A stretch of 64,000 nt of DNA from Caldilineaceae bacterium (GTDB taxonomy: Bacteria > Chloroflexota > Anaerolineae > Caldilineales > Caldilineaceae). The DNA is taken from assembly GCA_022824025.1 (NCBI GenBank), contig JAJEBF010000013.1:1-64000 (forward strand), read 5' to 3'. A program made the position numbers and the translations under genes. Below, piece after piece: positions 1 to 64,000 of this stretch. The notes below the pieces were generated by a model. The model had not been told where the DNA came from. It did not search any database and saw only the letters and a program-made list of their open reading frames with translations. Position 1 is the first letter of the stretch. The number at the start of each line of letters is the position of its first letter.

Positions 1-1
1 G

Positions 2-256
2 ATCGTCGCCATCAACGGCGTCGACGCCACTGCCGCCAATGTTGACAATGGCAGCTACCCGCTCGCACGGCCGCTGTACATCTACTCCGATGCCGGCATC
101 ATGGCCGAAAAGCCACAGGTCGCCGCCTTCGTCAATTTCTACCTGACCTACGTAAACGAGGAGATCGAACGCGTCGGCTACTTCCCCGCCGAAGCTTCCG
201 TTCTCGAAGCCGCCAAGCAGAGCCTTCTGAACGCCATGAAGGCCATCGAACAGTAG
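2..256 (+). CDS. pstS: Phosphate ABC transporter substrate-binding protein PstS, C-terminal fragment
   Basis: The frame is open from the first bases of the window to a TAG at 254-256, giving the last 84 residues of a protein whose start lies upstream. The visible end ([10 protein letters not shown], then [14 protein letters not shown] and VGYFPAE) matches the C-terminal lobe of PstS-type phosphate-binding proteins, where the chain returns to the hinge and ends in a helix. PstS captures phosphate outside the membrane and hands it to PstCA. The pstC-pstA-pstB genes follow on the same strand, which settles the assignment. The N-terminal lobe and signal sequence cannot be seen. Confidence 0.85.
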
Positions 257-309
257 CCAGACGCGCAGCTCGCTGCACGAGCTGAGTCTTTTGAAGCGCA
301 GGTCTATAG

Positions 310-340
310 GTTGGGGACAGGGGGTAGCCCTGTCCCCAAC
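310..340 (+). terminator. Perfect 13-bp hairpin between pstS and pstC
   Basis: The arms GTTGGGGACAGGG (310-322) and CCCTGTCCCCAAC (328-340) are perfectly complementary around a 5-nt loop and are followed by TTTCCT. It lies 53 bp after the pstS stop and 214 bp before the pstC start. Its position suggests a leaky terminator or mRNA-stabilising stem-loop that would leave pstS more strongly expressed than the downstream genes. The weak T-run argues against full termination. Confidence 0.6.
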
Positions 341-554
341 TTTCCTAATTGCAAGCGGTAGGTTTAGAATGGGCCCAAGCAGTGGGTTCTACTCCTGCAA
401 GAAGGAAAACAGGAGCTGGCAGACTACCGGCGGAGAGGCTGCAAGGAATCGCGAACTTCTCAATGCGAACCGTGAAGAACCTTTGGGCTTTCGGCCCGCC
501 GCGCACACCTATGCCGGCCTGCCAGCAGAAGTCTTTAATGAGCAAGGAGAAATC

Positions 555-1565
555 ATGACACAATCGGCGCCAGTTGCGCAAGCTGCCATTTCTGCCGAGT
601 CAATGCGAGGACCGGTGGCAGGCGCTGAAAGCACGGGCGAAACAGTCGTGGGCGGTGGTCCTCAGTTTGATTTGAGACGCAGGCCAAGGGTCGCCGAATC
701 CTTTATCCAGGGCTTCCTATTCCTTTGCGGCGCCATCTCGATCCTGACGACTTTGGGCATCGTCTATGTCCTGGGGCGCGAGTCTCTGCTTTTCTTCGCA
801 AACGAGGAAGTGAACCTGCTCAAGTTCTTTGGCGGCACGGAGTGGCAGCCGGCCATCGGCAGATTTGGCATTTGGCCTCTTGTAACGGCCACACTGATGG
901 CCAGCCTGATTGCCATGGCGGTGGCACTGCCGATGGGACTGTGTATCGCAATCTATCTAAGCGAATATGCCGGCCAAAGAACGAGGAGCATCTTGAAGCC
1001 GATTCTTGAAGTCCTGGCAGGGATTCCCACGGTCGTTTACGGCTACTTTGCCTTGACGTTCATGACGCCATTGCTGCGCGGCATATTTGGCCGGGACATC
1101 GTCGAAATCTACAACACCGCCTCCGCCGGCATCGTGATTGGCATTCTGGTCATACCGCTTGTCAGTTCCATGAGCGAAGATGCCTTGAGCGCGGTACCCG
1201 GCTCTCTGCGCCAGGCTTCGTATGGCGTGGGCGCGACGAGACTGGAAACAGCCGTACGGATCGTATTGCCGGCTGCGCTCTCAGGTGTCGCAGCGGCATT
1301 TATCGTCGCGATTTCCCGGGCGATCGGAGAGACGATGATTGTGGCCATCGCCGCCGGGGCCGGCCCGAACTTTACGTTTTCTCCCTTCCGCGCCGCTGAG
1401 ACGATGACCGGACACATAGTCCGAATCAGCGGCGGCGACCTCAGCTACGATTCGATCGACTACAACAGCATCTTTGCCATCGGCTTGCTTCTCTTCATGA
1501 TGACCCTTAGTCTGAATATTTTGAGCCAGTGGATCGTACGGCGCTTCAGAGAGGAGTATGAATGA
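555..1565 (+). CDS. pstC: Phosphate ABC transporter permease PstC
   Basis: A 336-residue inner-membrane permease subunit of the Pst high-affinity phosphate importer. After a polar N-terminus of about 45 residues there is a first membrane segment, a short extracytoplasmic loop, and a BPD_transp_1 domain. The cytoplasmic EAA-type loop that contacts PstB is visible as [20 protein letters not shown]. The ATG at 555 is chosen because AAGGAG (544-549) sits at good spacing. An in-frame upstream start at 291 would run through the hairpin at 310-340 and add sequence unlike the family. The gene overlaps pstA by four bases. Confidence 0.93.
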
Positions 1566-2857
1566 TGGCACTCAATCAACAGCAGACCGCTTCCCAGCCG
1601 ACGGGCGGGCTAATGCCTTCCGGTCCCGCCTACCACGAACGGGTGAAGGCCAGGCAGCGTCGGGGGAGGCGTTGGGCGATCATCTTTCAGGCGGCCATGC
1701 TATCCGGCATCATCGCGTTGTGCGCGCTCCTCTTCAATATTCTCAACCAGTCGTTCGGCTACGTCGCCATCATCAACAACATTGACCCAGCCGAACTGGC
1801 GATTGACGGCGTTCCCTTAAATGAATTATCCAAAGATCAGTTGGTAGGGATTCTGGAGGCAAATGTATCCGCGGGCCTGATGCGGCGCTATGAAAACGAC
1901 ATGCCGTTCGCCCAGCGAACCAGCGAAAGTGTCCATGAACTGATCCTGGAACGGGTTGTCGAGCCGCAAGTACAGGCAACCTGGGGACTGTTCGAATCCG
2001 CATTCGCTCGCGGCAGCGTTTTCGCCGATGCTGAAGAGCGGTTCCCTGGTTCCGAAGTCTACTTTCGCAGTTGGCTCACAACCAGCTTCATAAGCAAGTC
2101 TCAGTCGAGCGAACCGCTTCGCGCCGGGGTTCGGACCGCCATTTTCGGGTCGCTTTGGGTCGTTGCGATCACGATTCTCTTCTCCTTCCCCATTGGTGTT
2201 GGGGCTGCAATCTACCTTGAAGAGTACGCCCACAGAGAGCGTCTGCTCAACAGGTTGATTCAGACGAACATAAACAATCTCGCCGGCGTTCCTTCAATCA
2301 TCTACGGCATGTTAGGGTTGGCGATCTTTGTCCGCATACTGGAGGTGTTTACCAGTGGAGCGTTCCTTGGCATAGGCGATCAATCCACCGCCAACGGCCG
2401 CACGATCATCTCTGCCGGTCTCACGCTTGGGCTGTTGATTCTTCCCCTCATCATCATCAACGGCCAGGAGGCGATCCGGGCGGTCCCCAACTCCTTGCGT
2501 CAGGCCGGCTTCGGTCTCGGGGCGACCCACTGGCAGGTGATCTGGCATCACGTTTTGCCCAGCGCCATGCCCGGCATCCTCACAGGGACGATCCTGGCGA
2601 TAAGCCGGGCCATCGGTGAAACCGCGCCGCTGGTCGTTGTGGGCGCTTCAACATTCATCGCCTTGGATCCGAGCGGCCCGTTCTCGAAGTTCACGGTCCT
2701 GCCGATCCAGATTTACCAGTGGACTTCGCGGCCCCAAGACGAGTTTCGAAACTTGGCGGCAGCCGCCATTCTCGTCCTGCTGGTCCTATTGCTGACCATG
2801 AACGCCTCGGCCGTCCTGTTGCGAAATCACTTCAACCGCGGTCAGGCCAACGCATAG
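1562..2857 (+). CDS. pstA: Phosphate ABC transporter permease PstA with enlarged N-terminal loop
   Basis: Second permease subunit of the Pst importer, partner of PstC. The C-terminal part (roughly residues 180-425) is a standard PstA permease domain with the EAA loop [20 protein letters not shown] and the segment [16 protein letters not shown]. The protein is 431 residues; PstA is usually about 280-300. The excess is a hydrophilic stretch of about 130 residues between the first membrane helix (ends near residue 65) and the permease core. The start overlaps the pstC stop, with GAGGAG just upstream, so translation is coupled. A second ATG at 1565 is an equally possible start. Confidence 0.92.
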
Positions 2858-2874
2858 AGGAGCGCTAAACCACC

Positions 2875-3708
2875 ATGACAGTCGCCATTGAACGTCCCGC
2901 CCAGACACAGTCTGGGGGAGCCGCAGCGTCCGCGAATGCGACCGGCAGGTTTGCCATCGAAGCCGGAAAGATGAACGTCTTCTACGGCAGTTTCTGCGCA
3001 GTTCGCGATGTAGACATGCGCGTCCCGACAAACAAGATTACCGCCATCATTGGGCCTTCCGGTTGCGGCAAGAGCACGGTCCTGCGCTGCTTCAACCGCA
3101 TGAACGATCTGATTGCCAGCGTACGGATCGAAGGCGAGGTCCTGTTTCAGGGCCAGAACATCTACGACGACAGTGTCGACCCTGTGGAAGTCAGACGCCG
3201 AATCGGTATGGTCTTTCAGAAGCCGAACCCTTTCCCGAAAACGATCTATGAGAACGTCGCCTGGGGCACGCGCATCAATGGGTTCCGCGGGGACATGGAC
3301 GAGATGGTCGAGAAGGCTCTCCGCTCGGCCGCGCTATGGGATGAAGTGAAGGACAAGCTGCAACAGAGCGCTCTCGGCCTTTCCGGCGGACAGCAGCAGC
3401 GGCTTTGCATTGCCAGGGCCATAGCGGTTGAGCCGGAAATCATTCTGATGGACGAGCCAGCCTCCGCCTTGGACCCCATCGCCACGTTACGCATCGAAGA
3501 TTTGATGAAGGAGCTCTCGGAGAAGTACACAATTATCGTCGTTACTCATAATATGCAGCAGGCCGCGCGTATCTCAGATTTCACCGCCTTTTTCAGTGTT
3601 GACGAAAACCGGACCGGCAATCTCATCGAGTTTGACGAAACAGAGAAGATCTTCACCAATCCCAGCCAGAAGAGCACTGAGGACTATATTACTGGGCGGT
3701 TCGGATAG
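2875..3708 (+). CDS. pstB: Phosphate ABC transporter ATP-binding protein PstB
   Basis: A 277-residue ATPase that powers phosphate import on the cytoplasmic face of PstCA. Walker A is GPSGCGKST at residues 60-68, the ABC signature LSGGQ at 169-173, and Walker B IILMDEP at 189-195, followed by SALDP and the H-loop VVTHNMQQA. The segment [11 protein letters not shown] is characteristic of PstB. An N-terminal tail of about 25 Ala/Ser/Thr-rich residues precedes the domain. It starts 17 bp after pstA with AGGAG upstream, so it belongs to the same operon. Confidence 0.95.
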
Positions 3709-3733
3709 AATCCGAATCCTCGTAGAGGATAAC

Positions 3734-4159
3734 ATGAGCAAAAACAAGAAACGAGTACTCATACTATGCACCGGCAACTCCTGCCGAAGTCAGATGGCGG
3801 AAGGCCTCGTTAATGCGTATATGGGCGATGAGTGGCAGGCATTTTCGGCCGGTACGGCCCCATCAGGCATGGTTCACCCGTTAGCCGTGAGAGCGATGTC
3901 GGAAATCGATGTCGACATAAGCGAAGGCGTTACGCAGTCCGTAGACGAGTTTCAGGAGCTTAACCCCGACCTGGTTGTGACCGTCTGCGACAGCGCCGCC
4001 CAGAACTGCCCCGTTTGGCTTGGGGACGAGGAGGTTGTCCATATGCCCTTTGATGATCCCACCAAAGTGCTGGGCAACGATGCAGTGAGAATGGAAGCCT
4101 GCCGGCAGGTAAGGGACTTGATGAAGGAAGAGCTGCTCGCGTCACTTCAGAGTCGTTAA
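3734..4159 (+). CDS. arsC: Thioredoxin-coupled arsenate reductase (LMW phosphatase fold)
   Basis: A 141-residue protein of the low-molecular-weight phosphatase superfamily. The P-loop CTGNSCRSQMAEG starts at Cys12. A second pair, Cys85 and Cys92 (VCDSAAQNCP), matches the Cys82/Cys89 relay of Staphylococcus-type ArsC, which reduces arsenate to arsenite using thioredoxin; plain tyrosine phosphatases lack this pair. It sits between pstB and phoU (25 bp after pstB). This placement makes sense because Pst-type importers can also carry arsenate. The ATG at 3734 gives the family N-terminus; longer in-frame starts would overlap pstB. No arsenite efflux gene is visible nearby. Confidence 0.85.
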   Translation: MSKNKKRVLILCTGNSCRSQMAEGLVNAYMGDEWQAFSAGTAPSGMVHPLAVRAMSEIDVDISEGVTQSVDEFQELNPDLVVTVCDSAAQNCPVWLGDEEVVHMPFDDPTKVLGNDAVRMEACRQVRDLMKEELLASLQSR

Positions 4160-4184
4160 CGTTTTGGCAAAAAGGAGGCCATTG

Positions 4185-4853
4185 ATGGGTCAACTATTGC
4201 GCACCTCATTTGCCAGGGAGTTGGAAACGCTTCAGACCGATACACTCATGCTCGGCAGCATGGTGATCCAGGCCTTAAAGGAGTCCGTCGAAGCTCTCAG
4301 GCGCCGGGATATGGACGTTGCGAGGCGTTTAATCAAAGAAGATGAAATTATCAACAGCAAGCGATTCGAAATCGAAGCCGACTGTCTTCGCTTGATTGCA
4401 ACCCAACAGCCCATGGCAGGGGACCTTCGACTGATTGCCGCGGTTCTCGAAATCAGCACGGAGCTGGAACGAATCGGGGACTACGCGAAGGGGATTGGCC
4501 GCATCATATTGCTGATTGGCACAGAGGTCTTGATCAAGCCCTTGGTCGATATACCCAAAATGTGCGACATTGCTACGGAGATGCTACAACAGTCCCTCGA
4601 CGCCTTCCTGCACCAGGACCTGGAAGCGGCCCGCACCATCCCGCTCCGCGATGATGAGGTCGACGATCTGTACAATCGAGTGCACCGCGACTTGATCGAA
4701 ATGATCCTGGAGGATACGTCCTTGATTGACCGCTGCAACTACCTGCTCTGGGCTGCCCATAACCTGGAGAGGGCGGCCGACAGGGTCTCCAACATCTGCG
4801 AACGGATTATCTTCACTGTTACGGGAGAGTTCTTCGAGTTTGACATGAATTGA
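4185..4853 (+). CDS. phoU: Phosphate signalling protein PhoU
   Basis: A 222-residue, all-helical protein with the two tandem PhoU domains typical of the family. The conserved metal-binding type segments are visible (LRLIAAVLEISTELERIGDY in the first half, NYLLWAAHNLERAADRVSNI in the second). PhoU links Pst transporter activity to phosphate sensing and limits uptake when phosphate is plentiful. The ATG at 4185 is preferred over an upstream TTG at 4164 because AAAGGAGG (4171-4178) lies six bases ahead of it. It is the last gene of the pst operon. No PhoR/PhoB pair is adjacent. Confidence 0.94.
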   Translation: MGQLLRTSFARELETLQTDTLMLGSMVIQALKESVEALRRRDMDVARRLIKEDEIINSKRFEIEADCLRLIATQQPMAGDLRLIAAVLEISTELERIGDYAKGIGRIILLIGTEVLIKPLVDIPKMCDIATEMLQQSLDAFLHQDLEAARTIPLRDDEVDDLYNRVHRDLIEMILEDTSLIDRCNYLLWAAHNLERAADRVSNICERIIFTVTGEFFEFDMN

Positions 4854-4873
4854 CGCCCGCCTCGGCCAGACCG

Positions 4874-4903
4874 ACGCTGGCATTCCAGTCGGAATTCCAG
4901 CGT
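4874..4903 (+). terminator. Hairpin after phoU
   Basis: ACGCTGGCATTCC (4874-4886) pairs with GGAATTCCAGCGT (4891-4903) with one mismatch around a 4-nt loop, 20 bp after the phoU stop. There is no T-run, so it may act as an mRNA 3-prime end stabiliser or a weak terminator for the pst operon. The following stretch to 5254 holds no convincing gene. Confidence 0.5.
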
Positions 4904-5254
4904 GTCCACCATTTGCCCACTCTGGCCCTGCGGATGTCCGTTTGGTTTCTCCACGCGGGCCGGGCGCGAAGCAGTGCCTTGCCTGTCTGGCCACGCCGCA
5001 ATGGATGCCGGACTTCGACTGCCCGTGGAGGGGCGCCCACGGACAGCAGCTAGCGTCGTCCCGCTCGCCGCGCCACAGTAGTTCCCATGGAGTACAGCTT
5101 GACGAAACGTTTGACTTCAGTTAGTATCCGGCACGGACTGCGCGATTCGCTCTTGCTTACCTGCCGATTCAGGAGTTTGCGCTTTTGACGATTCTTGCGT
5201 ATCATCTGAGACGCATCATGGCATTTTGCCAAAGTAAACGGGCTTTCGCACGCG

Positions 5255-5283
5255 TTGTCTCCGCGAAGAATTAGGGGTATAAT
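5255..5283 (+). promoter_or_regulatory. Sigma70-like promoter for the lipoprotein at 5395
   Basis: TTGTCT (5255-5260) and a perfect TATAAT (5278-5283) are separated by 17 bp. Transcription would begin near 5290, leaving a leader of about 105 nt before the strong ribosome site AGGAGGT at 5382-5388. Confidence 0.6.
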
Positions 5284-5394
5284 TCCTGGAAGCGGTAACT
5301 TTCAGGATTCGCCATTAGGCGTCACACTTTTCCTGTTGTTGCAGAAATCAATCATTATCCCACTCTTACCTAGTCCGCCCTTAGGAGGTATCAA

Positions 5395-6360
5395 ATGCTC
5401 AACCGACGTTTGACGTTCTGGGCCGTCATCATGCTTATTACAGTTCTTGCGTTGTCGGGCTGTGCCCCCCGCGCCGGTCAGGGCAGCGTCGCCGCAGATG
5501 CAGACCAGCTGGTCATCGATCTGCCCGCGCTCGTGCTTGATTTTGGTATGGATGGCACGCCGGCGATTCAGAACGCGGCTCTTTCTGACCTCGTAGCAAC
5601 GCTTGGCGTACCGCTGGACTTGCCCGTACCGCCGGAAATGGTCTTCCTGATGGAAGCCAGCAACATTCAGCACATCCAGGTGAGCAATACACCTGATGGT
5701 TTGCTGCTTCTGGTGAACGGCCGCAGCATTCCGTCAATCAGCTATGAAGGCGATTCACTGGCTGCCCTGCCGGGCGCGTTGAACACCTTTGGCATGGTCC
5801 TGCCGATGGCCGACCTGCTGTTTGCCCTGGTTGATCAGTTGGGCATCGGCGTCATTGCCCGTTTCCCGGTTGCGCCGGGCGCAGAAGAAATTCCTCTCTA
5901 CGTCGAGGGTGACAGCGAAGCCGCGATGGCTGCTCAAGCCGCACAGGAAGAGTTCCTGGCCGCAGTAGGCACGCCCCCGCGTATCAATCTGCCAATCTTC
6001 TACAATGCGGACGGCAGCTTCAATATCGGCGACCTCTCAATCGCAGAATTGAACGCCATGACCGACTATGCTCTTGCCCCACTGGCCTTGACACTGTCAC
6101 AGATCGGTATGGCCAGAATGCTCGGTATTTCCGAGTTGGGCATCAGCACCAATGTGGACGGTATCTCGATTTCCATTGACGGGACCGCGCTGCCGACATT
6201 GGACTGGTCCGACGGCAAGGCCAGCAACCTGCTGGAGCTGATCACCACGATTCCGGTGCTGGACATGGCCATGCCTGGCATGGGCTCCATGTTGCCGACA
6301 ATCAACCAGATTCTGCCGCTGGTCCAGGCGACGGAGTTTGATTTGACCTTGCACTTCTAA
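5395..6360 (+). CDS. Lipoprotein of unknown function with an internal duplication
   Basis: A 321-residue exported protein. The N-terminus (MLNRRL, a hydrophobic stretch, then LSGC with Cys23) is a clear lipoprotein signal. I do not recognise the mature domain. It is acidic, rich in Leu, Ile, Pro and Met, and has no obvious catalytic motif. The mature part appears to be two related halves: VSNTPDGLLLLVNGRSIPS in the first aligns with ISTNVDGISISIDGTALPT in the second, with similar predicted helix-strand order around both. A strong Shine-Dalgarno, its own promoter and a following terminator make it a monocistronic unit. Confidence 0.8.
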   Translation: MLNRRLTFWAVIMLITVLALSGCAPRAGQGSVAADADQLVIDLPALVLDFGMDGTPAIQNAALSDLVATLGVPLDLPVPPEMVFLMEASNIQHIQVSNTPDGLLLLVNGRSIPSISYEGDSLAALPGALNTFGMVLPMADLLFALVDQLGIGVIARFPVAPGAEEIPLYVEGDSEAAMAAQAAQEEFLAAVGTPPRINLPIFYNADGSFNIGDLSIAELNAMTDYALAPLALTLSQIGMARMLGISELGISTNVDGISISIDGTALPTLDWSDGKASNLLELITTIPVLDMAMPGMGSMLPTINQILPLVQATEFDLTLHF

Positions 6361-6435
6361 GTTGAGGCAGCAGGATTGGGCCGAGCCGGCTTCACGGCGC
6401 CGCTCACAAAGTTCAGTAGTTCCAGACTGACAAAA

Positions 6436-6472
6436 AAGGGTTGCGGCATCTATGCCGCAACCCTTCTGTTTT
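6436..6472. terminator. Bidirectional rho-independent terminator
   Basis: AAGGGTTGCGGCA (6436-6448) and TGCCGCAACCCTT (6453-6465) form a perfect stem with a TCTA loop. On the plus strand it is followed by CTGTTTT; on the minus strand by a run of six T. It can end both the lipoprotein transcript and the convergent elp3 transcript. The remaining bases to 6666 hold no recognisable gene. Confidence 0.85.
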
Positions 6473-6666
6473 CCATAGAGCCATTCATCACTACAAGACA
6501 TGCAAGGCGCGGACCCTGCAGAAAGAACTTCCTTTTCTTCTCTGGTCAACTTCAGGCCAAGAGCGTTTGTCTGTCAGATTTCTTTAGCGCAGTGGGAAGA
6601 CGATAGACGGCGCCACGACAACATGACTGGAATCAGCCGCAGACCGCCTGGACGGCGCAAAGGGAC

Positions 6667-8394
6667 TCAGGTTGAACCCGTCATGTACAGATTCCCAAGT
6701 TCGAAACCCCGCGCAGCATAGTAGGCTTGCGTACCGGTCGCGGCGATTACACTGATCCGTTCAAAGCCGGCTGCGCGGCTGAGCCGTCGAGCTTCTCGCA
6801 GGAGACGCGTGCCGACGCCGGCATGCTGCGCCGCCCCCGTTTCAGAACGCCCAATCGCAAGAGCCGGGCCGTACACGTGCACTTCGCGTATCATGGCCGC
6901 CCCTTGGATCTCATCCAGAAAGGCCCGGCTTCCCGCGGTTGCCGTTTTGGGAAGACTCAATCTGAGAAACCCTGCGAGCGGGAGGCGCGCCAAGTCTTCA
7001 CGCGGGCCGTTCTCCCCGCCGTCGACCGAAACGAACTGCAGGAAATGCTCGACAGTCAGATCCGTGGTGTAGGTTGAGACCGACAACCGCAGCGAATCCT
7101 CGCGAATCTGCTTGCGGCGCACCTCGCGGCAACGGATGCAGTGACAGCTTTTGCCCCGCCTCGCCAGCTCCCGGTGGACGACCTCACGCAGGTTGCTTGT
7201 CTTGACACCGGCCTCGATGTGATGGGCCGGGATGTCGCGAAACAGGCGGTTGATCCGCGTGTAGGGCGGCACGAACGGTTTGACATCCGCAAGCAGACCG
7301 ACCAGCTCCTGTTCGGTATAGGGATGATAGTTGCCTGCCAGCCACTCGTCGTAGAGCTCGGTTCCGGCGATCAGTGAGCATGGATAGATTTTGAGTTCGT
7401 CCGGCCGGATCGACTCATCGTCGAAGAAGCGGCGAAAGGAATCCCGATCCGAATCCAAAGTTGCTCCGTAGAGGTTGGGCATCCAATGCAGATGAATTTT
7501 GAATCCGGCAGTGCGCAGCAGGCCCAGGGCGTGCTTCACTTCGTCCACCGAATGACCCCGCTTGTTCAGTTCAAGTACGTGGTCCTCGAGGCTTTGGACG
7601 CCGATCTGTACCTTGGTTACCCCCAACCGGCGCATCTGTTTGATTTCGTCCGGCGTGATCCAGTCAGGTCTTGTTTCCACCACCAGGCCAACATTGCGGT
7701 GCGCGGAGAGGACGTTTTCCTGTTTGGCATCTTCCAGGCTGGAGGACGGTACCCATCCACTGTTGCCGAAAGCGTTCATCGCGTCGTAGCAGCGACGCAC
7801 AAACCACTCGCGGTAGTCCTGGCTGTAGGCGCCCCATGTACCGCCCAGGATCAGCAGCTCAACCTTGCTTGCGTCGTGTCCGATACTCTCAAACGCTTCG
7901 ATGCGGCCGTACGTTTGTTTGAAGGGGTCAAAACCGTCGCGTTCGGCCCTCTGCGCCCCTGGTTCATCGAAGATGTAGCTCTTGGGCATCCGCCAATCGT
8001 CGGGGCAGAAGATGCACTTTCCCGGACAGCCGGCCGGCGCTGTCAGAACCGTCACCGGTGCCACGCCGCTGGAGGTCCGCACCGGCTTCATGCGGATTCT
8101 GTCCAGAAGAGCCGAGTGAGGTTCCAGCTCGCCCTCTTCGATCAGGAAGCGGAAACCGGCAACCAGGTCAGACTTGGCATAGAATCCTTTGCCGTCCTTT
8201 GGGTATCGGGCTAGAATGGATCGCAGGGTACGACTGGCGTCCCAGTCCGATTCCTGTACGGCAAGAACCTCGCGGAAGATCGCGGCCAGCGCGGCGCGGT
8301 GATCAGCCGGTTCGAAGCTGCGTTTCTTCTGCCACTCCTGGGATATCTGCAATACCTCAGCCGGAATCTCTTCCGGTGTCAAGACTCGTCTCAT
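6667..8394 (-). CDS. elp3: Elp3-type tRNA wobble-uridine radical SAM/acetyltransferase
   Basis: A 575-residue Elp3 homologue. The N-terminal helical region is followed by a radical SAM domain with the cluster motif CPGKCIFCPDD and the conserved RMPKSYIFDEPGAQRAE segment. A GNAT acetyltransferase domain occupies the last 100 or so residues (HAGVGTRLL, then AYYAARGFE). Elp3 uses S-adenosylmethionine and acetyl-CoA to build carboxymethyluridine at tRNA position 34. The ATG whose first base is 8394 gives the family N-terminus; an upstream start at 8523 would overlap the divergent methyltransferase. No other Elongator subunit is present, as expected for bacterial Elp3. It is divergent from a Trm9-like gene with about 60 bp between the starts. 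Confidence 0.93.
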   Translation of the reverse strand: MRRVLTPEEIPAEVLQISQEWQKKRSFEPADHRAALAAIFREVLAVQESDWDASRTLRSILARYPKDGKGFYAKSDLVAGFRFLIEEGELEPHSALLDRIRMKPVRTSSGVAPVTVLTAPAGCPGKCIFCPDDWRMPKSYIFDEPGAQRAERDGFDPFKQTYGRIEAFESIGHDASKVELLILGGTWGAYSQDYREWFVRRCYDAMNAFGNSGWVPSSSLEDAKQENVLSAHRNVGLVVETRPDWITPDEIKQMRRLGVTKVQIGVQSLEDHVLELNKRGHSVDEVKHALGLLRTAGFKIHLHWMPNLYGATLDSDRDSFRRFFDDESIRPDELKIYPCSLIAGTELYDEWLAGNYHPYTEQELVGLLADVKPFVPPYTRINRLFRDIPAHHIEAGVKTSNLREVVHRELARRGKSCHCIRCREVRRKQIREDSLRLSVSTYTTDLTVEHFLQFVSVDGGENGPREDLARLPLAGFLRLSLPKTATAGSRAFLDEIQGAAMIREVHVYGPALAIGRSETGAAQHAGVGTRLLREARRLSRAAGFERISVIAATGTQAYYAARGFELGNLYMTGST

Positions 8395-8454
8395 GATTTC
8401 GGGAAACTCTGCCGAGTTGTCTCTGTGGTCGATCAGCAAGCACGCCTCCGTCTG

Positions 8455-9234
8455 ATGAACAGGCAGACTCAGGCAACGTTGCTTGCGTTGAACCGCGAAT
8501 TCTACGAAAGAGTCGCGCCGCATTTCGACGCGACGCGCCGAGGTTGGACGCCAGGACTGTGCGCTATTCTACCTCATCTCAGAGCCCTCGGAAAGGAGAA
8601 GCTGGCTGTACTGGACGTTGGTTGCGGCAACGGCCGTTTCGCCAGGCTGCTGGCGCACGAGGGAATATCCGCCCGCTACACAGGAGTTGACGGAAATCAG
8701 GCCCTGCTCCAGCTGGGCAGGAAAGCCGCCAAAAACCTGGCGGGGGTCGACTGTCACTTTGTCGAGGCCGACCTGGCAGACCCGTTCTGGACGGACACGT
8801 TGACGGTCCGGCGCGACACAGACGCCGGCGTCTCGACGACAGTTGAGCCGCCCCGGTTTGACGTCGTCTTGTGTCTGGCAACAATGCAACACCTGCCGGG
8901 CTATGCGATGCGACTGCGACTGCTGACAGAGTTGTGCCTTCTGAGCGCAGGTCCTGTCATTCTCTCATTCTGGCAGTTCCTGAGCAGCGAGAGATTTCGA
9001 TCCAAGTTAATCGAGCCGAAGGAAGCTGGAGTTGATTCTTCCACGCTGGAGACGGGGGACGCGTTCCTCCCCTGGCGGCAAGGCGTCGAGGCCGTGCGTT
9101 ACGTTCACCAGGTCGATGAAGCCGAGTTAGGGCAGTTGGCCGCAGACGCCAGCATGTCCGTTTTACAGACGTTTCGCGCCGACGGCAAGGAAGCCAACCT
9201 GAATCTCTATGCAGTGCTTGCGTGCACACGCTAG
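8455..9234 (+). CDS. Class I SAM methyltransferase resembling tRNA methyltransferase Trm9/ALKBH8
   Basis: A 259-residue Rossmann methyltransferase. Residues 16-35 (FYERVAPHFDATRRGWTPGL) and motif I LDVGCGNGRFA (53-63) closely follow the N-terminal signature of Trm9 and the ALKBH8 methyltransferase domain (consensus VY-x-x-IAPHF-x-x-TR-x-x-WP then DVGCGNGK). A later segment, GPVILSFWQF, corresponds to the ALIYCWA strand of Trm9. Those enzymes methylate carboxymethyluridine made by Elongator to give mcm5U. The gene starts 60 bp from elp3 in the opposite direction. The assignment is by motif and context only; a general SAM methyltransferase remains possible. The start at 8455 avoids overlap with elp3. 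Confidence 0.75.
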   Translation: MNRQTQATLLALNREFYERVAPHFDATRRGWTPGLCAILPHLRALGKEKLAVLDVGCGNGRFARLLAHEGISARYTGVDGNQALLQLGRKAAKNLAGVDCHFVEADLADPFWTDTLTVRRDTDAGVSTTVEPPRFDVVLCLATMQHLPGYAMRLRLLTELCLLSAGPVILSFWQFLSSERFRSKLIEPKEAGVDSSTLETGDAFLPWRQGVEAVRYVHQVDEAELGQLAADASMSVLQTFRADGKEANLNLYAVLACTR

Positions 9235-9318
9235 GCGAACATGAAGAGCAGGACCTTGCGCTGATTCGGCGCTTCAGGATCAAGAGGCTTGATACCTTTT
9301 ACCCATACTGGTGGAACG

Positions 9319-10503
9319 ATGCAACCGGACAAACGAACGAAGAACATATTCGACGGATTCAATACCTTCTTTGAAGGGAGTCCGACCCATCTTGCCATCG
9401 CGCCGGGCCGAGTCAATCTGATCGGTGAACACACCGACTATAATGACGGGTTCGTCTTGCCTGTCGCTCTTGACCGTGACGTTCGCGTGCTGTTCCGGCC
9501 GCGCAGCGACGGTCGGATCCGGCTGTACGCCCTGGAGTTCGACTCGTGGGCGGATTTTGAAGTCGGGTCGAGGGAAAGAAACAGGAATGACTTGTGGCCC
9601 AACTATGTGCAAGGCGTCGGTTTAGAACTGGCAGAGTTGGGGCTCCGTTTGCAGGGATTTGAGGGGGTTGTCAGCGGCAACGTGCCGCGTGGAAGCGGTC
9701 TGAGCAGCTCCGCGGCGCTGGAAATCGCTTCCGCCAAGGCATTCCTGACCGCGGCCGACCAGATTCACGCACTGACCGGCCCCCAACTGGCGCGGGCGGC
9801 CCAAAAGGCAGAGAACGAATTTGTCGGCGTCAACTGCGGCATCATGGACCAATTTATCAGCACGCTCGGCGAGGAGGGCCATGCCCTCCTGATCGACTGC
9901 CGCACTCTTGACTACCGGCGCGTACCGATTCCCGATGGTGTGTCCCTGGTGATCGGCAATACAAAGGCAAGCCGTTCGCTCGCCGGCAGCGCGTACAATG
10001 AACGCAGGGCCCAGTGCGAAGACGGCGTTGCCAGGTTGCAGACGGCGCTTCCATCCATTGCGGCGCTGCGCGATGTGAGCAGTGAAGAGTTGCAGGCACA
10101 CAGCAGTCTGCTCTCAGAGACCGTCTACCGCCGCTGCCGCCATGTTGTCAGCGAGAACGAACGCGTCGTGGCTGCGGTTGACGCCCTGGAAGGGGGCGAC
10201 TTTCTCAGAGTGGGTCAGTTGATGAATGCTAGCCATGCCAGCCTGAGGGATGATTACGAGGTTAGCAGCGAGGCCCTGGACAGGATGGTTGATGCGATGC
10301 GAAGCCATTCCGCTTGTCTGGGCGCCCGGTTAACGGGAGCGGGTTTCGGCGGCTGCGCGGTTGCGCTGGTTCAGACGGGCTCGGAGACAGAGGTACGCGA
10401 GTCAATTCAGGACAAATACGCCAAGACGATGAACATCTGGCCGGAGGTCTATATCAGTCCCCCCAGTTCAGGCGCACGCGTTTTGCCTCTCTCTAACATG
10501 TAA
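9319..10503 (+). CDS. galK: Galactokinase
   Basis: A 394-residue GHMP-family kinase that phosphorylates galactose at C1 (Leloir pathway). The galactokinase signature [15 protein letters not shown] lies at residues 30-44, the ATP-binding loop [14 protein letters not shown] at 122-135, and the C-terminal GHMP motif [13 protein letters not shown] near residue 350. The ATG at 9319 (GGTGGAA just upstream) fits the family N-terminus; an in-frame ATG at 9289 is an alternative. No galT or galE is adjacent. The next gene begins four bases after its stop. Confidence 0.95.
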
Positions 10504-10507
10504 TTCC

Positions 10508-11029
10508 ATGGAGAACAACTCCTGCATCGAACGCAGCCGGCCAGAGTTAAGCGGGCCCAGTCCCCCGGAATTCAAAGAAGGGCTGCTGTCCTGGTCGTTT
10601 GTCGATGACCGCATGCGTTCAGCCGTCAACTACTGGATCGCCAGCGCGTCCGTTGAGGGTAGACCGCACACAGTGCCCATCTGGGGCGCGTGGCTTGAGG
10701 GCCGATTCTTTTTCGTCGGCGGGGGACGCAAAGTCAGGAATCTACGCGCCAATCCACACGCCGTCGTACACCTGGAGAGCGGAAACGAGGTTGTCCTCAT
10801 CGAAGGACAGTGTACAGAAATCACAGCCCCCAGCAGGGAACTGTTGAGTCGGGTGGATGATGAATTCCTGCGAAAATACCCGGACTTTCGTCCAAGCGAA
10901 CAGTTGCAGCTGGATGGCGACAGCAGGCTTCCACCCGGAGGCCTCTTCGTTGTCCATCCGGAAAAGGTCATTGCCTGGAGTGGCTTCGCCAGCGATGCCA
11001 CCCGCTGGCGCTTCCCGAGCGGATCATAG
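10508..11029 (+). CDS. Pyridoxamine 5-prime-phosphate oxidase-like (PPOX fold) protein
   Basis: A 173-residue split-barrel flavin-binding protein. The segments NYWIASASVEGRPHTVPIW, FFFVGGGRKVRNLRANPHA and VVLIEGQCTEI follow the strand order of the PPOX/F420-dependent oxidoreductase family. Members bind FMN or F420, often of unknown substrate. It lies four bases after galK and is probably cotranscribed with it. No substrate can be inferred from sequence alone. Confidence 0.75.
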   Translation: MENNSCIERSRPELSGPSPPEFKEGLLSWSFVDDRMRSAVNYWIASASVEGRPHTVPIWGAWLEGRFFFVGGGRKVRNLRANPHAVVHLESGNEVVLIEGQCTEITAPSRELLSRVDDEFLRKYPDFRPSEQLQLDGDSRLPPGGLFVVHPEKVIAWSGFASDATRWRFPSGS

Positions 11030-11083
11030 GCGCATCTTCCCATAGCCCAGTGATTCGCCCAGAATCAGTCGCTCGGGGGGTCT

Positions 11084-12319
11084 ATGGACAACATTCCACG
11101 AAGAGACATCACAATGCCAATACTAGCCGATTATTGTCAGTTCACAGGTCTCCACTGGGAGACCGGTACCGTCCGCAACTATCTCGACTACTGCGGGGCC
11201 AAGGCCCCCCATACAGGAGAACCATTCTCTGAAGCGCTGCTCATGGGGATCAGCGGCGGCGCGGTGATGGGCTACTTTGTCTTCGCCTACCAGGGCATCG
11301 ACCCGCACGCCCGCATCCTGACGCGCAACACTTTTGACCCATTGGAGACGCTGTTGCAGCGCCTGGGAACTGAACAGAACGCGCGTCAGACAGCGAGCGC
11401 TGCCAGGGCGTTCAGCAACCTGGTCGACGCGTTGGAGCAGGGCAGGCCCGCCATCACCTGGGTCGACGCCTACGGCTTTCCCTACGACCCACAGCCTATG
11501 GAGTTTGAGATACCTCACATGCTTCCGGTCGTGGTATTCGGATTTGACGAAGAAGCCGACCGCGTCTCGATCGCCGACCGGGCGCGCGTGCCGCTTCATG
11601 TCTCGACCGGTGAGCTGGCAGCAGCCCGAGCCAAAGTCAAAAAGTTCCGGCATCGAGTCTTGACGTTGGGGATGCCTGACGATGACAAGATAGGGGATGC
11701 AGTCCTCGCCGGCATTCAGGACAGCATTCAACTGTACACGGAAAAGCCCCCCAAGGGCGCCCGCCACAATTTCGGCTTTGCCGCATACCAGCGCTGGGCC
11801 GACGCCCTGAGAAAACCCAAGATGCGGGGCAGCTGGGAAAAGGAGTTCCCTCCTGGCCGAAAGATGTATGCCGGTCTTGAATCAGTCTTCAGCGATACGC
11901 ATACATACGGCAAGGAAGGCTACGCCGAAAGAGATGTATTCGCGGATTTCCTGGATGAGGCCGCGCGCATCCTGGATCGCCCGTCTTTGCGGGAGGCGGC
12001 TACGCAATTCAGAACGAGCGGGCTGGCATGGCGGGATCTTGGCGAGCTCCTGTTGCCGGACGCGATCGCACCCTGGGGCGAGGCGCGCAGGCTGATGTTG
12101 GAAAACCAGCGCATCTTCCTGGAACAAGGCGCCGGTTCGTACGAAAAGGGCAAGGCCAACGCGGACCGCTTGATCGCGATTCGCCGTGAGATGGAGACCG
12201 ATTTCCCGCTGTCCGAGGCCGAGGTTGTCAACTTCAGAGAGGCAATTGCCGAACAGGCGCTTAAGATCAGCGCAATTGAGGAAGTGGCTGTTGAGGCCAT
12301 GAAGGAGGCGATCGTATAG
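11084..12319 (+). CDS. BtrH N-terminal domain/DUF4872-type protein
   Basis: A 411-residue soluble protein. The first third (GLHWETGTVRNYLDYCGA, then GEPFSEALLMGISGGAVMGY) follows the pattern of the BtrH N-terminal domain, a papain-like acyltransferase fold named after a butirosin biosynthesis enzyme. The C-terminal two thirds is helical like DUF4872. In the usual family pattern the residue after GxH is the nucleophile Cys; here it is Trp, so activity of the classic type is doubtful. The start is supported by a GGGGGG-type ribosome site six bases upstream; a second ATG at 11114 is possible. The function is unknown. Confidence 0.65.
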   Translation: MDNIPRRDITMPILADYCQFTGLHWETGTVRNYLDYCGAKAPHTGEPFSEALLMGISGGAVMGYFVFAYQGIDPHARILTRNTFDPLETLLQRLGTEQNARQTASAARAFSNLVDALEQGRPAITWVDAYGFPYDPQPMEFEIPHMLPVVVFGFDEEADRVSIADRARVPLHVSTGELAAARAKVKKFRHRVLTLGMPDDDKIGDAVLAGIQDSIQLYTEKPPKGARHNFGFAAYQRWADALRKPKMRGSWEKEFPPGRKMYAGLESVFSDTHTYGKEGYAERDVFADFLDEAARILDRPSLREAATQFRTSGLAWRDLGELLLPDAIAPWGEARRLMLENQRIFLEQGAGSYEKGKANADRLIAIRREMETDFPLSEAEVVNFREAIAEQALKISAIEEVAVEAMKEAIV

Positions 12320-12344
12320 CCAGCGGCAGCCGGAGGCGCGCCAA

Positions 12345-13628
12345 TCAGGAACCGGCTGTCTGCTCCTGGCTGTCGCTCACCTGACGGATGGCCGGAAGCG
12401 TAATCGCGACAGTCGCCACCAGCACCGCGGCCAGCGCTACCTCCCCTCCCACAGCCAGGGGCGCGCCGATCGCGTCCGCGAGCACGCCCGTCTGCAAGCG
12501 GCCAAACGGGCCCGCGCCGATGGCAACGGCAATGGCTCCCATCGCCTGGCCCCGCCTCTCGTCTGCCGCGGAAAGCAGTACGATCGAGCTTTGCATAATG
12601 CCGAAGCAGGCGTGGCCGATTCCGACCACGAGCAGGAACGCCCAGGACAGGACGAAAACGGCGCTCGTGGTAAAGGAAAACAGCGCAAAACAGTGCAACA
12701 GTGTGCCCGCCACAAAAATCCACCCCGCGCTGGCAAATCGCCTGGAGAAGTTCACCAGGAAGAGTCCGAGGACATTGCCAATTCCCACAGCCGCGCCGAG
12801 GTAGCCCAAGCCGACCGGCCCTTGGCCCAGCACGTCGCGAGCGAAGACGGGAAGAAAGTTCATGTAGGGAAACGCCAGCATGTTCATGATCATCGTGATC
12901 AGGGTCACGGCCAGGATGGACTGATTCTGACGAACATAGCGAACGCTGTCCTGGATTTGGGCCAGAGGGGAGGCGCTGGATGGGGAGGAAGTTTGGGGTA
13001 TCGGCTGTCTGGACAGGGCACGCAGGAGCAGCAGGGAGATGGCCGAAAGTCCACTCAGAGTCAGGAAACAGCCCAGCACATCGAATGCGTCCAGGACCAC
13101 GCCGGCAAGCAGCGGCCCGAGGGCGCGTGCGATGCTCATGCCAAAGTTTTCCAGCATCAGGGCATCGACAACACGAGGCCGGCCCACCAGGTCTGGAATC
13201 AGCGCCCGTCTTGTCGGCCAGTCCATCGCCCATGCGCAGCCGAGCGTTAGCGCAATGACAACGAGATGCCAGAGAGCGAGCAGGCCCGTTGCCAGAAGGA
13301 GCGCAACCGTCCCGTACATGCAGAAGGTAAGCGTCTGGGCCGCGAGGATCAGTGGGCGCCGGCCCAGACGGTCGGACAAAAGGCCGCCGAAGCCGCCAAC
13401 AATCAGCGAAGGAATTGAACGGCAGAACCCGACCAGGCCGACCAGGCTGGCTGAATCGGTCAGCTCCAGCACCAGCCAACCCAGTACGATCATCTCCATG
13501 TAATGGGCAAGCCACCAGAGTGTGCTTGAGCCCAGGAGGAGCCGATAGTCGGTGCTGGCGAGGGCGGCGCGGATGCCCGATTCCGTTTGGAATTGGCCCC
13601 GGATACGCCCCAGAAGTTCAGTCCACAT
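12345..13628 (-). CDS. MFS transporter (EntS/DHA3-like exporter)
   Basis: A 427-residue protein with about 12 hydrophobic segments. The first cytoplasmic loop motif is visible as GGLLSDRLGRRPLIL, typical of the major facilitator superfamily, and the arrangement is most like the MFS_3/EntS group of small-molecule or siderophore exporters. The substrate is unknown. Its start overlaps the end of the S9 peptidase by 11 bp, so the two are an operon. It converges on the BtrH-like gene with 25 bp between the stops. Confidence 0.85.
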   Translation of the reverse strand: MWTELLGRIRGQFQTESGIRAALASTDYRLLLGSSTLWWLAHYMEMIVLGWLVLELTDSASLVGLVGFCRSIPSLIVGGFGGLLSDRLGRRPLILAAQTLTFCMYGTVALLLATGLLALWHLVVIALTLGCAWAMDWPTRRALIPDLVGRPRVVDALMLENFGMSIARALGPLLAGVVLDAFDVLGCFLTLSGLSAISLLLLRALSRQPIPQTSSPSSASPLAQIQDSVRYVRQNQSILAVTLITMIMNMLAFPYMNFLPVFARDVLGQGPVGLGYLGAAVGIGNVLGLFLVNFSRRFASAGWIFVAGTLLHCFALFSFTTSAVFVLSWAFLLVVGIGHACFGIMQSSIVLLSAADERRGQAMGAIAVAIGAGPFGRLQTGVLADAIGAPLAVGGEVALAAVLVATVAITLPAIRQVSDSQEQTAGS

Positions 13629-15504
13629 CTGGCCCTGGCAGCCCCAGCACCCGGTATGCGAATTTCAGGTGGGCCTCCTGAATGCGTTCGGCAGTGGCTG
13701 CGTCGCCAAACCCGTGGCCGCTGTCAAGCCAAACCAGTGTGAAGTCTTTTTTCATCGCCTCCATTTCAGCGGCGAAGCGCGCCATCTGGCGGGGCGTGGC
13801 GCGGCTATCATGTTTCCCCTGAAAAATCAGCAAAGGCGCCGTGATCGCGGCCGCGTGCGTAAGCGGGGAACGGTCCCGGTACAGATCGGGCCTTTCCTGC
13901 GGCGTCCCGCCAAAGAGCATCTGCGCCCAACCCTTCATTGCCGCCGAAGAGTCCTCGTAGTTCATCGTCCAGTCTACAATTGCCACCGGCGCCAAGCCGC
14001 CCGCCCACTGATCAGGCGCCTGCGAGAGCGCCCACGCCGTCAGGAATCCTCCGTAGGAGCCTCCCTCCAATACAATTCCTTCCGGCGCAGAAATCCCCTG
14101 CTGGATTAGCCAGCGCCGCGCGGCAAGCATATCCTCCAGTTCCCAGCGGCCTACGTCGCCGTTTATCTTGTCCTGAAACTCGCGGCCGAAGGTCGTGGAC
14201 CCGCGGTAGTTCACGCTGAGGAAGGCAAAGCCGTGGTCAAGCCAGGCCTGGCTTGTTGCATCGAAAGAGTTGGACACGGCCCCGGTTGGGCCGCCGTGGA
14301 CGTGCAGTATCGTGGGATAGGGACCTCCCCCTTCTTTCGAAGCGCCTGGCAGGCCCAGCCAGGCCTGGATGGCAGCCCCGTCCGAGCTGGGAAAGCTGAC
14401 AGATTGCCACGGGCTGCCGGGCGGGCAGTCAGGGACGGGCAACACGGGCTTGGGCGGCTCAGTTGCAGACAGTGAGAGTAGCCTGGAGGGATGGGAGGCA
14501 TCACTCCATTGCGCCCAAACGGTTCCGTCCGGCGCGAAATAGGTGGCCGCCGTGCCCGTATGAAAGGTCCCGGCGCGCCCGCGAAAGGTCCCAGGCTCGT
14601 GATGGAGGGAAGACAGATCGCCGTCACGCAATCGGTAGACGAACAACCCTTGCTCTTCTTCAGTCGTCCTCATTTGGACAAGAAGCTTGCTACCATCATG
14701 GGACCAGTCCAACGGCAGAATGTCTCCTGCCGCCTGGGGTATGTTCAGGTCGGTTCTCTCGTCTGCGCGCACGTCCCAAATCAAGGGCTGCGTGGAGCCG
14801 CCTGCGGTGGTCGTAGCGAGAAGCCGGGCGTCTCCCGCTATGGGCGAGAACTGAATGGGTTCCACACTATGTTCCTCCCCGTCCCAGAGTTCTGCTACCT
14901 GTTCCCCAAATACCGTATCGAATACCAGGACCGCGTATCGCCGGCTGCGGGGGGCCCTCTTCGTTGACTTGACCGCAAGCAGGCTGCCGTCGCATGAGAG
15001 GTGGCAGCCCCATGTTTCCTGGCGGGCGCTGTATACCAGGCGCGGCCCCGAAACGGAACCATTCGATTCCAGATCCAGGCAATAGAACCAGTATTGATTC
15101 TCGTAAACGGCGTCAAAGGCCAGACGGTTCCCGCTGCGGCTGATATCAAAGCCGCGCAGGGTATAGGAGGGCAAATCCGGAGTCAGATCCACGGGAGGGC
15201 CGCCGCCGAACGGGACCCGAACAAGGTGTCCGATCTCGCTGCCCCGATCGTCCTGCAGGTAGTAGAGGAAGTCGCCGGTCGGTCCTAACCAGGCGTATGA
15301 AGGCGAATCATCGGCCGCCGTCAAGGGGTTCAGGGAGTTGTCCCTCGTTTCCCAGGCATAGAACCTCTTCGCCGGGCCATCCAGGCTGGCGTGTACGATG
15401 CCGCGGTCGCCTTTTTCGGGCGCAAGATAGGTATAGCCCAATGTGTTGCAGTGGAAACGCCGCCGCCACGGGGCGTCGTGATCGAGTTGCAGAGGTTTGA
15501 CCAT
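13618..15504 (-). CDS. S9 family prolyl oligopeptidase
   Basis: A 628-residue serine peptidase. The N-terminal two thirds is beta-propeller-like (repeated short strands with WDVRADE-type blades). The C-terminal alpha/beta hydrolase domain carries the nucleophile in GGSYGGFLTAW, the Asp in the FQGKHDSRA segment and the His in LDSGHGFG. This is the S9C acylaminoacyl-peptidase pattern. There is no signal peptide, so it is probably cytoplasmic. The ATG at 15504 (MVKPLQLDHDAP) gives the family start; about 100 upstream in-frame codons look non-native. It is cotranscribed with the MFS exporter. Confidence 0.9.
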   Translation of the reverse strand: MVKPLQLDHDAPWRRRFHCNTLGYTYLAPEKGDRGIVHASLDGPAKRFYAWETRDNSLNPLTAADDSPSYAWLGPTGDFLYYLQDDRGSEIGHLVRVPFGGGPPVDLTPDLPSYTLRGFDISRSGNRLAFDAVYENQYWFYCLDLESNGSVSGPRLVYSARQETWGCHLSCDGSLLAVKSTKRAPRSRRYAVLVFDTVFGEQVAELWDGEEHSVEPIQFSPIAGDARLLATTTAGGSTQPLIWDVRADERTDLNIPQAAGDILPLDWSHDGSKLLVQMRTTEEEQGLFVYRLRDGDLSSLHHEPGTFRGRAGTFHTGTAATYFAPDGTVWAQWSDASHPSRLLSLSATEPPKPVLPVPDCPPGSPWQSVSFPSSDGAAIQAWLGLPGASKEGGGPYPTILHVHGGPTGAVSNSFDATSQAWLDHGFAFLSVNYRGSTTFGREFQDKINGDVGRWELEDMLAARRWLIQQGISAPEGIVLEGGSYGGFLTAWALSQAPDQWAGGLAPVAIVDWTMNYEDSSAAMKGWAQMLFGGTPQERPDLYRDRSPLTHAAAITAPLLIFQGKHDSRATPRQMARFAAEMEAMKKDFTLVWLDSGHGFGDAATAERIQEAHLKFAYRVLGLPGPDVD

Positions 15505-15731
15505 GGTTGTTCTCAGGATGTGGGGAGGGATGTTGCGCCCTGCGCTTCCCGGATGCCCCTCTTGCTGCGGCAGGCCGCCGCACGTTCTCTCAGCATAGGG
15601 ATTGTCGCCAGTGTAGTGAAGGGCGGAGCTTAGAGTGAATTGTACATGGGCAATGCCGCCGGCGCAACGAAGGGGAACTGACCCGCCTCCTCCAGTTGAT
15701 GCATGGCGGTGCAGATGCCATAATGGGAAGA

Positions 15732-17570
15732 ATGAACGAGAAACTCGGTTCAAGGGCCATCGCAGCGATACGAGCGCAACGGGGCGAACTTTCAGTTGTG
15801 GTCGCAATCACCGTCGCCGCCGGTCTCCTCCGCTTCTACCGGATCGACGATAAGAGCATCTGGCTGGATGAGTCGTTCAGCCTGTGGATCGCCAGCCATT
15901 CACTCTGGGACGGTTGGCGCTGGCTGATTGAAGTGGACCAGCATCCGCCGCTCTATTACAGCCTTCTTCACCTGTGGATCCGGCTCTTCGGCTCGCTGGA
16001 AGGCCCGGTCCGCGCACTTTCCGCCCTTGCCTCGACCCTGACGATCCCGGTATTCTACGCCGCCTGTAGGCGGCTGCTTGACCGGCCGACCGCCGCACTG
16101 GCGGTCGTCATCCTGGCATTGTCGCCCTTTCATGTGCAGTTCGCCCAGGAAACGCGCATGTACGCGCTTCTGACACTCAGCGTGGCATTCGTGTTCTACT
16201 TCCTGGCGCGGCTGGCGACCAGCCGGGCGCCAGAGGGCAGAGATTGGGTCGGACTCTCGGTGTCGCAGGCCCTGGTGATGTTGACCCATAACACAGCGGC
16301 TGTCTTTCTGCCCGCGGCGCTGAATGCGGCGGCCGCGATAATCTTCCTGCTCTTTCCCTCAGGCGTTGGACGAGGACTGGGTATTGGGCAAGATACTCGC
16401 CAGCAGGGAAGCGGGCAGCCAGACGAAAGGGAGGAAGGTGGTCCTTCCCGGAACAACCCGCCCACCGCGGGGTCAGCGCATGCGCGTACAGGAAGCAGTT
16501 CAGGGCGTATGGAGCCCGACCCGGACTCTTTTTGGCGAAACTGGGTTCGGTTTCAGGCTTTAGCCCTGTTGCTTTGGCTGCCCTGGGCCGTGCCGTTCAT
16601 CATTCAGGTCATCGACGTAGGCTCAGGATTCTGGCTGCCGCCACCCTGGCCCGGCCTGGTACTCGACACTTTCCGTAACTTCCACTTCGCGTTTCTCCCC
16701 TCCGATCTCCCTTTGCGTCCAGTCTGGATGTGGGGCTATGGCGCTCTGGCCGCCGCCGGACTGGTGGCTCTCTTCGCCCAGGCCGGATGGGGGTCGCAAG
16801 TTTCGCAGAAGCATCCTCTGCATGGCCAGGAGATGCCTCGCGGGCGTCTCCGGCCCGAAACGCAGTCCGCGGACAGCGACAGAGCGGCGATCCTGCTTTT
16901 CTGCCTCTTTGCCGTTCCCCATGTTGTCGCGCTGCTGGTCAGCCTTCGTAGCCCGATTTATGCGGAGCGTCCACTGATTTGGACGACGTTGCCTTACTTT
17001 GCGCTGATCGCAGCTGGAATGCGCGCTCTGGGCGGTTTGCTGTGGGGCCGTCTGTCAGAGCTCGTTGCCTACACGCGAGCGCCCAGGGTAGCCGCCGTCG
17101 CGTCGACTGCTGGCCTGGGCTTACAGACTTTCTGCCTTGCCGCGATCATCGGTCTGAGCGCGCTTTCTCTGAACGGCTATTATTTCTGGTTCCAGAAGGA
17201 GGCTTGGGACGACGCCGCCGCTCATATCGCGCAGCAGGCGCAACCGGGGGACATGATCGTGTTCAACGCCACCTGGGTTCAAATCCCCTTTGCGTATTAC
17301 TTCGAACGCTATGAAATTGACGTGCCGCTGAGAGGACTGCCTGTTGATCTGTTTGAACGGGGTGAGTTGGAACCCAGGATGGAGGAGGATGACGTTCCCC
17401 ATATCGAGGAACTGCTCGCCGGACGGGACCGGGTCTGGCTGGTGTATTCGCACAACTGGTATTCCGACCCGGACGGCATCATTCCCCGCGAATTGGCAAG
17501 AATCTTCGCTGAGTCACGGCAGGCCGAGTTCGTGGGGATTCAGATCATTCACTTCTCAGGCAGAAAGTAG
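15732..17570 (+). CDS. Polytopic membrane glycosyltransferase (GT39/GT83-like, PMT superfamily)
   Basis: A protein of about 612 residues with a dozen or so membrane segments. The first extracytoplasmic loop has DDKSIWLDESFS, the acidic catalytic motif of lipid-phosphate-sugar glycosyltransferases, and DQHPPLYYSLLHLW follows, a hallmark of the ArnT/PMT superfamily. Such enzymes transfer a sugar from a polyprenyl-phosphate donor outside the membrane. A Gly/Arg/Pro/Ser-rich hydrophilic insertion of about 55 residues sits in the middle. The start is uncertain among ATGs at 15696, 15723 and 15732. The gene is divergent from the S9 peptidase and convergent with a second membrane glycosyltransferase. 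Confidence 0.8.
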   Translation: MNEKLGSRAIAAIRAQRGELSVVVAITVAAGLLRFYRIDDKSIWLDESFSLWIASHSLWDGWRWLIEVDQHPPLYYSLLHLWIRLFGSLEGPVRALSALASTLTIPVFYAACRRLLDRPTAALAVVILALSPFHVQFAQETRMYALLTLSVAFVFYFLARLATSRAPEGRDWVGLSVSQALVMLTHNTAAVFLPAALNAAAAIIFLLFPSGVGRGLGIGQDTRQQGSGQPDEREEGGPSRNNPPTAGSAHARTGSSSGRMEPDPDSFWRNWVRFQALALLLWLPWAVPFIIQVIDVGSGFWLPPPWPGLVLDTFRNFHFAFLPSDLPLRPVWMWGYGALAAAGLVALFAQAGWGSQVSQKHPLHGQEMPRGRLRPETQSADSDRAAILLFCLFAVPHVVALLVSLRSPIYAERPLIWTTLPYFALIAAGMRALGGLLWGRLSELVAYTRAPRVAAVASTAGLGLQTFCLAAIIGLSALSLNGYYFWFQKEAWDDAAAHIAQQAQPGDMIVFNATWVQIPFAYYFERYEIDVPLRGLPVDLFERGELEPRMEEDDVPHIEELLAGRDRVWLVYSHNWYSDPDGIIPRELARIFAESRQAEFVGIQIIHFSGRK

Positions 17571-17622
17571 GGTCAGGTCGCGGGAACGCAGGAACAGCGA
17601 CATGGGCCGTTTAGGCCGCAGT

Positions 17623-19164
17623 CTATCTTTCGGTTGCATCAATTGGCTCTGTTTTTGCAAGAATCCCGGCCAATCCCACGCCCTTTCTGGCCCCCCACAC
17701 CAGCGCGATCCCCACCAAAACCAATGTCGGCGCCCACTCCAACAGACGTACCCAGTTCAAGTCCCGCAAGTTCGCCGGATCGATGTAGGTGATATACGAG
17801 AGCGCCACAATGCCGCTCAGCCAGAGCCAGGGCAGCGGCCACAGCCATGTGTGAACAGGCTCATCGTCGCCGGGCGCGAGGAAGGGGAGGAAGGGCATCA
17901 GAATGAGCAGATACCAGGGATGAATGGTGGTCGCCAGCAGGAGGTATCCGCCAATGGGGACCGCGAACCATCGCATCGTCGCCCTCGCGTCCAATCTCCC
18001 GTTGCGTGAGAGCAACCACACGCCCAGTAGAAGAACAACCAGCAGGAAGTAGGCGATCTCCTGGGCTTGGGACATCGCGTCGCCGATTCCCATGTCCCGC
18101 AGCCAGTTCTCCAGCCAGCGGAACAGCCCGCTGTTGAAGTTCCACTGCGCGTTGTAGATGCGCAAGGCTCCAAACAGGCCCCGCCCGTCCAACTCGCCCG
18201 TCAGTCCCCAGCCGGCCCGCAGCGCCGGGGAAACCAGCATTCCAATCGTGAGATAGCCGTAGAGCAGACGGCTTCCCCAGTTCCACCGCCACCAGAATAT
18301 CGGCGTAACGAACAGCGGAATCAGCTTTGTCAACGTCGCCAGCGCGAGCAGGGTGGGTGACAGCAGGGAGAATCCCGGTCGTTCGGACTCGGCGCGTTGA
18401 CGGCCGGCCTGCGATGCCCCGCGTTCGCGTCGTCCTACACAAAGCAGCGCATAGACTGCTGAAACTGTCAGAATGACCATCAGGGCATCCAGGTGCGCCC
18501 CCTGGGCGGTCTCGACGATTACGAGCGGATTCCACAGGTAGATGAACAGCCGATGGGAGGGCAGCCCAACGTATGAAAGCAGTTTGGACACGATGAAAGC
18601 AGTACCCAGGTCGAAGAGCACCGCGGAAACCTGGAAGGAGTGCGCGTCAAGCGGGTAGAAGATGGCGATGACGGCGAAAAACCACTGGGCCGCGGGCATG
18701 TACGGACTCGCCATCCAGGCATGATTCGCCTGGGCGCGAAACGGAACGTCCAGCCAGTCCAGCTGGGAGGCTTCGATGGGATAGGCAAAGGGGCTCACCC
18801 CGTTGGCGGTCACATATCCGTCCCACATGTAACGGAAGACGTCTGAGGAGAGGGTAGGAAACGTCTGCAGGAGCATCCATCTGAAAAGGCATCCTCCGCC
18901 CCAGATCCAAAGAAGCAGATAGGCTCTCTCAATTCCGGAGCTGGGGGCGGAATGAGCGCATCGTCTGTCTCGCCACCATCGTTCAAGCCAGAATAGCGCA
19001 AACGCGTACGCCGTAAATGCCGCGGCATACCACATTAGGAATTCGTCCACTTCGGTCGTTCCCAGGTTGCCGTGACGAAACTGCATGGAGACCATGCCGC
19101 CATAGGCCGCCAGCGAGACGATGGAGATTAGTACGGGCGCAGACCAGGACGTCAGACCGACCAT
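17623..19164 (-). CDS. Polytopic mannosyltransferase-like glycosyltransferase (GT87-like)
   Basis: A 513-residue membrane protein with about 11-13 hydrophobic helices. The segment FPTLSSDVFRYMWDGYV, followed by GVSPFAYPIE, matches the first-loop pattern of GT-C enzymes such as GT87 and related mannosyltransferases that use polyprenyl-phosphate sugars. Later motifs (LATLTKLIPLFVTP, TTIHPWYLLILMPFL) fit the same family. It starts five bases after the ADP-ribosylglycohydrolase stop on the same strand, so it is cotranscribed. The acceptor is unknown; cell-envelope glycans or lipoglycans are likely. Confidence 0.75.
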   Translation of the reverse strand: MVGLTSWSAPVLISIVSLAAYGGMVSMQFRHGNLGTTEVDEFLMWYAAAFTAYAFALFWLERWWRDRRCAHSAPSSGIERAYLLLWIWGGGCLFRWMLLQTFPTLSSDVFRYMWDGYVTANGVSPFAYPIEASQLDWLDVPFRAQANHAWMASPYMPAAQWFFAVIAIFYPLDAHSFQVSAVLFDLGTAFIVSKLLSYVGLPSHRLFIYLWNPLVIVETAQGAHLDALMVILTVSAVYALLCVGRRERGASQAGRQRAESERPGFSLLSPTLLALATLTKLIPLFVTPIFWWRWNWGSRLLYGYLTIGMLVSPALRAGWGLTGELDGRGLFGALRIYNAQWNFNSGLFRWLENWLRDMGIGDAMSQAQEIAYFLLVVLLLGVWLLSRNGRLDARATMRWFAVPIGGYLLLATTIHPWYLLILMPFLPFLAPGDDEPVHTWLWPLPWLWLSGIVALSYITYIDPANLRDLNWVRLLEWAPTLVLVGIALVWGARKGVGLAGILAKTEPIDATER

Positions 19165-19169
19165 GCCGC

Positions 19170-20321
19170 TTAACGCCCTCCCCCTGGCGTCATTTCAGTC
19201 AAGATCCGGTATTCCCCTTGTCCTGTCGTTCCGCCAGCCTGTGAGATCATTGTCTCAGACAGGCTTTGTGTGCGCCGGGCGAACTCCGACACGGTATCGT
19301 AGCGGGGCAGGTCTCCGGTGACGTCCTCATTGAAGTAGATGTCCGTACTGTTGGCAATCGCAGGCGGCAGACCGCCATAGCCGTGGATCAGCCCGAGCAG
19401 ACCGGCGGCGGTGGCCATCGTATTGTCGGCATCCCATCCCGCCAGCGCCGCGATCTCGATCGTACGCAGAATGTCGCTCTCGCCGTACAGCAGGGCCATG
19501 ATGGTCACAGCGAAATTCACGCGCGAGGCCCACCACATCGGGTCGGTGTCGTACTCGTCCCGGATCAATTGCCGCGTTAGCCTCCAGTCGTCAGGACTCT
19601 CCAGATGCCATTGCACGACGCTGTCCACGATGGGGGCGATAATGGTTTCGTCCGGGGTCAGCTGTCGCGCGGCGGAGATCAGGGCAGGCACGTCATCTTC
19701 GAAGAAGGCCAGGCTGTAGAGCGTAGCGAAGAAGACGCTGGCCTCCACCGCAGGGCCGCTGTTCGTGACGCGGGCAAAGCGCTCAGCGTACAGGGCGGCC
19801 AGCCCCGGCATTCCTGGCGTCAACATCCCGAAAAGCTCGGTCTGCAGCTGGGCGTCGATGGACCAGGCGCCGTCGGGGTTGTTTTCGGCGTTCCCTGTCT
19901 CGGGGGGAAGGAGGCCTTCGTCCATCAGGTCGCGCGCCCGGCGCGTCGACACCCAGATGTCGTGGTTCAGATGATCGACCCATTCCAGGCGAATCACTTC
20001 GGCTGTGGGTTGGAGGCCGTGCGTTTCGAGAATGTGGAGGTCCACCCATTCGACGTGCGTGTCATCGTCGGTGGACCACTCTTCAAAATGCACGGGGGAG
20101 AAAGACCCTGGAGGGCCTGGCTCTTCGATGTACACGCCCTGCAGGTGGAGGCCCGAATGGTTGGCGAACATGGTTGCCTGCCAGGCGCCGTACACCTTGT
20201 CGAGGTACTCTTCTGCCGTGAGAACCTGGACACGGGGCGCGGGTTCCGGCCGGGCAAGGCCGATGAGGAAGACGAATGCAAGCCAGACGGCTGCGGTCGG
20301 CGCGACGATGCGTCGGTCCAT
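19170..20321 (-). CDS. Exported ADP-ribosylglycohydrolase family protein
   Basis: A 383-residue protein with an N-terminal hydrophobic signal (about residues 5-25, ending in an ARPEPAP stretch) and an ADP-ribosylglycohydrolase fold. The N-terminal metal-site motif is WSTDDDTHVEW and the second is AGWDADNTMATAAGLLGL, the equivalent of GGDxDT in DraG/ARH. These residues hold the binuclear magnesium site, so the enzyme looks catalytically competent. Family members remove ADP-ribose from proteins or small molecules; an exported form is unusual, and its substrate may be something other than ADP-ribosyl-protein. It is followed by the GT87-like gene. Confidence 0.8.
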   Translation of the reverse strand: MDRRIVAPTAAVWLAFVFLIGLARPEPAPRVQVLTAEEYLDKVYGAWQATMFANHSGLHLQGVYIEEPGPPGSFSPVHFEEWSTDDDTHVEWVDLHILETHGLQPTAEVIRLEWVDHLNHDIWVSTRRARDLMDEGLLPPETGNAENNPDGAWSIDAQLQTELFGMLTPGMPGLAALYAERFARVTNSGPAVEASVFFATLYSLAFFEDDVPALISAARQLTPDETIIAPIVDSVVQWHLESPDDWRLTRQLIRDEYDTDPMWWASRVNFAVTIMALLYGESDILRTIEIAALAGWDADNTMATAAGLLGLIHGYGGLPPAIANSTDIYFNEDVTGDLPRYDTVSEFARRTQSLSETMISQAGGTTGQGEYRILTEMTPGGGR

Positions 20322-20329
20322 GAGGAAAG

Positions 20330-20382
20330 TCCTTCAGTTGGCGGCTGCCGGGTATTCACTATGGGGCAGTATAACTGAAGGA
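20330..20382 (-). promoter_or_regulatory. Inverted repeat over the leader of the ADP-ribosylglycohydrolase gene
   Basis: TCCTTCAGTT (20330-20339) and AACTGAAGGA (20373-20382) are perfect 10-bp arms separated by 33 bp. The right arm overlaps a TATACT box on the minus strand (20368-20373), a possible -10 element for the gene starting at 20321. The arrangement could be an operator or a leader stem-loop. No good -35 is visible. The rest of 20383-20587 shows no gene. Confidence 0.4.
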
Positions 20383-20587
20383 AGAAGAGGAGAAAACTTG
20401 AAGAAGGATTCCTGACCGGAAACTGATGCTACGAATCCGGCCGGAACCCTTAGCAGTGTTTCAATATACAAGGACTACATTCGCGGGATCACTTCGCGCG
20501 CCTTGGGAGTTTTTGGACTTGATTGAACTCTGTAGAGGCGTGTTCAATACACGCTCAACCCTGAGGACATGCCCAAAGTGGAGTTTC

Positions 20588-21034
20588 TCAGGATTCAGGG
20601 CTCTGCGTCTGCAGGGCAGGATGGAAGTAGGTGGCGGCGATGGCCAGGATCGCCGCCAGAGCCAGGATTCCGGGAGCAAGCAGTGGATTCCCGCCGTGCA
20701 GCGTATCATTGAGCAGGACTGAGAAAGTCGCGTTGGGTCGGATCTCCCGGGCAAACTCCCAGTTGTGCTCTATGTGTTCATAGAGGCCGAAGAGACTCCC
20801 GAACAGCGTGACCCCCATCACGATTCGCAGCGCCCGGATGGCATTCCGCCCCGGACGGAAGAGCGCGACCGCAACCACGGCCGCGCCCAACGCGCAAAGG
20901 ATGAACGGCAACAGTTGGGTGGGACTGCCGGTGTGTTCCTCCAACCAGAGCTCCACAACGGTAAAGAGGCAGCTGAAACCGGAAACAGCGAGTAGAAATT
21001 TACGGTAACGGCTGACCAGCGTATCCGAATTCAT
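20588..21034 (-). CDS. Four-helix membrane protein of unknown function
   Basis: A 148-residue protein with four predicted membrane segments (around residues 12-28, 40-58, 68-84 and 115-135). It carries a conserved-looking acidic/His stretch, YEHIEHNWEFAREIRPNAT, between helices three and four. I recognise no named family. It starts four bases after the stop of the helix-hairpin-helix lipoprotein and is the last gene of the exporter operon running from 26153. Confidence 0.75.
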   Translation of the reverse strand: MNSDTLVSRYRKFLLAVSGFSCLFTVVELWLEEHTGSPTQLLPFILCALGAAVVAVALFRPGRNAIRALRIVMGVTLFGSLFGLYEHIEHNWEFAREIRPNATFSVLLNDTLHGGNPLLAPGILALAAILAIAATYFHPALQTQSPES

Positions 21035-21038
21035 GAAA

Positions 21039-21596
21039 TCACTCGTTCAGGTACGTTGCTGCCGCCTGAAGCTGTTCGGCATCGACGAAGGCCGAGAGCG
21101 CTTCCAAAAAGGCTTCGTTGGAGTCAAATGGCCGGGCGGCCATCAGCGCCTGCGCGCCTTCGTCATCCAGTCCTGGAATCTGCTTCAGCGTTTCCGCGTC
21201 TGACTCGTTGACATCAACGGGAACGTAGATATACGCTTCGTAATACGCAACTTGCTCGTCATCGACATACTTGCCGATTTCTCTGCGAAATTGTTGGATG
21301 CTGACATAGGGCTGATATTCGAAGAACTCGCGGACCATGCGGCTGCCGAAGCCGGGAATCGTTTCCAGCAGTTGTTCGCGGGTCATGTCGTTCAGATTGA
21401 TCCTGTCCAGAACAATTTCCTCACCCGAATCGGGGCTTTCAGAGGCGGCGCCTTCTGAAGGTTCTGCAGAGACCGAAGCTTCCTGGGCCGGCGCGGAAGG
21501 TTCCTCCGGCGAGGGAAGCATCATACAGGCGCCCAGCGTCAGAGCGAGAACCATCGGCGCAACAGTTCGCGCTGCATTTCTCAAATAGCGATCCAT
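21039..21596 (-). CDS. Helix-hairpin-helix (ComEA-like) lipoprotein
   Basis: A 185-residue exported protein. The signal ends in LTLGAC with lipobox Cys24, then an acidic Pro/Ser/Glu linker to about residue 60. The remainder is two HhH-type units: INLNDMTREQLLETIPGFGS with the partner helix, and VDVNESDAETLKQIPGLDDE. The N-x-x-x-x-x-L-x-x-x-PG pattern is that of ComEA-type DNA-binding domains. ComEA proteins bind incoming DNA outside the membrane; whether this one binds DNA is not known. It lies 77 bp after an ABC permease in the same operon, which is not a competence context. Confidence 0.8.
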   Translation of the reverse strand: MDRYLRNAARTVAPMVLALTLGACMMLPSPEEPSAPAQEASVSAEPSEGAASESPDSGEEIVLDRINLNDMTREQLLETIPGFGSRMVREFFEYQPYVSIQQFRREIGKYVDDEQVAYYEAYIYVPVDVNESDAETLKQIPGLDDEGAQALMAARPFDSNEAFLEALSAFVDAEQLQAAATYLNE

Positions 21597-21673
21597 CTAC
21601 AGTTACTCCCGAAGTCTTGGGGGCTGAGATTTCGATAGCCCAAAAGTTTGACCAATCACGGTCCTGATGAAAA

Positions 21674-22990
<1,317 letters not shown>

Positions 22991-23074
22991 CTGCTGTCCA
23001 TCTCCTAATCATCTCAGTGAAGCAATCACAACAGTGACAGTGACCCGCCTGGCCTAAACACAGTCGGGTTCAGG

Positions 23075-23791
23075 TCAGGATACCACGAGCCGTTCCATTT
23101 CACTCTCAGGGGACACGACACGACCATCAAGGACGTTCACCGTGCGTTGCGCCTCCAACGCACGGTCCGGCTCATGCGTCACCATCACGATGGTCGCGCC
23201 TTGCTGGTGAAGTCGGTGAAAGATCGCCATAATTTCGGCGCTAGAGCGGGTGTCAAGGTTTCCCGTGGGCTCGTCTGCAAGGATCAGCGAGGGATCGTTG
23301 ATGAGCGCCCTGGCAATTGCCACTCTCTGCTGCTGGCCGCCCGACAACTCAGTGGGCAAGTGATGCAACCGGTCGCCAAGGCCGACAAGCTCCAACAACT
23401 CGGCGGCCCTGTCGCTGCGCTGCTCCTCGCTCCAATTCTGAAAACCATTATACATCATCGGCAACATGACGTTTTTTCGGGCGCTCAGGCGGGGCAGCAG
23501 GTTGTAGGACTGAAAGACGAAGCCAACCTTGCGGTTGCGAACTGAGGCCAGTTGATCCCGGTTCATCTGGCTGACATCCTCCCCGTCAAGGATGTAGAGG
23601 CCGCTCGTAGCTCGGTCGAGACATCCGATAATGTTCATCAGAGTGGACTTGCCTGAGCCGGATGGACCCATGATTGCAACAAAATCCCCTCTTTCCACCT
23701 GCAGATCCAACTCAATCAGCGCATGGACGGCGATATCGCCTTCACCGTAGGTCTTCGTCATCCTGTGAATTTCAATTACGAATTCGCTCAT
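23075..23791 (-). CDS. MacB-type ABC transporter ATP-binding protein
   Basis: A 238-residue ATPase of the LolD/MacB group. Walker A is GPSGSGKST at residues 42-50, the signature [15 protein letters not shown] lies near residue 145, and Walker [13 protein letters not shown] follows. The A-loop tyrosine is in MTKTYGEGD and the switch His in MVTHEPD. It drives the permease encoded 84 bp downstream. The HlyD-like adaptor is upstream, completing a MacA-MacB-like exporter with split ATPase and permease. Confidence 0.93.
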
Positions 23792-23840
23792 GGCGGCGCC
23801 GCCTTGAAATGGTGGCCAGGCTCTTTGCGCATCACAACGC

Positions 23841-25364
23841 TCAGTTGCTCCCTACTTGCGCATCCCCTGTGCTGATGTTTTCGCCTTCGTCAAGTCCCGA
23901 CAAGATTTCGGCGCTCACGAAATTCCTCAGCCCCACTTGCACAGGCCGAAACTCAAGCTCCTCATTTGCGCCGACAACGAATACCGCGTGCTGTCCGGGG
24001 CTGATCTCGCGCAATGCCTGGACCGGGATGAGAAGGGCGTTGCGCGCTTCGCCGGCGATGATCTCAACTTCGGCGTTCATCCCAAAGAGCAGCGGCGCGG
24101 CATGTTGCATCATGTCGATGCTGGCCCAGGCCTGGATTGCGGAGGCCCCATCGACTTCGACCAGGGCCGGCTCCACTCGGGTGATCTCGCCGGTGTAGGT
24201 GTACTCTGGGAACGCTTCAAACACGATGCTGACAGGGAATCCGGGCACGGCCGCGGCAATGTCCAGCTCCTCGACCCAGAAACGGACCTGGGCGACGTTG
24301 TTATCTGCCAGCCCGATAATCGGGCCGCCTGAAACGGAATCTCCTTGCTGAATGTCGACCGCAGTGACGACGCCGGCAAGGGGAGCCCGAACTGTGCCGC
24401 CCTCGATCTCTCGTTCGACATCAGCCGCGGCCAGGCGGGCCTGTTCGACCGCAAGTTCGGCCCTCTCCAACTCTTCCGCGCTGGGCCCGTCGAGCAGGTC
24501 CTCCAGCGCGGCGCGATTCTGTTCCACCTTCGCCCGCGCCGCGGCGACATCCAGATCTTCGGCGCCCTGAAGCAGCAGATTTAACGTATTTTGGGCTTGC
24601 AGCACCCTGGCCCTGGCTGATTCGATCTCGTCTTCCGACGCGCCGGCGACGCCTATGTTGTACTGGGCCAGCGCCTTTTCATAGGCAAGTGTCGCGGCCT
24701 GCAGGTCAGCCGCTTGCGAAGTTGTGCCGACATCGTTGCGCCACGCCACCCTGTCGTAGGCAGACTGGGCCTCGGCGAGCGCGACCTCCGCGGATTTCAG
24801 ATCGGCCTGCAGGCTCGTCATTGTGTCCTGGGACGGGCCGGCCTGCAACGTGTTCAGGGCGCTTTGCGCGCTGACAAGCTCGCTGCGGGCCGCATTGACC
24901 TCTTCCGCGGTGGGAGGCGCGACCAGGCGGTCATATTCCGCCTGCGCCGAGGCCAGACTGGACTGCGCGGCTGCCAGCTCCGCGCCGCCCGCCTCACCGG
25001 TCAGTTCGATCAGCTCGATCTCTGCCAAACGCAGATTGATCTGGGCCGAAATGAGTTGCGAATTCAGGTCCGAATCGTACGCAAGGGTCGCCAGAATCTG
25101 GTCAGCGTCAACGTGGTCACCCACCTGGGCCGCCACGCTGCTGACGATCCCGCTGCTGCGAAAACCTACCTTCGTCTCCTCGCCGGCGAAGAGCGTGCCG
25201 ATTCCCCCTGCGGTCAGGACAAGGTCACCGCGGCGGACCTGTGCGGTCTGGAGTTCGGGTTCTACAGCTTCCGCAGGGGCGGTTACGAAATAGGTGTTGT
25301 AGCCGTAGTAGGCTCCCGTTCCAAAAATGAGAAGCGCTGCGAGACTCAGAAGGAAGGTCTTCAT
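23841..25364 (-). CDS. HlyD/MacA family periplasmic adaptor-like protein
   Basis: A 507-residue membrane-fusion type protein. An N-terminal hydrophobic anchor (residues 1-25) is followed by a biotinyl-lipoyl-like half (GIVSSVAAQVGDHVDADQIL). A very long alpha-helical coiled coil rich in Ala, Glu and Leu runs from about residue 105 to 325, then the second lipoyl half (GTVRAPLAGVVTAVDIQQGD) and beta-barrel domains. In a monoderm such proteins act as extracytoplasmic partners of MacB-like permeases. The coiled coil is long for MacA. It lies between the Gly-rich lipoprotein and the ATPase with about 50 bp on each side. Confidence 0.9.
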   Translation of the reverse strand: MKTFLLSLAALLIFGTGAYYGYNTYFVTAPAEAVEPELQTAQVRRGDLVLTAGGIGTLFAGEETKVGFRSSGIVSSVAAQVGDHVDADQILATLAYDSDLNSQLISAQINLRLAEIELIELTGEAGGAELAAAQSSLASAQAEYDRLVAPPTAEEVNAARSELVSAQSALNTLQAGPSQDTMTSLQADLKSAEVALAEAQSAYDRVAWRNDVGTTSQAADLQAATLAYEKALAQYNIGVAGASEDEIESARARVLQAQNTLNLLLQGAEDLDVAAARAKVEQNRAALEDLLDGPSAEELERAELAVEQARLAAADVEREIEGGTVRAPLAGVVTAVDIQQGDSVSGGPIIGLADNNVAQVRFWVEELDIAAAVPGFPVSIVFEAFPEYTYTGEITRVEPALVEVDGASAIQAWASIDMMQHAAPLLFGMNAEVEIIAGEARNALLIPVQALREISPGQHAVFVVGANEELEFRPVQVGLRNFVSAEILSGLDEGENISTGDAQVGSN

Positions 25365-25412
25365 TTCTCGTCTCCGTTCTCCACCGCATGGCTATATGGC
25401 GCGGCCACGTTG

Positions 25413-26153
25413 TTAGAGTGAAGCCTTGGACTCAAGAAGCTCGATCAGGGAGGACATCAGTTGACCGAAGCGGCCGCCGGCTCCGCCAGGGCCTCCTTGC
25501 CCGCCTCCGCCTTGAAAGCCCCCTTCGGGAACTTCAACTCCCATTTCCTGCAGGCGCTCCTGGCGTTCTTCGGGAGAGAGATTCTGCATCTCCTGACGGA
25601 AGGCGGCGCGCTCTTCTGCAGACATGTCCGCAAAAATGCCGCCGGCCCTGTCCTGGCCCCCTTGTCCTCCCTGCCTGCCCTGTCCTCCTTGGCCAAGCTG
25701 GGGCAGCTCTATGCCATTCGCTTGCGCCCAGTCATTCAAATCGGTGAAGGTCAGCTGCATGGCCGCGATGGCTTCAATCTGCGCGTCGGTCAGGACTCCT
25801 TCAATCTGGCGGAGAATCGCGGCCCGCTCAGTCTGGTTCTGAATGGTTCCACTCTGAAGAGCTTGCCACAGAACCAGCATTGAGGCAGCCTGCGCTCCGT
25901 TGACAGCGTCGTCGGTCTCTTCAAGCAGCATGATCCCCAGAATAAGCTGGTTTGTCGGCGGTAGGGCTCCCTCAAAGGAGTTGTCCAGTTGGGAAGTTGA
26001 CTGGCCTCCGTTTGTGGTTACAGATTCACTTTCTTGCGATGGGCCGGCGCTGACCTCGCCAGCGCTTGCAGCCGGGGAATCGTTGTTTCCGTTACATGCG
26101 GAAAGCGTCGCGACAGTTATAGCGATGAGAAAGACGGCATAGGCTCGTTTCAT
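25413..26153 (-). CDS. Gly/Gln-rich lipoprotein heading the exporter operon
   Basis: A 246-residue lipoprotein (lipobox LSAC, Cys20). After an Asn/Ser-rich linker there is a helical region (LILGIMLLEETDDAVNGAQA, then TERAAILRQIEGVLTDAQIE). Next come two low-complexity Gly/Gln stretches around a charged helix with MSAEERAAFRQEMQNLSPEE. The paired xLTxxQ/LSPEE-like helices recall Spy/CpxP-type proteins, but the similarity is weak. It is the first gene of the operon HlyD-MacB ATPase-permease-HhH lipoprotein-membrane protein. A role in sensing or chaperoning envelope stress is possible but is only inference. Confidence 0.75.
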   Translation of the reverse strand: MKRAYAVFLIAITVATLSACNGNNDSPAASAGEVSAGPSQESESVTTNGGQSTSQLDNSFEGALPPTNQLILGIMLLEETDDAVNGAQAASMLVLWQALQSGTIQNQTERAAILRQIEGVLTDAQIEAIAAMQLTFTDLNDWAQANGIELPQLGQGGQGRQGGQGGQDRAGGIFADMSAEERAAFRQEMQNLSPEERQERLQEMGVEVPEGGFQGGGGQGGPGGAGGRFGQLMSSLIELLESKASL

Positions 26154-26180
26154 GTCCTCAGCTTCCTTTCAGCAGAAAGC

Positions 26181-26212
26181 GCGTCAGTGGCGGCAATTCA
26201 CGACACTGACGC
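26181..26212 (-). promoter_or_regulatory. Inverted repeat in the leader of the exporter operon
   Basis: GCGTCAGTG (26181-26189) and CACTGACGC (26204-26212) are perfect 9-bp arms around 14 nt, lying 28-59 bp before the start of the lipoprotein gene. It could be an operator for a dimeric regulator or a leader hairpin. Confidence 0.45.
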
Positions 26213-26255
26213 TATCTTGTGGCCAGATTCTGATATCTATTCTATTGGTTGCCTG

Positions 26256-26277
26256 TTAACGTGATATTAACACGATA
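26256..26277. promoter_or_regulatory. Tandem 11-bp direct repeat, candidate response-regulator boxes
   Basis: TTAACGTGATA (26256-26266) is followed immediately by TTAACACGATA (26267-26277), nine of eleven positions identical, so the TTAAC cores are exactly 11 bp apart. Two cores one helical turn apart are the usual layout of OmpR/PhoB-family sites. The pair lies just over 100 bp upstream of the exporter operon; an OmpR-type two-component system is encoded 5 kb away. Confidence 0.45.
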
Positions 26278-26306
26278 TTGAGATGCCACAACATAGGAGA
26301 TTCGCG

Positions 26307-26324
26307 GCCTCAATTGGTTGAGGC
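26307..26324. other. Short perfect hairpin in the 26154-26671 intergenic region
   Basis: GCCTCAA (26307-26313) and TTGAGGC (26318-26324) flank a TTGG loop. It has no T-run on either strand. It could contribute to ending the phosphotransferase transcript. From here to 26671 I see no gene or further signal. Confidence 0.3.
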
Positions 26325-26671
26325 GGCCTTATCAGAAGGTCTTTTCCTGCGTGGAATTCAGCCGCGTGTCTCTCCAATTGGCCCCCAACCGCATACTGAC
26401 CTCTTTGGGAAACAACCTTTGCCGGCGCGGCTCATGGGATAACGGAGAGGATACGCGACAACGGGGAATCGAAGCAGGATCATTCGAACCGCAGATGTCA
26501 GCGTTCAGAACTGCTGCGATCAATGGCGGGGCGGAGGCTCAGGCGTGAGAGGAGGGGGCAAGGGGAAGGGACACAGGGCAAAGGAGGCGCACATTTCGAG
26601 CTGCCCTTGGGAAGTCGTGTTGAGACCTGCTGCCGCTCATCGCGACGCCCACAAATCCGGAGGGCAGGCGA

Positions 26672-27922
26672 CTATTCAAGGCGTTCGGCCACCAGTCTGA
26701 AGCTGTCCAGTGTGCGCTTGAGCCAGTCTTGCGAAGGTCTGCGGACTGTGTTGGTTGTGACACGGAACAGGCATACGGCCTCCCGCAGGTTGAGGTCGTA
26801 TTCGCTCCAGCGGAAGCGGTCCAATGCCGCGGTCCGGAGTTGATCGTAATATGCGCCGCTCACGTCCCTTTTTCGACCGCCCCCAATACAGGAAGTCCAC
26901 TTCAGATGGGCCAGGAAGTTGCCGATGTCCAGCATCGGGTCTCCGGGGCCGGCTTCTTCAAAGTCGACGACTGCCACGCGCCCGTCGGGCAGGACCAGGA
27001 GCTGGTCATCGTAGAGGTCATTATGTGCGACAGTTGAAGGCTGCCAGGAACGAACGAAAGGATCCAGCCGCTGGATGACATCCTCCAAGAGCCGTAGGGC
27101 GAGGTCGTCGTTTCGTAGCGCGTGCCGGAAGGTTCGCATGGCTCTTCGGAACGCTCCCCTGAGGTCAAACGCGCGCCGATCCGTCCCGACAGGTGCGTCC
27201 CATAGGCCTTCCAGGCTGTCAAGAATCCCTGTGGGACTTGGTGGCCTACCGCGGCGCATGAGCTGTCGAAGGTTTCTCCCCGGGATTTCGGACAGCCAGA
27301 CAAGGCCGCCCTCATGCCAGCATCCAACGATACGAGGCACTACGAAGCCTGAGCTTTCCAGGAGTTCGTAGGCCTCCAGCAGGTTTGGCAGCGCGGTGGG
27401 CCGGACGACGCGAGCATAGAGTTTAATTCCCCCGGTCCTGTGTCGGAGAACGGCGCGGCTGCCAGGGCGGTAACGAATCATGTTGACGCGAAGCCTGCGG
27501 CGGGGAAACGCGAAGGCATGTTTGTTTAGCAGTCCCAGAGCCGTATCGGGATGAGCCGCCGGTTCGAGCCCTGGCAGCTGGCGGTCTTGCGGATAGCGGG
27601 AGAATGCGGGAGGCTTTCCTCTTTCCAGCCTGAAATTAATTATCTCAGACGGAATGTAAGAGTCGGGATCCCAGTCGGCAAAGTAGCTGACAACGGCAGA
27701 TCTTCCAGGAATATGGCTGAATTGGCGTATACGGAACTGGCCTGGCGCTGTGTCCAGGTCCAGGAAGTGTTCGCGAGCGGCTTGCCAGACCCAGTCGCCG
27801 TCAAAGAGTCGTGGCAACTCAGGCAGGTTCGGGTCTTCGGGGAAGTCCACCCGAGGATGGAGAGGGATGGTTGCCGCCTGGTTGCCCGCCTGGTTGCCCG
27901 CCTGTTTCCTAGCTGCTGACAC
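26672..27922 (-). CDS. Aminoglycoside-phosphotransferase-family kinase
   Basis: A 416-residue protein of the APH/choline-kinase fold. The catalytic loop is VAHNDLYDDQLL (Asp as catalytic base, Asn/Gln as metal ligand position) and the metal-binding Asp is in VAVVDFEEAGPGDP. An N-lobe with RYRPGSRAVLRHRTGG and a Lys-containing strand IKLYARVV precedes it. Family members phosphorylate small hydroxylated molecules or sugars; the substrate here is unknown. The N-terminal repeat QAGNQAGNQAA reflects a short tandem DNA repeat. The first 14 bases overlap the end of the upstream FN3-protein gene, so translation is coupled. Confidence 0.8.
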   Translation of the reverse strand: MSAARKQAGNQAGNQAATIPLHPRVDFPEDPNLPELPRLFDGDWVWQAAREHFLDLDTAPGQFRIRQFSHIPGRSAVVSYFADWDPDSYIPSEIINFRLERGKPPAFSRYPQDRQLPGLEPAAHPDTALGLLNKHAFAFPRRRLRVNMIRYRPGSRAVLRHRTGGIKLYARVVRPTALPNLLEAYELLESSGFVVPRIVGCWHEGGLVWLSEIPGRNLRQLMRRGRPPSPTGILDSLEGLWDAPVGTDRRAFDLRGAFRRAMRTFRHALRNDDLALRLLEDVIQRLDPFVRSWQPSTVAHNDLYDDQLLVLPDGRVAVVDFEEAGPGDPMLDIGNFLAHLKWTSCIGGGRKRDVSGAYYDQLRTAALDRFRWSEYDLNLREAVCLFRVTTNTVRRPSQDWLKRTLDSFRLVAERLE

Positions 27923-29216
27923 TGCTCGCTCCGCTTACAGAACTTGCGGGCGACGGCGTGGGCGTGTCGATGCCGTCGCTGTCGGTGCCGTCGCTGCTGG
28001 TGCCGTCGTAGTCGGTGTAAGGTGTATGAAACCCATCGTTGTCGGTGGTAAACGGCGTTGAGATGCCATCATTGTCGGTCGCGGGCGTGTCGTATCCGTC
28101 ATAGTCAGTGACCGGGGGTAGGAGCTGTTGGAGGCTTGCGCCGGGGGTCGCTGTTGGCGTAGGGGTGACCACTGTAGTGGCTGTAGGGGTAAGGGTTGGC
28201 GTTGCGGTCACGACATCCGATCTCTGGCCGTTTCCTGGCAGAGATCGGGGGGACGCGCTCCCGGTTGAGGTCGAGGTTGGGGTCGGTGTGGTGGTGGAAG
28301 TGGACGTGGGCGTTGCGGTCGATTGGGACGACGCTGCTCCCACTGTTGCATTGACGTATTCGGACCAGGGTCCCGAATTGCCTGACGCATCCACGGCGCG
28401 GACAACGTAATAGAAGGTTATGCCAGTAGACAGACCCGCGTGTTTGTAGCTTGTTTGCGTCAGGCGATTGCCACCAATCTCTTGCCACTCATTCACTTCG
28501 TCCCAGGCCCAGAGCTCGTAGCGAGCCGCGCCTGCTATGCTGTTCCAGCTGAGATCCACGTAGCTTTCGCCCGAAACCGCCGTAAGCGCCGGGGCGGCCG
28601 TTACCGAACCGGGACTTTCCGCTGACGCGGATACATAGGACGACCACGCGCTCTTCTCCGCGTGCCCTGCCACCCCGCGAATCGTGTAATAGTAAGTCGT
28701 TGCGGGTACGACTCCGGTGTCAGTGTACGTCGTGGCATTCAGATTTTCGCCGCCCAGTTCCCGCCAGCCGTTGGTCTCTTCCCATGCCCACAGGTCATAG
28801 GAATTGGAGGCCGCGGTTGCATTCCAGGACAGATGGACTGCGGCGCCTCTCGCTTCCGCACGAAGAGTAGGAACCCCAGGGGCGTCGACACCATCATAGT
28901 CTGTATAAGGCGTGTTTACCCCGTCATCGTCGGTCGACAGAGGCGTATCAACGCCATCGTTGTCAGTCGCAGGTGTGTCGATACCATCGTAGTCAGTTTG
29001 GGGCGTGTCGAAACCGTCGTCATCTGTAGGGGGTGAATCCCCGTCATCGTTGTCGTCGCCGCTTTCCTCTTCGATTGAATCGGGAGCCGCCCGTGAGAGC
29101 AGCGCAACCGGTTCAGTTTTTCTGTCGTAGTTGCTCGCCAGTACTGTGCCCAGACCGCGACAGGTCAAGGCGCCCGCGATGAGGAGGGTTCCGACAAAGC
29201 GAAGTAACTTGCGCAT
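27909..29216 (-). CDS. Secreted fibronectin type III protein with Asp-rich repeats
   Basis: A 435-residue exported protein. A signal peptide (residues 1-28) is followed by an acidic region with about five units of the type xDTPxTDxDG (residues 54-113). Two FN3-like domains follow (about 115-200 and 205-295), each with a WAWEE/WAWDE strand and a YYYTIR/FYYVVR strand. After a Thr/Pro-rich linker comes a second cluster of about five repeats (369-419). The DxDxDG pattern resembles calcium-binding loops. There is no sortase motif or C-terminal anchor. It is probably a surface or adhesion protein; the ligand is unknown. It overlaps the kinase gene by 14 bp. Confidence 0.8.
   Translation of the reverse strand: MRKLLRFVGTLLIAGALTCRGLGTVLASNYDRKTEPVALLSRAAPDSIEEESGDDNDDGDSPPTDDDGFDTPQTDYDGIDTPATDNDGVDTPLSTDDDGVNTPYTDYDGVDAPGVPTLRAEARGAAVHLSWNATAASNSYDLWAWEETNGWRELGGENLNATTYTDTGVVPATTYYYTIRGVAGHAEKSAWSSYVSASAESPGSVTAAPALTAVSGESYVDLSWNSIAGAARYELWAWDEVNEWQEIGGNRLTQTSYKHAGLSTGITFYYVVRAVDASGNSGPWSEYVNATVGAASSQSTATPTSTSTTTPTPTSTSTGSASPRSLPGNGQRSDVVTATPTLTPTATTVVTPTPTATPGASLQQLLPPVTDYDGYDTPATDNDGISTPFTTDNDGFHTPYTDYDGTSSDGTDSDGIDTPTPSPASSVSGASSVSS
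27960..28112 (-). repeat. C-terminal Asp-rich repeat cluster of the FN3 protein
   Basis: Encodes residues 369-419, five imperfect units of 10-11 residues built on TPxTDxDG. The order DTPATDNDG, then TPFTTDNDG, then TPYTDYDG reproduces the order seen in the N-terminal cluster, so one cluster probably arose from the other. Confidence 0.7.
28878..29057 (-). repeat. N-terminal Asp-rich repeat cluster of the FN3 protein
   Basis: Encodes residues 54-113 with about five units of TPxTDxDG, among them DTPATDNDG, DTPLSTDDDG and NTPYTDYDG in series. The codon choice varies between units, so the repeat is older than a recent DNA slippage. Confidence 0.7.
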
Positions 29217-29547
29217 GATTGGCCTCCAGGCTCAGGAAAGGCGTCAGTTCGTCATTCCTGATATGAAACAGCCACGTCTTAGGGTGACGCACGGGCGGCT
29301 GAAAACTGCTTCCGCGGCGCAGGCTGCTACGAAGTATGACCCTGTTATCGTTCGTCCGGATTGGCCCCGGCGCTTGAGAGGAGACATCGAGAGGTGACTG
29401 TTTTCCTCCGTACGCCTGGAAGTCCAATTGCGACAGTTTGACTTTCTTGCGTTACGTGTCTCTGTTGAATCCTCAGATTCTCGGCGTATCCGGACGGCCA
29501 AATCGGTCAGGAAAATCGCGTTCTCACCTGGATCTTACATTCAACTC

Positions 29548-29578
29548 GTTCAGAAAATGTGAAGGAGGTGTTTTGAAG
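29548..29578. repeat. Copy 1 of a motif shared with the response-regulator upstream region
   Basis: GTTCAGAAAATGTGAAGGAG with a trailing TTGAAG closely matches 31756-31783. It sits between the kinase stop and the FN3-protein gene, about 330 bp upstream of that gene on the minus strand. On the minus strand it reads CTTCACATTTTCTGAA, two related half sites 11 bp apart. The rest of 29217-29547 shows no gene. Confidence 0.4.
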
Positions 29579-29583
29579 TTGTT

Positions 29584-30942
29584 TCAATTGGAGGACTTGG
29601 GCAGGAGAATGGTAAAACTTGTGCCCTTTCCAGGGGTAGAATCGGCAGAAATAACACCATCGTGGGCTTCGACGATCGCCTTGGCAATTGCAAGTCCGAG
29701 CCCGGACTGTGCCTGCCCATTGCGATGCCGGGATCTGTCCACCTTGTAGAAGCGGTCGAAGATGAAACTGATTTCTTGCGGTTGGATACCGGTTCCTGTA
29801 TCAGAGACGCGCAAAGCCACTGAACCGTCAATGCTGGCCCCCTCAAGCAGGATCTCGCCTTCTGAAGTGAATTGCAGGGCGTTGGTAACCAGGTTGTCCA
29901 GAACCTGCGTCATGCGTTCGACATCGACGGATACCGAAGGAAGCGTGTCTGGGGCTTCAACGCGCAGCGATATGCTCTTCTGGCGAGCGGCAACAACGTG
30001 CGCCAGTCCCGCCCTTTCCAGCAGGGCCTTTGGATCTATGATTCTGCGATCAAGACTCAGTTCACCGGCATCCGCCAGAGAGAGCGTTCGAAGATCCTCC
30101 ACCAGATGTTGAATGTGGACGACCTCCTGGTGAAGCAGTTCGTAAAGCTCTTTGCCGTTTTCTATTGAGCCATCGCTGAGTCCTTCAGTGTAGCCGCGCA
30201 AAATGGTAAGAGGGGTCCGCAGGTCGTGGGCAATGTCTGCGGTCATCTGGCGTCGCAGATGGCTGGCCTGTGCCAAGTCTCTACTCATTTTGTTGAAAGC
30301 CGTCGCCAGCTTGCCGATCTCGTCCCTGGCATTTGCTTCGACCTGCTGGCCAAGTTGACCGGCCGCCATCTCCTCTGTGGCGGTCGTGAGTTCACGCAGC
30401 GGCCGCGTCAGGGCTCGAGACAATAGAATTCCCAGCACAAGCGCCAGCAACGCGGCAATTGCCGCAGACAGCGCCGTCGCCTGGCTCACACTGTACAGAA
30501 AGAAGCTTTCCGGCGAGAATCCGGGCAGTCCCTCTTCGGGGATGATCCGATCGCGGAAATAGGCAGTCCCCACCAGTTCGTTGTCATGAATTACGGAGAT
30601 ACCGCCTCCCAACCCCGCCGAATCAACTTCCAGGCCAACCTGTTCAGGGCCGGGAGAGTAGATCATCCTCCCTTCGCTGTCAGCCAGCACGATCAACCTG
30701 CTCAGAAAGCTCAGGGAGGGTTCATTGGTCAACCACTGCCCGATACCTTCCCAGCTGTATTCGTTTTCCTCATAGAAGCCCAGGAGAAGGACTGCAACGA
30801 CGGAGTCGCCGCTCTGCTGCGAGACGAAGCGGTTGAATTCCAGACGCGTGCGTTGGCCGCTGATGAAGGCGACCAGGAGCGCGCCTGAAACGCCCACTGC
30901 GAGAAATGCCAGCGTAAGTTTCACGGCCAAAGACCGAATCAT
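29584..30942 (-). CDS. Sensor histidine kinase (BaeS-like)
   Basis: A 452-residue membrane kinase. Helix one (residues 8-28), an extracytoplasmic sensor region (30-150), and helix two (155-176) are followed by HAMP (about 177-230). HisKA has phospho-acceptor His239 in ADIAHDLRTPLTIL. HATPase_c has its N box in LDNLVTNALQFT and G boxes in VSDTGTGI and GLGLAIAKAIVEAH. It starts directly after the response regulator stop, so the two are an operon and a cognate pair. The ligand is unknown; relatives respond to envelope stress, which fits the nearby MacB-type exporter. Confidence 0.93.
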   Translation of the reverse strand: MIRSLAVKLTLAFLAVGVSGALLVAFISGQRTRLEFNRFVSQQSGDSVVAVLLLGFYEENEYSWEGIGQWLTNEPSLSFLSRLIVLADSEGRMIYSPGPEQVGLEVDSAGLGGGISVIHDNELVGTAYFRDRIIPEEGLPGFSPESFFLYSVSQATALSAAIAALLALVLGILLSRALTRPLRELTTATEEMAAGQLGQQVEANARDEIGKLATAFNKMSRDLAQASHLRRQMTADIAHDLRTPLTILRGYTEGLSDGSIENGKELYELLHQEVVHIQHLVEDLRTLSLADAGELSLDRRIIDPKALLERAGLAHVVAARQKSISLRVEAPDTLPSVSVDVERMTQVLDNLVTNALQFTSEGEILLEGASIDGSVALRVSDTGTGIQPQEISFIFDRFYKVDRSRHRNGQAQSGLGLAIAKAIVEAHDGVISADSTPGKGTSFTILLPKSSN

Positions 30943-31632
30943 CTATTGCCCCTCCGCGACGAATCTGTAGCCCATGCCGTAAACGGTTTGGATGTAACGA
31001 GGTTTGCTTGGTTCCGGTTCGATCTTGGTTCGGAGGTTTCTAATGTGAACGTCGATGGTGCGTTCGTAACCCTCGTATGCATCACCGCTGACAGTCTCCA
31101 ACAGATCGAGGCGGGAGAAGGCCCGCCCTGGCGACAGCATGAAGGTTTCCAACAGGTCGAATTCAGAGGGCGTTAGGGAGACCGATACTCCGTTTACGGT
31201 TGCCACGCGGCCGGCACGGTCCAGAGAAATCGCCCCGGAGCGGAGAATTTCCGGCTGCCGGCTCTGCTGGCCTGCTCTTCGGAGAACGGCGCGGACTCGC
31301 GCAACCAACTCCTGAACGCCGAAAGGCTTCGTTACATAATCGTCGGCCCCCAATTCGAGGCCCACAACTTTATCGCTTTCCTCAACTCTGGCGGTGAGGA
31401 CGATGATCGGCGCGTCCGATTCCCTGGTGAAGTGCCGGATGAAATCCAAGCCGCCCATTTCCGGCATCATCAGGTCGAGGAGCACCAGGTCCGGCTTTTC
31501 AAAGCGCGCTGTAAACAGTGCGTCGCGCCCGTTGGCCGCTTGCAATACCCTGTATCCCTCGCGCTCCAGATAGAGTCGAACCATTTGGCGCAGTTTAGTG
31601 TCATCATCGACAACGAGGATGGTTTGCGCCAC
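30943..31632 (-). CDS. OmpR/PhoB-family response regulator
   Basis: A 229-residue regulator. The receiver domain has the acidic pair at residues 9-11, phospho-acceptor Asp53 in LVLLDLMMPEMGG and a Lys in YVTKPFG. The C-terminal winged helix shows the recognition region RTIDVHIRNLRTKIE and the ending YGMGYRFV. It is the partner of the histidine kinase just downstream. Likely targets are its own promoter and the exporter operon, judging by the direct repeats upstream of each; this is inference. Confidence 0.94.
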   Translation of the reverse strand: MAQTILVVDDDTKLRQMVRLYLEREGYRVLQAANGRDALFTARFEKPDLVLLDLMMPEMGGLDFIRHFTRESDAPIIVLTARVEESDKVVGLELGADDYVTKPFGVQELVARVRAVLRRAGQQSRQPEILRSGAISLDRAGRVATVNGVSVSLTPSEFDLLETFMLSPGRAFSRLDLLETVSGDAYEGYERTIDVHIRNLRTKIEPEPSKPRYIQTVYGMGYRFVAEGQ

Positions 31633-31755
31633 GAGAAGCGCCCTCCCTTGGCCACAGAGTGTTCAGTTAGGTTTGATCTTGTGGTCGCGCCGAGGCGGCA
31701 ATTGCGGCCATGCAAAATAGCTACTCGGCTTCTGTCCAAAGTATCGCGTGTTAAT

Positions 31756-31783
31756 GTTCAGAAAGTATGAAGGAGAATTGAAG
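31756..31783. repeat. Copy 2 of the shared motif, upstream of the response regulator
   Basis: GTTCAGAAAGTATGAAGGAG followed by AATTGAAG, about 125 bp upstream of the two-component operon. On the minus strand it gives CTTCA-N6-CTTCA-N6-CTGAA, three related cores each 11 bp apart, as expected for an OmpR-type autoregulatory site. A TTAACAC stretch like that near 26267 lies next to it. Confidence 0.45.
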
Positions 31784-32033
31784 ATCCAACAAGGCCGCGG
31801 AAATACACAGGCATTCAAGTTGACCGAGTGCGTGTTAGGACTCAGCCTGACACTGTGCGCTGCGCTTATCCTGCAAAGTCCTCCTGATCTTGGGCGGTAG
31901 ACGCCCTCGTATGTGGGCGGAAATCCGCTGTGGTACAATGCTGGCAGGCCAAGGAACGATTCACTGTTTCACTCAGCTCGCAATTCTGAGATTCTCCAGT
32001 GCTACCTACACTGAATCTGAAAGGACGTGTGAG

Positions 32034-32498
32034 ATGTCACAGGCAGCAATCGGGATTCACCGGCAAATTCGATCTTCGATATTGACCGCAGTGGAAGGAC
32101 TTTCCGCTCAGCAGTTACACGCAGTTCCGCCCCGTTACGACAACAACATCGCTTGGAACCTGGGCCACATTTTGATGGTTCAGCAATGGATAATTTACGA
32201 TTCCAGCGGACTGCCACTGTCGATACCCGAAGATATGATCCCGATGTATCTGCCGGGCAGTTCGCCTGCGGACTGGGAAACGGAGCCGGATGCCGAGGCC
32301 CTGGTGGCTATGTTGATGCCGCAACAGGAGCAACTGGAGGCGGATTACGCTGCGGGACGTTTCAGCGAAGGCGAGTTCAAAGGGCTAACCAGGCCGGGCC
32401 TGACCCTTGACGACCTTGACGGGCTCCTGAATTTCAACATTTATCACGAGTCTCAGCACTACGGCTTCATCCTCGCGTTGATCAACCTGGTAGGCTGA
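32034..32498 (+). CDS. DinB-like four-helix protein
   Basis: A 154-residue DinB_2-type protein. Helix one ([20 protein letters not shown]), [15 protein letters not shown] with its conserved His, and the C-terminal [13 protein letters not shown] with HxxxH supply the three-His metal site of the DinB/YfiT fold. Many members are thiol-dependent transferases or detoxification enzymes with bacillithiol or mycothiol; the substrate is unknown here. The ATG at 32034 follows GAAAGGA. The thiolase begins five bases after the stop, so the genes are likely cotranscribed. Confidence 0.8.
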
Positions 32499-32503
32499 TT
32501 GCA

Positions 32504-33778
32504 ATGAACGAGGTTGTCATCGTAAGCGCGGCGCGTACGCCGATAGGCAGGATTCGCGGCGCGCTGGCCGCTGTGCGGCCGGACGACCTGGCGGCCACGG
32601 TCGTCCGCGAGGCGGTGGCGCGGGCGGGGGTGGAGCCCGCCGAGATCGAGGAGGTCTACCTTGGTTGCGCCAATCAGGCCGGCGAGGACAATCGCAACAT
32701 TGCGCGCATGGCGGCCTTGCTGGCCGGGCTGCCGCAGGAGGTCGCGGGCGTAACGGTGAACCGGCTATGCGCCAGCGGGTTGACCGCGGTGAACCAGGCT
32801 GCGCGCGCGATCGCGTGCGGCGAGGGTGATGTCTTTGTCGCCGGCGGGGTCGAGAGCATGACGCGCGCGCCGTATTCTCTGCCGAAGAACCCGACCGGAT
32901 TCGGCCCGTCAGGCAACATAACGGGTTACGACACCACGCTCGGTTGGCGATATCCCAACCCGGCGATGGAGGCGCTTTTTCCGCTGGAAGCGATGGGGGA
33001 GACGGCAGAGAACATTTACGATTTGAGCTGCGCGTCCGAGATTGCCGGGGGGGAGATAAGCCGCGAGGAGCAGGACCGGTTCGCGTTGCAGAGCCAGAAC
33101 CGGGCTGTTCATGCCATGAACGAGGGCCGTTTCGAGCGGGAGATCGCGCCGGTGGCGATTCCCCAGAGGCGGGGAGATTTCGTTCGATTCGATACCGACG
33201 AACACCCGCGTTACACGAGGACGGAGGAGGGTTTTCGGCTCGCGACCAGCATGGAGGCCCTGGGCGGCCTTCGGCCCGCCTTCCGTAAGGGAGGGACTGT
33301 CACAGCCGGCAACGCCAGCGGCCTCAACGACGGCGCGAGCGCCCTCGTGCTGATGTCGCGAGAGAGAGCCGCGGATCTGGGAATTCCGCCGCTGGCCCGC
33401 TGGGTAGCCTCCGCCGCGGCCGGCGTGGACCCGCGCGTCATGGGACTGGGTCCTGTGGCCGCGTCGCAGAAGGCGCTGGATCGGGCCGGGATCCGGATCG
33501 ATGAGATCGATCTAGCGGAAGTCAACGAAGCGTTCGCCGTCCAGACGCTGGCCGTCGTGAGGGAGCTCGGCCTGGCCGAAGAGATTACCAATGTGAACGG
33601 CGGGGCGATCGCTCTCGGCCACCCCCTGGGCTGCTCCGGCGCCCGCATCCTGACGACGCTTCTTCACGAGATGCAGAGGCGGGCAGCAGCTGGGGAGTCG
33701 TGCCGCTATGGCCTGGCAACGCTTTGCGTGGGCGTGGGCCAGGGCGAGTCGACAGTCGTGGAGAGAGTGGACAGGTGA
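32504..33778 (+). CDS. Thiolase (acetyl-CoA C-acyltransferase, possibly 3-oxoadipyl-CoA thiolase)
   Basis: A 424-residue thiolase. The acyl-carrying Cys89 lies in [14 protein letters not shown]. The C-terminal motifs [18 protein letters not shown] and [12 protein letters not shown] supply the catalytic His and second Cys. Thiolases cleave 3-oxoacyl-CoA or condense acetyl-CoA. Its overlap with the fused CoA transferase points to a 3-oxoacid pathway: either acetoacetate use or the last step of the beta-ketoadipate route. The dioxygenase gene 2 kb downstream favours the second. Substrate specificity cannot be read from sequence. Confidence 0.92.
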
Positions 33779-35124
33779 AGCAGTTACCGCAGATCACGCC
33801 GAAGGAAGCGGCCGCCTTAGTCAAGACCGGTGACACGGTTCTGGTTGGCGGCTTCGGCATGACAGGCAATCCCACCCAGGTACTGCATGCCCTGGCGGAG
33901 AGCGACGTGCGCGAGTTGACCTATATCGCCAACAATGTTGGCGAGCCGGGCCTAGGCGGGGGGAGGCTGCTGCGCAACGGGCAGATCAGGAAGGCGATCG
34001 GCTCTTTTTTCACCAGCAACCCGGAAGCGGTGGCTGCGGCGCAGTCGGGGGCGATCGAGTTTGAGCTGATGCCGCAGGGAACGATGGCGGAAGCGATACG
34101 GGCGGGCGGCGCGGGACTGGGCGGCTTCTATACGCCGACGGCCGCGGGCACCGTGCTGGCCGAAGGGCGCGAGACCAAAGACATTGACGGGCGAACCTAC
34201 GTTTTCCAACCTGCCATTCGCGGCAATGTGGCGCTGATCCGCGCCTGGCGCGGGGACACGGCGGGAAACCTCGCTTACCGGATGACTGAGCAGAACTTTA
34301 ACCGGGCGATGGCGACGGCCGCCGATCTCGTCATTGCCGAGGTTGAGGAGTGCCTGCCGGCAGGCGAATTGGGCCCGGAGAACATCCACACACCCGGCTG
34401 CTACGTGGATTACCTGGCGCCGGCGCGGACGACGGCGGCTGACTTGGGGTCTTCGGCGTCGATTGCCGGCAGCGGCAAAAGAGCCGGGGACATGCGCATG
34501 AACCTCGCGCGGCGGGCGCTGGCCGAGCTGAAGCCGGGAGACATCGTCAACTTGGGCGTCGGCATTCCGACGTTGGTGGCGGACCTGATCACACCGGCGC
34601 ACGGCATCATCCTGCATACGGAAAACGGTATGTTGGGCGTTGGCCCCGCCCCGGAGAGAGGCGGCGCGCTGGAGTACCCGATCAATGCCAGTAAAATACC
34701 CGTGACCGCGCTGCCCGGCAGCAGTTACTTCGACAGCGCGGACTCCTTTGCCATGATTCGCGGGGGGCATGTAGATGTAGCGATCATGGGCGGCCTGCAG
34801 GTTGACGAGAGTGCCAACCTGGCCAACTGGGCGGCGCCGGGAAGGCCCTTGCTGGGGGTCGGCGGGGCGATGGACCTGGCGTCCGGGGCCAAGCGCCTGA
34901 TCGTAACGATGACCTACTCCACCCGCGACGGCCGCTCCAAGCTCGTTCCAGCCTGTACGCTGCCGCTGACCGCGATCGGCTCAGTTGACGTGGTCGTCAC
35001 GGAGCTGGCAGTATTTCGCTTCCGCGATGGCCGGTTGACGCTGACCGAGCTGATGGAAGGGGTGACTCTGGAGGAGGCGCAGGCGAGAACGGATGCGAAG
35101 TTTGAGGTCGCGTTGACAGATTGA
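33775..35124 (+). CDS. Fused 3-oxoacid CoA transferase (alpha and beta subunits in one chain)
   Basis: A 449-residue CoA transferase. The alpha half (about 1-215) begins with [20 protein letters not shown] and GGFGMTGNP. The beta half (about 235-449) has [16 protein letters not shown] and the catalytic Glu in [11 protein letters not shown]. In most bacteria these are two genes (ScoAB, PcaIJ or AtoDA); here they are fused as in eukaryotic SCOT. The GTG start at 33775 overlaps the thiolase stop in GTGA, so translation is coupled. It transfers CoA to acetoacetate or 3-oxoadipate. Confidence 0.92.
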
Positions 35125-35504
35125 TTTACGCGGCCCCGTCCTGGTTTGGGCTGCGCCCCGGTTCGCGCCGCGGGACACTGAACATTGGGGCGGAATTCCG
35201 GTTGCGCAGCCTATGCGACTTCAATGCACTGGCATGGTTTTGCAGTTGAATGGGGGCAGGGCAGGGCAGTGCGGTGGCGACCTTCAGTTTTCGTCCGGCG
35301 CATTTCGCCGAATGCCGCTGCCAGCTTCCTTTGACAGCCCCAAGTTTGGACTGCAACCGTTGCTTGGCGCCCATAGAGGTCGGGAGACTGTGATTATAGG
35401 TTAAGAAACCTTCACTTGAGAGCCACAGGAAATACACACTCCTTTGATACTCTTTAATGTAGTGTGTGTTCAGATGCAAGTAAAAGAGTTTCAAGGAGAG
35501 TTCA

Positions 35505-36428
35505 ATGGTAAACACAGAGAATGCTTCCGGCAGGCAGACCAGTCGACACTCCACGTTTAGGGCCCTTGGCCGGTTGAAACGGGCAGAAAGCAGGTTTTGC
35601 TTGGCTGCTTTGCTTCTGCTTGCCTTGTTGGTCAGTGGCTGTGGGGGCATAGCGCCGCCTTCTGCAGATGAGCAGACGGGGCCGTCGTCGGGCGGGGGCG
35701 TGACAGAGCCTTCGGGGCAAAATGCAGGAAACGCTTCAGGGGAAGGCGAAACTCGGTCAGGTGAAGAGGGTGGTGAGGGCGCGGTGACGACGCCTGACAT
35801 GCCCCAGACAGAGGGGGATGGCGCGGAGGTGGGAGAGGCGAATGAGGAGGACTTCCCGATTGAAGTCACCTACTTCACGCCTGCCCAGACTGAAGGACCT
35901 TACTATCCCGTCAGTAAACCGGAGGACCGGGACAGCGACCTGTACTTGCTGGAAGGCGCAGAAGCAAGGCCGGCGGGAACCATCCTGGCGTTTGACGGCA
36001 GCTTGATTGATAGCGGGGGGATGCCTGTTCCAGGCGCGGACATCGAAATCTGGCAGACCGACAACAACGGCGCTTATCTCCATCCCGCAGATTCTGCCAG
36101 TTCTCGACGGGACGTGAACTTCCAGTCCTATGGAGAGTCGATCACAGATGAGAAGGGTCGCTACAGTTTCCGCACAATACTGCCGGCGGCATACGAGCGG
36201 CGGCCGCGGCATATTCATGTAAAGGTGAAGTTAGGCGGGGAGGAGTTGCTGACAACGCAGTTCTACTTTAGTAACGACGCGGAGTCGGCCAGAGACCGCA
36301 TTTTCGCGGGAGCGGGGGAGGAAGTTGAGGCGCTGATCATGGAGGTGCGGGAAGGCGTTGACTTTGAAGGAAACCAGGCGCTGATAGGCAGGCGCGACAT
36401 AGTGCTTCGCAGCGCGATCTCAGATTAA
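35505..36428 (+). CDS. Lipid-anchored intradiol ring-cleavage dioxygenase
   Basis: A 307-residue exported protein. A lipoprotein signal with LLVSGC (Cys46) is followed by a low-complexity Gly/Ser/Glu linker to about residue 118. The dioxygenase beta-sandwich then carries TEGPYYP, EIWQTDNNGAYLHP and RPRHIHVKV. The non-haem iron ligands of protocatechuate/catechol dioxygenases are all present: Tyr191, Tyr230, His236 and His238. Such enzymes open catechol rings between the hydroxyls. AAGGAGAG precedes the ATG. The flanking thiolase and CoA transferase could process the product. The upstream 380 bp holds a 7-bp inverted repeat (ACACACT/AGTGTGT) but no gene. Confidence 0.85.
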   Translation: MVNTENASGRQTSRHSTFRALGRLKRAESRFCLAALLLLALLVSGCGGIAPPSADEQTGPSSGGGVTEPSGQNAGNASGEGETRSGEEGGEGAVTTPDMPQTEGDGAEVGEANEEDFPIEVTYFTPAQTEGPYYPVSKPEDRDSDLYLLEGAEARPAGTILAFDGSLIDSGGMPVPGADIEIWQTDNNGAYLHPADSASSRRDVNFQSYGESITDEKGRYSFRTILPAAYERRPRHIHVKVKLGGEELLTTQFYFSNDAESARDRIFAGAGEEVEALIMEVREGVDFEGNQALIGRRDIVLRSAISD

Positions 36429-36669
36429 CCGAATGATCTGCGACTGGGCCATATCGGGGACTCAGCCGTGGATTGATGGGTGAAGGCGAGGCAAGTGGCC
36501 TGCGTATTCCCTTCGCTTTCGGCGGAACGGAAGTGGTCGGAACTGCAGTAGGCAATGGTCAGAAACTGCCGTGATTCGTGATGGGAAGGTCTTCTGGCGG
36601 GACATTGAATCTTGGCGAAAAATCGCGGCTAAGCAGTTGCCTGTATGCTGAACTGGAGAAGAATGCGAT

Positions 36670-37050
36670 ATGAAACTGGCGGACCTTGACAACCCGAAGT
36701 ACATCGCGCTGGAGACTTTCCGGAGAAACGGACAGGCCGTCAAGACGCCTGTGTGGACTGTGCGCCGTGACGACAGGCTGCTGGTATGGACGCAAGGGGA
36801 CAGCTGGAAGGTGAAACGCGCGCGCAACAACCCACGCGTGCGCGTCGCCGAGTGTGACATGCGCGGCAATGTCTTGGGACCGTGGGTAGAGGGGACTGTC
36901 GCCTCCATTTCCGATGATCCGGACACCAAGAAGATGATGGGGGGCCTGCTCAGGCGAAAGTACCACTGGATGGTGGCTTTCGTCTCCCTGGTTGCCATCG
37001 TGCGCAGGCAGAACAAGGGCCAGGTGGTCATGGAGATTGCAGACGCCTGA
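36670..37050 (+). CDS. PPOX-class (F420/flavin-dependent) small oxidoreductase
   Basis: A 126-residue split-barrel protein. The segments KYIALETFRRNGQAVKTPVW, LLVWTQGDSWKVKRARNNPR and VRVAECDMRGNVLGPW match the short PPOX-class F420-dependent family (Rv2061-like). The substrate is unknown. It precedes a sulfatase by 119 bp; the gap includes a small CCTGCC/GGCAGG hairpin at 37075-37089. Confidence 0.8.
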   Translation: MKLADLDNPKYIALETFRRNGQAVKTPVWTVRRDDRLLVWTQGDSWKVKRARNNPRVRVAECDMRGNVLGPWVEGTVASISDDPDTKKMMGGLLRRKYHWMVAFVSLVAIVRRQNKGQVVMEIADA

Positions 37051-37169
37051 CGCGTTTTCGGGTTGGACTGCCGGCCTGCCGCGGGCAGGTTGGGCGCTGC
37101 AGGACGTTCGAACTTGCGAAGGAACTCGCTTTTCTTGGCTGGAACTAGACGACAGGAGCTTGTAGACCT

Positions 37170-38693
37170 ATGAAAGCTGTGATGGTCATGTTCGACACGC
37201 TGAACCGGCACATGTTGCCTCCCTACGGTTGCGATTGGACCCACGCGCCGAACTTCACGCGCCTGGCGGAGCGGACGGTCACGTTTGAAAACTGCTATGT
37301 GGGCAGTATGCCGTGCATGCCTGCCCGCCGGGAGTTGCACACCGGCCGCTATAATTTCCTGCACCGCAGCTGGGGGCCGCTTGAGCCCTTTGATGATTCG
37401 ATGCCTGAACTGCTGTCGCATCACGGCGTCTACACGCACCTGAGCACGGACCACCAACATTATTTCGAGGACGGCGGGGCAACCTACCACACGCGCTACG
37501 ACAGCTGGGAGTTCCATCGCGGTCAGGAGGGGGACCCCTGGATCGGGCAGGTGGGAGACCCCGACGTACCTGACAACATCAACCGCACGACGCCCTCCAC
37601 GGCCCGGCCCTCTCAGGTGGCCACCAAAAGGCGCGGCGGGGACACATCGCGCCAGGACTGGGTCAACCGGGCTGTTTTGGACAGCGAGGAAAAGCAACCG
37701 CAGGCAAAGACCTTTTCCGCCGGGCTGGACTTCATCCGCCGCAACAAGGATGAGGACAACTGGTTCTTGCAGGTGGAGACGTTCGATCCCCACGAGCCCT
37801 TCTTCACGCAGCAGAAGTACAAAGACCTCTATCCGCACGAATACAACGGCAAACTGTTTGATTGGCCGTCGTACAAGAAGGTAGAGGAGTCTCCGGAGGA
37901 GGTGCAGCACCTTCGTTACGAGTACGCAGCCCTTCTCAGCATGTGCGACGAATACCTCGGGAAAGTGCTGGACCTGATGGATGCGTACGAGATGTGGAAC
38001 GATACAATGCTAATCGTCTGTACGGACCACGGGTTTCTGCTGGGCGAGCACGACTGGTGGGCTAAGCTCGTTCCGCCTTTCTACAATGAGGTCGCGCACA
38101 CGCCGCTCTTTATCTGGGACCCCCGCAGTCAGGTGGCCGGGGCCCGCCGCGCCCAGCTGGCGCAGTTGATCGACCTGCCGGCGACGCTGCTGGAGTATTT
38201 CGGCGTCGACCGCCCCGCGGACATGCAGGGAATCCCGCTAGGGGAGGTCATCGCCGACGACGAACCGACTCGCGACGCTGTCCTGTACGGGGTGCACGGG
38301 GGGCACGTGAACATTACTGACGGCCGCTTTGTCTATATGCGCGGGCCTGTCGACCCGGCGCATAACAGACCGCTAAACGAGTACACACTGATGCCAACGC
38401 ATATGCGCGGGCTGTTTTCCGCTGACGAGCTGCAGGACATCCAGCTGGCCGAACCCTTTCCCTTTACGAAGGGATGCCGCACGATGAAGGTCGCTTCACG
38501 CCAGGTATTCGGCGCTGTCCCTCGCTATACGATGTTGTTTGATCTGGAGGCGGACCCGGGCCAGGATAGCCCGATAGACAACGTTGCCGAAGAAGCAAGA
38601 TTGTCGGCCCGCATGGCGGAGCTGATGCAGGCCAATGACGCTCCCCCCGAGCAGTTCGAACGGCTTGGGCTGGCTGTTCCTGTCACAGCTTAG
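37170..38693 (+). CDS. Sulfatase (type I, Cys-type)
   Basis: A 507-residue cytoplasmic-type sulfatase of the alkaline-phosphatase superfamily. The formylglycine site is Cys49 in PCMPARRELHTGR (C-x-P-x-R). Metal ligands are visible in the N-terminal MVMFDTLNR and in CTDHGFLLGEHDWW. There is no signal peptide. Type I sulfatases hydrolyse sulfate esters of carbohydrates once Cys is converted to formylglycine; no maturase is in the window. A strong terminator follows. Confidence 0.9.
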   Translation: MKAVMVMFDTLNRHMLPPYGCDWTHAPNFTRLAERTVTFENCYVGSMPCMPARRELHTGRYNFLHRSWGPLEPFDDSMPELLSHHGVYTHLSTDHQHYFEDGGATYHTRYDSWEFHRGQEGDPWIGQVGDPDVPDNINRTTPSTARPSQVATKRRGGDTSRQDWVNRAVLDSEEKQPQAKTFSAGLDFIRRNKDEDNWFLQVETFDPHEPFFTQQKYKDLYPHEYNGKLFDWPSYKKVEESPEEVQHLRYEYAALLSMCDEYLGKVLDLMDAYEMWNDTMLIVCTDHGFLLGEHDWWAKLVPPFYNEVAHTPLFIWDPRSQVAGARRAQLAQLIDLPATLLEYFGVDRPADMQGIPLGEVIADDEPTRDAVLYGVHGGHVNITDGRFVYMRGPVDPAHNRPLNEYTLMPTHMRGLFSADELQDIQLAEPFPFTKGCRTMKVASRQVFGAVPRYTMLFDLEADPGQDSPIDNVAEEARLSARMAELMQANDAPPEQFERLGLAVPVTA

Positions 38694-38739
38694 ACTGACG
38701 ATGGGCGGCGAGAGAATGTGTTGCCGCCGCAGTTCCTGG

Positions 38740-38797
38740 AGGCACGGGGCCAACAGCTCAAATATTGCTGGTCCCGTGCCTCTTTTTTCCTTTTTTT
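38740..38797 (+). terminator. Rho-independent terminator after the sulfatase
   Basis: AGGCACGGGGCCA (38740-38752) pairs with TGGTCCCGTGCCT (38769-38781), with one G-U, and runs straight into two long T tracts (38784-38788 and 38791-38797). The stretch 38798-39016 holds no gene. Confidence 0.88.
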
Positions 38798-39016
38798 GAG
38801 GCGTTCGGCCTCGAGCGGCCTCGAGTGTGCGTAGGGATTCCCCTTCGCGCTGCCTCACCTCGGTCAGCCCAAGGTTTTACACAGTAGAACGCGGTGGCCC
38901 TGGAGGTTTGCGTCTAACATCCCCCCGCGACCTCAATCCCAGCCATCATCCACCCAGCTGAAGGCCCTTAGATTGTACGCCGCCCAGGCAGACGGGAGCT
39001 TGTAGAGAGGCCTACA

Positions 39017-39054
39017 AACAAAAAGCGCCGCACACCATGGCGGTGTTTCGGCGC
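39017..39054 (-). terminator. Rho-independent terminator of rplS
   Basis: On the minus strand GCGCCG (39049-39054) and CGGCGC (39025-39030) close an inner ACACC/GGTGT stem and are followed by TTTTTGTTTG. It lies about 70 bp after the rplS stop. Confidence 0.8.
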
Positions 39055-39125
39055 CCCAGGTTGGAGACTGTCGAGCCTGCTATGCTATTGTAAGCCGCTC
39101 TCAGGAACAGTACGACAGACTGTTC

Positions 39126-39488
39126 CTACACCCTGATGAAGCGCTTTTCCTTCAGGCGGGCCGACTTGCCCTGACGGTCCCGCAGGTAGTACAGCTGCGC
39201 ACGTCGGACATTGGTTTTGCGCAGGACCTCGACCTTGTCCACGCTCGTGCTGTGCAAGGGAAAGGTCCGCTCAACGCCGACGCCGTGTGAACCGGTTCGG
39301 CGTACCGTGTAGCTCGCGCCCGCGCCCTTCCCGCCGCGCATCGCGATCACGACACCTTGAAATACCTGAATGCGTTCGTTGCGTCCTTCAGTGATGCGCT
39401 GGTGAACTCGCACTGTATCGCCCGGATCGATCTGGGCTACGTCCGCGGAAAGCTCCGGTTGCAGTGAAGCCATCAATGCGTTAGTCAT
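39126..39488 (-). CDS. rplS: 50S ribosomal protein L19
   Basis: A 120-residue ribosomal protein located at the 30S-50S interface. The L19 pattern is unmistakable: [40 protein letters not shown] and the C-terminal [20 protein letters not shown]. Length and charge are normal. It stands alone here, without the usual rpsP-rimM-trmD neighbours, and has its own terminator. A GGAGAAGG ribosome site precedes the start. Confidence 0.97.
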
Positions 39489-39712
39489 TGTAAACCGCCT
39501 TCTCCGTTCTCTAATTTACCGTCTCTTTCGGCACGGCCCGTTTTCAGCTCCGGAGCCGGCTCAGTCTTCACCTGGCAGACGCCCGCTCCCGTTGCGCCGG
39601 CAAACAGCTCTAAAGAAAAGTAGAGCCGCCGGGGTTCGCTTTCCCCCTGAGACCACTATGACGCACAGCCTCGCAGTATACCAGCCAGAGCAGGCCCTCT
39701 CCAAATTTTCGC

Positions 39713-40750
39713 CTACAGTTCGGCGCGAACGATGTGAACCCCATCCACCATGTTCTTCAGCTTCTGCCGGGCGGCCCAGCGGGCTGTCTGGCTGAGACCG
39801 CAGTCGGGCGCGAAGGCCAGCCTGTCGGCGGGAGCGAATTCCAGGCAACGGCGCACAATTCCGGCCACGTGCTCAGGAGACTCGATGAAGTAGCTCTTCA
39901 CGTCGATGATACCGACCGCCACGTCCTTTCTGGCCGCAATCTCGCCAATTAAGGCCAGCTCCGCATACTCCCGGTTTGCCATCTCCACGTGGATCTCATC
40001 AACGGCCATCTCCAGGAAGGCGGGAAACATCGGCGCGTAGCGTCGATAGCCTACTGGATGCCCCTTATAGTTGCCGAAGCAGAGATGGGTCGAGAGCCTG
40101 CATCTGCCCGTGACAGGCTCTACCGTGCGGTTGAAAATGTCGACGAACCGGGCCGGATCTTCGCGATACGCATAGCAGCTCATCGAAGGCTCATCCACGG
40201 TGATCTCAGCGCATCCGGCCTCGACCAGGGCCTCCAGCTCCCTGCGCACGATTGGAAGCAGCGCCTCAGTCACGGCATAGCGATCCGGGTACTGCGCATT
40301 GGGCAGCAGGCGGCCGCTCAATGTATAGGGGCCGGGCACGCTGGCCTTCAAGGTGGGCGCATCGGGTGAATCCGGCGCCAGCCGCTGCAGGCGCTGGAAC
40401 TCCTCCACCGCGCCGAGCCCCTCCGGCGCGCAGAGCTCTCCGGTAATGGCGTGCTTTCCGCGCTGGTCATGCGCCGGGGGGCCCCACCGTCGCGGTGACT
40501 CCTGCTCCGGCTCGATGCCCTCCAGATATCCGTAAAAGGACAGGTTGAAGTCGAGCCGGGTCTGTTCGCCATCGGTGATGACATCGGTCCCGGATTCAAG
40601 CTGGTCGTGGATGGCGGCCACGACCGCGTCGTCCACCAATTCAGCGATGTCTTCACTGCCGAACTGGTCCAGGTGGGCGCTGGCAAACTCGAGCCACGCG
40701 GGAAACGGGTAGCTGCCTATGACGGTTGTGCGCAGAGGAATGGGTTGCAT
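39713..40750 (-). CDS. Core MetE-like cobalamin-independent methionine synthase family protein
   Basis: A 345-residue protein equal to the C-terminal catalytic barrel of MetE, without the N-terminal half. The zinc ligands are present: His222 and Cys224 (STHLCFGNY), Glu256 (HVEMANRE) and Cys317 (FAPDCGLSQ). The start IPLRTTVIGSYPFP is typical. Short, or core, MetE proteins exist in Dehalococcoides and archaea, where methyl donors other than methyltetrahydrofolate triglutamate are used. It could be a methionine synthase or another methyltransferase. It lies 77 bp after the SIS gene on the same strand. Confidence 0.85.
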   Translation of the reverse strand: MQPIPLRTTVIGSYPFPAWLEFASAHLDQFGSEDIAELVDDAVVAAIHDQLESGTDVITDGEQTRLDFNLSFYGYLEGIEPEQESPRRWGPPAHDQRGKHAITGELCAPEGLGAVEEFQRLQRLAPDSPDAPTLKASVPGPYTLSGRLLPNAQYPDRYAVTEALLPIVRRELEALVEAGCAEITVDEPSMSCYAYREDPARFVDIFNRTVEPVTGRCRLSTHLCFGNYKGHPVGYRRYAPMFPAFLEMAVDEIHVEMANREYAELALIGEIAARKDVAVGIIDVKSYFIESPEHVAGIVRRCLEFAPADRLAFAPDCGLSQTARWAARQKLKNMVDGVHIVRAEL

Positions 40751-40827
40751 AGTCTCTTCAGGTTACTCGGAGTTGACTCGGAATCATTCTGGTTCCGACA
40801 GCGCGGATGGGCTATTGGGCTCGCGAA

Positions 40828-41598
40828 TCAGCCGCCGTAGACCCGGCGAATGCGGCGCCGGTAGTCGTCGTAGGAGGCGTCAAACTTGGCTGCGGAGGCC
40901 TCTCCGGAGAAGACGCTGCTTGAAAGCACCAGGGGCGGCTTGCCGCGCCGGGTCAGGCCATCGGCCACCATGCACTTGATCGCGTTTACGACCGCAGCGG
41001 CGCCGACTGTCGAACCCGGCCCGACCGGGTCCTCGAGACCGTCTATCGAGACCATCGCGTCCCCTGCCGGGGTGCCGTTGTCGATGGTAACGTCGGCGAC
41101 ATCCGGGAGTTTCTTGCCGCTGCTGTGCTTGGGCGCGGATGCGTTGCAGTGGTCTGCCGAAACGACCGCGATGACCGGCAGGCCAAGCGCCTTCGCTTCC
41201 AGGCCCATTTCCACAATCACCTCATTGACGCCGCTGTTGGAAAAAATCATGAAGCTGTCCGGCGGCCGCAGAACGAAATTGCGCAAGATCTGCCGGGCGA
41301 ATCCCTCCACATGCTCAATGAACATCGCCTGCCGCTGGCCGTTGGCGCCGACGACCTGGTTGTGGAAGGTAAGCGACAACTCCACGATGGGATGAAAGCC
41401 GGGAAACGAACCGTGACGGGGATACATTTCCTCGATGAACATGCGGGAATGGCCTGTGCCAAACAGATGGACGAGCCCTTCTCCGGCAATCGTGTCGACG
41501 CAGATTTCCGCGGCGCGCTCAATGTTCTCGCTTTGCGTCGCGACGATTCTGTCCAAAATGGCCTGCGCTTCCGTCAGATAAGCGTCTGCTGGATTCAA
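40828..41598 (-). CDS. SIS-domain phosphosugar-binding protein (UPF0309-like)
   Basis: A 256-residue protein with one sugar isomerase domain. The phosphosugar-binding elements are seen in VHLFGTGHSRMFIEEMYPRHG and FMIFSNSGVNEVIVEMGLEA, and a conserved block runs SADHCNASAPKHSSGKKL. UPF0309-type SIS proteins bind phosphorylated amino sugars. It is encoded among a sulfatase and a UxaA-like dehydratase, consistent with use of sulfated or acidic sugars. The reaction is not known. Confidence 0.85.
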   Translation of the reverse strand: MNPADAYLTEAQAILDRIVATQSENIERAAEICVDTIAGEGLVHLFGTGHSRMFIEEMYPRHGSFPGFHPIVELSLTFHNQVVGANGQRQAMFIEHVEGFARQILRNFVLRPPDSFMIFSNSGVNEVIVEMGLEAKALGLPVIAVVSADHCNASAPKHSSGKKLPDVADVTIDNGTPAGDAMVSIDGLEDPVGPGSTVGAAAVVNAIKCMVADGLTRRGKPPLVLSSSVFSGEASAAKFDASYDDYRRRIRRVYGG

Positions 41599-41675
41599 CT
41601 CTGTCCTAAGCCTCCCTGTCCTGCTTCGTTACAGGCGACGACCACTTCGTCTTCCCGTGTTGACTTCCTTGCGTC

Positions 41676-43043
41676 TCACCAGTTAAACGGAACCGTCCCC
41701 GTCTTGTCCAGCGGATAGCCCCACTTCTCGATGTAGGTCTCGCCGGGCAGGAATTCATCGCCCCGCTCATCCAACTTTTCCTGCAGCGTCGCGTCCAGTT
41801 CGGCCTGCACGGCTTTGGAAGAGGGGCTGTCGACAAGATTTACCAGTTGAAAGGGATCGGCCGCATTGTCGTAGAGCAGCCATGGCCCGTTCAGATCGCG
41901 TACATACGTGTGGGTCTTTGTGCGCACGCCCCGGTACTCGCGGCCGCCGTCCTGGCGCAGGAACTGTCCAAAGGGATGGGGGCAGTAGATGAGCGCGGCG
42001 CCGCCCGAAGGGTCCTGGCCGCCCTGTATGGTTGCCGAAAAGTCGCGTCCCTCAACCGTTTCGGGAACGGGCAGACTGCAAAGCGACAGCAGAGTGGGCA
42101 GAATGTCGGGTGTATCCAGCAGCGCGTCGACCTCTCTTCCATTCTGGCCGAATCGTTCGGGCCAGCGGAGCAGGAATGGGACCCGAATCGACTCCTCCCA
42201 AGGGCGCTGCTTTTTTACTTCCCCTTGCGAACCGAGCATGTCACCGTGGTCCGAGGTGAAGACAAAGATCGTATTGTCGGCCAGTCCCTCTTCGTCCAGT
42301 GTTTGCATCAGGGCTCCGAGGCAATCATCCAGGGCCGTGCAGTGTGCATAGTATCCGGCTATCCATTCACGCGCTTCACCTTCCATCTCTGGCGTCACGT
42401 TTGGACGCAGTTCAATTGCGGCCGGATCATACATGGCGCGATAGGCCTCCGGCGCAGTTTCGTACGGCGCATGGGGCGGTCCCCACGAAAGGACGAGCAG
42501 GAAGGGTGATTCGGACGGCGCGCCGCCGGACGAGCCGCGTGCGCGCAGATACGCCTGCACGTCCCTGGTCTGTTCGATGGCGTCGTAACCGTCCCAGGTC
42601 AGGGCCTGGTCGGAATCGCCCGCGTAGTATTTCGAATTGTTGTAATCGTGCGTGCATTCCAGGGTCTTCCAGTAGTCGAAGCCCTGGCGGCTCTCAGGCG
42701 GAATGTAGCTGCTGCGCCCGCGGCCGTCCACATGCCATTTGCCCACGTAGGCTGTATCATACCCTGCCGCCTTGAACAGCTTGGCCATGGAAACGGCATC
42801 GTCTGCAAGGTGCACGTCATTGACGAAGACTCCGTGCGTCAACGCGTGCTTCCCCGTCAAGAGGCAGGCGCGCGCTGGGCAGCAGACAGAAATGCCGGCG
42901 ACGGCGTTGGTGAAATTAACGCTTTGCGCGGCCAGCTGATCGAGGTGGGGCGTCTGAACCTGTCGATTGCCGTTGTAGCCGGTATCCTGCGCCCGCCACT
43001 GATCGGCGAAGACATAGATGATGTTAGGGCGTTCTTGCGGCAT
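41676..43043 (-). CDS. Sulfatase (type I, Cys-type)
   Basis: A 455-residue sulfatase. It begins with the metal-binding RPNIIYVFADQWR, and the formylglycine Cys54 is in VCCPARACLLTGK. Further metal ligands are in FVFTSDHGDMLGSQG, and GKWHVDG is the conserved catalytic block. It is closer to choline-sulfatase/iduronate-2-sulfatase-like enzymes than the sulfatase at 37170. There is no signal peptide. The ATG at 43043 follows the UxaA stop by 31 bp and gives the family N-terminus. It probably acts with the neighbouring SIS and UxaA-like proteins on sulfated sugars. Confidence 0.9.
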   Translation of the reverse strand: MPQERPNIIYVFADQWRAQDTGYNGNRQVQTPHLDQLAAQSVNFTNAVAGISVCCPARACLLTGKHALTHGVFVNDVHLADDAVSMAKLFKAAGYDTAYVGKWHVDGRGRSSYIPPESRQGFDYWKTLECTHDYNNSKYYAGDSDQALTWDGYDAIEQTRDVQAYLRARGSSGGAPSESPFLLVLSWGPPHAPYETAPEAYRAMYDPAAIELRPNVTPEMEGEAREWIAGYYAHCTALDDCLGALMQTLDEEGLADNTIFVFTSDHGDMLGSQGEVKKQRPWEESIRVPFLLRWPERFGQNGREVDALLDTPDILPTLLSLCSLPVPETVEGRDFSATIQGGQDPSGGAALIYCPHPFGQFLRQDGGREYRGVRTKTHTYVRDLNGPWLLYDNAADPFQLVNLVDSPSSKAVQAELDATLQEKLDERGDEFLPGETYIEKWGYPLDKTGTVPFNW

Positions 43044-43074
43044 GTGCCGGTCTCTCCGGGTAGCTGTTTGCTTG

Positions 43075-45825
43075 TTACAGCGAGACGCCCAGTAGCCCGC
43101 GCGTAAACTGGAATTCAATGTTCCCAGCGCGCATCGCCTTGGGCTGGCGCTGCCCTCCAAGCGTCTCCGTCAGCAGGCTGGCCAGGGCCTGGGGCCAGGA
43201 TTCCGGTTCGCTGTCGAGAATGGCGTCCATATCCTCGGCGAATTGGTGGGCGAGGCTGCCTGCGGCGGTTACCTGGAGCACAGGCACCAGTGGATGACCT
43301 TCTACGGGGTGAATGCCGGCATACGCCAGTATCGCCTCAACGCCCACACCGCCAAGGCCGGTCAGCGTCTCCGCCCAGTGCTCGGTGGGGGTCTCCATCA
43401 CATGCAGCCCGCTCGCTTCCGCGGCATCCGCCAGCGACTGGCCATAGGCGAGCGTAGGCAAGTGGGGTCCTTCCCCGATGCACTCATCCAGGAAGGCGCG
43501 CGCCGAAAGAAGCGGGCTGTTCTCCGGCACGACGACGGCGCCTCCGCCGGCCGCGATCGCCGCGGCCAGGCGGCCGAACTGCCTGGAAACAGCGGCTGCT
43601 GGCTCGCCGGCGCTGACAAGCCCGATGCGGAGATTGGAAACGTTGGCTTGCGTCGGCTCGGGCGTCTCCGCCGCGGCCAGCCGCTCATCAAACCAGGAAT
43701 CTACCTTATCCAGGACTTTATCGATTCCGCCGTCCAGCTGGATGCTGGCCCACCCAAAGCGGTCCAGGTCCATTCCGTTCAGTTCCAGCTCGCGGCGGAA
43801 ATAGTCGTTGTGCGTCTTCTCACAGCCGTGTTCCAGGAGCAGAGTTTCGGCTGCATGGGGATGACGCAGATAGCCAAGAACGGTGCGGACATACAGATCA
43901 CCGGTATGCCCGCCGGAAAATCCGCACCCTTCAGTGTGGGCAAGCGCCACGTAGCGCCTCAGCTTCGGCCCAGCCTGCGCGCCGGACCCGTACCTGCTGT
44001 TCAATCGCGCGGCCGCGATCTGGCCGATTTGCCCGGAGCAGAGACTGGTGGGAAGGATCAGGCCAATGCGATCGGATGCCGGGCCGCTTGGGGTGGCAAA
44101 TGCGCTGTAGGCAATATCGAGAGCAGGAGCCGGCGCCGTACGCCGCAGCGGCAGTGCTCGTCCGCCAGGCTTGGGCCGGCTGCTGATCTTTTCGACCTGG
44201 CCCGGCCCAGTCTGGCGCCAGTCCCGCCACAGTTGCACCTGGGCATGGCCCGCTTTTTCCCCCACCGTTCTCTCGCCCGAAGCGGCGCGTACGGTCACGT
44301 CCAGCGTTTCAGCGCCAAGCTCGTCCATCGGCGTGCCATCCAGATAGCGTCCTGCATTGACATCCATGTCTCGGCTGAGCAGCTCATAGCGGCGGGTCGT
44401 GGTCACGATTTTGATGGTGGGTACAAAGGGGAAGTTGGTAATCGAACCGTTACCGGTGACGAAATAGATCATGTTGCAGCCGGAAGCCACCTGGCCGGCA
44501 ATGCTCTCCAGGTCGTTGCCCGGGCTGTCCATGAAGTAGTAGCCGGGCTCTTTCATCGGCCCGCTATAGGGAATGACGTGGTCGAGGCGCACGTCCGGAT
44601 GTCTCTTCATGGCCGCGCCGATCGATTTGAGGACGATGTTGTAGAGCCCTCGATACTTGTTGCCGCCGGAAGGGTTGCCCGCCGCGGAATGGCCGTGCCA
44701 GGCCACCCGTTCCTGGAAGCGTTCAATCGTATGGAGAAACTCGGCGGCAGTTCCGGCGTCGCGCACATTGAGCATCATGTATGGCTCGGCGCCGATCAGC
44801 TCGTCGGTTTCGGCGAGGTTGGCTGCCCCGCCGTAGCGAACCAGCTCTCTGGCCACCCACGAGGCAAGGGGATTGCCGGAAATGCCGGAAAAGGCGTCTG
44901 AACCGCCGCACTGAAGGGCCAGTTTCAGCTCGGAAAGAGGCTGGGCGGTTCGCGGGGTTGCGTTTACCTGCTCCAGCCAGCCCTCTACGATCGACTCTGC
45001 CTGCCCCAAACCGGCCTGGAAGCCCTCCTTCAGCGTCAGAAAGGCGTGAGGAACCGCCTTTATCGGGTAGTTGTTTTCTTCCAGGTAGGCGGCCAGCAAT
45101 TTGTTATTCACGGGCTCCAGACCGTAGTCCACGCAGAGCGCCGCGCCAACATTGGGGTGGGTGATGAAACCTGCCAGCGTCCGCAGCGTGGTCTCAGTGT
45201 TGTTTGGGTCGTCGTGGCCGCCCTCGGTATGGGCGACGGCGACGATGCCGTCGATGCCGGCATATTGATCGGCGACGCCAGCGAATCGAGATTCCAGCTG
45301 GCGGACGAATCCTCCTGTGCGCGACGACGTTCCCAGGAGAACAATCATATTGCGGGTCCCCACACCGCGGCCTCCGGGACGGGCATACCCTTCAAAGAAT
45401 CTGTCCAATTCATGGCGAGGGACCTGCCGGCCAGCCTGGAAACCGGTCGCGTCAAGCTCATAGGCTTCAACGTGATCGGCAAAATTGGGTTCGCTGGGAA
45501 GTTCAAAGTCGAGCGCGCGTACACCGAGGGCGTCGAGCATCTCTGTGTTGCGAATGTACTCGCCCGGAGCAATCTCCCGCGTCGCCAGGCCAAAGGGGAG
45601 CTCCCAGGAAAGTAACGGGCTTCCTGCCGCGATGGGGGCCACGGCGAACCGGTGACCTTCCATCACTGTATAGTCCAAAATGAGGACTGCGCCGCCGAGC
45701 GCGATCTGTGTGCCTGCCGGCAGCGTACGCGTGGCGATGGCCACGTTGTCGCCGGGAAGGGGCAGGCGGGCGACGTCATGGAAGGGCAAAGGAGAAGATG
45801 CGCGGGATTCTTGTGTGGGAGTCAT
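43075..45825 (-). CDS. Altronate/galactarate dehydratase-type (UxaA) protein with tandemly duplicated domain
   Basis: A 916-residue protein. A SAF domain (about 28-98) is followed by a UxaA domain with [56 protein letters not shown] and [12 protein letters not shown]. From about residue 590 a second, diverged UxaA-like copy runs to the end, with [20 protein letters not shown] and [10 protein letters not shown]. UxaA and GarD enzymes are about 500 residues and dehydrate hexonates with an iron site. The ATG at 45825 has AAAGGTG upstream. The second copy has lost the CGGSDAFSG block and may be structural. It is cotranscribed with the sulfatase and SIS genes. Confidence 0.85.
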
Positions 45826-45964
45826 TGGTTCACCTTTGCTGTGCGGAGACGGTTCTGCCAACCGGGATAGCCTAACACAGAAGCTGGAAATTCACAGGTT
45901 TGGGTCGTTATGCAGAGACTCCTTCGGCGCCGGAGTCGCATCGGACGGGCCTGGTTTTGCCTTG

Positions 45965-46627
45965 TCAGCGGTTACCTGTCATCTCGGCGTCCAGCTGCTC
46001 GTAGAAGCGTGTCATAAATTCGTGCCGCTGGGCTCCGATCCGCCGCGCCGTCGCTGTGTAGAGCGTGGACAGAACGTAGCGCAGCTTGTAGACATACTCG
46101 TGTACCGGCGTGTAATCGGGCCCGCTTGGCCGGGCTCCCGGCGGGGGCGCCTTATCCACGGGCTGGTTCCAGATCCGCGTGTTGTGGCTGCCGGAATGCG
46201 AGAAGGCGCGGGCGACTCCGATCGCGCCGATACTGTCCAGCTTGTCGGCGTCATAGAGACATTTTGCTTCCAGGGTCTGCGGCTGGATGGACTGGTCGCG
46301 GTAGCGGTGGGCCTCTATACAGTGGACGACGCTTGCGATGCGGGCGGCGTCCCAGCCCTCGGCGCGCAGATGCTCGGCGGCAAAACTGGCCGCGGCAAGG
46401 TGATGATCGATGCGGCCGCGTCCCGCGCCAGGCACATCGTGAAGCAGCGCGGCCGCGCGCACGACCGCGATGTCCGCGCCTTCGGCCTGCGCGAGGCGGA
46501 TGCCCATGTGGGTCACTCTCAAGACGTGGTCAAAGTCGTGGGCGGCGTCGCCGGCTGTGTAGAGCAGGCGCGCGGTCTCTTCGCGAGGCGTGTCGACTTG
46601 TCTGTCCTTGCTGTGCGCTTCGTCCAT
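45965..46627 (-). CDS. HD-domain phosphohydrolase
   Basis: A 220-residue HD-superfamily metal hydrolase. The metal ligands are visible in [26 protein letters not shown] and the later [14 protein letters not shown]. The short form resembles YedJ-like predicted hydrolases that act on nucleotides or phosphate esters. It starts 31 bp after the GT4 gene stop on the same strand. No substrate can be assigned. Confidence 0.88.
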
Positions 46628-46658
46628 GGTTGGGGGGCAGTTGGCAGTTAACCGGCTG

Positions 46659-47864
46659 CTACCGGTTGGAATTGAGGTGATTTCGGGCGACGATCTCTTC
46701 CAGGGTCCCGAGCAATCGCGTGCGGAACGCCTCCTGGCTGAACTGCTCAGCCTGCGCGCGGCATCTGGCCGAGTCGTACGCCTGGGGATTGAAAGCCTTC
46801 AAGGTCTGCTTCAACATGTCCGGCGTCTGCCGGTCGAAAAACTCGCCTGTCTCGCTGGGAACGACGGTGTCCAGGGCGCCGCCCCCGCGAAAGGCGATGA
46901 CCGGGCGGCCTGCGCTCATCGCCTCAACCGGCGTGATTCCGAAGTCTTCCAGACCCGGAAAGAGGAACGCCTTGCAGCCCCGCATCAGTTCCAGGATCCG
47001 TTCGCCGGGTTGCCAGCCGAGAAAGGAGACATTTGGCCCCGCCACGTCTTCGAGCGCCTGTCTTGCCCGGCCGCTGCCGACGACGATGAGCCGTTCGTCC
47101 GGCAGCTCGCGGAAGGCCCGAACTGCCAGATCGATGCGTTTGTAGGGAATCAGGCGGCTCACGACCAGATAGTAATCCCCCACCGGCGCCGAGGGGTCCG
47201 GAGTGAAACGGCGCGTGTCGACCGGAGGATGGACGACGACACTTTCGCGATCGTAGATCGTTCGGATGCGCTCCTGGACAGCGGTGCTGATGGCGATGAA
47301 ATAGTCGACTCTCTGGGCAGCGGCATAGTCCCAACGGCGCAACAGCGCCAATAGCGGCTTCAGACCCAGGTCCAGCAGGCCGCCAATTCGTTCTCGCTCC
47401 CGATACTGCTCGTAGAGCCAGAGAAAGCGAGTGGGGGTCAGACAGTAACAGACATGCACGGCCCTTCGCTCGCCTCTGCGTGAACGGACCCCGTGGCAGA
47501 AGCCGCTCTTGTTGCTCAGAATCAGGTCGAACTCGCTCAGATCCGTGGATTGAAATGCGGCCGGGTAAAGGGCAAGATAGACCTGGTGGCGGTCCAGTAT
47601 GCCCGGAAGGCGCTGCATGAAAGTCGTGCGAATCGGCAAGGCCCGGTACAGATCCGGCATCTTGTCCGGTCCGTACATGCTGGTGAAGATCGGCGCCCCG
47701 GGAAACAGGTCAACAAACTCCTCCAGGACGTTTTCGGCGCCGCCCATCTGATTGAGCCAGTCATGCACCAGGGCCACGCGGAAGCTCTCTTGCCAGCCGC
47801 GGCCGCCTTGCGCAGAGGCTGAGCCGGCTCGCCCTTCAGCTTCCGTCTTCTTCTTGCCGTCCAC
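46659..47864 (-). CDS. GT4-family glycosyltransferase
   Basis: A 401-residue GT-B glycosyltransferase. The N-terminal domain has [20 protein letters not shown], the acceptor-side Gly-rich loop. The C-terminal domain has [30 protein letters not shown] and the E-x7-E nucleotide-sugar motif in [20 protein letters not shown]. Such enzymes add mannose or related sugars in exopolysaccharide or lipoglycan synthesis. Its 5-prime end overlaps the chorismate-mutase gene by 29 bp. Confidence 0.92.
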
Positions 47865-48213
47865 TTGCGTAAGCCGCTGAAGTTGGCGAAATCGATTTGC
47901 CGCTGGGTGCTGGCTGATTCTTTTCGGCGAATACAGCCAGCTCTGCCTGGATGAAGTGGTCGACGACTGCTGTGAAGAGCCTTTCGACGAAGTCCGGGTC
48001 TACGCCGGCAGCGTCGGCCCAGTCTCGCCGCGCCGCGATCATGCGGCGCTGGCGTTCGCGGGCATGCACGTGCGCCGCATCGCGCTTGAAACGGGCCGCC
48101 GCGTGCACGTACTCCTGCCGCCGGCTGATCGTCTCTATGAGCGACCGGTCCAGCTGGTCAATCTCAGATCGCACCTCTTCGAGGGTGTGACATTCCTGGG
48201 GTTGTGGCATCAC
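47836..48213 (-). CDS. AroQ-type chorismate mutase/PchB-like protein
   Basis: A 125-residue helical protein. EEVRSEIDQLDRSLIETISR is the AroQ helix one, followed by VHAAARFKRDAAHVHARER and RRDWADAAGVDPDFVERLF. These last segments resemble isochorismate-pyruvate lyase PchB more than EHD-class chorismate mutases. It could convert chorismate to prephenate or isochorismate to salicylate; no other aromatic or siderophore gene is adjacent. A Pro/Ser-rich tail of about 25 residues overlaps the start of the GT4 gene. Confidence 0.8.
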   Translation of the reverse strand: MMPQPQECHTLEEVRSEIDQLDRSLIETISRRQEYVHAAARFKRDAAHVHARERQRRMIAARRDWADAAGVDPDFVERLFTAVVDHFIQAELAVFAEKNQPAPSGKSISPTSAAYASGRQEEDGS

Positions 48214-48298
48214 ATTACCTGCTTAGGGTGTATCCAGGGCCTGTTGGATATGGTGGAGAATTCTACCCTAGTGCGCGGCTCGAAACAAAGGTGGGGAC

Positions 48299-48393
48299 AG
48301 GGCAATCGCATCTTGTTGGGAGTGAACTTTCGGCAGAAAGTCAGTTTTCCAACCAGCTCGTTTGCGTTGACCCGATTCAGATGCGATTGCCCT
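48299..48393. repeat. 95-bp element with 14-bp terminal inverted repeats, copy 1
   Basis: AGGGCAATCGCATC (48299-48312) and GATGCGATTGCCCT (48380-48393) are perfect inverted ends. Inside are a nested GTTGG/CCAAC pair and an ACTTTC/GAAAGT hairpin. A second copy of the same length lies at 49418. No reading frame is convincing. It resembles a MITE or a structured intergenic repeat. Confidence 0.75.
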
Positions 48394-48400
48394 GGGACGG

Positions 48401-48460
48401 GGATTTTGTCTGAACGGGGATTTGGGACACGGATTTTGTCTGACCGGGGATTTGGGGGGA
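48401..48460. repeat. Two 30-bp direct repeats rich in G
   Basis: GGATTTTGTCTGA, one variable base (A or C), then CGGGGATTTG occurs at 48401 and again at 48431, exactly 30 bp apart. It abuts the right end of the 95-bp element and is followed by more G-rich sequence with GGGGAT steps to 48485. Confidence 0.6.
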
Positions 48461-48483
48461 TGAAGGGGATTAGGGGGGATGGG

Positions 48484-48604
48484 GCGAACGGCAACGGCCT
48501 TTTGATCCACGAAGGGACGCGAAGGGGCGCGAAGAAGGGCAACTGCGAACGGCAACACCTTCTGATCCACGGAGGGACACGGAGGGGCATTGAGGAGGGC
48601 AGCG
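48484..48604. repeat. Two imperfect direct repeats of about 60 bp
   Basis: GCGAACGGCAAC, then TGATCCACG-x-AGGGAC and GAGGGGC-like steps, occurs at 48484 and again at 48545, with a one-base length difference between copies. Related TGATCCACGAAGGGACGCGAAGG runs are a widespread type of degenerate intergenic repeat. No gene is seen. Confidence 0.55.
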
Positions 48605-48640
48605 CCATTGTGGTGCGCGGAGGGGAAGGTATGAGGGAGT

Positions 48641-48860
48641 GGTGCGTGTTCGTGAGTGTCTGTGAGTGTCTATGAGCGTTCACGAGTGTTTGTGAGCGTT
48701 TGCGAGTTTTTGTGATTGTTCGCGAGTGTTCGCGAGTGTTCGCGAGTGTTTGTGAGCGTTTACGAGTGTTCACGAGCGTTTGTGAGTGTTTACGAGCGTT
48801 CGTGAGTGTTTGTGAGTGTTTGTGAGCGTTTGTGAGCGTTTGTGTGCGTTCGTGAGAGAG
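48641..48860. repeat. Minisatellite of about 22 ten-base units
   Basis: The consensus YRYGAGYGTT repeats without any length change from 48641 to about 48860. Units differ almost only by T/C or A/G changes at positions 1-3 and 7, while the GAG and GTT cores hold. The period is about one helical turn of DNA. Although translatable in several frames, it shows no gene-like start, ribosome site or composition. Confidence 0.9.
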
Positions 48861-49090
48861 TGGAGGTGGAAAGGGGCGGAGATCCGCGAAGTGAAGCGAA
48901 TCGGGGCCAGGGCGAGTAATAAATGGTCGATGAATGGGCATTTGCTTGGGTCTGACGAGGTGTTGAGGGGGGGGCGGCCTGATTGGCGCTGCGGCGGGTG
49001 GGGCGGCAGGATGGTGGGTAGGGAGTTACGCTGCCGAGGTGAGGGTCGGCAGATGTTCGTTATATTCTATTTGTTTTCCACCTTCCCAGG

Positions 49091-49333
49091 TCAGGAGGTT
49101 GGAACGGGCTGGTGGTTGATTAGGGCGCCATTGGGGGCGTCCGGGTTTTGAAGTTCGTCCTGCGTTCTCTCGTATTCGTCATTCTGATAGAGGTTCTCGA
49201 GGAGGCGAATCAGGTCCCCGGCCTGGTGCACCTGGTCGGCCAGGACTTGGGGGTCGGTTTCGACTTCGTCGGATTCGGGGACGGCGCCGGCCCTGGCCCG
49301 GGCGGGGCGATTGGTTGGCGTCGGGGAGACCAT
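49091..49333 (-). CDS. Small hypothetical protein
   Basis: An 80-residue frame with a basic Pro/Arg/Ala N-terminus, then an acidic, amphipathic helical region (VLADQVHQAGDLIRLLENLY). It has no recognisable family and no clear ribosome site before the ATG. It lies in the repeat-rich interval, so it may be spurious. The acidic helix gives it some protein-like character. Confidence 0.3.
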   Translation of the reverse strand: MVSPTPTNRPARARAGAVPESDEVETDPQVLADQVHQAGDLIRLLENLYQNDEYERTQDELQNPDAPNGALINHQPVPTS

Positions 49334-49417
49334 ACAAACGCGAGGGAATGTATGACAACGGCAGAACAACTGTACTTATTTGGCTGCACGATGTCAAGGG
49401 GCAATTGGGGCAATTTG

Positions 49418-49512
49418 AGGGCCATCGCACCTTGTTGGGAGAGGACTTTCAGCCGAAAGCCAGTTTTCCAACCAGCTCGTTTACGTTGACCCAATTCAGA
49501 TGCCATTGCCCT
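49418..49512. repeat. 95-bp element with terminal inverted repeats, copy 2
   Basis: AGGGCCATCGCACC (49418-49431) and GATGCCATTGCCCT (49499-49512) are the now imperfect ends. By eye, 85 of 95 positions match copy 1, with no insertions or deletions. The central block CAGTTTTCCAACCAGCTCGT is identical in both. The nested CTTTC/GAAAG hairpin is kept although loop bases differ. Confidence 0.75.
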
Positions 49513-49711
49513 GGGGGTGGGGGCGTCTTGCACGACCGTGTCATTTCGGCAATCTTCCGTCACTCGGTTGTCGCGCTCGCCATCAAGCGGCCCAACATCG
49601 CACGACCTCGGTTCTTGCCGTCAGACCCTGCGGGCTCTTGACCTGCCCGCTGGCACTGCAGTAGAATGCGCCGCATAGCCAGATCCGGAACCCGTCCAAG
49701 GAGCCCCATCC

Positions 49712-51100
49712 ATGCCAGCCTACCAGTCCTTTCTCAGATCCAACGAGGAGCGGTTTCTCGACGAACTGCTTGACTTCCTTCGCATTCCCAGCATTTCAGC
49801 GCTGCCCGAGCGAGCCGGAGACGTAGCCCGCGCCGGAGACTGGGTCGTCCAGCGTTTGACCGCAGCGGGCGTCGAAAATGTCGAACTGCTGCCGACCGGT
49901 GGTCATCCCGTCGTCTACGGCGACTGGATGCACGCGCCCGGCAAGCCCACCATCCTGATCTACGGCCATTTCGACGTTCAGCCCGTCGACCCCGTAGAGC
50001 TATGGACGAACGCGCCTTTCGAGCCCACGATCATTGGCGATCGCGTCTATGCCCGCGGCGCGTCCGACGACAAGGGGAACATGCTGGCGCCCATCCTTGC
50101 CGTCGAAGCGCTGCTGCAAAGCGAGGGGGCCGCTCCTGTAAATCTGAAGTTTTGCTTCGAAGGCCAGGAGGAGATCGGCAGCCCCCAGATCCCGGAGTTT
50201 ATGCCACAGCATCGGGAGCGTTTTGCCTGTGACCTTGCTGTCAGCGCGGACGGCGGACAGTTCAGCGAAACAGAGCCGATCCTGCTCATGTCCCTGCGCG
50301 GCATCTGCGGCCTGCAGATCAATGTTCATGGCGCGGCCACCGATCTCCATTCCGGCCTGCACGGCGGCCGCATCCAGAACCCAATCCATGCGCTTACACA
50401 GATTCTGGGCTCCTTGCGTCGGGCCGACGGCACGGTGACGGTGGAAGGATTCTATGACAGTGTCGTTGAGCTCAGCCAGGGGGAACGCGACGCCATCGCC
50501 AGGGTACCATTTGACGGCGTTGAATACCTGCATGAGCTGGGCCTGGAGGAGGAGTTCGGCGAACCTGGCTACACAAACCGCGAGCGAGGGTGGATCCGTC
50601 CGACTTTGGAGATGAACGGCATCTGGGGGGGATTTCAGGAAGAGGGGATCAAGACGGTCCTGCCCAACTCTGCGCATGCGAAGATAACATGCCGGTTGGT
50701 TGCCGACCAGGATCCGAGCGAGATCGTCGAGCTTTTGCGGGCGCATGTGAAGCGAAGCGCCCCGCCTGGCGTGCGTGTGGAGGTGGCGCCCCTTTCAATT
50801 CAGGGCCAGCCTTACAGTATTTCGGCCGATCACTGGGGAAATCAGGCCGCGGAAGCCATACTCAAAGAGTTGTACGGACGCGACCCTTACCAAACTCGAA
50901 GCGGAGGCAGCATACCCATTACTGGCGTCTTTCGCGAGCAGCTTGGAGCCGATACCATCAGCTTTGGCTTCGGGCTTGAAGACGAAAACATCCACGCGCC
51001 CGACGAGTTCTTCCGGCTGGCCAGCTTCCGCAGAAGTCAGGTTGCTTATTGCAAATTGCTTGAAAAACTTGGGGAGTCAGCGCCGCCGAAACGGGGTTAA
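49712..51100 (+). CDS. M20 family dipeptidase
   Basis: A 462-residue cytoplasmic metallopeptidase of the M20 (PepV/carnosinase-like) family. The two-zinc site is visible: His in LIYGHFDVQP, bridging Asp in RGASDDKGNML, catalytic Glu-Glu in CFEGQEEIGSPQ, then Asp in AVSADGG and the C-terminal His in ENIHAPDEFF. A lid/dimerisation domain occupies roughly residues 190-340. It hydrolyses short peptides or amidated amino acids. AAGGAG precedes the ATG. It converges on the PAP2-like gene. Confidence 0.93.
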   Translation: MPAYQSFLRSNEERFLDELLDFLRIPSISALPERAGDVARAGDWVVQRLTAAGVENVELLPTGGHPVVYGDWMHAPGKPTILIYGHFDVQPVDPVELWTNAPFEPTIIGDRVYARGASDDKGNMLAPILAVEALLQSEGAAPVNLKFCFEGQEEIGSPQIPEFMPQHRERFACDLAVSADGGQFSETEPILLMSLRGICGLQINVHGAATDLHSGLHGGRIQNPIHALTQILGSLRRADGTVTVEGFYDSVVELSQGERDAIARVPFDGVEYLHELGLEEEFGEPGYTNRERGWIRPTLEMNGIWGGFQEEGIKTVLPNSAHAKITCRLVADQDPSEIVELLRAHVKRSAPPGVRVEVAPLSIQGQPYSISADHWGNQAAEAILKELYGRDPYQTRSGGSIPITGVFREQLGADTISFGFGLEDENIHAPDEFFRLASFRRSQVAYCKLLEKLGESAPPKRG

Positions 51101-51123
51101 AACGCAGACGGCTTGCGCGTCGC

Positions 51124-51570
51124 TCATGCGGCAAGCTGAAACCACAGGACAGTGTAGAGGACACCGACGAGAGCGCCAGTGTATACTTCGGTCGGTGTAT
51201 GTCCGATCAGTTCCTTCAGCTCCTCTTCACTGACCGGTTGCCCCGTGAAGAGCTCACGCAGGATCTGGTTGAGGACCTTCGCCTGCTTGCCCGCGGCTTG
51301 CCGCACACCGGTTGCGTCGTACATGACAACCAGGGCGAAGATTACGGCCATGGCAAATATGTCGCTGCGAGGTCCGGACCGGTAACCGATGGCGGAGACG
51401 AGGCTGCAGACCATGGCGGCGTGGCTGCTGGGCATCCCCCCGGCGCGCGCCAGCACCCGCAGATCAAAGTCGCGATGCTGGATCCATTCGAAGAGAAACT
51501 TGTAGAGTTGAACGATTAGGCCGACACTCAGTGGCAGCCAGATAATGGATCCGCTCCCGAGCAGCTGCAT
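51124..51570 (-). CDS. Divergent PAP2-like membrane protein (DUF212)
   Basis: A 148-residue membrane protein with three to four helices. The phosphatase-like motif ARAGGMPSSHAAMVCSLVSA holds the SxxSH-type residues of the acid-phosphatase/vanadium-peroxidase superfamily, and the C-terminal IGHTPTEVYTGALVG carries the second conserved His block. DUF212 proteins are widespread; the substrate is unknown. The ATG at 51570 lies just after the xseB stop, so translation is coupled. Confidence 0.88.
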   Translation of the reverse strand: MQLLGSGSIIWLPLSVGLIVQLYKFLFEWIQHRDFDLRVLARAGGMPSSHAAMVCSLVSAIGYRSGPRSDIFAMAVIFALVVMYDATGVRQAAGKQAKVLNQILRELFTGQPVSEEELKELIGHTPTEVYTGALVGVLYTVLWFQLAA

Positions 51571-51574
51571 TTCG

Positions 51575-51826
51575 CTACTGTCCCTGTGAATCGCCCAACT
51601 GCGCCAGGTTCCCGTCCGGCTGCCACTTCCTGACTCTGAGCTCGGCCTCTTCAAGCAGCACACCGCAGCGCGAGGCCAACTTCACGCCTTTTTCGTAAAG
51701 CTCCAGCGAGTCCGCCAGAGGCAGTTCGGCTGCTTCAAGACGCTCCAGAATCTCCTGAAGCTGGGCATAGCTCTCCTCGTAGGACAGGTCTTCAAACTGT
51801 TCGGCCGCCTCTTCCCTACTCGCCAT
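51575..51826 (-). CDS. xseB: Exodeoxyribonuclease VII small subunit
   Basis: An 83-residue helical protein. SYEESYAQLQEILERLEAAE followed by PLADSLELYEKGVKLASRC is the XseB signature, with the conserved LE-x-L and YE-x-G positions. It binds the large subunit XseA, which degrades single-stranded DNA. xseA is not in the window. It is followed immediately by the PAP2-like gene. Confidence 0.92.
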   Translation of the reverse strand: MASREEAAEQFEDLSYEESYAQLQEILERLEAAELPLADSLELYEKGVKLASRCGVLLEEAELRVRKWQPDGNLAQLGDSQGQ

Positions 51827-52052
51827 TGCGTTCCTTTCCCCTCCTGCCGGTTTGGCTTTAGTATAACAGATGGGTTCGTGGTTTCAGCAATGGAAAAGTT
51901 ACCGCCGACATTCATTCGCGGGGCGGTTCAGCGGAACCGCCAGCCAGCCTGATGACAGGGAGATCACCCGTCAAATTCGGCGAGGTTTTCAAGTATGGTC
52001 GCTTGCCAATGGAAGGCGGGCGAAACAGGAACTCACCCGTTTGGAGGACAAA

Positions 52053-52883
52053 GTGGCAGACACCGATCAGTACCGACCGGTCGTCGTGATTCTCGAGCCG
52101 GACCTATTTTTTTCGGTTCGACTGGAAGACGTTGTGCAAGCTGCAGGCGGCGAACCGGTCACGATCGACCGATCAGAGTTGTTCATGGGCGCGGTGGCCA
52201 GCACATTTCCCGTTCTGGCCCTGCTCGACCTGAAAACGCCCGGCGACTGGGAATCGGCCATCAGACAGTGCAAACTGAAACCGCACACGCGGCTCACGCC
52301 CATCTATGCCTTTGGCAGCCATGTTGACGTGGAGACGCTTCAGAAGGCCCGGAAGGCCGGCGCCGATCATGCCTGGGCGCGCAGCCGCATGATGGAAGAG
52401 CTTGTGGCCGTGGTCGAGCGACACATTCATCCACCGCCCCGGCTCCCTGACGGTTGCGCCGATCCGCCCAGTCGCGCTGCAGTCGCCGGGCTGCTTGCCT
52501 TCAATCAAGGACGTTTTTTCGACCAGCACGAATACCTGGAACTGGCCTGGAACGAAGAATCGCGGCCGGTGCGCGACATTTACCAGGGCATTTTGCAGGT
52601 CGGTGTCGCGTTTCTTCAGATTGAGAGGGGAAACCGGCGAGGTGCGTTGAAGATGTTTCGCCGCGGCCTGCCAAAACTTCGGGGATTGGCTGACCAGTGT
52701 CAGGGGATCGGGGTGGGACCCTTCCGCGCGGCCTCCGAGAAGATCCATCGCCGGATCTCCGAGCTGGAGCCCGAGCTTCCCGTTGACGCCAGTGATATGA
52801 ACTTTCCCAAGTTAGATTTCTCGAATCCCTACGGTGGTGAAGTACCTGAGGATCTGGGCGTTCAGTTGCCAGAGGAGGAATAG
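52053..52883 (+). CDS. Receiver-like domain fused to DUF309
   Basis: A 276-residue protein. The N-terminal half (about 10-125) has a receiver-like layout: VVVILEPDLFF, an Asp at the phospho-acceptor place in LALLDLKTPGDW, and AFGSHVDVETLQKARKAGAD, but the switch Lys is not obvious. The C-terminal half is DUF309, with LLAFNQGRFFDQHEYLELAW and GILQVGVAFLQIERGN. The role of DUF309 is unknown. GGAGGA at 52043-52048 favours the GTG at 52053. An ATG at 51870 would add 61 codons. Confidence 0.8.
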   Translation: MADTDQYRPVVVILEPDLFFSVRLEDVVQAAGGEPVTIDRSELFMGAVASTFPVLALLDLKTPGDWESAIRQCKLKPHTRLTPIYAFGSHVDVETLQKARKAGADHAWARSRMMEELVAVVERHIHPPPRLPDGCADPPSRAAVAGLLAFNQGRFFDQHEYLELAWNEESRPVRDIYQGILQVGVAFLQIERGNRRGALKMFRRGLPKLRGLADQCQGIGVGPFRAASEKIHRRISELEPELPVDASDMNFPKLDFSNPYGGEVPEDLGVQLPEEE

Positions 52884-52948
52884 GAGGCGCCACAGGCCCA
52901 GACGAAGGAGGCATCCAGGTTGCGCGTCCTGTTCATTCCAGTTCTCCG

Positions 52949-53329
52949 CTACCTTGAAGCCGCGATGGCAGAGTCGTCCCGGGCCTCCCTGACTGTCGGC
53001 GCAGCCGCAGCGGCGGCCTGCCGCCCACGCGGTGACAAGAAAAGCGTGGCCGCGGGGAATTTGTGGTTGCTGAGCAGGAGCCCTTCATCGTTCAATCGCC
53101 TCACGTCTTGGGGGGCCACAGGACGGGAGCCGCCGCCAAGCGGATGCAGACGGTATTCCTTGTTGCCGTCGATGTAGCGATGGGATTTGAGGGTTTCACC
53201 CAGCAGCAAAGCTCCAAGGAGTTGCCGCTGGGAGGGGGTCAGGGGGGAGCGAGGCGTTCTATTCGCAGAGCGTCCAAACGCGGCGCGCAGGCGCGCGCTC
53301 AATCTCGCGGCCGCGACGCGCAGCATCAT
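52949..53329 (-). CDS. Small basic hypothetical protein
   Basis: A 126-residue protein with an Arg/Ala-rich N-terminus, SPLTPSQRQLLGALLLGE (a possible HTH-like helix), then KSHRYIDGNKEYRLHPLGGG and a possible wing DVRRLNDEGLLLSNHKFPAA. The layout could be a winged helix, but I recognise no family. The start overlaps the preceding small gene in ATGA, which supports both being real and coupled. Confidence 0.55.
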   Translation of the reverse strand: MMLRVAAARLSARLRAAFGRSANRTPRSPLTPSQRQLLGALLLGETLKSHRYIDGNKEYRLHPLGGGSRPVAPQDVRRLNDEGLLLSNHKFPAATLFLSPRGRQAAAAAAPTVREARDDSAIAASR

Positions 53330-53535
53330 CCCAGATCGTCGACGTGCTCTTGGAGCTTTCGCTGGCTGATGCGCACGTATTGGTCGGCTATGATGTGGCC
53401 CATCTCCTCGTCGGACAGGCGAATGCGCAGAATGTCCAGCGCGTCCTCCGGGCTCTGTCCGTAGGCAAGTTTCTTCTTGCCGTTCTTCATGTCAAACAGG
53501 TACATGTAGTGGGGATTGGAGAAGCTGCTCATCAT
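53326..53535 (-). CDS. Small hypothetical protein
   Basis: A 69-residue protein with MYLFDMKNGKKKLAYGQSPE, then EDALDILRIRLSDEEMGHII and ADQYVRISQRKLQEHVDDLG. The composition is that of a folded, charged protein. No family is recognised. Alternative ATG at 53532. It is translationally coupled to the gene at 53329. The region 53536-53855 upstream shows no convincing gene. Confidence 0.55.
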   Translation of the reverse strand: MMSSFSNPHYMYLFDMKNGKKKLAYGQSPEDALDILRIRLSDEEMGHIIADQYVRISQRKLQEHVDDLG

Positions 53536-53855
53536 TCAGGCCTTATTCTATTGCAAGACGAAAGTCGACCCTGATTTCTTGCAAACACTACGAAAACAAT
53601 CGAAACAGAAATTTGACAACCGCTATCGCCATAGAGAACGCGGTAACCTTCTTCGATGCCCCTTCACCTATCTTCTTTTTCCCAAATGCCGCATGGCACT
53701 CTTTAGCACTATTGATTTCGTCTTCTGTAGAAGCCATTGAGTGGGAGCAATCGCCGGCACTTCGTGCAGATTATCATGCCCGCAAATCTTTCCAACTGGC
53801 AGAGTCCTTCATCCCCTTCTCTATGCCTGGAGTATTCGTCTGGAATGACAACGAA

Positions 53856-54458
53856 TTACCAAGCAACTGTGACCCCATAAGCCGCAAGGATATGTTTCTT
53901 CATCCCAGTGTCTGTGACACGCACTAGATTACTGAAGAACGCTTCCGTGTCACGAATTGCTTCGCTCGTCAGGCGTACACGTCCAGTGGGCGACTGCGTC
54001 CATGTGTAACCTGGCACTGAGAATCCGTGGGCAAAACTGTGTCGGACTCTCAGGATCTCATTCAGCCTTTCTCGAACTTGAATGCCAACCATTCGCCTTC
54101 TTGTCCAAACCCAGTCGCCAATGGGGTCATAGCCTGTATACTGTTGAAGCAGGGCCCTCGTGTTTTCCGCGTTAGGCGTGTTAAACCTCCTCAGAGCTCG
54201 TTCCGTTGCCTGCCGGGAGATGCTGTAAATTGCACGGAACTCGGCATTTCGCGGGTTTTCAATCTCAACGTAGAACGACCGCACTAAGTTGTTGATGTAG
54301 GCGTCCCACGCGGCGACATATCCCGCAAGGGCTGCGTGATAGAACACCTGCTTTTCAGTCGACAATCTAAGGGGCAATCGCCCATCTGTCGCTGCCCCGC
54401 GGAGTGTTCTCACGCGTACAGCTGCGGCAAAGTAATTCAAGGCTGCGGTTGATGCCAC
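53856..54458 (-). CDS. HEPN-domain protein (RiboL-PSP-HEPN-like), predicted ribonuclease
   Basis: A 200-residue all-helical protein. The long N-terminal helices (EKQVFYHAALAGYVAAWDAY) are followed by the HEPN active-site motif R-x4-H, Arg139 to His144 in LRVRHSFAHGF. This motif is the catalytic RNase signature of HEPN toxins and defence effectors. The N-terminal pattern is closest to the RiboL-PSP-HEPN group. The GTG start lies nine bases after the ParA-like stop with AGAGGG ahead, so the two are translated together. RNA cleavage is inferred from the motif; the target is unknown. Confidence 0.7.
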   Translation of the reverse strand: MASTAALNYFAAAVRVRTLRGAATDGRLPLRLSTEKQVFYHAALAGYVAAWDAYINNLVRSFYVEIENPRNAEFRAIYSISRQATERALRRFNTPNAENTRALLQQYTGYDPIGDWVWTRRRMVGIQVRERLNEILRVRHSFAHGFSVPGYTWTQSPTGRVRLTSEAIRDTEAFFSNLVRVTDTGMKKHILAAYGVTVAW

Positions 54459-54467
54459 AGCAGCCCT

Positions 54468-55496
54468 CTAAAGACAGTCGACAAAGGTTGCAAGAGCGCT
54501 TCGATAGCGGTCTAGTGGATCGGGATTGAGTTGGACCCTCTCACCTTCGATCTCCTTTTGTCCTGGGCGAAGGTTATACAGAGGAATCCCCTTTTTTGTC
54601 ATGATGACGCATGCGCTGTGATAGTCTGGAATCTCAACAAATCTCTCGCTTGGCTTTTCTTTCGGGGTTGTAAAGACCTGGCGATGATTCTCATGGAGCT
54701 GGTCGAGCGTCTCTTTGATGGTCTTGCTTACTGCCTCGAAAGCGCTACTTGCATTTCCCTGGTAAAGGGTCACGCGGTTATTGGCAAATGCGTGGAGTTT
54801 GGGGGTAACGACGCCTTCGCTCTTTGCCCTTTTTGCAAAGTTAATTCTGGCATAAGCATCAATTTTAGGGTCACCGCTAGGGTAACCGTAGAGAAGGGCA
54901 ACAACATTTTCCAAGGCACGGCGTGAACTATCGTCCGCGGTAAAGGGTACAACCACGTTTTCCGCCGCGACGAGTGCTAGCTGGGTGTAAATGGCAAAGC
55001 TCGGGTTACAGTCAAGTATGAAAAGAGTATCTCTATTTCCACTCGTTAGACGCAAAGAAACTGTCAAATCTCTTATCCAACTGAGAACCTGCTTCCACGC
55101 GTCCACTGGAATTGCTAATTGAGAAGTTTGCCGAATCGCCTCGGATAGGATTTCGAGCAGATTATCGCCACAGACGAGCAGCAAGTTTGTAGGCAATTTA
55201 GAGTTGTAGTCCTTGGGGCGCATTACGAAAGGGCTTACATCACTCAAGCTTTGGAATGGTGAATTCAGACGCGCTTCCAGGTAGCCGGCAACCGTACGCC
55301 GTGGATTTTCTCCAATTAGGTCGCTAAGAGCGTGCGATTTGACCAGGAGAGTTTCAGAAATGTCTGCCTGAGGACAAAGGTCGATCACATACACATCAAC
55401 GCCAGGATGGGCGTGTGCATACTCAGTCGCAGCCACAAAGCAAAGAAAACTCTTACCTACTCCACCTTTATTGTTCCAAAATGCATAAGCGGTCAT
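54468..55496 (-). CDS. ParA/MinD-like ATPase paired with a HEPN protein
   Basis: A 342-residue P-loop ATPase. The deviant Walker A is NNKGGVGKS (residues 8-16), Walker A-prime is YVIDLCPQADIS with Asp39, and Walker B-like LFILDCNPS is followed by VVVPFTADDSSRRALENVVA. This is the ParA/AAA_31 pattern used for DNA partitioning or protein positioning. No ParB or centromere-like repeats are nearby, and the partner is a HEPN protein instead. Base composition looks lower in GC than the flanks. Only 55 bp separate its start from the next gene's stop. ATP-dependent sensing or localisation of the HEPN effector is inference. Confidence 0.8.
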   Translation of the reverse strand: MTAYAFWNNKGGVGKSFLCFVAATEYAHAHPGVDVYVIDLCPQADISETLLVKSHALSDLIGENPRRTVAGYLEARLNSPFQSLSDVSPFVMRPKDYNSKLPTNLLLVCGDNLLEILSEAIRQTSQLAIPVDAWKQVLSWIRDLTVSLRLTSGNRDTLFILDCNPSFAIYTQLALVAAENVVVPFTADDSSRRALENVVALLYGYPSGDPKIDAYARINFAKRAKSEGVVTPKLHAFANNRVTLYQGNASSAFEAVSKTIKETLDQLHENHRQVFTTPKEKPSERFVEIPDYHSACVIMTKKGIPLYNLRPGQKEIEGERVQLNPDPLDRYRSALATFVDCL

Positions 55497-55551
55497 GGGC
55501 TGATAGCTGTGATCGATGTAGTGTGAATTGTGGTGCGCTACTCTTCAACTC

Positions 55552-57009
55552 TTAGGCCTTTACCAGGGCCTGCTGGTACATGCCTTCATAGCCGCGCCGC
55601 TGTTCAGCGTCCGTCAGGCCGCGATTCACTTCGGCGTCATATTTGCCTGCAAGCAGCTCCCGGTAGAATCCGTAATCGACGCCCTTCACTTTCTCGTCGT
55701 CGGGGAAACGGTGATAGTTTTCCCGGCTCATCAGGCTTTTGCCTTCGGCGATCAGTTGAAAGCCCAGGGCTGAGCCCGGGTACGGCGCGTAGTAGGAGAT
55801 GGAGGGGAAGACCCGCTTCATTCGCTTGAGCATGCGCATCGTCTTAAAGGCATCTTCGTCCGTTTCTCCCGGGATGCCGAGCATAATGTTGGACCAGAAG
55901 ACAGGGGGCTCCTTGCCTTCCGCCTCCATCTCGTCGCCAAGGCGGTTGACGAGATCTATAGCGTAGTCGTTATCCTCTTCGGTGCATTCCTTGTTGAGCA
56001 GCTTCAGGATGCGGTCGCTGCCAGACTCGAAGCCGATGGAAATCAGGTTCCAGTTGGTCTCGCGCACGAGCGCAGTAAAAAGTTCGGGCCACTGGCGTAC
56101 CGTGTCTGCGCGGGCGGCCGCCCAGTAGGGCCATACCTTGTTGGCCCGGCGAGGATACTCCTGGATCCATTCTTGCAGCCATTTCGGGTTCTGGAAGAAC
56201 ATTGAGTCATGGATAACGACGGAGCCCACACCGTATTTCTCATCGAGCGCGTTCAACTCGTCAATGATCATGCCCACCGGACGACGGCCCATGTTGGGAA
56301 TGTAGGAGGCCTCGTTACAGAACACACACTGCCACGGGCAAACGCGGCTGGTGATAATGGTGGCGACAGGCGGAGGGCCCCACCCGCACTCCGGTTCCAT
56401 CGGCCAGTTGAAGTCCTGCTCCAGCTTGCTAACCCGGAGCGCCCGCCGCGGACGCCCAATCGCCAGCGCTTCCTTCCAACTGGCCGGTTTGGGCCACAGT
56501 TCGCGGTTGATCTGCGGCCAGTCGGCCATCGAGCGGGAGCCCTGCCCCATGAACACTCTTGAAAAACTGTCAGGATCCCGCACCAGATCGAGGATTACTT
56601 CCTCTCCGGCTCCCTGGCAGATCTTGTCAAATGCCTCCACCTCGGCCATCTCGTCCGGCGCGACCGTTGCGTGCATGCCGCCGGCCAAAACCAGTCCATC
56701 CGGGTTGATCTCCTTGAAAATCTGGGCAGCCTTCAAGGCCACCGGGAATGTGTAGCTGCGCACATTCATCAGCGCCATCTTGTAACCCCGCAGCTTGGGC
56801 GCCAGTTGTTCCCAGCTGGTCACTGCGCGCGTGGAAACGATGTCGGTCTCGATGCCGTTGTTGTGCATGATCGTCCGCAGCAGCCCGAGCCCGTGATCCT
56901 GCCACTGCTCGTGGGGCCCCTGTGGATAGACCAGGTCACCCAAATCGCCCAGATCGATCCAGACAATGTCATTCTTGCGTTCTTTGCTCGGGGGCCAGAT
57001 CGACTTCAA
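55552..57009 (-). CDS. B12-binding-type radical SAM protein
   Basis: A 485-residue protein. The N-terminal Rossmann-like half (LGLLRTIMHNNGIETDIVST, then NPDGLVLAGGMHATVAPDEM) matches a cobalamin-binding domain. The radical SAM core has SRVCPWQCVFCNEAS with the C-x3-C-x2-C cluster. Such proteins perform methylations or rearrangements on unknown substrates. A TTG start with GGAGA upstream is used. It is the last gene of the run that starts with the SufR-like regulator, 42 bp after a rhodanese gene. Confidence 0.88.
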   Translation of the reverse strand: MKSIWPPSKERKNDIVWIDLGDLGDLVYPQGPHEQWQDHGLGLLRTIMHNNGIETDIVSTRAVTSWEQLAPKLRGYKMALMNVRSYTFPVALKAAQIFKEINPDGLVLAGGMHATVAPDEMAEVEAFDKICQGAGEEVILDLVRDPDSFSRVFMGQGSRSMADWPQINRELWPKPASWKEALAIGRPRRALRVSKLEQDFNWPMEPECGWGPPPVATIITSRVCPWQCVFCNEASYIPNMGRRPVGMIIDELNALDEKYGVGSVVIHDSMFFQNPKWLQEWIQEYPRRANKVWPYWAAARADTVRQWPELFTALVRETNWNLISIGFESGSDRILKLLNKECTEEDNDYAIDLVNRLGDEMEAEGKEPPVFWSNIMLGIPGETDEDAFKTMRMLKRMKRVFPSISYYAPYPGSALGFQLIAEGKSLMSRENYHRFPDDEKVKGVDYGFYRELLAGKYDAEVNRGLTDAEQRRGYEGMYQQALVKA

Positions 57010-57051
57010 CAGTTTCTCCTCATTCCTAACTCTGAACAGAAAGCCAACTTT

Positions 57052-57423
57052 TTACATGCTTGCGTACTGGCCGACGGACTCGTCAATCTCTTCGGCCCAG
57101 GCATCTATGCCACCGGCCATGCTGACGGCGTTAGACCAGCCCTGCTGGCGCAAGAACACAGTCACCTGGGCGCTGCGAAGTCCTTTATGGCAGAACAGGA
57201 CGACCTCGGCCTGCTTATTCTGGCTCAACGCCTCCGGCAGGGCCTCCAGCCGACGCTCGCGCAGTTCACTCAAGGGCATGCTGATGAACGCGCCGTCCGG
57301 CAGGCTGGCCAGTTCCAACTCATTGGGTTCGCGCACGTCCACCAACAGAAAGTCCTCACCTTCGCGCTGCTTTGCCGCGACATCCTGAACGCTAACTTCA
57401 GGCGCGCCATATGGGTTGGGCAT
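57052..57423 (-). CDS. Single-domain rhodanese-like sulfurtransferase
   Basis: A 123-residue rhodanese. The loop LVDVREPNELELASLPDGAF is typical, and the active-site persulfide Cys is in LFCHKGLRSAQ. It can carry sulfane sulfur for Fe-S or molybdopterin assembly. It lies between DUF2203 and the radical SAM gene, in a neighbourhood with an A-type Fe-S carrier and MoaA, which fits a sulfur-delivery role. Confidence 0.9.
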   Translation of the reverse strand: MPNPYGAPEVSVQDVAAKQREGEDFLLVDVREPNELELASLPDGAFISMPLSELRERRLEALPEALSQNKQAEVVLFCHKGLRSAQVTVFLRQQGWSNAVSMAGGIDAWAEEIDESVGQYASM

Positions 57424-57508
57424 CGTCTCTACTCACAATTTCTTGTTACGGATTTCGATTGAAGATGGGGAATCGTTTTCCCGAGAAGCGGTTGAACTCT
57501 GGCGGCAA

Positions 57509-57901
57509 TCAGAAGTCATCGGGATCAATTGGTTGGCGGCCTCCAAACCCGGCGTGAACATCGTGCCAAAAGGAAAGCTCCTCTTCACCGTGTTTCCAGC
57601 AAAGATATACTTCCCGCCCGTTGCGAATCGCAAGGAAATCAATCAGGCCCTGATCAATGTCCTTCACCAGGATCCCCATTTCAAGGATTCCCTTAACGCC
57701 GGATTCCAATTTGTCGAACTGTGTGTAAACTTCGCCGGCGGCGGCGTTTCCACCATTTTGGGCCGCCTTTTGGAGGACGGGCCAGATTTCAGGCCGCAAG
57801 CGCAGTATTTCACTGCGGGCCTCCTGCACCTGGGCCATCAACGCCTTTACAATGGGGAGGGCGGCCTTCGCCTCCCGCAACGTGTAGTATCGTGCCTGCA
57901 T
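57509..57901 (-). CDS. DUF2203 family protein
   Basis: A 130-residue protein. YYTLREAKAALPIVKALMAQ and the C-terminal EVYLCWKHGEEELSFWHDVH are the conserved blocks of DUF2203, a family of unknown role. The ATG at 57901 is preferred over 57925 because the family begins with the YYTL strand. It is part of the Fe-S-related run of genes. Confidence 0.82.
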   Translation of the reverse strand: MQARYYTLREAKAALPIVKALMAQVQEARSEILRLRPEIWPVLQKAAQNGGNAAAGEVYTQFDKLESGVKGILEMGILVKDIDQGLIDFLAIRNGREVYLCWKHGEEELSFWHDVHAGFGGRQPIDPDDF

Positions 57902-58020
57902 GGCACTCCGCTCCAGGCAGGGCATGGGTCTGCGAACCAGCCGCCCGCGCTGACGACGGGCGACTGGCGCACTGCAAACCCAACCCTTACCGCTAATCGT
58001 GCGAGTTCTTCAACAAGCGA

Positions 58021-58437
58021 CTAGTGGCCGCAGCCGCTCCCGCAACCGGAGCCCGCGGCAGCGCCTGCCGGCGCGCCATTGGTCCGGAAGCTGCTCCCGC
58101 AACCGCACGAGCTGACAGCGTTCGGATTCTCAATGTGGAATCCCCCGCCCATCAGGTTGTCGATATAGTCGATGCTGGAACCGCCAACGTACAGGAAGCT
58201 GGTCGGATCGATAACGACGCGCAGCCCAAACTGCTCAAAGACCTGGTCCGACTCCTGGATGTCGTCGTCAAAGGTCATGCCGTACTGCATCCCTCCACAG
58301 CCGCCGCCCTTAACAAAGACGCGCAACGCGTGTGACTCGCGCAGGCCCTTCTGATCCAGAATGCCGCCCAGCTTATCGGCAGCCATCTCAGTCAGTGTTA
58401 CGACCTTCGTGCTTGTGTCGGTGAGGGTAATGTCCAT
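58021..58437 (-). CDS. A-type iron-sulfur carrier (HesB/ErpA-like) with Cys/His tail
   Basis: A 138-residue HesB/IscA-family protein. The cluster ligands are Cys47 (VKGGGCGGMQYG), Cys111 and Cys113 (SSCGCGSSF). A-type proteins deliver Fe-S clusters to client enzymes such as MoaA and radical SAM proteins, both encoded here. Unlike usual members, which end shortly after CGCG, it has a Gly/Ala-rich tail closing in GCGSGCGH with Cys132, Cys136 and His138, possibly an extra metal site. The 58438-58660 gap upstream shows no gene. Confidence 0.9.
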   Translation of the reverse strand: MDITLTDTSTKVVTLTEMAADKLGGILDQKGLRESHALRVFVKGGGCGGMQYGMTFDDDIQESDQVFEQFGLRVVIDPTSFLYVGGSSIDYIDNLMGGGFHIENPNAVSSCGCGSSFRTNGAPAGAAAGSGCGSGCGH

Positions 58438-58660
58438 CGAACTCTCCTTGAATGAATAGGTGTTTCCGACCTGGCTAAATAGTCAATTTATCGACGCCGG
58501 GTGGTGTTCGTCCTTCTCTGACCAATCACCGGATGATACCAAAAATCACACATTTTTACGCGACGGCAGCGAGGACCGCTATCTGATGCTCCGGATTCGC
58601 CGCCGGCTCAGTCCACCGCGCCTACGGGTGACCACAATTATTTCCCGCCCCGCGGCAGCC

Positions 58661-59821
58661 CTAGCCACCGATCTGGTTCATCGCCCGATCGTCGGCGAAT
58701 ACCCCTGACGCCAGCCCGTGTCCCCACGGCTTGTGAAAGGCGCCCTCCTGCATCAGCGTCCGTATCTTATCGAAACCGGCCCCCGCGCGCAAAGGCGTCA
58801 GCAGGTCAACCTCGTCGTCCCGCAAGAGACATAGACGCAGTTTGCCGTCCGCCGTCAACCGAACGCGGCCGCAGCCCTGGCAGAATGGCTCGGTCACGCT
58901 GCTGATAAAGCCCAGGGTGCCCGTCGCCCCGGGAATCCGGAATGGGCGGCTGGGATCGATAAAATCATAGCTGGCTTCTTCCAAGGGCCCAAAGACCGAC
59001 TCGACCTTTTCCCGAATTTCGCGGAATGAGACGACGTTGCTCAGCTGAAAGTCGCTGACCTCGCCAAAAGGCATCATCTCGATGAAGCGAACTTCCCATT
59101 CCTCTTTCAAGGTCAGGCGCGCCAGGTCGATCACGTCCTCCTCGTTGAAGCCGCGCGTGACGACACAGTTTAGCTTGACGGGCCGCAGTCCGGCACGCTC
59201 GGCTGCCTGGATGCCTCGCCAAACGTCGTCAACGTCTCCCCAGCGCGTGATGCGGCGAAATCTTTCAGGGTCAACCGTATCGATACTGATGTTGACCCGG
59301 TTCAGACCTGCATCGGCCAGCGGCTGGGCCAATTCATCCAGAAGCAATGCGTTTGTCGTCATCGCGACGTCGTCGATGCCGGGCACTGTGTTTATGCTTC
59401 GCACAAGGTCCACGACGCCGGGGCGGATCGTCGGTTCGCCGCCTGTAAGACGAATCTTGTCCACGCCCAGGCTGGCTGCGACTTTGACGAGATAGATTAT
59501 TTCATCATCCGACATCAGTTCATGCCGCGGTCGGAACTGCATATGTTCCGGCATACAGTAGACGCAGCGCAGATTGCAGGCGTCAGTCAGGCTTATGCGC
59601 AGGTAGCGGACTCGGCGACCGTAGCTGTCATGGGTCGGTTCAGTCATCGCGGCCAGGGCATCGGCCCCCGGCAAGGGCGACAAGGTTACACTGCCATATT
59701 TCGTCCGATGGCTGTGCCCATTTTGCTTGGCCCCTGTCTCTTCGACCAGCGGCAGTTCTGGCAGAGTCAAGTTACGCGTTGTCGTTGGCATAGCTGTCGA
59801 TCCCAGGGAAGGAACGCTCAT
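58661..59821 (-). CDS. moaA: GTP 3-prime,8-cyclase MoaA
   Basis: Radical SAM enzyme of the first molybdenum-cofactor step. The first cluster is TDACNLRCVYCMPEH, followed by KIRLTGGEPTIRPG. The C-terminal cluster is FCQGCGRVRLTADGKLRLCL, and the essential Gly-Gly tail is present (NQIGG). The 386-residue form starts at 59821 and overlaps the upstream regulator by 50 bp. The family N-terminus corresponds to the ATG at 59647 (MTEPTHDSYG), about 328 residues, so the first 58 residues may not be translated. No other moa gene is in view. Confidence 0.93.
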   Translation of the reverse strand: MSVPSLGSTAMPTTTRNLTLPELPLVEETGAKQNGHSHRTKYGSVTLSPLPGADALAAMTEPTHDSYGRRVRYLRISLTDACNLRCVYCMPEHMQFRPRHELMSDDEIIYLVKVAASLGVDKIRLTGGEPTIRPGVVDLVRSINTVPGIDDVAMTTNALLLDELAQPLADAGLNRVNISIDTVDPERFRRITRWGDVDDVWRGIQAAERAGLRPVKLNCVVTRGFNEEDVIDLARLTLKEEWEVRFIEMMPFGEVSDFQLSNVVSFREIREKVESVFGPLEEASYDFIDPSRPFRIPGATGTLGFISSVTEPFCQGCGRVRLTADGKLRLCLLRDDEVDLLTPLRAGAGFDKIRTLMQEGAFHKPWGHGLASGVFADDRAMNQIGG

Positions 59822-60485
59822 GCTCCGAAACAGTCAGTTCAACATTCTTTGTGCGGGCATCTTGCCCGTCTACATCGGTCTGCACGTGAAAGCTGCAGCA
59901 GATGGCGCCGTCGGCAATGGCCTGCACACATTCACAGCTTTGGCCGCTCAATGATTCCACCAGCGCGAGGTCCATGCAGCAGAGCTCTTTGTGCTCAGCG
60001 GCCACACCGGTATAGGGGCAGTTGTGCGTGCGCAGCGTGCCGCTTTTCGGCTCCCACTGCGCCAGATATCCCCGTTCATTGAGGAAGGCGACCACCTTCC
60101 CCATCCGCTCATCCAACCCCTCGTCAGGCGGGCTTTGCAGCGTGACCGGTTGCGCCATTTCTTCGGCAAGGGTACGAAAGCAGCCTTCAATCTTCTCAGG
60201 GGGGAGCATCTGCTTCATCTGGCGAACGACGCCGGCGGTGAGGAGCGCGAAATTATCGGGAAAATGGGAATCCGCATTCTCCGTCAGTGAATAGAGTTTC
60301 TGCGGCCGCCCTACCCGCCGCCGCCCCTCGGCCTGTGAAACTGTGATGAGATTATCCGAGAGCAGGATGTCCAGATGATACCTTACCGAAATCGGCGCCA
60401 GGTCGAGACGTTCAGCCAGCGCGCCGACCGAGGCTTGGCCATTCTGCTTCAGGATATCCAGAATCCGGCTGCGAACTGTCTGCAC
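59772..60485 (-). CDS. SufR-like winged-helix Fe-S-sensing repressor
   Basis: A 237-residue regulator. The N-terminal winged helix (SVGALAERLDLAPISVRYHL, then GRRRVGRPQKLYSLT) is of the ArsR/SufR type. The C-terminal half has the Cys cluster C156-x12-C169, C170-x13-C184 and Cys196/197, close to the four-Cys cluster motif of SufR, which represses suf genes when it holds an Fe-S cluster. The GTG start follows GAGGGA. It heads a run with MoaA, A-type carrier, rhodanese and radical SAM genes, which it may control. No sufBCD is in view. Confidence 0.8.
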   Translation of the reverse strand: MQTVRSRILDILKQNGQASVGALAERLDLAPISVRYHLDILLSDNLITVSQAEGRRRVGRPQKLYSLTENADSHFPDNFALLTAGVVRQMKQMLPPEKIEGCFRTLAEEMAQPVTLQSPPDEGLDERMGKVVAFLNERGYLAQWEPKSGTLRTHNCPYTGVAAEHKELCCMDLALVESLSGQSCECVQAIADGAICCSFHVQTDVDGQDARTKNVELTVSEHERSFPGIDSYANDNA

Positions 60486-60523
60486 CTTTACGTTCCCTCG
60501 ATAAATGCTGGCACGTACACCCT

Positions 60524-60552
60524 ATAGTAGCAAGATTCGGTCCCCATGTCAA
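60524..60552 (-). promoter_or_regulatory. Sigma70-type promoter of the SufR-like gene
   Basis: On the minus strand a perfect TTGACA (60547-60552) and TACTAT (60524-60529) are 17 bp apart. Transcription would start near 60516, about 30 bp before the GTG start. Confidence 0.75.
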
Positions 60553-60555
60553 ACA

Positions 60556-60579
60556 TTTTTATGAATAAATTCATAAAAA
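60556..60579. promoter_or_regulatory. AT-rich perfect palindrome next to the -35 box
   Basis: TTTTTATGAA (60556-60565) and TTCATAAAAA (60570-60579) are perfect arms around TAAA, ending three bases from the -35 of the SufR-like gene. It is probably an operator for a dimeric regulator, possibly SufR itself. The following 60580-61456 shows no convincing gene. Confidence 0.55.
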
Positions 60580-61456
60580 AACCTTACGGATTTGCGGCCG
60601 TGCGTTCTCCGCCCTCTGCCCCACTGGAAGGTTCACCAATTAAGCGCACGCTACCCGTTCCGGAAAACTGTCAGAAAAGAGTTCAGGTTCCGGGCAGTGG
60701 GTCTAAGACGTTTCCCCATTCAGGGCTCACTCCCGCCACAACGTTTCCTTTGGGTTGCCTCGCCGCCGAGCGTGAAGGAAAGGCGATTGTCCTGCGTTCC
60801 ATGATTGCGTCCGATGGGCAGTGGTTCGTGGGTTGGGGTCTTGCGGGCTGTTGTCTGAACGGAAGCTTTGGGGGGCTATTCTAGATGGGTTTTGAGTTGT
60901 GAGCAAGGGGCGGGGCAGAATTGGCGTAAGTTTGAGGATGCCTCTGGGGAATCCACGCCGCGCCTTGCAGTCAGCTTATCCTGGCAACCTCTTGCCATGA
61001 CTGGCCCCCTCCGAATCTTGCTCCTTGACGGGCCTTTTCCGGTGCGCTACCATAGCTTTAGCTGTAGGGTGGCGGCAGAAAGCTAAGATGCCGATCTCAA
61101 GCACATGGTCGTGTTTGCGCTGTTACCAAGATTCGGTATCAAGCAGAAGTCGCCCGCAGTTTGGGCGCAGTGGCCGATAGCGATTGTAGCGGCTGGCCTG
61201 AACAGAGCGCGAGCAGGTCTTCAACTCCTAACTCCTACCAATCTACACTTTCCGTTGCTTTCATCAAGCGAATTGGCCTCTGCAGCATGAACGTGAACGG
61301 TGCTGGCACTCCACCGATTTCAGATGTAAGATTGACTTGGCATCCCGCGCCGCTTTGCTGACCCTTTCTTTCAAAGGCGTACGGCCCACATGGCCTTCCG
61401 CCAAAATGCATCAATCTGACTTTCAGAATTCAATACTCCAAGAGAAAGAGACTTTC

Positions 61457-62242
61457 ATGATCACTCAGTGCCCTGGCGTCTTTGCCCAATACCGGTTTGA
61501 ACGAATCCATTGCAGCTCGCGTCTAATTCGTATCTTTGCGTTTGCGCTACTACTGTCTCTGGCAATGCTGGCTTTTGCATTCACGCCTTCTTTCGCGCAG
61601 TCTCCTCCTTCCCCGAACATTCTGGTCGACGACTACGTTTCCGTCCCCAAGAACGGCAGCGTTGAAGTGGAAGTTCTGGGCAATGACACGCTGCCCGAAT
61701 TTCAAAGTTTCGATTTCACTGGACCGGAGAACGGAAGGATTACAACATTTTCCAGCAACGCGTTTCGAAAGACGCTGGCCTTCACGTACAGGCCCAACGC
61801 CAATTTTGTTGGCCAAGACAGCTTTTACTATCTCGTTTCTGACAATAGCGGGAGGACGTTACACGCCTCTGTATTCATTTCCGTGTATGCCGAGCTTGAT
61901 TGCGCGACCTGTCTCATCAGACACGCCGGCACGCCCGTGAACATTACGATAGGCGGAGACGGGGCCTTCAATTTCCACTTTATCGGCGACGATGGTGTCG
62001 CTTCAGGGCCGGTGCTCCCTCCAGTGCGGGAGTTGGCGGAAGAACACCAGGCTGACTCTGGCAACATCGTCCTGTACGAGGGAGTGAATTCAATGTCGGG
62101 GGCGCCGGTTGTTGTCAGCTTTCTTTCCGCTGACCAGGTTCTCCACGTGAACACGTCGTACCTGGACCGGCACAACGGGACGATGAAGCCCTATATCTTC
62201 GTGGTCAACCTGGACGACGAAGTATCTCACTGGGAGTGGTAG
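61457..62242 (+). CDS. Exported protein with a bacterial Ig-like (Big_9/cadherin-like) domain
   Basis: A 261-residue exported protein. A hydrophobic signal (about residues 28-48, ending AFTPSFAQ) is followed by an Ig-like domain with VSVPKNGSVEVEVLGNDTLP, FTYRPNANFVGQDSFYYLV and a closing strand ASVFISVY. This is the repeat found in many surface adhesins. The last 110 residues include a CATC motif and no named domain. Alternative in-frame starts at 61337 and 61406 would lengthen the N-terminus. A small CCTGCC/GGCAGG hairpin at 62253-62271 followed by AAGCTTTTG may terminate it. Confidence 0.72.
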   Translation: MITQCPGVFAQYRFERIHCSSRLIRIFAFALLLSLAMLAFAFTPSFAQSPPSPNILVDDYVSVPKNGSVEVEVLGNDTLPEFQSFDFTGPENGRITTFSSNAFRKTLAFTYRPNANFVGQDSFYYLVSDNSGRTLHASVFISVYAELDCATCLIRHAGTPVNITIGGDGAFNFHFIGDDGVASGPVLPPVRELAEEHQADSGNIVLYEGVNSMSGAPVVVSFLSADQVLHVNTSYLDRHNGTMKPYIFVVNLDDEVSHWEW

Positions 62243-62524
62243 TCGTTGTGGGCCTGCCCCGCGGCGGCAGGAAGCTTTTGCGCTTGGGGTTGTACATGGT
62301 AGAGAAGCGCAGGGGCCCTCTTTCCCAGAGAGACTTTGTGTCCAGACAGGAAACGCCGCCAAATGACGGCCAAACCAGAAAGGGAGGTGCTCTCTAACAG
62401 AAAGAAAATCCAAATGACCGTGTTTCGCTGGAGCTGAAGACGACATAGGCTTGTGCGTTTTCACATCAAGCCTGGCCGTGACCGATCTTGGAAGCGGCCC
62501 ATCCCAAACTCAGAGGGGGAGAAA

Positions 62525-63898
62525 ATGTCTGATCCTCGAAATTCCCGCAAACAGTTGAGTCGACGCGGCTTTTTGCGCGCCATGGCTATGGGCGCTGGAG
62601 GCGCGGCGCTGGCCGCGTGTGTGATGCCTGAGGGGGCCATGCCCGCCGCAGAAGAGGCGGCATCACCGGTACAGGAAAACCTGCCGATTATCTATTGGTC
62701 GATGTTTGGCCTGCAGGAGGCCGCACAGGCACAGAACCAGGTCGAGCGATTCAACGAACAAACAGGCGAAAACGCGATTTTCATGTCGATTGGCTGGGGC
62801 AATGTCACCCAGAAAGCACAGGTCGCAATTCAGGGCGGCAACCCTCCCGACATGGTCTCACTCTGGTCACAGGCCTATACTTGGGGCCCCCGCGGTCTCT
62901 TGCTCCCGCTGGAAGATTATGCGGAACGAGACGGATTTGACGGTGCGGGGTGGTCCAAGCCGGCCTGGGAAGCTCTCTGGTCGGAAGGGCACCTTTGGGG
63001 CACTGGCCATACGCTCAACGTCTTTGCCTTGCACAGCAACAACACGCTGTACGAAGAGGCAGGGTTCAGCAGTGACAGCCCTCCTGAATCCTTCGCCGAT
63101 CTGGATGTAATGGCTGAAGCGATGACGACATGGGATGACGACGGCAACATCACCCGGTTGGGTTTTCTTCCCTGGCTCCGCTCGGGCAGCCTCTGGCACT
63201 GGGGCTGGGCAAACGGCGCTCAGTTCTACGACGAGGAGACCGACACCATCACGGCCGGCTCAGAAGAGGCGTTGCTTTACACGCTCGAGTGGTTCAAGTC
63301 CTACGCCGACAAATACGATATTGAGAAGATCGACCGCTACGTTTCCGGATTCGGCAACCGCAGTTCTCTGACGGAAGACCCGTGGTATGTTGATAAGATC
63401 GTCATGCAGATTGATGGCAGTTGGAAGAGAAGCTGGATTCCCCGTTACGCCCCCGACCTCGACTACAGTGTTTACAAGTCTCCGTATGGACCGGGATATT
63501 CTGAGCCGACAAGCCTCGTCGAAATCGGCGCGATGTTCAACGTTCCGAATGGGGCCCAGAATCCGGAGGGCGGCTGGCAACTGGCGCTGTTCATGGCCGG
63601 CAAGCAGCAGCAGATTGAGTTCGGCAATCTCGTCGGCGACGTCCCGCCTTTGAACGAAGCCGCAAGAGATCCGGAGTTCCTCAATTCGCTTCCCTATAAC
63701 GAACTGTATGTAGAGCTGACAGAGTCAGAAGGCGGCCGCGCGTGGCCGCGAATCCCGGTCCTGGAGCAGTACAAGACCGAAATCAATCGCCTCCAGGACG
63801 AGGTCATCCATGGTCAGATCGATCCACAGCAGGGCTTGGACGATATGACCGCCAAGCTGCAGCAGGAGCTGCAGGACTTCCGACAGCAGGTAAGTTGA
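62525..63898 (+). CDS. Sugar ABC transporter substrate-binding lipoprotein (Tat signal)
   Basis: A 457-residue family-1 extracellular solute-binding protein. The N-terminus has a twin-Arg motif SRRGFLRAM (residues 12-20) and a lipobox LAAC (Cys32), so it is exported folded and lipid-anchored. The mature part shows ENLPIIYWSMFG, QVAIQGGNPPDMVSLWSQAY and YKSPYGPGYSEP, as in carbohydrate-binding proteins of the UgpB/MalE group. GAGGGGGAG precedes the ATG. It heads a locus whose permease probably starts at the window edge. The ligand is unknown. Confidence 0.9.
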   Translation: MSDPRNSRKQLSRRGFLRAMAMGAGGAALAACVMPEGAMPAAEEAASPVQENLPIIYWSMFGLQEAAQAQNQVERFNEQTGENAIFMSIGWGNVTQKAQVAIQGGNPPDMVSLWSQAYTWGPRGLLLPLEDYAERDGFDGAGWSKPAWEALWSEGHLWGTGHTLNVFALHSNNTLYEEAGFSSDSPPESFADLDVMAEAMTTWDDDGNITRLGFLPWLRSGSLWHWGWANGAQFYDEETDTITAGSEEALLYTLEWFKSYADKYDIEKIDRYVSGFGNRSSLTEDPWYVDKIVMQIDGSWKRSWIPRYAPDLDYSVYKSPYGPGYSEPTSLVEIGAMFNVPNGAQNPEGGWQLALFMAGKQQQIEFGNLVGDVPPLNEAARDPEFLNSLPYNELYVELTESEGGRAWPRIPVLEQYKTEINRLQDEVIHGQIDPQQGLDDMTAKLQQELQDFRQQVS

Positions 63899-63921
63899 TT
63901 CGGACACTCCTTTGACAGAAC

Positions 63922-63955
63922 CTCCCGGCGGGCAGGCGGGTCAGCCCGCCGGGAG
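63922..63955 (+). terminator. Perfect 12-bp GC hairpin after the solute-binding gene
   Basis: CTCCCGGCGGGC (63922-63933) and GCCCGCCGGGAG (63944-63955) enclose a 10-nt loop, without a T-run. Stem-loops between binding-protein and permease genes often stabilise the upstream message, raising binding-protein levels. Confidence 0.6.
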
Positions 63956-63971
63956 ACTGGAGTTGGTTGGC

Positions 63972-64000
63972 ATGTCATTCGGTCTGACACGACAGGAATT
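63972..64000 (+). CDS. Start of a probable ABC sugar permease (truncated by the window)
   Basis: An ATG at 63972 opens MSFGLTRQE and runs to the window end. The LTRQE start is common in sugar ABC permeases and the position after the binding protein is right. Nine codons cannot prove it. Confidence 0.4.

What the first reader, a model, noticed from the sequence alone, without database searches (positions are those of the whole stretch)
6667..9234. Elp3 and a Trm9-like methyltransferase form a divergent pair: a possible bacterial mcm5U pathway
Elp3 makes carboxymethyluridine at tRNA position 34; in eukaryotes Trm9/ALKBH8 methylates that product. Here a methyltransferase with the Trm9 signature (APHF-x-x-TR-x-x-W, DVGCGNGR, and a late SFW strand) starts about 60 bp from elp3. 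The sequence shows the motifs and adjacency; the eukaryotic pathway is known; that the two act in sequence in a bacterium is inference and would be notable.
Basis: partly seen in the sequence, partly recalled or inferred. Interest (0 to 1): 0.78.

Follow-up and report, generated by a model that had tools for sequence, protein, structure and literature searches.

The report
Bacterial Elp3–Trm9-like tRNA wobble methylation pair
A gene pair in a Caldilineaceae (Chloroflexota) bacterium, and in many of its relatives, encodes Elp3 and a Trm9-like methyltransferase, and probably makes in bacteria a tRNA wobble modification (mcm5U) so far known from eukaryotes and some archaea, in place of the usual bacterial MnmE/MnmG route.

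Summary
elp3 (6667-8394, -) and a class I methyltransferase gene (8455-9234, +) are divergent, 60 bp apart. A 40-sequence profile of the methyltransferase family ranks yeast Trm9 (5cm2) first among 177,635 PDB sequences. A yeast-only Trm9 profile picks the family gene as best match in 31 of 34 genomes that carry it and score. Trm9's R29, R241 and (mostly) N271 are kept; H115 is Q in the window; Y243 is not kept. In 150 Anaerolineae genomes all 72 methyltransferase carriers have Elp3 (80 carriers), 55 as a divergent neighbour, and none of the 80 Elp3 genomes has MnmE or MnmG (50 carriers). In 187 genomes of a Patescibacteria class, all 12 carriers have Elp3, divergent and nearby. The two gene trees agree (distance correlation 0.86). 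A 2017 review found no bacterial Trm9 homologue; a 2020 review knew bacterial Elp3 from one clade, with no evidence for cm5U derivatives. Best explanation: Elp3 makes cm5U34 and this enzyme esterifies it to mcm5U34, probably mcm5s2U where MnmA acts, in place of MnmEG. The chemistry is inferred: no nucleoside analysis, no activity, Trm112 dependence unclear.

The parts
6667..8394 (-). elp3: tRNA uridine(34) radical SAM/GNAT enzyme, 575 aa (P0002)
   Evidence: TIGR01211 494 bits against a cut-off of 350; phmmer to DmcElp3/MinElp3/yeast Elp3 structures, E down to 4.7e-102; start ATG 8394 conserved in relatives
8005..8028 (-). Fe-S cluster motif C123-PGK-C127-IF-C130 of Elp3 (CX3CX2C, one residue shorter than in the solved chains aligned)
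   Evidence: sequence; the spacing is the same in 52 of 53 paired Elp3s and in 35 further Anaerolineae/Patescibacteria Elp3s
8395..8454 (.). 60-bp divergent intergenic region between the two start codons
   Evidence: similar spacing in most of the genus
8455..9234 (+). Trm9-like class I SAM methyltransferase, 259 aa (P0001)
   Evidence: Pfam Methyltransf_25/11/23 above cut-off; family profile ranks yeast Trm9 first in the PDB; AlphaFold2 model pLDDT 92
8515..8538 (+). N-terminal motif A21-PHFDAT-R28; R28 aligns with ScTrm9 R29
   Evidence: R28 invariant in 40/40
8614..8637 (+). SAM-binding motif I, DVGCGNGR (54-61)
8887..8892 (+). Q145-H146, aligned with ScTrm9 H115-H116
   Evidence: H146 invariant; position 145 H in 33/40, Q here
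8971..8973 (+). W173, aligned with the Trm9 tryptophan of YCW/YVW
   Evidence: invariant
9097..9108 (+). R215-Y-V-H218, aligned with ScTrm9 R241-Y-Y-H244
   Evidence: R215 invariant 40/40; position 217 (ScY243) V/C/A, not conserved
9202..9204 (+). N250, aligned with ScTrm9 N271
   Evidence: N in 31/40, S in 7, G in 2

Best explanation
The pair is a two-step wobble-uridine module. Elp3 uses acetyl-CoA and a SAM-derived radical to put a carboxymethyl group on C5 of U34 (cm5U34). The divergently encoded Trm9-like methyltransferase then transfers a methyl group from SAM to that carboxylate, giving the ester mcm5U34; in tRNAs also thiolated by MnmA the product would be mcm5s2U34. In these bacteria the module stands in for MnmE/MnmG and its methylating partners. 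Shown: gene identity of Elp3, conserved neighbourhood, strict co-occurrence, exclusion of MnmEG, Trm9 as best solved relative, partial conservation of Trm9's tRNA/cm5U residues, near-universal MnmA. Inferred: substrate, product, order of action, and whether a Trm112-like partner is needed.
For: Elp3 identity. Trm9 is rank 1 of 177,635 PDB sequences for the family profile, 54.2 bits, E 1e-13, and the only one of the five alignments printed that runs on through the C-terminal lid region (D-x-x-x-P/D-W ... RYxH). hhalign, family against yeast Trm9: probability 99.3%, aligned over 201 columns. A yeast-only Trm9 profile searched in 150 genomes: the 12 best scores all belong to this family; in 31 of the 34 carrier genomes with a match the family gene is the best. 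Residues: R29 and R241 invariant, N271 31/40, H115 33/40. Co-occurrence in Anaerolineae: 72/72 carriers have Elp3; 0/80 Elp3 genomes have MnmG or MnmE, present in 50 others. Patescibacteria class: 12/12 carriers have Elp3 (23 of 187 genomes), all divergent. Five pair-bearing genomes outside Chloroflexota show no MnmG over the cut-off. Tree distances of the two proteins correlate at 0.86 (largest of 500 permutations 0.22), and both trees put Patescibacteria, the Deltaproteobacterium and the same six other loci in one clade. MnmA in 70 of 72 carriers, window genome included.
Against: Single-sequence searches with P0001 find only generic methyltransferases, and the yeast Trm9 profile does not reach E 1e-6 in the window's own genome. 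The C-terminal region alone has no significant match to Trm9. Y243 is not conserved and H115 is Q in the window's lineage. The margin over other methyltransferases is about 4 bits. Structure comparison does not single out Trm9. Eight Elp3 genomes in the class lack the methyltransferase, and in 16 carriers the genes are unlinked. Genomes are mostly metagenome-assembled, and presence follows families, so the co-occurrence P values overstate the number of independent events.
Confidence: 0.72

Rival explanations
1. The methyltransferase modifies an Elp3-derived wobble uridine but not as a carboxyl ester: for example it methylates a further derivative, the ribose 2'-O, or an Elp3 side product. Same pathway, different product.
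For: Co-occurrence and exclusion of MnmEG show only that the two act in one process. H115 and Y243 equivalents are changed in the window protein, so the pocket may differ from that of Trm9.
Against: R29 and R241 equivalents are invariant, and Trm9 is the best solved relative.
Confidence: 0.13
2. It methylates another anticodon-loop position (METTL6-like m3C32) or a wobble carboxyl of another type (CmoM-like, cmo5U to mcmo5U), and is functionally linked to Elp3 as a second anticodon modification.
For: METTL6 is among the top VIA-align matches (Z 21.6, rmsd 2.9, 219 aligned), and CmoM carries out a comparable ester formation on wobble U (PMC10516636).
Against: Profile scores are lower: CmoM 33.9 bits and METTL6 outside the best 60 (under 33.8) against 54.2 for Trm9. 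Every carrier has Elp3 and none has MnmG, which these activities would not require.
Confidence: 0.08
3. The methyltransferase acts on a protein or small molecule and merely shares the Elp3 neighbourhood or promoter region.
For: It belongs to the very large class I methyltransferase superfamily with only generic Pfam/NCBIfam matches, and some carriers have the genes apart (16 of 72).
Against: Even unlinked carriers always have Elp3 (72/72), the arrangement recurs in Patescibacteria, and the two trees agree.
Confidence: 0.07

Closest known systems
Eukaryotic Elongator (Elp3) + Trm9/ALKBH8 mcm5U34 pathway
   Same: Elp3 with a Trm9-like class I methyltransferase; conserved R29, R241 and mostly N271 equivalents; Trm9 is the best solved relative
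   Different: Bacterial host; no Elp1/2/4/5/6 expected (prokaryotic Elp3 acts alone, from the literature); no large insert before the RYxH motif; H115 (in the window) and Y243 changed; genes divergent neighbours; Trm112 need unclear
Archaeal Elp3-Trm9 pairs (Sulfolobus solfataricus gene cluster; Haloferax volcanii)
   Same: Elp3 alone with a Trm9 homologue, genes clustered in S. solfataricus (PMC2584109; PMC5372719); (m)cm5U reported in H. volcanii tRNA (PMC6367351, PMC7663514)
   Different: Archaea; no sequence comparison with archaeal Trm9 could be made here
Dehalococcoides mccartyi Elp3 (DmcElp3)
   Same: Chloroflexota Elp3 of the same family; Elp3 structures are the best PDB matches of P0002
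   Different: DmcElp3 lacks the extended N-terminus (PMC6367351), whereas P0002 has about 90 residues before the aligned core; whether Dehalococcoides has a Trm9-like partner was not examined
Bacterial MnmE/MnmG (+MnmC/MnmM) pathway
   Same: Modifies C5 of U34 in the same kind of tRNAs (literature)
   Different: Different enzymes and product; never found in the same sampled Anaerolineae genome as Elp3
CmoM (E. coli wobble carboxyl methyltransferase)
   Same: Esterifies a carboxyl side chain on wobble uridine with SAM (PMC10516636)
   Different: Substrate cmo5U, different pathway; lower profile score than Trm9 (33.9 against 54.2 bits)

Membership tests
Elp3 | Full-length radical SAM + GNAT Elp3 profile | tested here: met
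   TIGR01211 494 bits, cut-off 350; PDB Elp3 chains E to 4.7e-102
Elp3 | Three Fe-S cysteines and acetyl-CoA site motif | tested here: met
   C123/C127/C130 present (CX3CX2C); QHxGxGxxL motif present in the relatives printed and as QHAGVGTRLL in P0002
Trm9/ALKBH8 methyltransferase | Class I SAM methyltransferase fold | tested here: met
   Pfam hits over cut-off; model pLDDT 92, pTM 0.90
Trm9/ALKBH8 methyltransferase | Trm9 is the nearest known relative by profile | tested here: met
   Rank 1 in the PDB with A2. Margin 4 bits; with the narrower A1 it was rank 6
Trm9/ALKBH8 methyltransferase | Reciprocal: yeast Trm9 profile retrieves this gene as best in the genome | tested here: inconclusive
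   31 of 34 carrier genomes with a match at E 1e-6; no match at that level in the window's own genome
Trm9/ALKBH8 methyltransferase | Residues needed for tRNA/cm5U binding: R29, H115, R241, Y243, N271 | tested here: inconclusive
   P0001: R28, Q145, R215, V217, N250. In the family 40/40, 33/40, 40/40, 0/40, 31/40
Trm9/ALKBH8 methyltransferase | C-terminal lid region homologous on its own | tested here: inconclusive
   No Trm9 match with the C-terminal profile alone; aligned only within the full profile
Trm9/ALKBH8 methyltransferase | Works with Trm112 | tested here: inconclusive
   PF03966 in 127/150 genomes, regardless of the methyltransferase; at least 9 of 72 carriers show none
Trm9/ALKBH8 methyltransferase | Converts cm5U34 to mcm5U34 | not testable with these tools
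   needs enzyme assay or nucleoside mass spectrometry
METTL6 (m3C32) | Best profile relative | tested here: not met
   about 29 bits with A1, outside the best 60 with A2
CmoM | Best profile relative | tested here: not met
   33.9 bits against 54.2 for Trm9

The most novel reading that the evidence does not exclude
A large part of the Anaerolineae and some Patescibacteria have replaced the bacterial MnmE/MnmG wobble pathway with an Elp3-Trm9-type pathway giving mcm5(s2)U34, without Elongator accessory subunits and perhaps without Trm112, carried as a divergent two-gene module that has moved between phyla.
Probability: 0.6. Interest if true: 0.85.

Novelty: new variant of a known kind. Interest (0 to 1): 0.78.

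Why it matters
mcm5U has been listed as a signature of eukaryotic tRNA (PMC2584109), bacterial Elp3 as confined to one clade with unknown product (PMC7663514), and Trm9 homologues as undetectable in bacteria (PMC5372719). Here about half of a sampled bacterial class carries Elp3, nearly always with a Trm9-like partner and never with MnmE/MnmG. If the product is confirmed, bacteria have a simple two-enzyme version of the Elongator/Trm9 pathway that could be reconstituted in vitro, and the swap between two non-homologous routes to a modified wobble uridine becomes open to study.

Tried and rejected
Single-sequence profile and PDB searches with P0001 gave only generic methyltransferases, so a family alignment was built. 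Fold comparison was not informative: all 1,000 chains aligned scored Z 8 or more, and 5cm2 is not in the rows shown; this does not exclude it. The C-terminal profile alone found nothing. Trm112-like proteins as a required partner: their distribution does not follow the methyltransferase. CX3CX2C as a mark of paired Elp3s: rejected, since Elp3s without the partner have it too. The Letoquart 2015 structure paper is not held, so its mutants were taken from the 2017 review. The S. cerevisiae Trm9 sequence was written from memory; it was checked against 5cm2 (E 9.7e-71), and all five published residues fall at the right letter with an offset of one, but it is not a database copy.

Full report
What is there. 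The window carries elp3 on the minus strand (6667-8394, 575 aa from ATG 8394) and, 60 bp away and divergent, a 259-residue class I methyltransferase gene (8455-9234). Elp3 scores 494 bits against TIGR01211 (cut-off 350) and matches solved Elp3 chains. It has about 90 residues before the aligned core; an extended N-terminus takes part in tRNA recognition in archaeal Elp3 and is missing in DmcElp3 (PMC6367351). The genome is a member of the Caldilineaceae (Chloroflexota), judged from named near relatives.

The methyltransferase family. Alone, P0001 matches only generic methyltransferase profiles, and no NCBIfam model in the table for P0001 is reached at its cut-off. Relatives were collected from 41 genomes and 80 named contigs and aligned (A1, 18 sequences; A2, 40 sequences). 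Invariant in A2 are F16, Y17, F24, R28, the DxGCGNxR core, H146, W173, W207 and R215. AlphaFold2 gives a confident class I fold (pLDDT 92.2, pTM 0.90).

Is it Trm9-like? With A2, Yarrowia Trm9 (5cm2_Z) is the best of 177,635 PDB sequences (54.2 bits, E 1e-13). Of the five alignments printed, it is the only one that continues past the Rossmann core through D-x-x-x-P/D-W and RYxH. With the narrower A1 it was sixth, and the margin is only 4 bits, so the ranking alone is not decisive. Profile-profile comparison with two yeast Trm9 sequences gives 99.3% over 201 columns (no calibrated control was run). In the other direction, the yeast-only profile was run over 150 Anaerolineae genomes. The twelve highest scores are all members of this family, and in 31 of 34 carrier genomes with a match the family gene is best; the window's own protein falls below that threshold. 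Of the five ScTrm9 residues whose alanine mutants lose tRNA affinity and activity (PMC5372719), R29 and R241 are invariant here, H115 is H in 33/40 and Q in the window, N271 is N in 31/40 including the window, and Y243 is never conserved. The C-terminal region tested alone finds no Trm9. Structure comparison does not discriminate. I therefore call it Trm9-like: probably homologous and similar in action, with membership in the strict sense not settled.

Neighbourhood. In 57 of 80 named loci elp3 lies divergently next to the methyltransferase gene, or in a few cases one to several kilobases away on the same contig; these include four Patescibacteria and one Deltaproteobacterium. In 150 genomes of the class, 72 have the methyltransferase; 56 of these have elp3 within 5 kb, 55 divergently, and 16 have the two apart.

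Co-occurrence. All 72 carriers have Elp3; 80 genomes have Elp3 (Fisher P 4e-34). MnmG occurs in 46 and MnmE in 46 (50 in union), and none of these 50 has Elp3 or the methyltransferase (P 8e-24 for Elp3). Presence follows families, so these P values overstate the number of independent events; missing data are, however, an unlikely cause of an empty overlap between 80 and 50. In a class of Patescibacteria (187 genomes) 12 have the methyltransferase and 23 have Elp3. All 12 are among the 23 and all 12 are divergent, 112-1091 bp apart; three of the 12 are weak matches of about 104 bits. Five pair-bearing genomes outside Chloroflexota show no MnmG at the cut-off. MnmA, which adds the 2-thio group, is in 142 of 150 genomes and 70 of 72 carriers, so mcm5s2U is a plausible end product in some tRNAs. 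Trm112-like proteins are widespread but do not follow the methyltransferase, and at least nine carriers show none.

Shared history. For 53 loci with both proteins the tree distances correlate at 0.86 (largest of 500 permutations 0.22). Both trees put the four Patescibacteria together, inside one clade of the same eleven members with the Deltaproteobacterium and six other loci labelled Chloroflexota or Anaerolineae (names). The pair appears to have travelled as a unit between phyla. Shared species descent explains part of the correlation, but not the cross-phylum clade; misbinning of single metagenomic contigs is possible, though less so for twelve genomes of one class.

How it most likely works. 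Elp3 forms cm5U34 (established for archaeal Elp3, PMC7663514), and the Trm9-like enzyme esterifies the carboxyl group to mcm5U34. In these genomes this takes the place of MnmE/MnmG. Gene identity, linkage, co-occurrence and exclusion are shown; substrate, product and order are inferred.

Against what is known. A 2017 review found no bacterial gene significantly similar to eukaryotic Trm112-dependent methyltransferases and describes archaeal Trm9 homologues, clustered with elp3 in Sulfolobus (PMC5372719; first noted in PMC2584109). A 2020 review knows bacterial Elp3 from Dehalococcoides, with no evidence for cm5U derivatives in bacteria (PMC7663514). No paper in the searches was seen to describe a bacterial Elp3-Trm9 pair, but the library holds only openly licensed papers and only a few were opened. 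The chemistry is known; its use in bacteria, its range and the exchange with MnmEG appear new.

Noticed in passing
L117-L151 and window 8005-8028: Elp3s of Anaerolineae and Patescibacteria have a CX3CX2C cluster motif, one residue shorter than the CX4CX2C of the solved Elp3 chain aligned, whether or not the methyltransferase is present.
   Followed up: partly
Anaerolineae genomes such as G027, G032, G034, G063: About 20 of 150 genomes show neither Elp3 nor MnmE/MnmG; how they modify U34 is unknown.
   Followed up: no
G033, G045, G076, G095, G103, G116, G124, G133: Eight genomes have Elp3 but no detectable Trm9-like methyltransferase; they may stop at cm5U or use another second enzyme.
   Followed up: partly
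G210, G311, G358 (L149-L151): Patescibacteria with shorter, weaker relatives of the methyltransferase (about 104 bits, 209-246 aa open frames) still divergent from elp3; possibly a separate subfamily.
   Followed up: partly
150 Anaerolineae genomes: Trm112-like proteins (PF03966) are present in 127 of 150 genomes, including those with MnmEG, so their bacterial role is not tied to this methyltransferase.
   Followed up: no
window 2875-4853 and 9289-10503: By reading the translations only: the pair is flanked by PstB/PhoU-like phosphate genes with a small ArsC-type phosphatase/reductase on one side and a galactokinase-like gene on the other; no tRNA-related gene was recognised among these.
   Followed up: no
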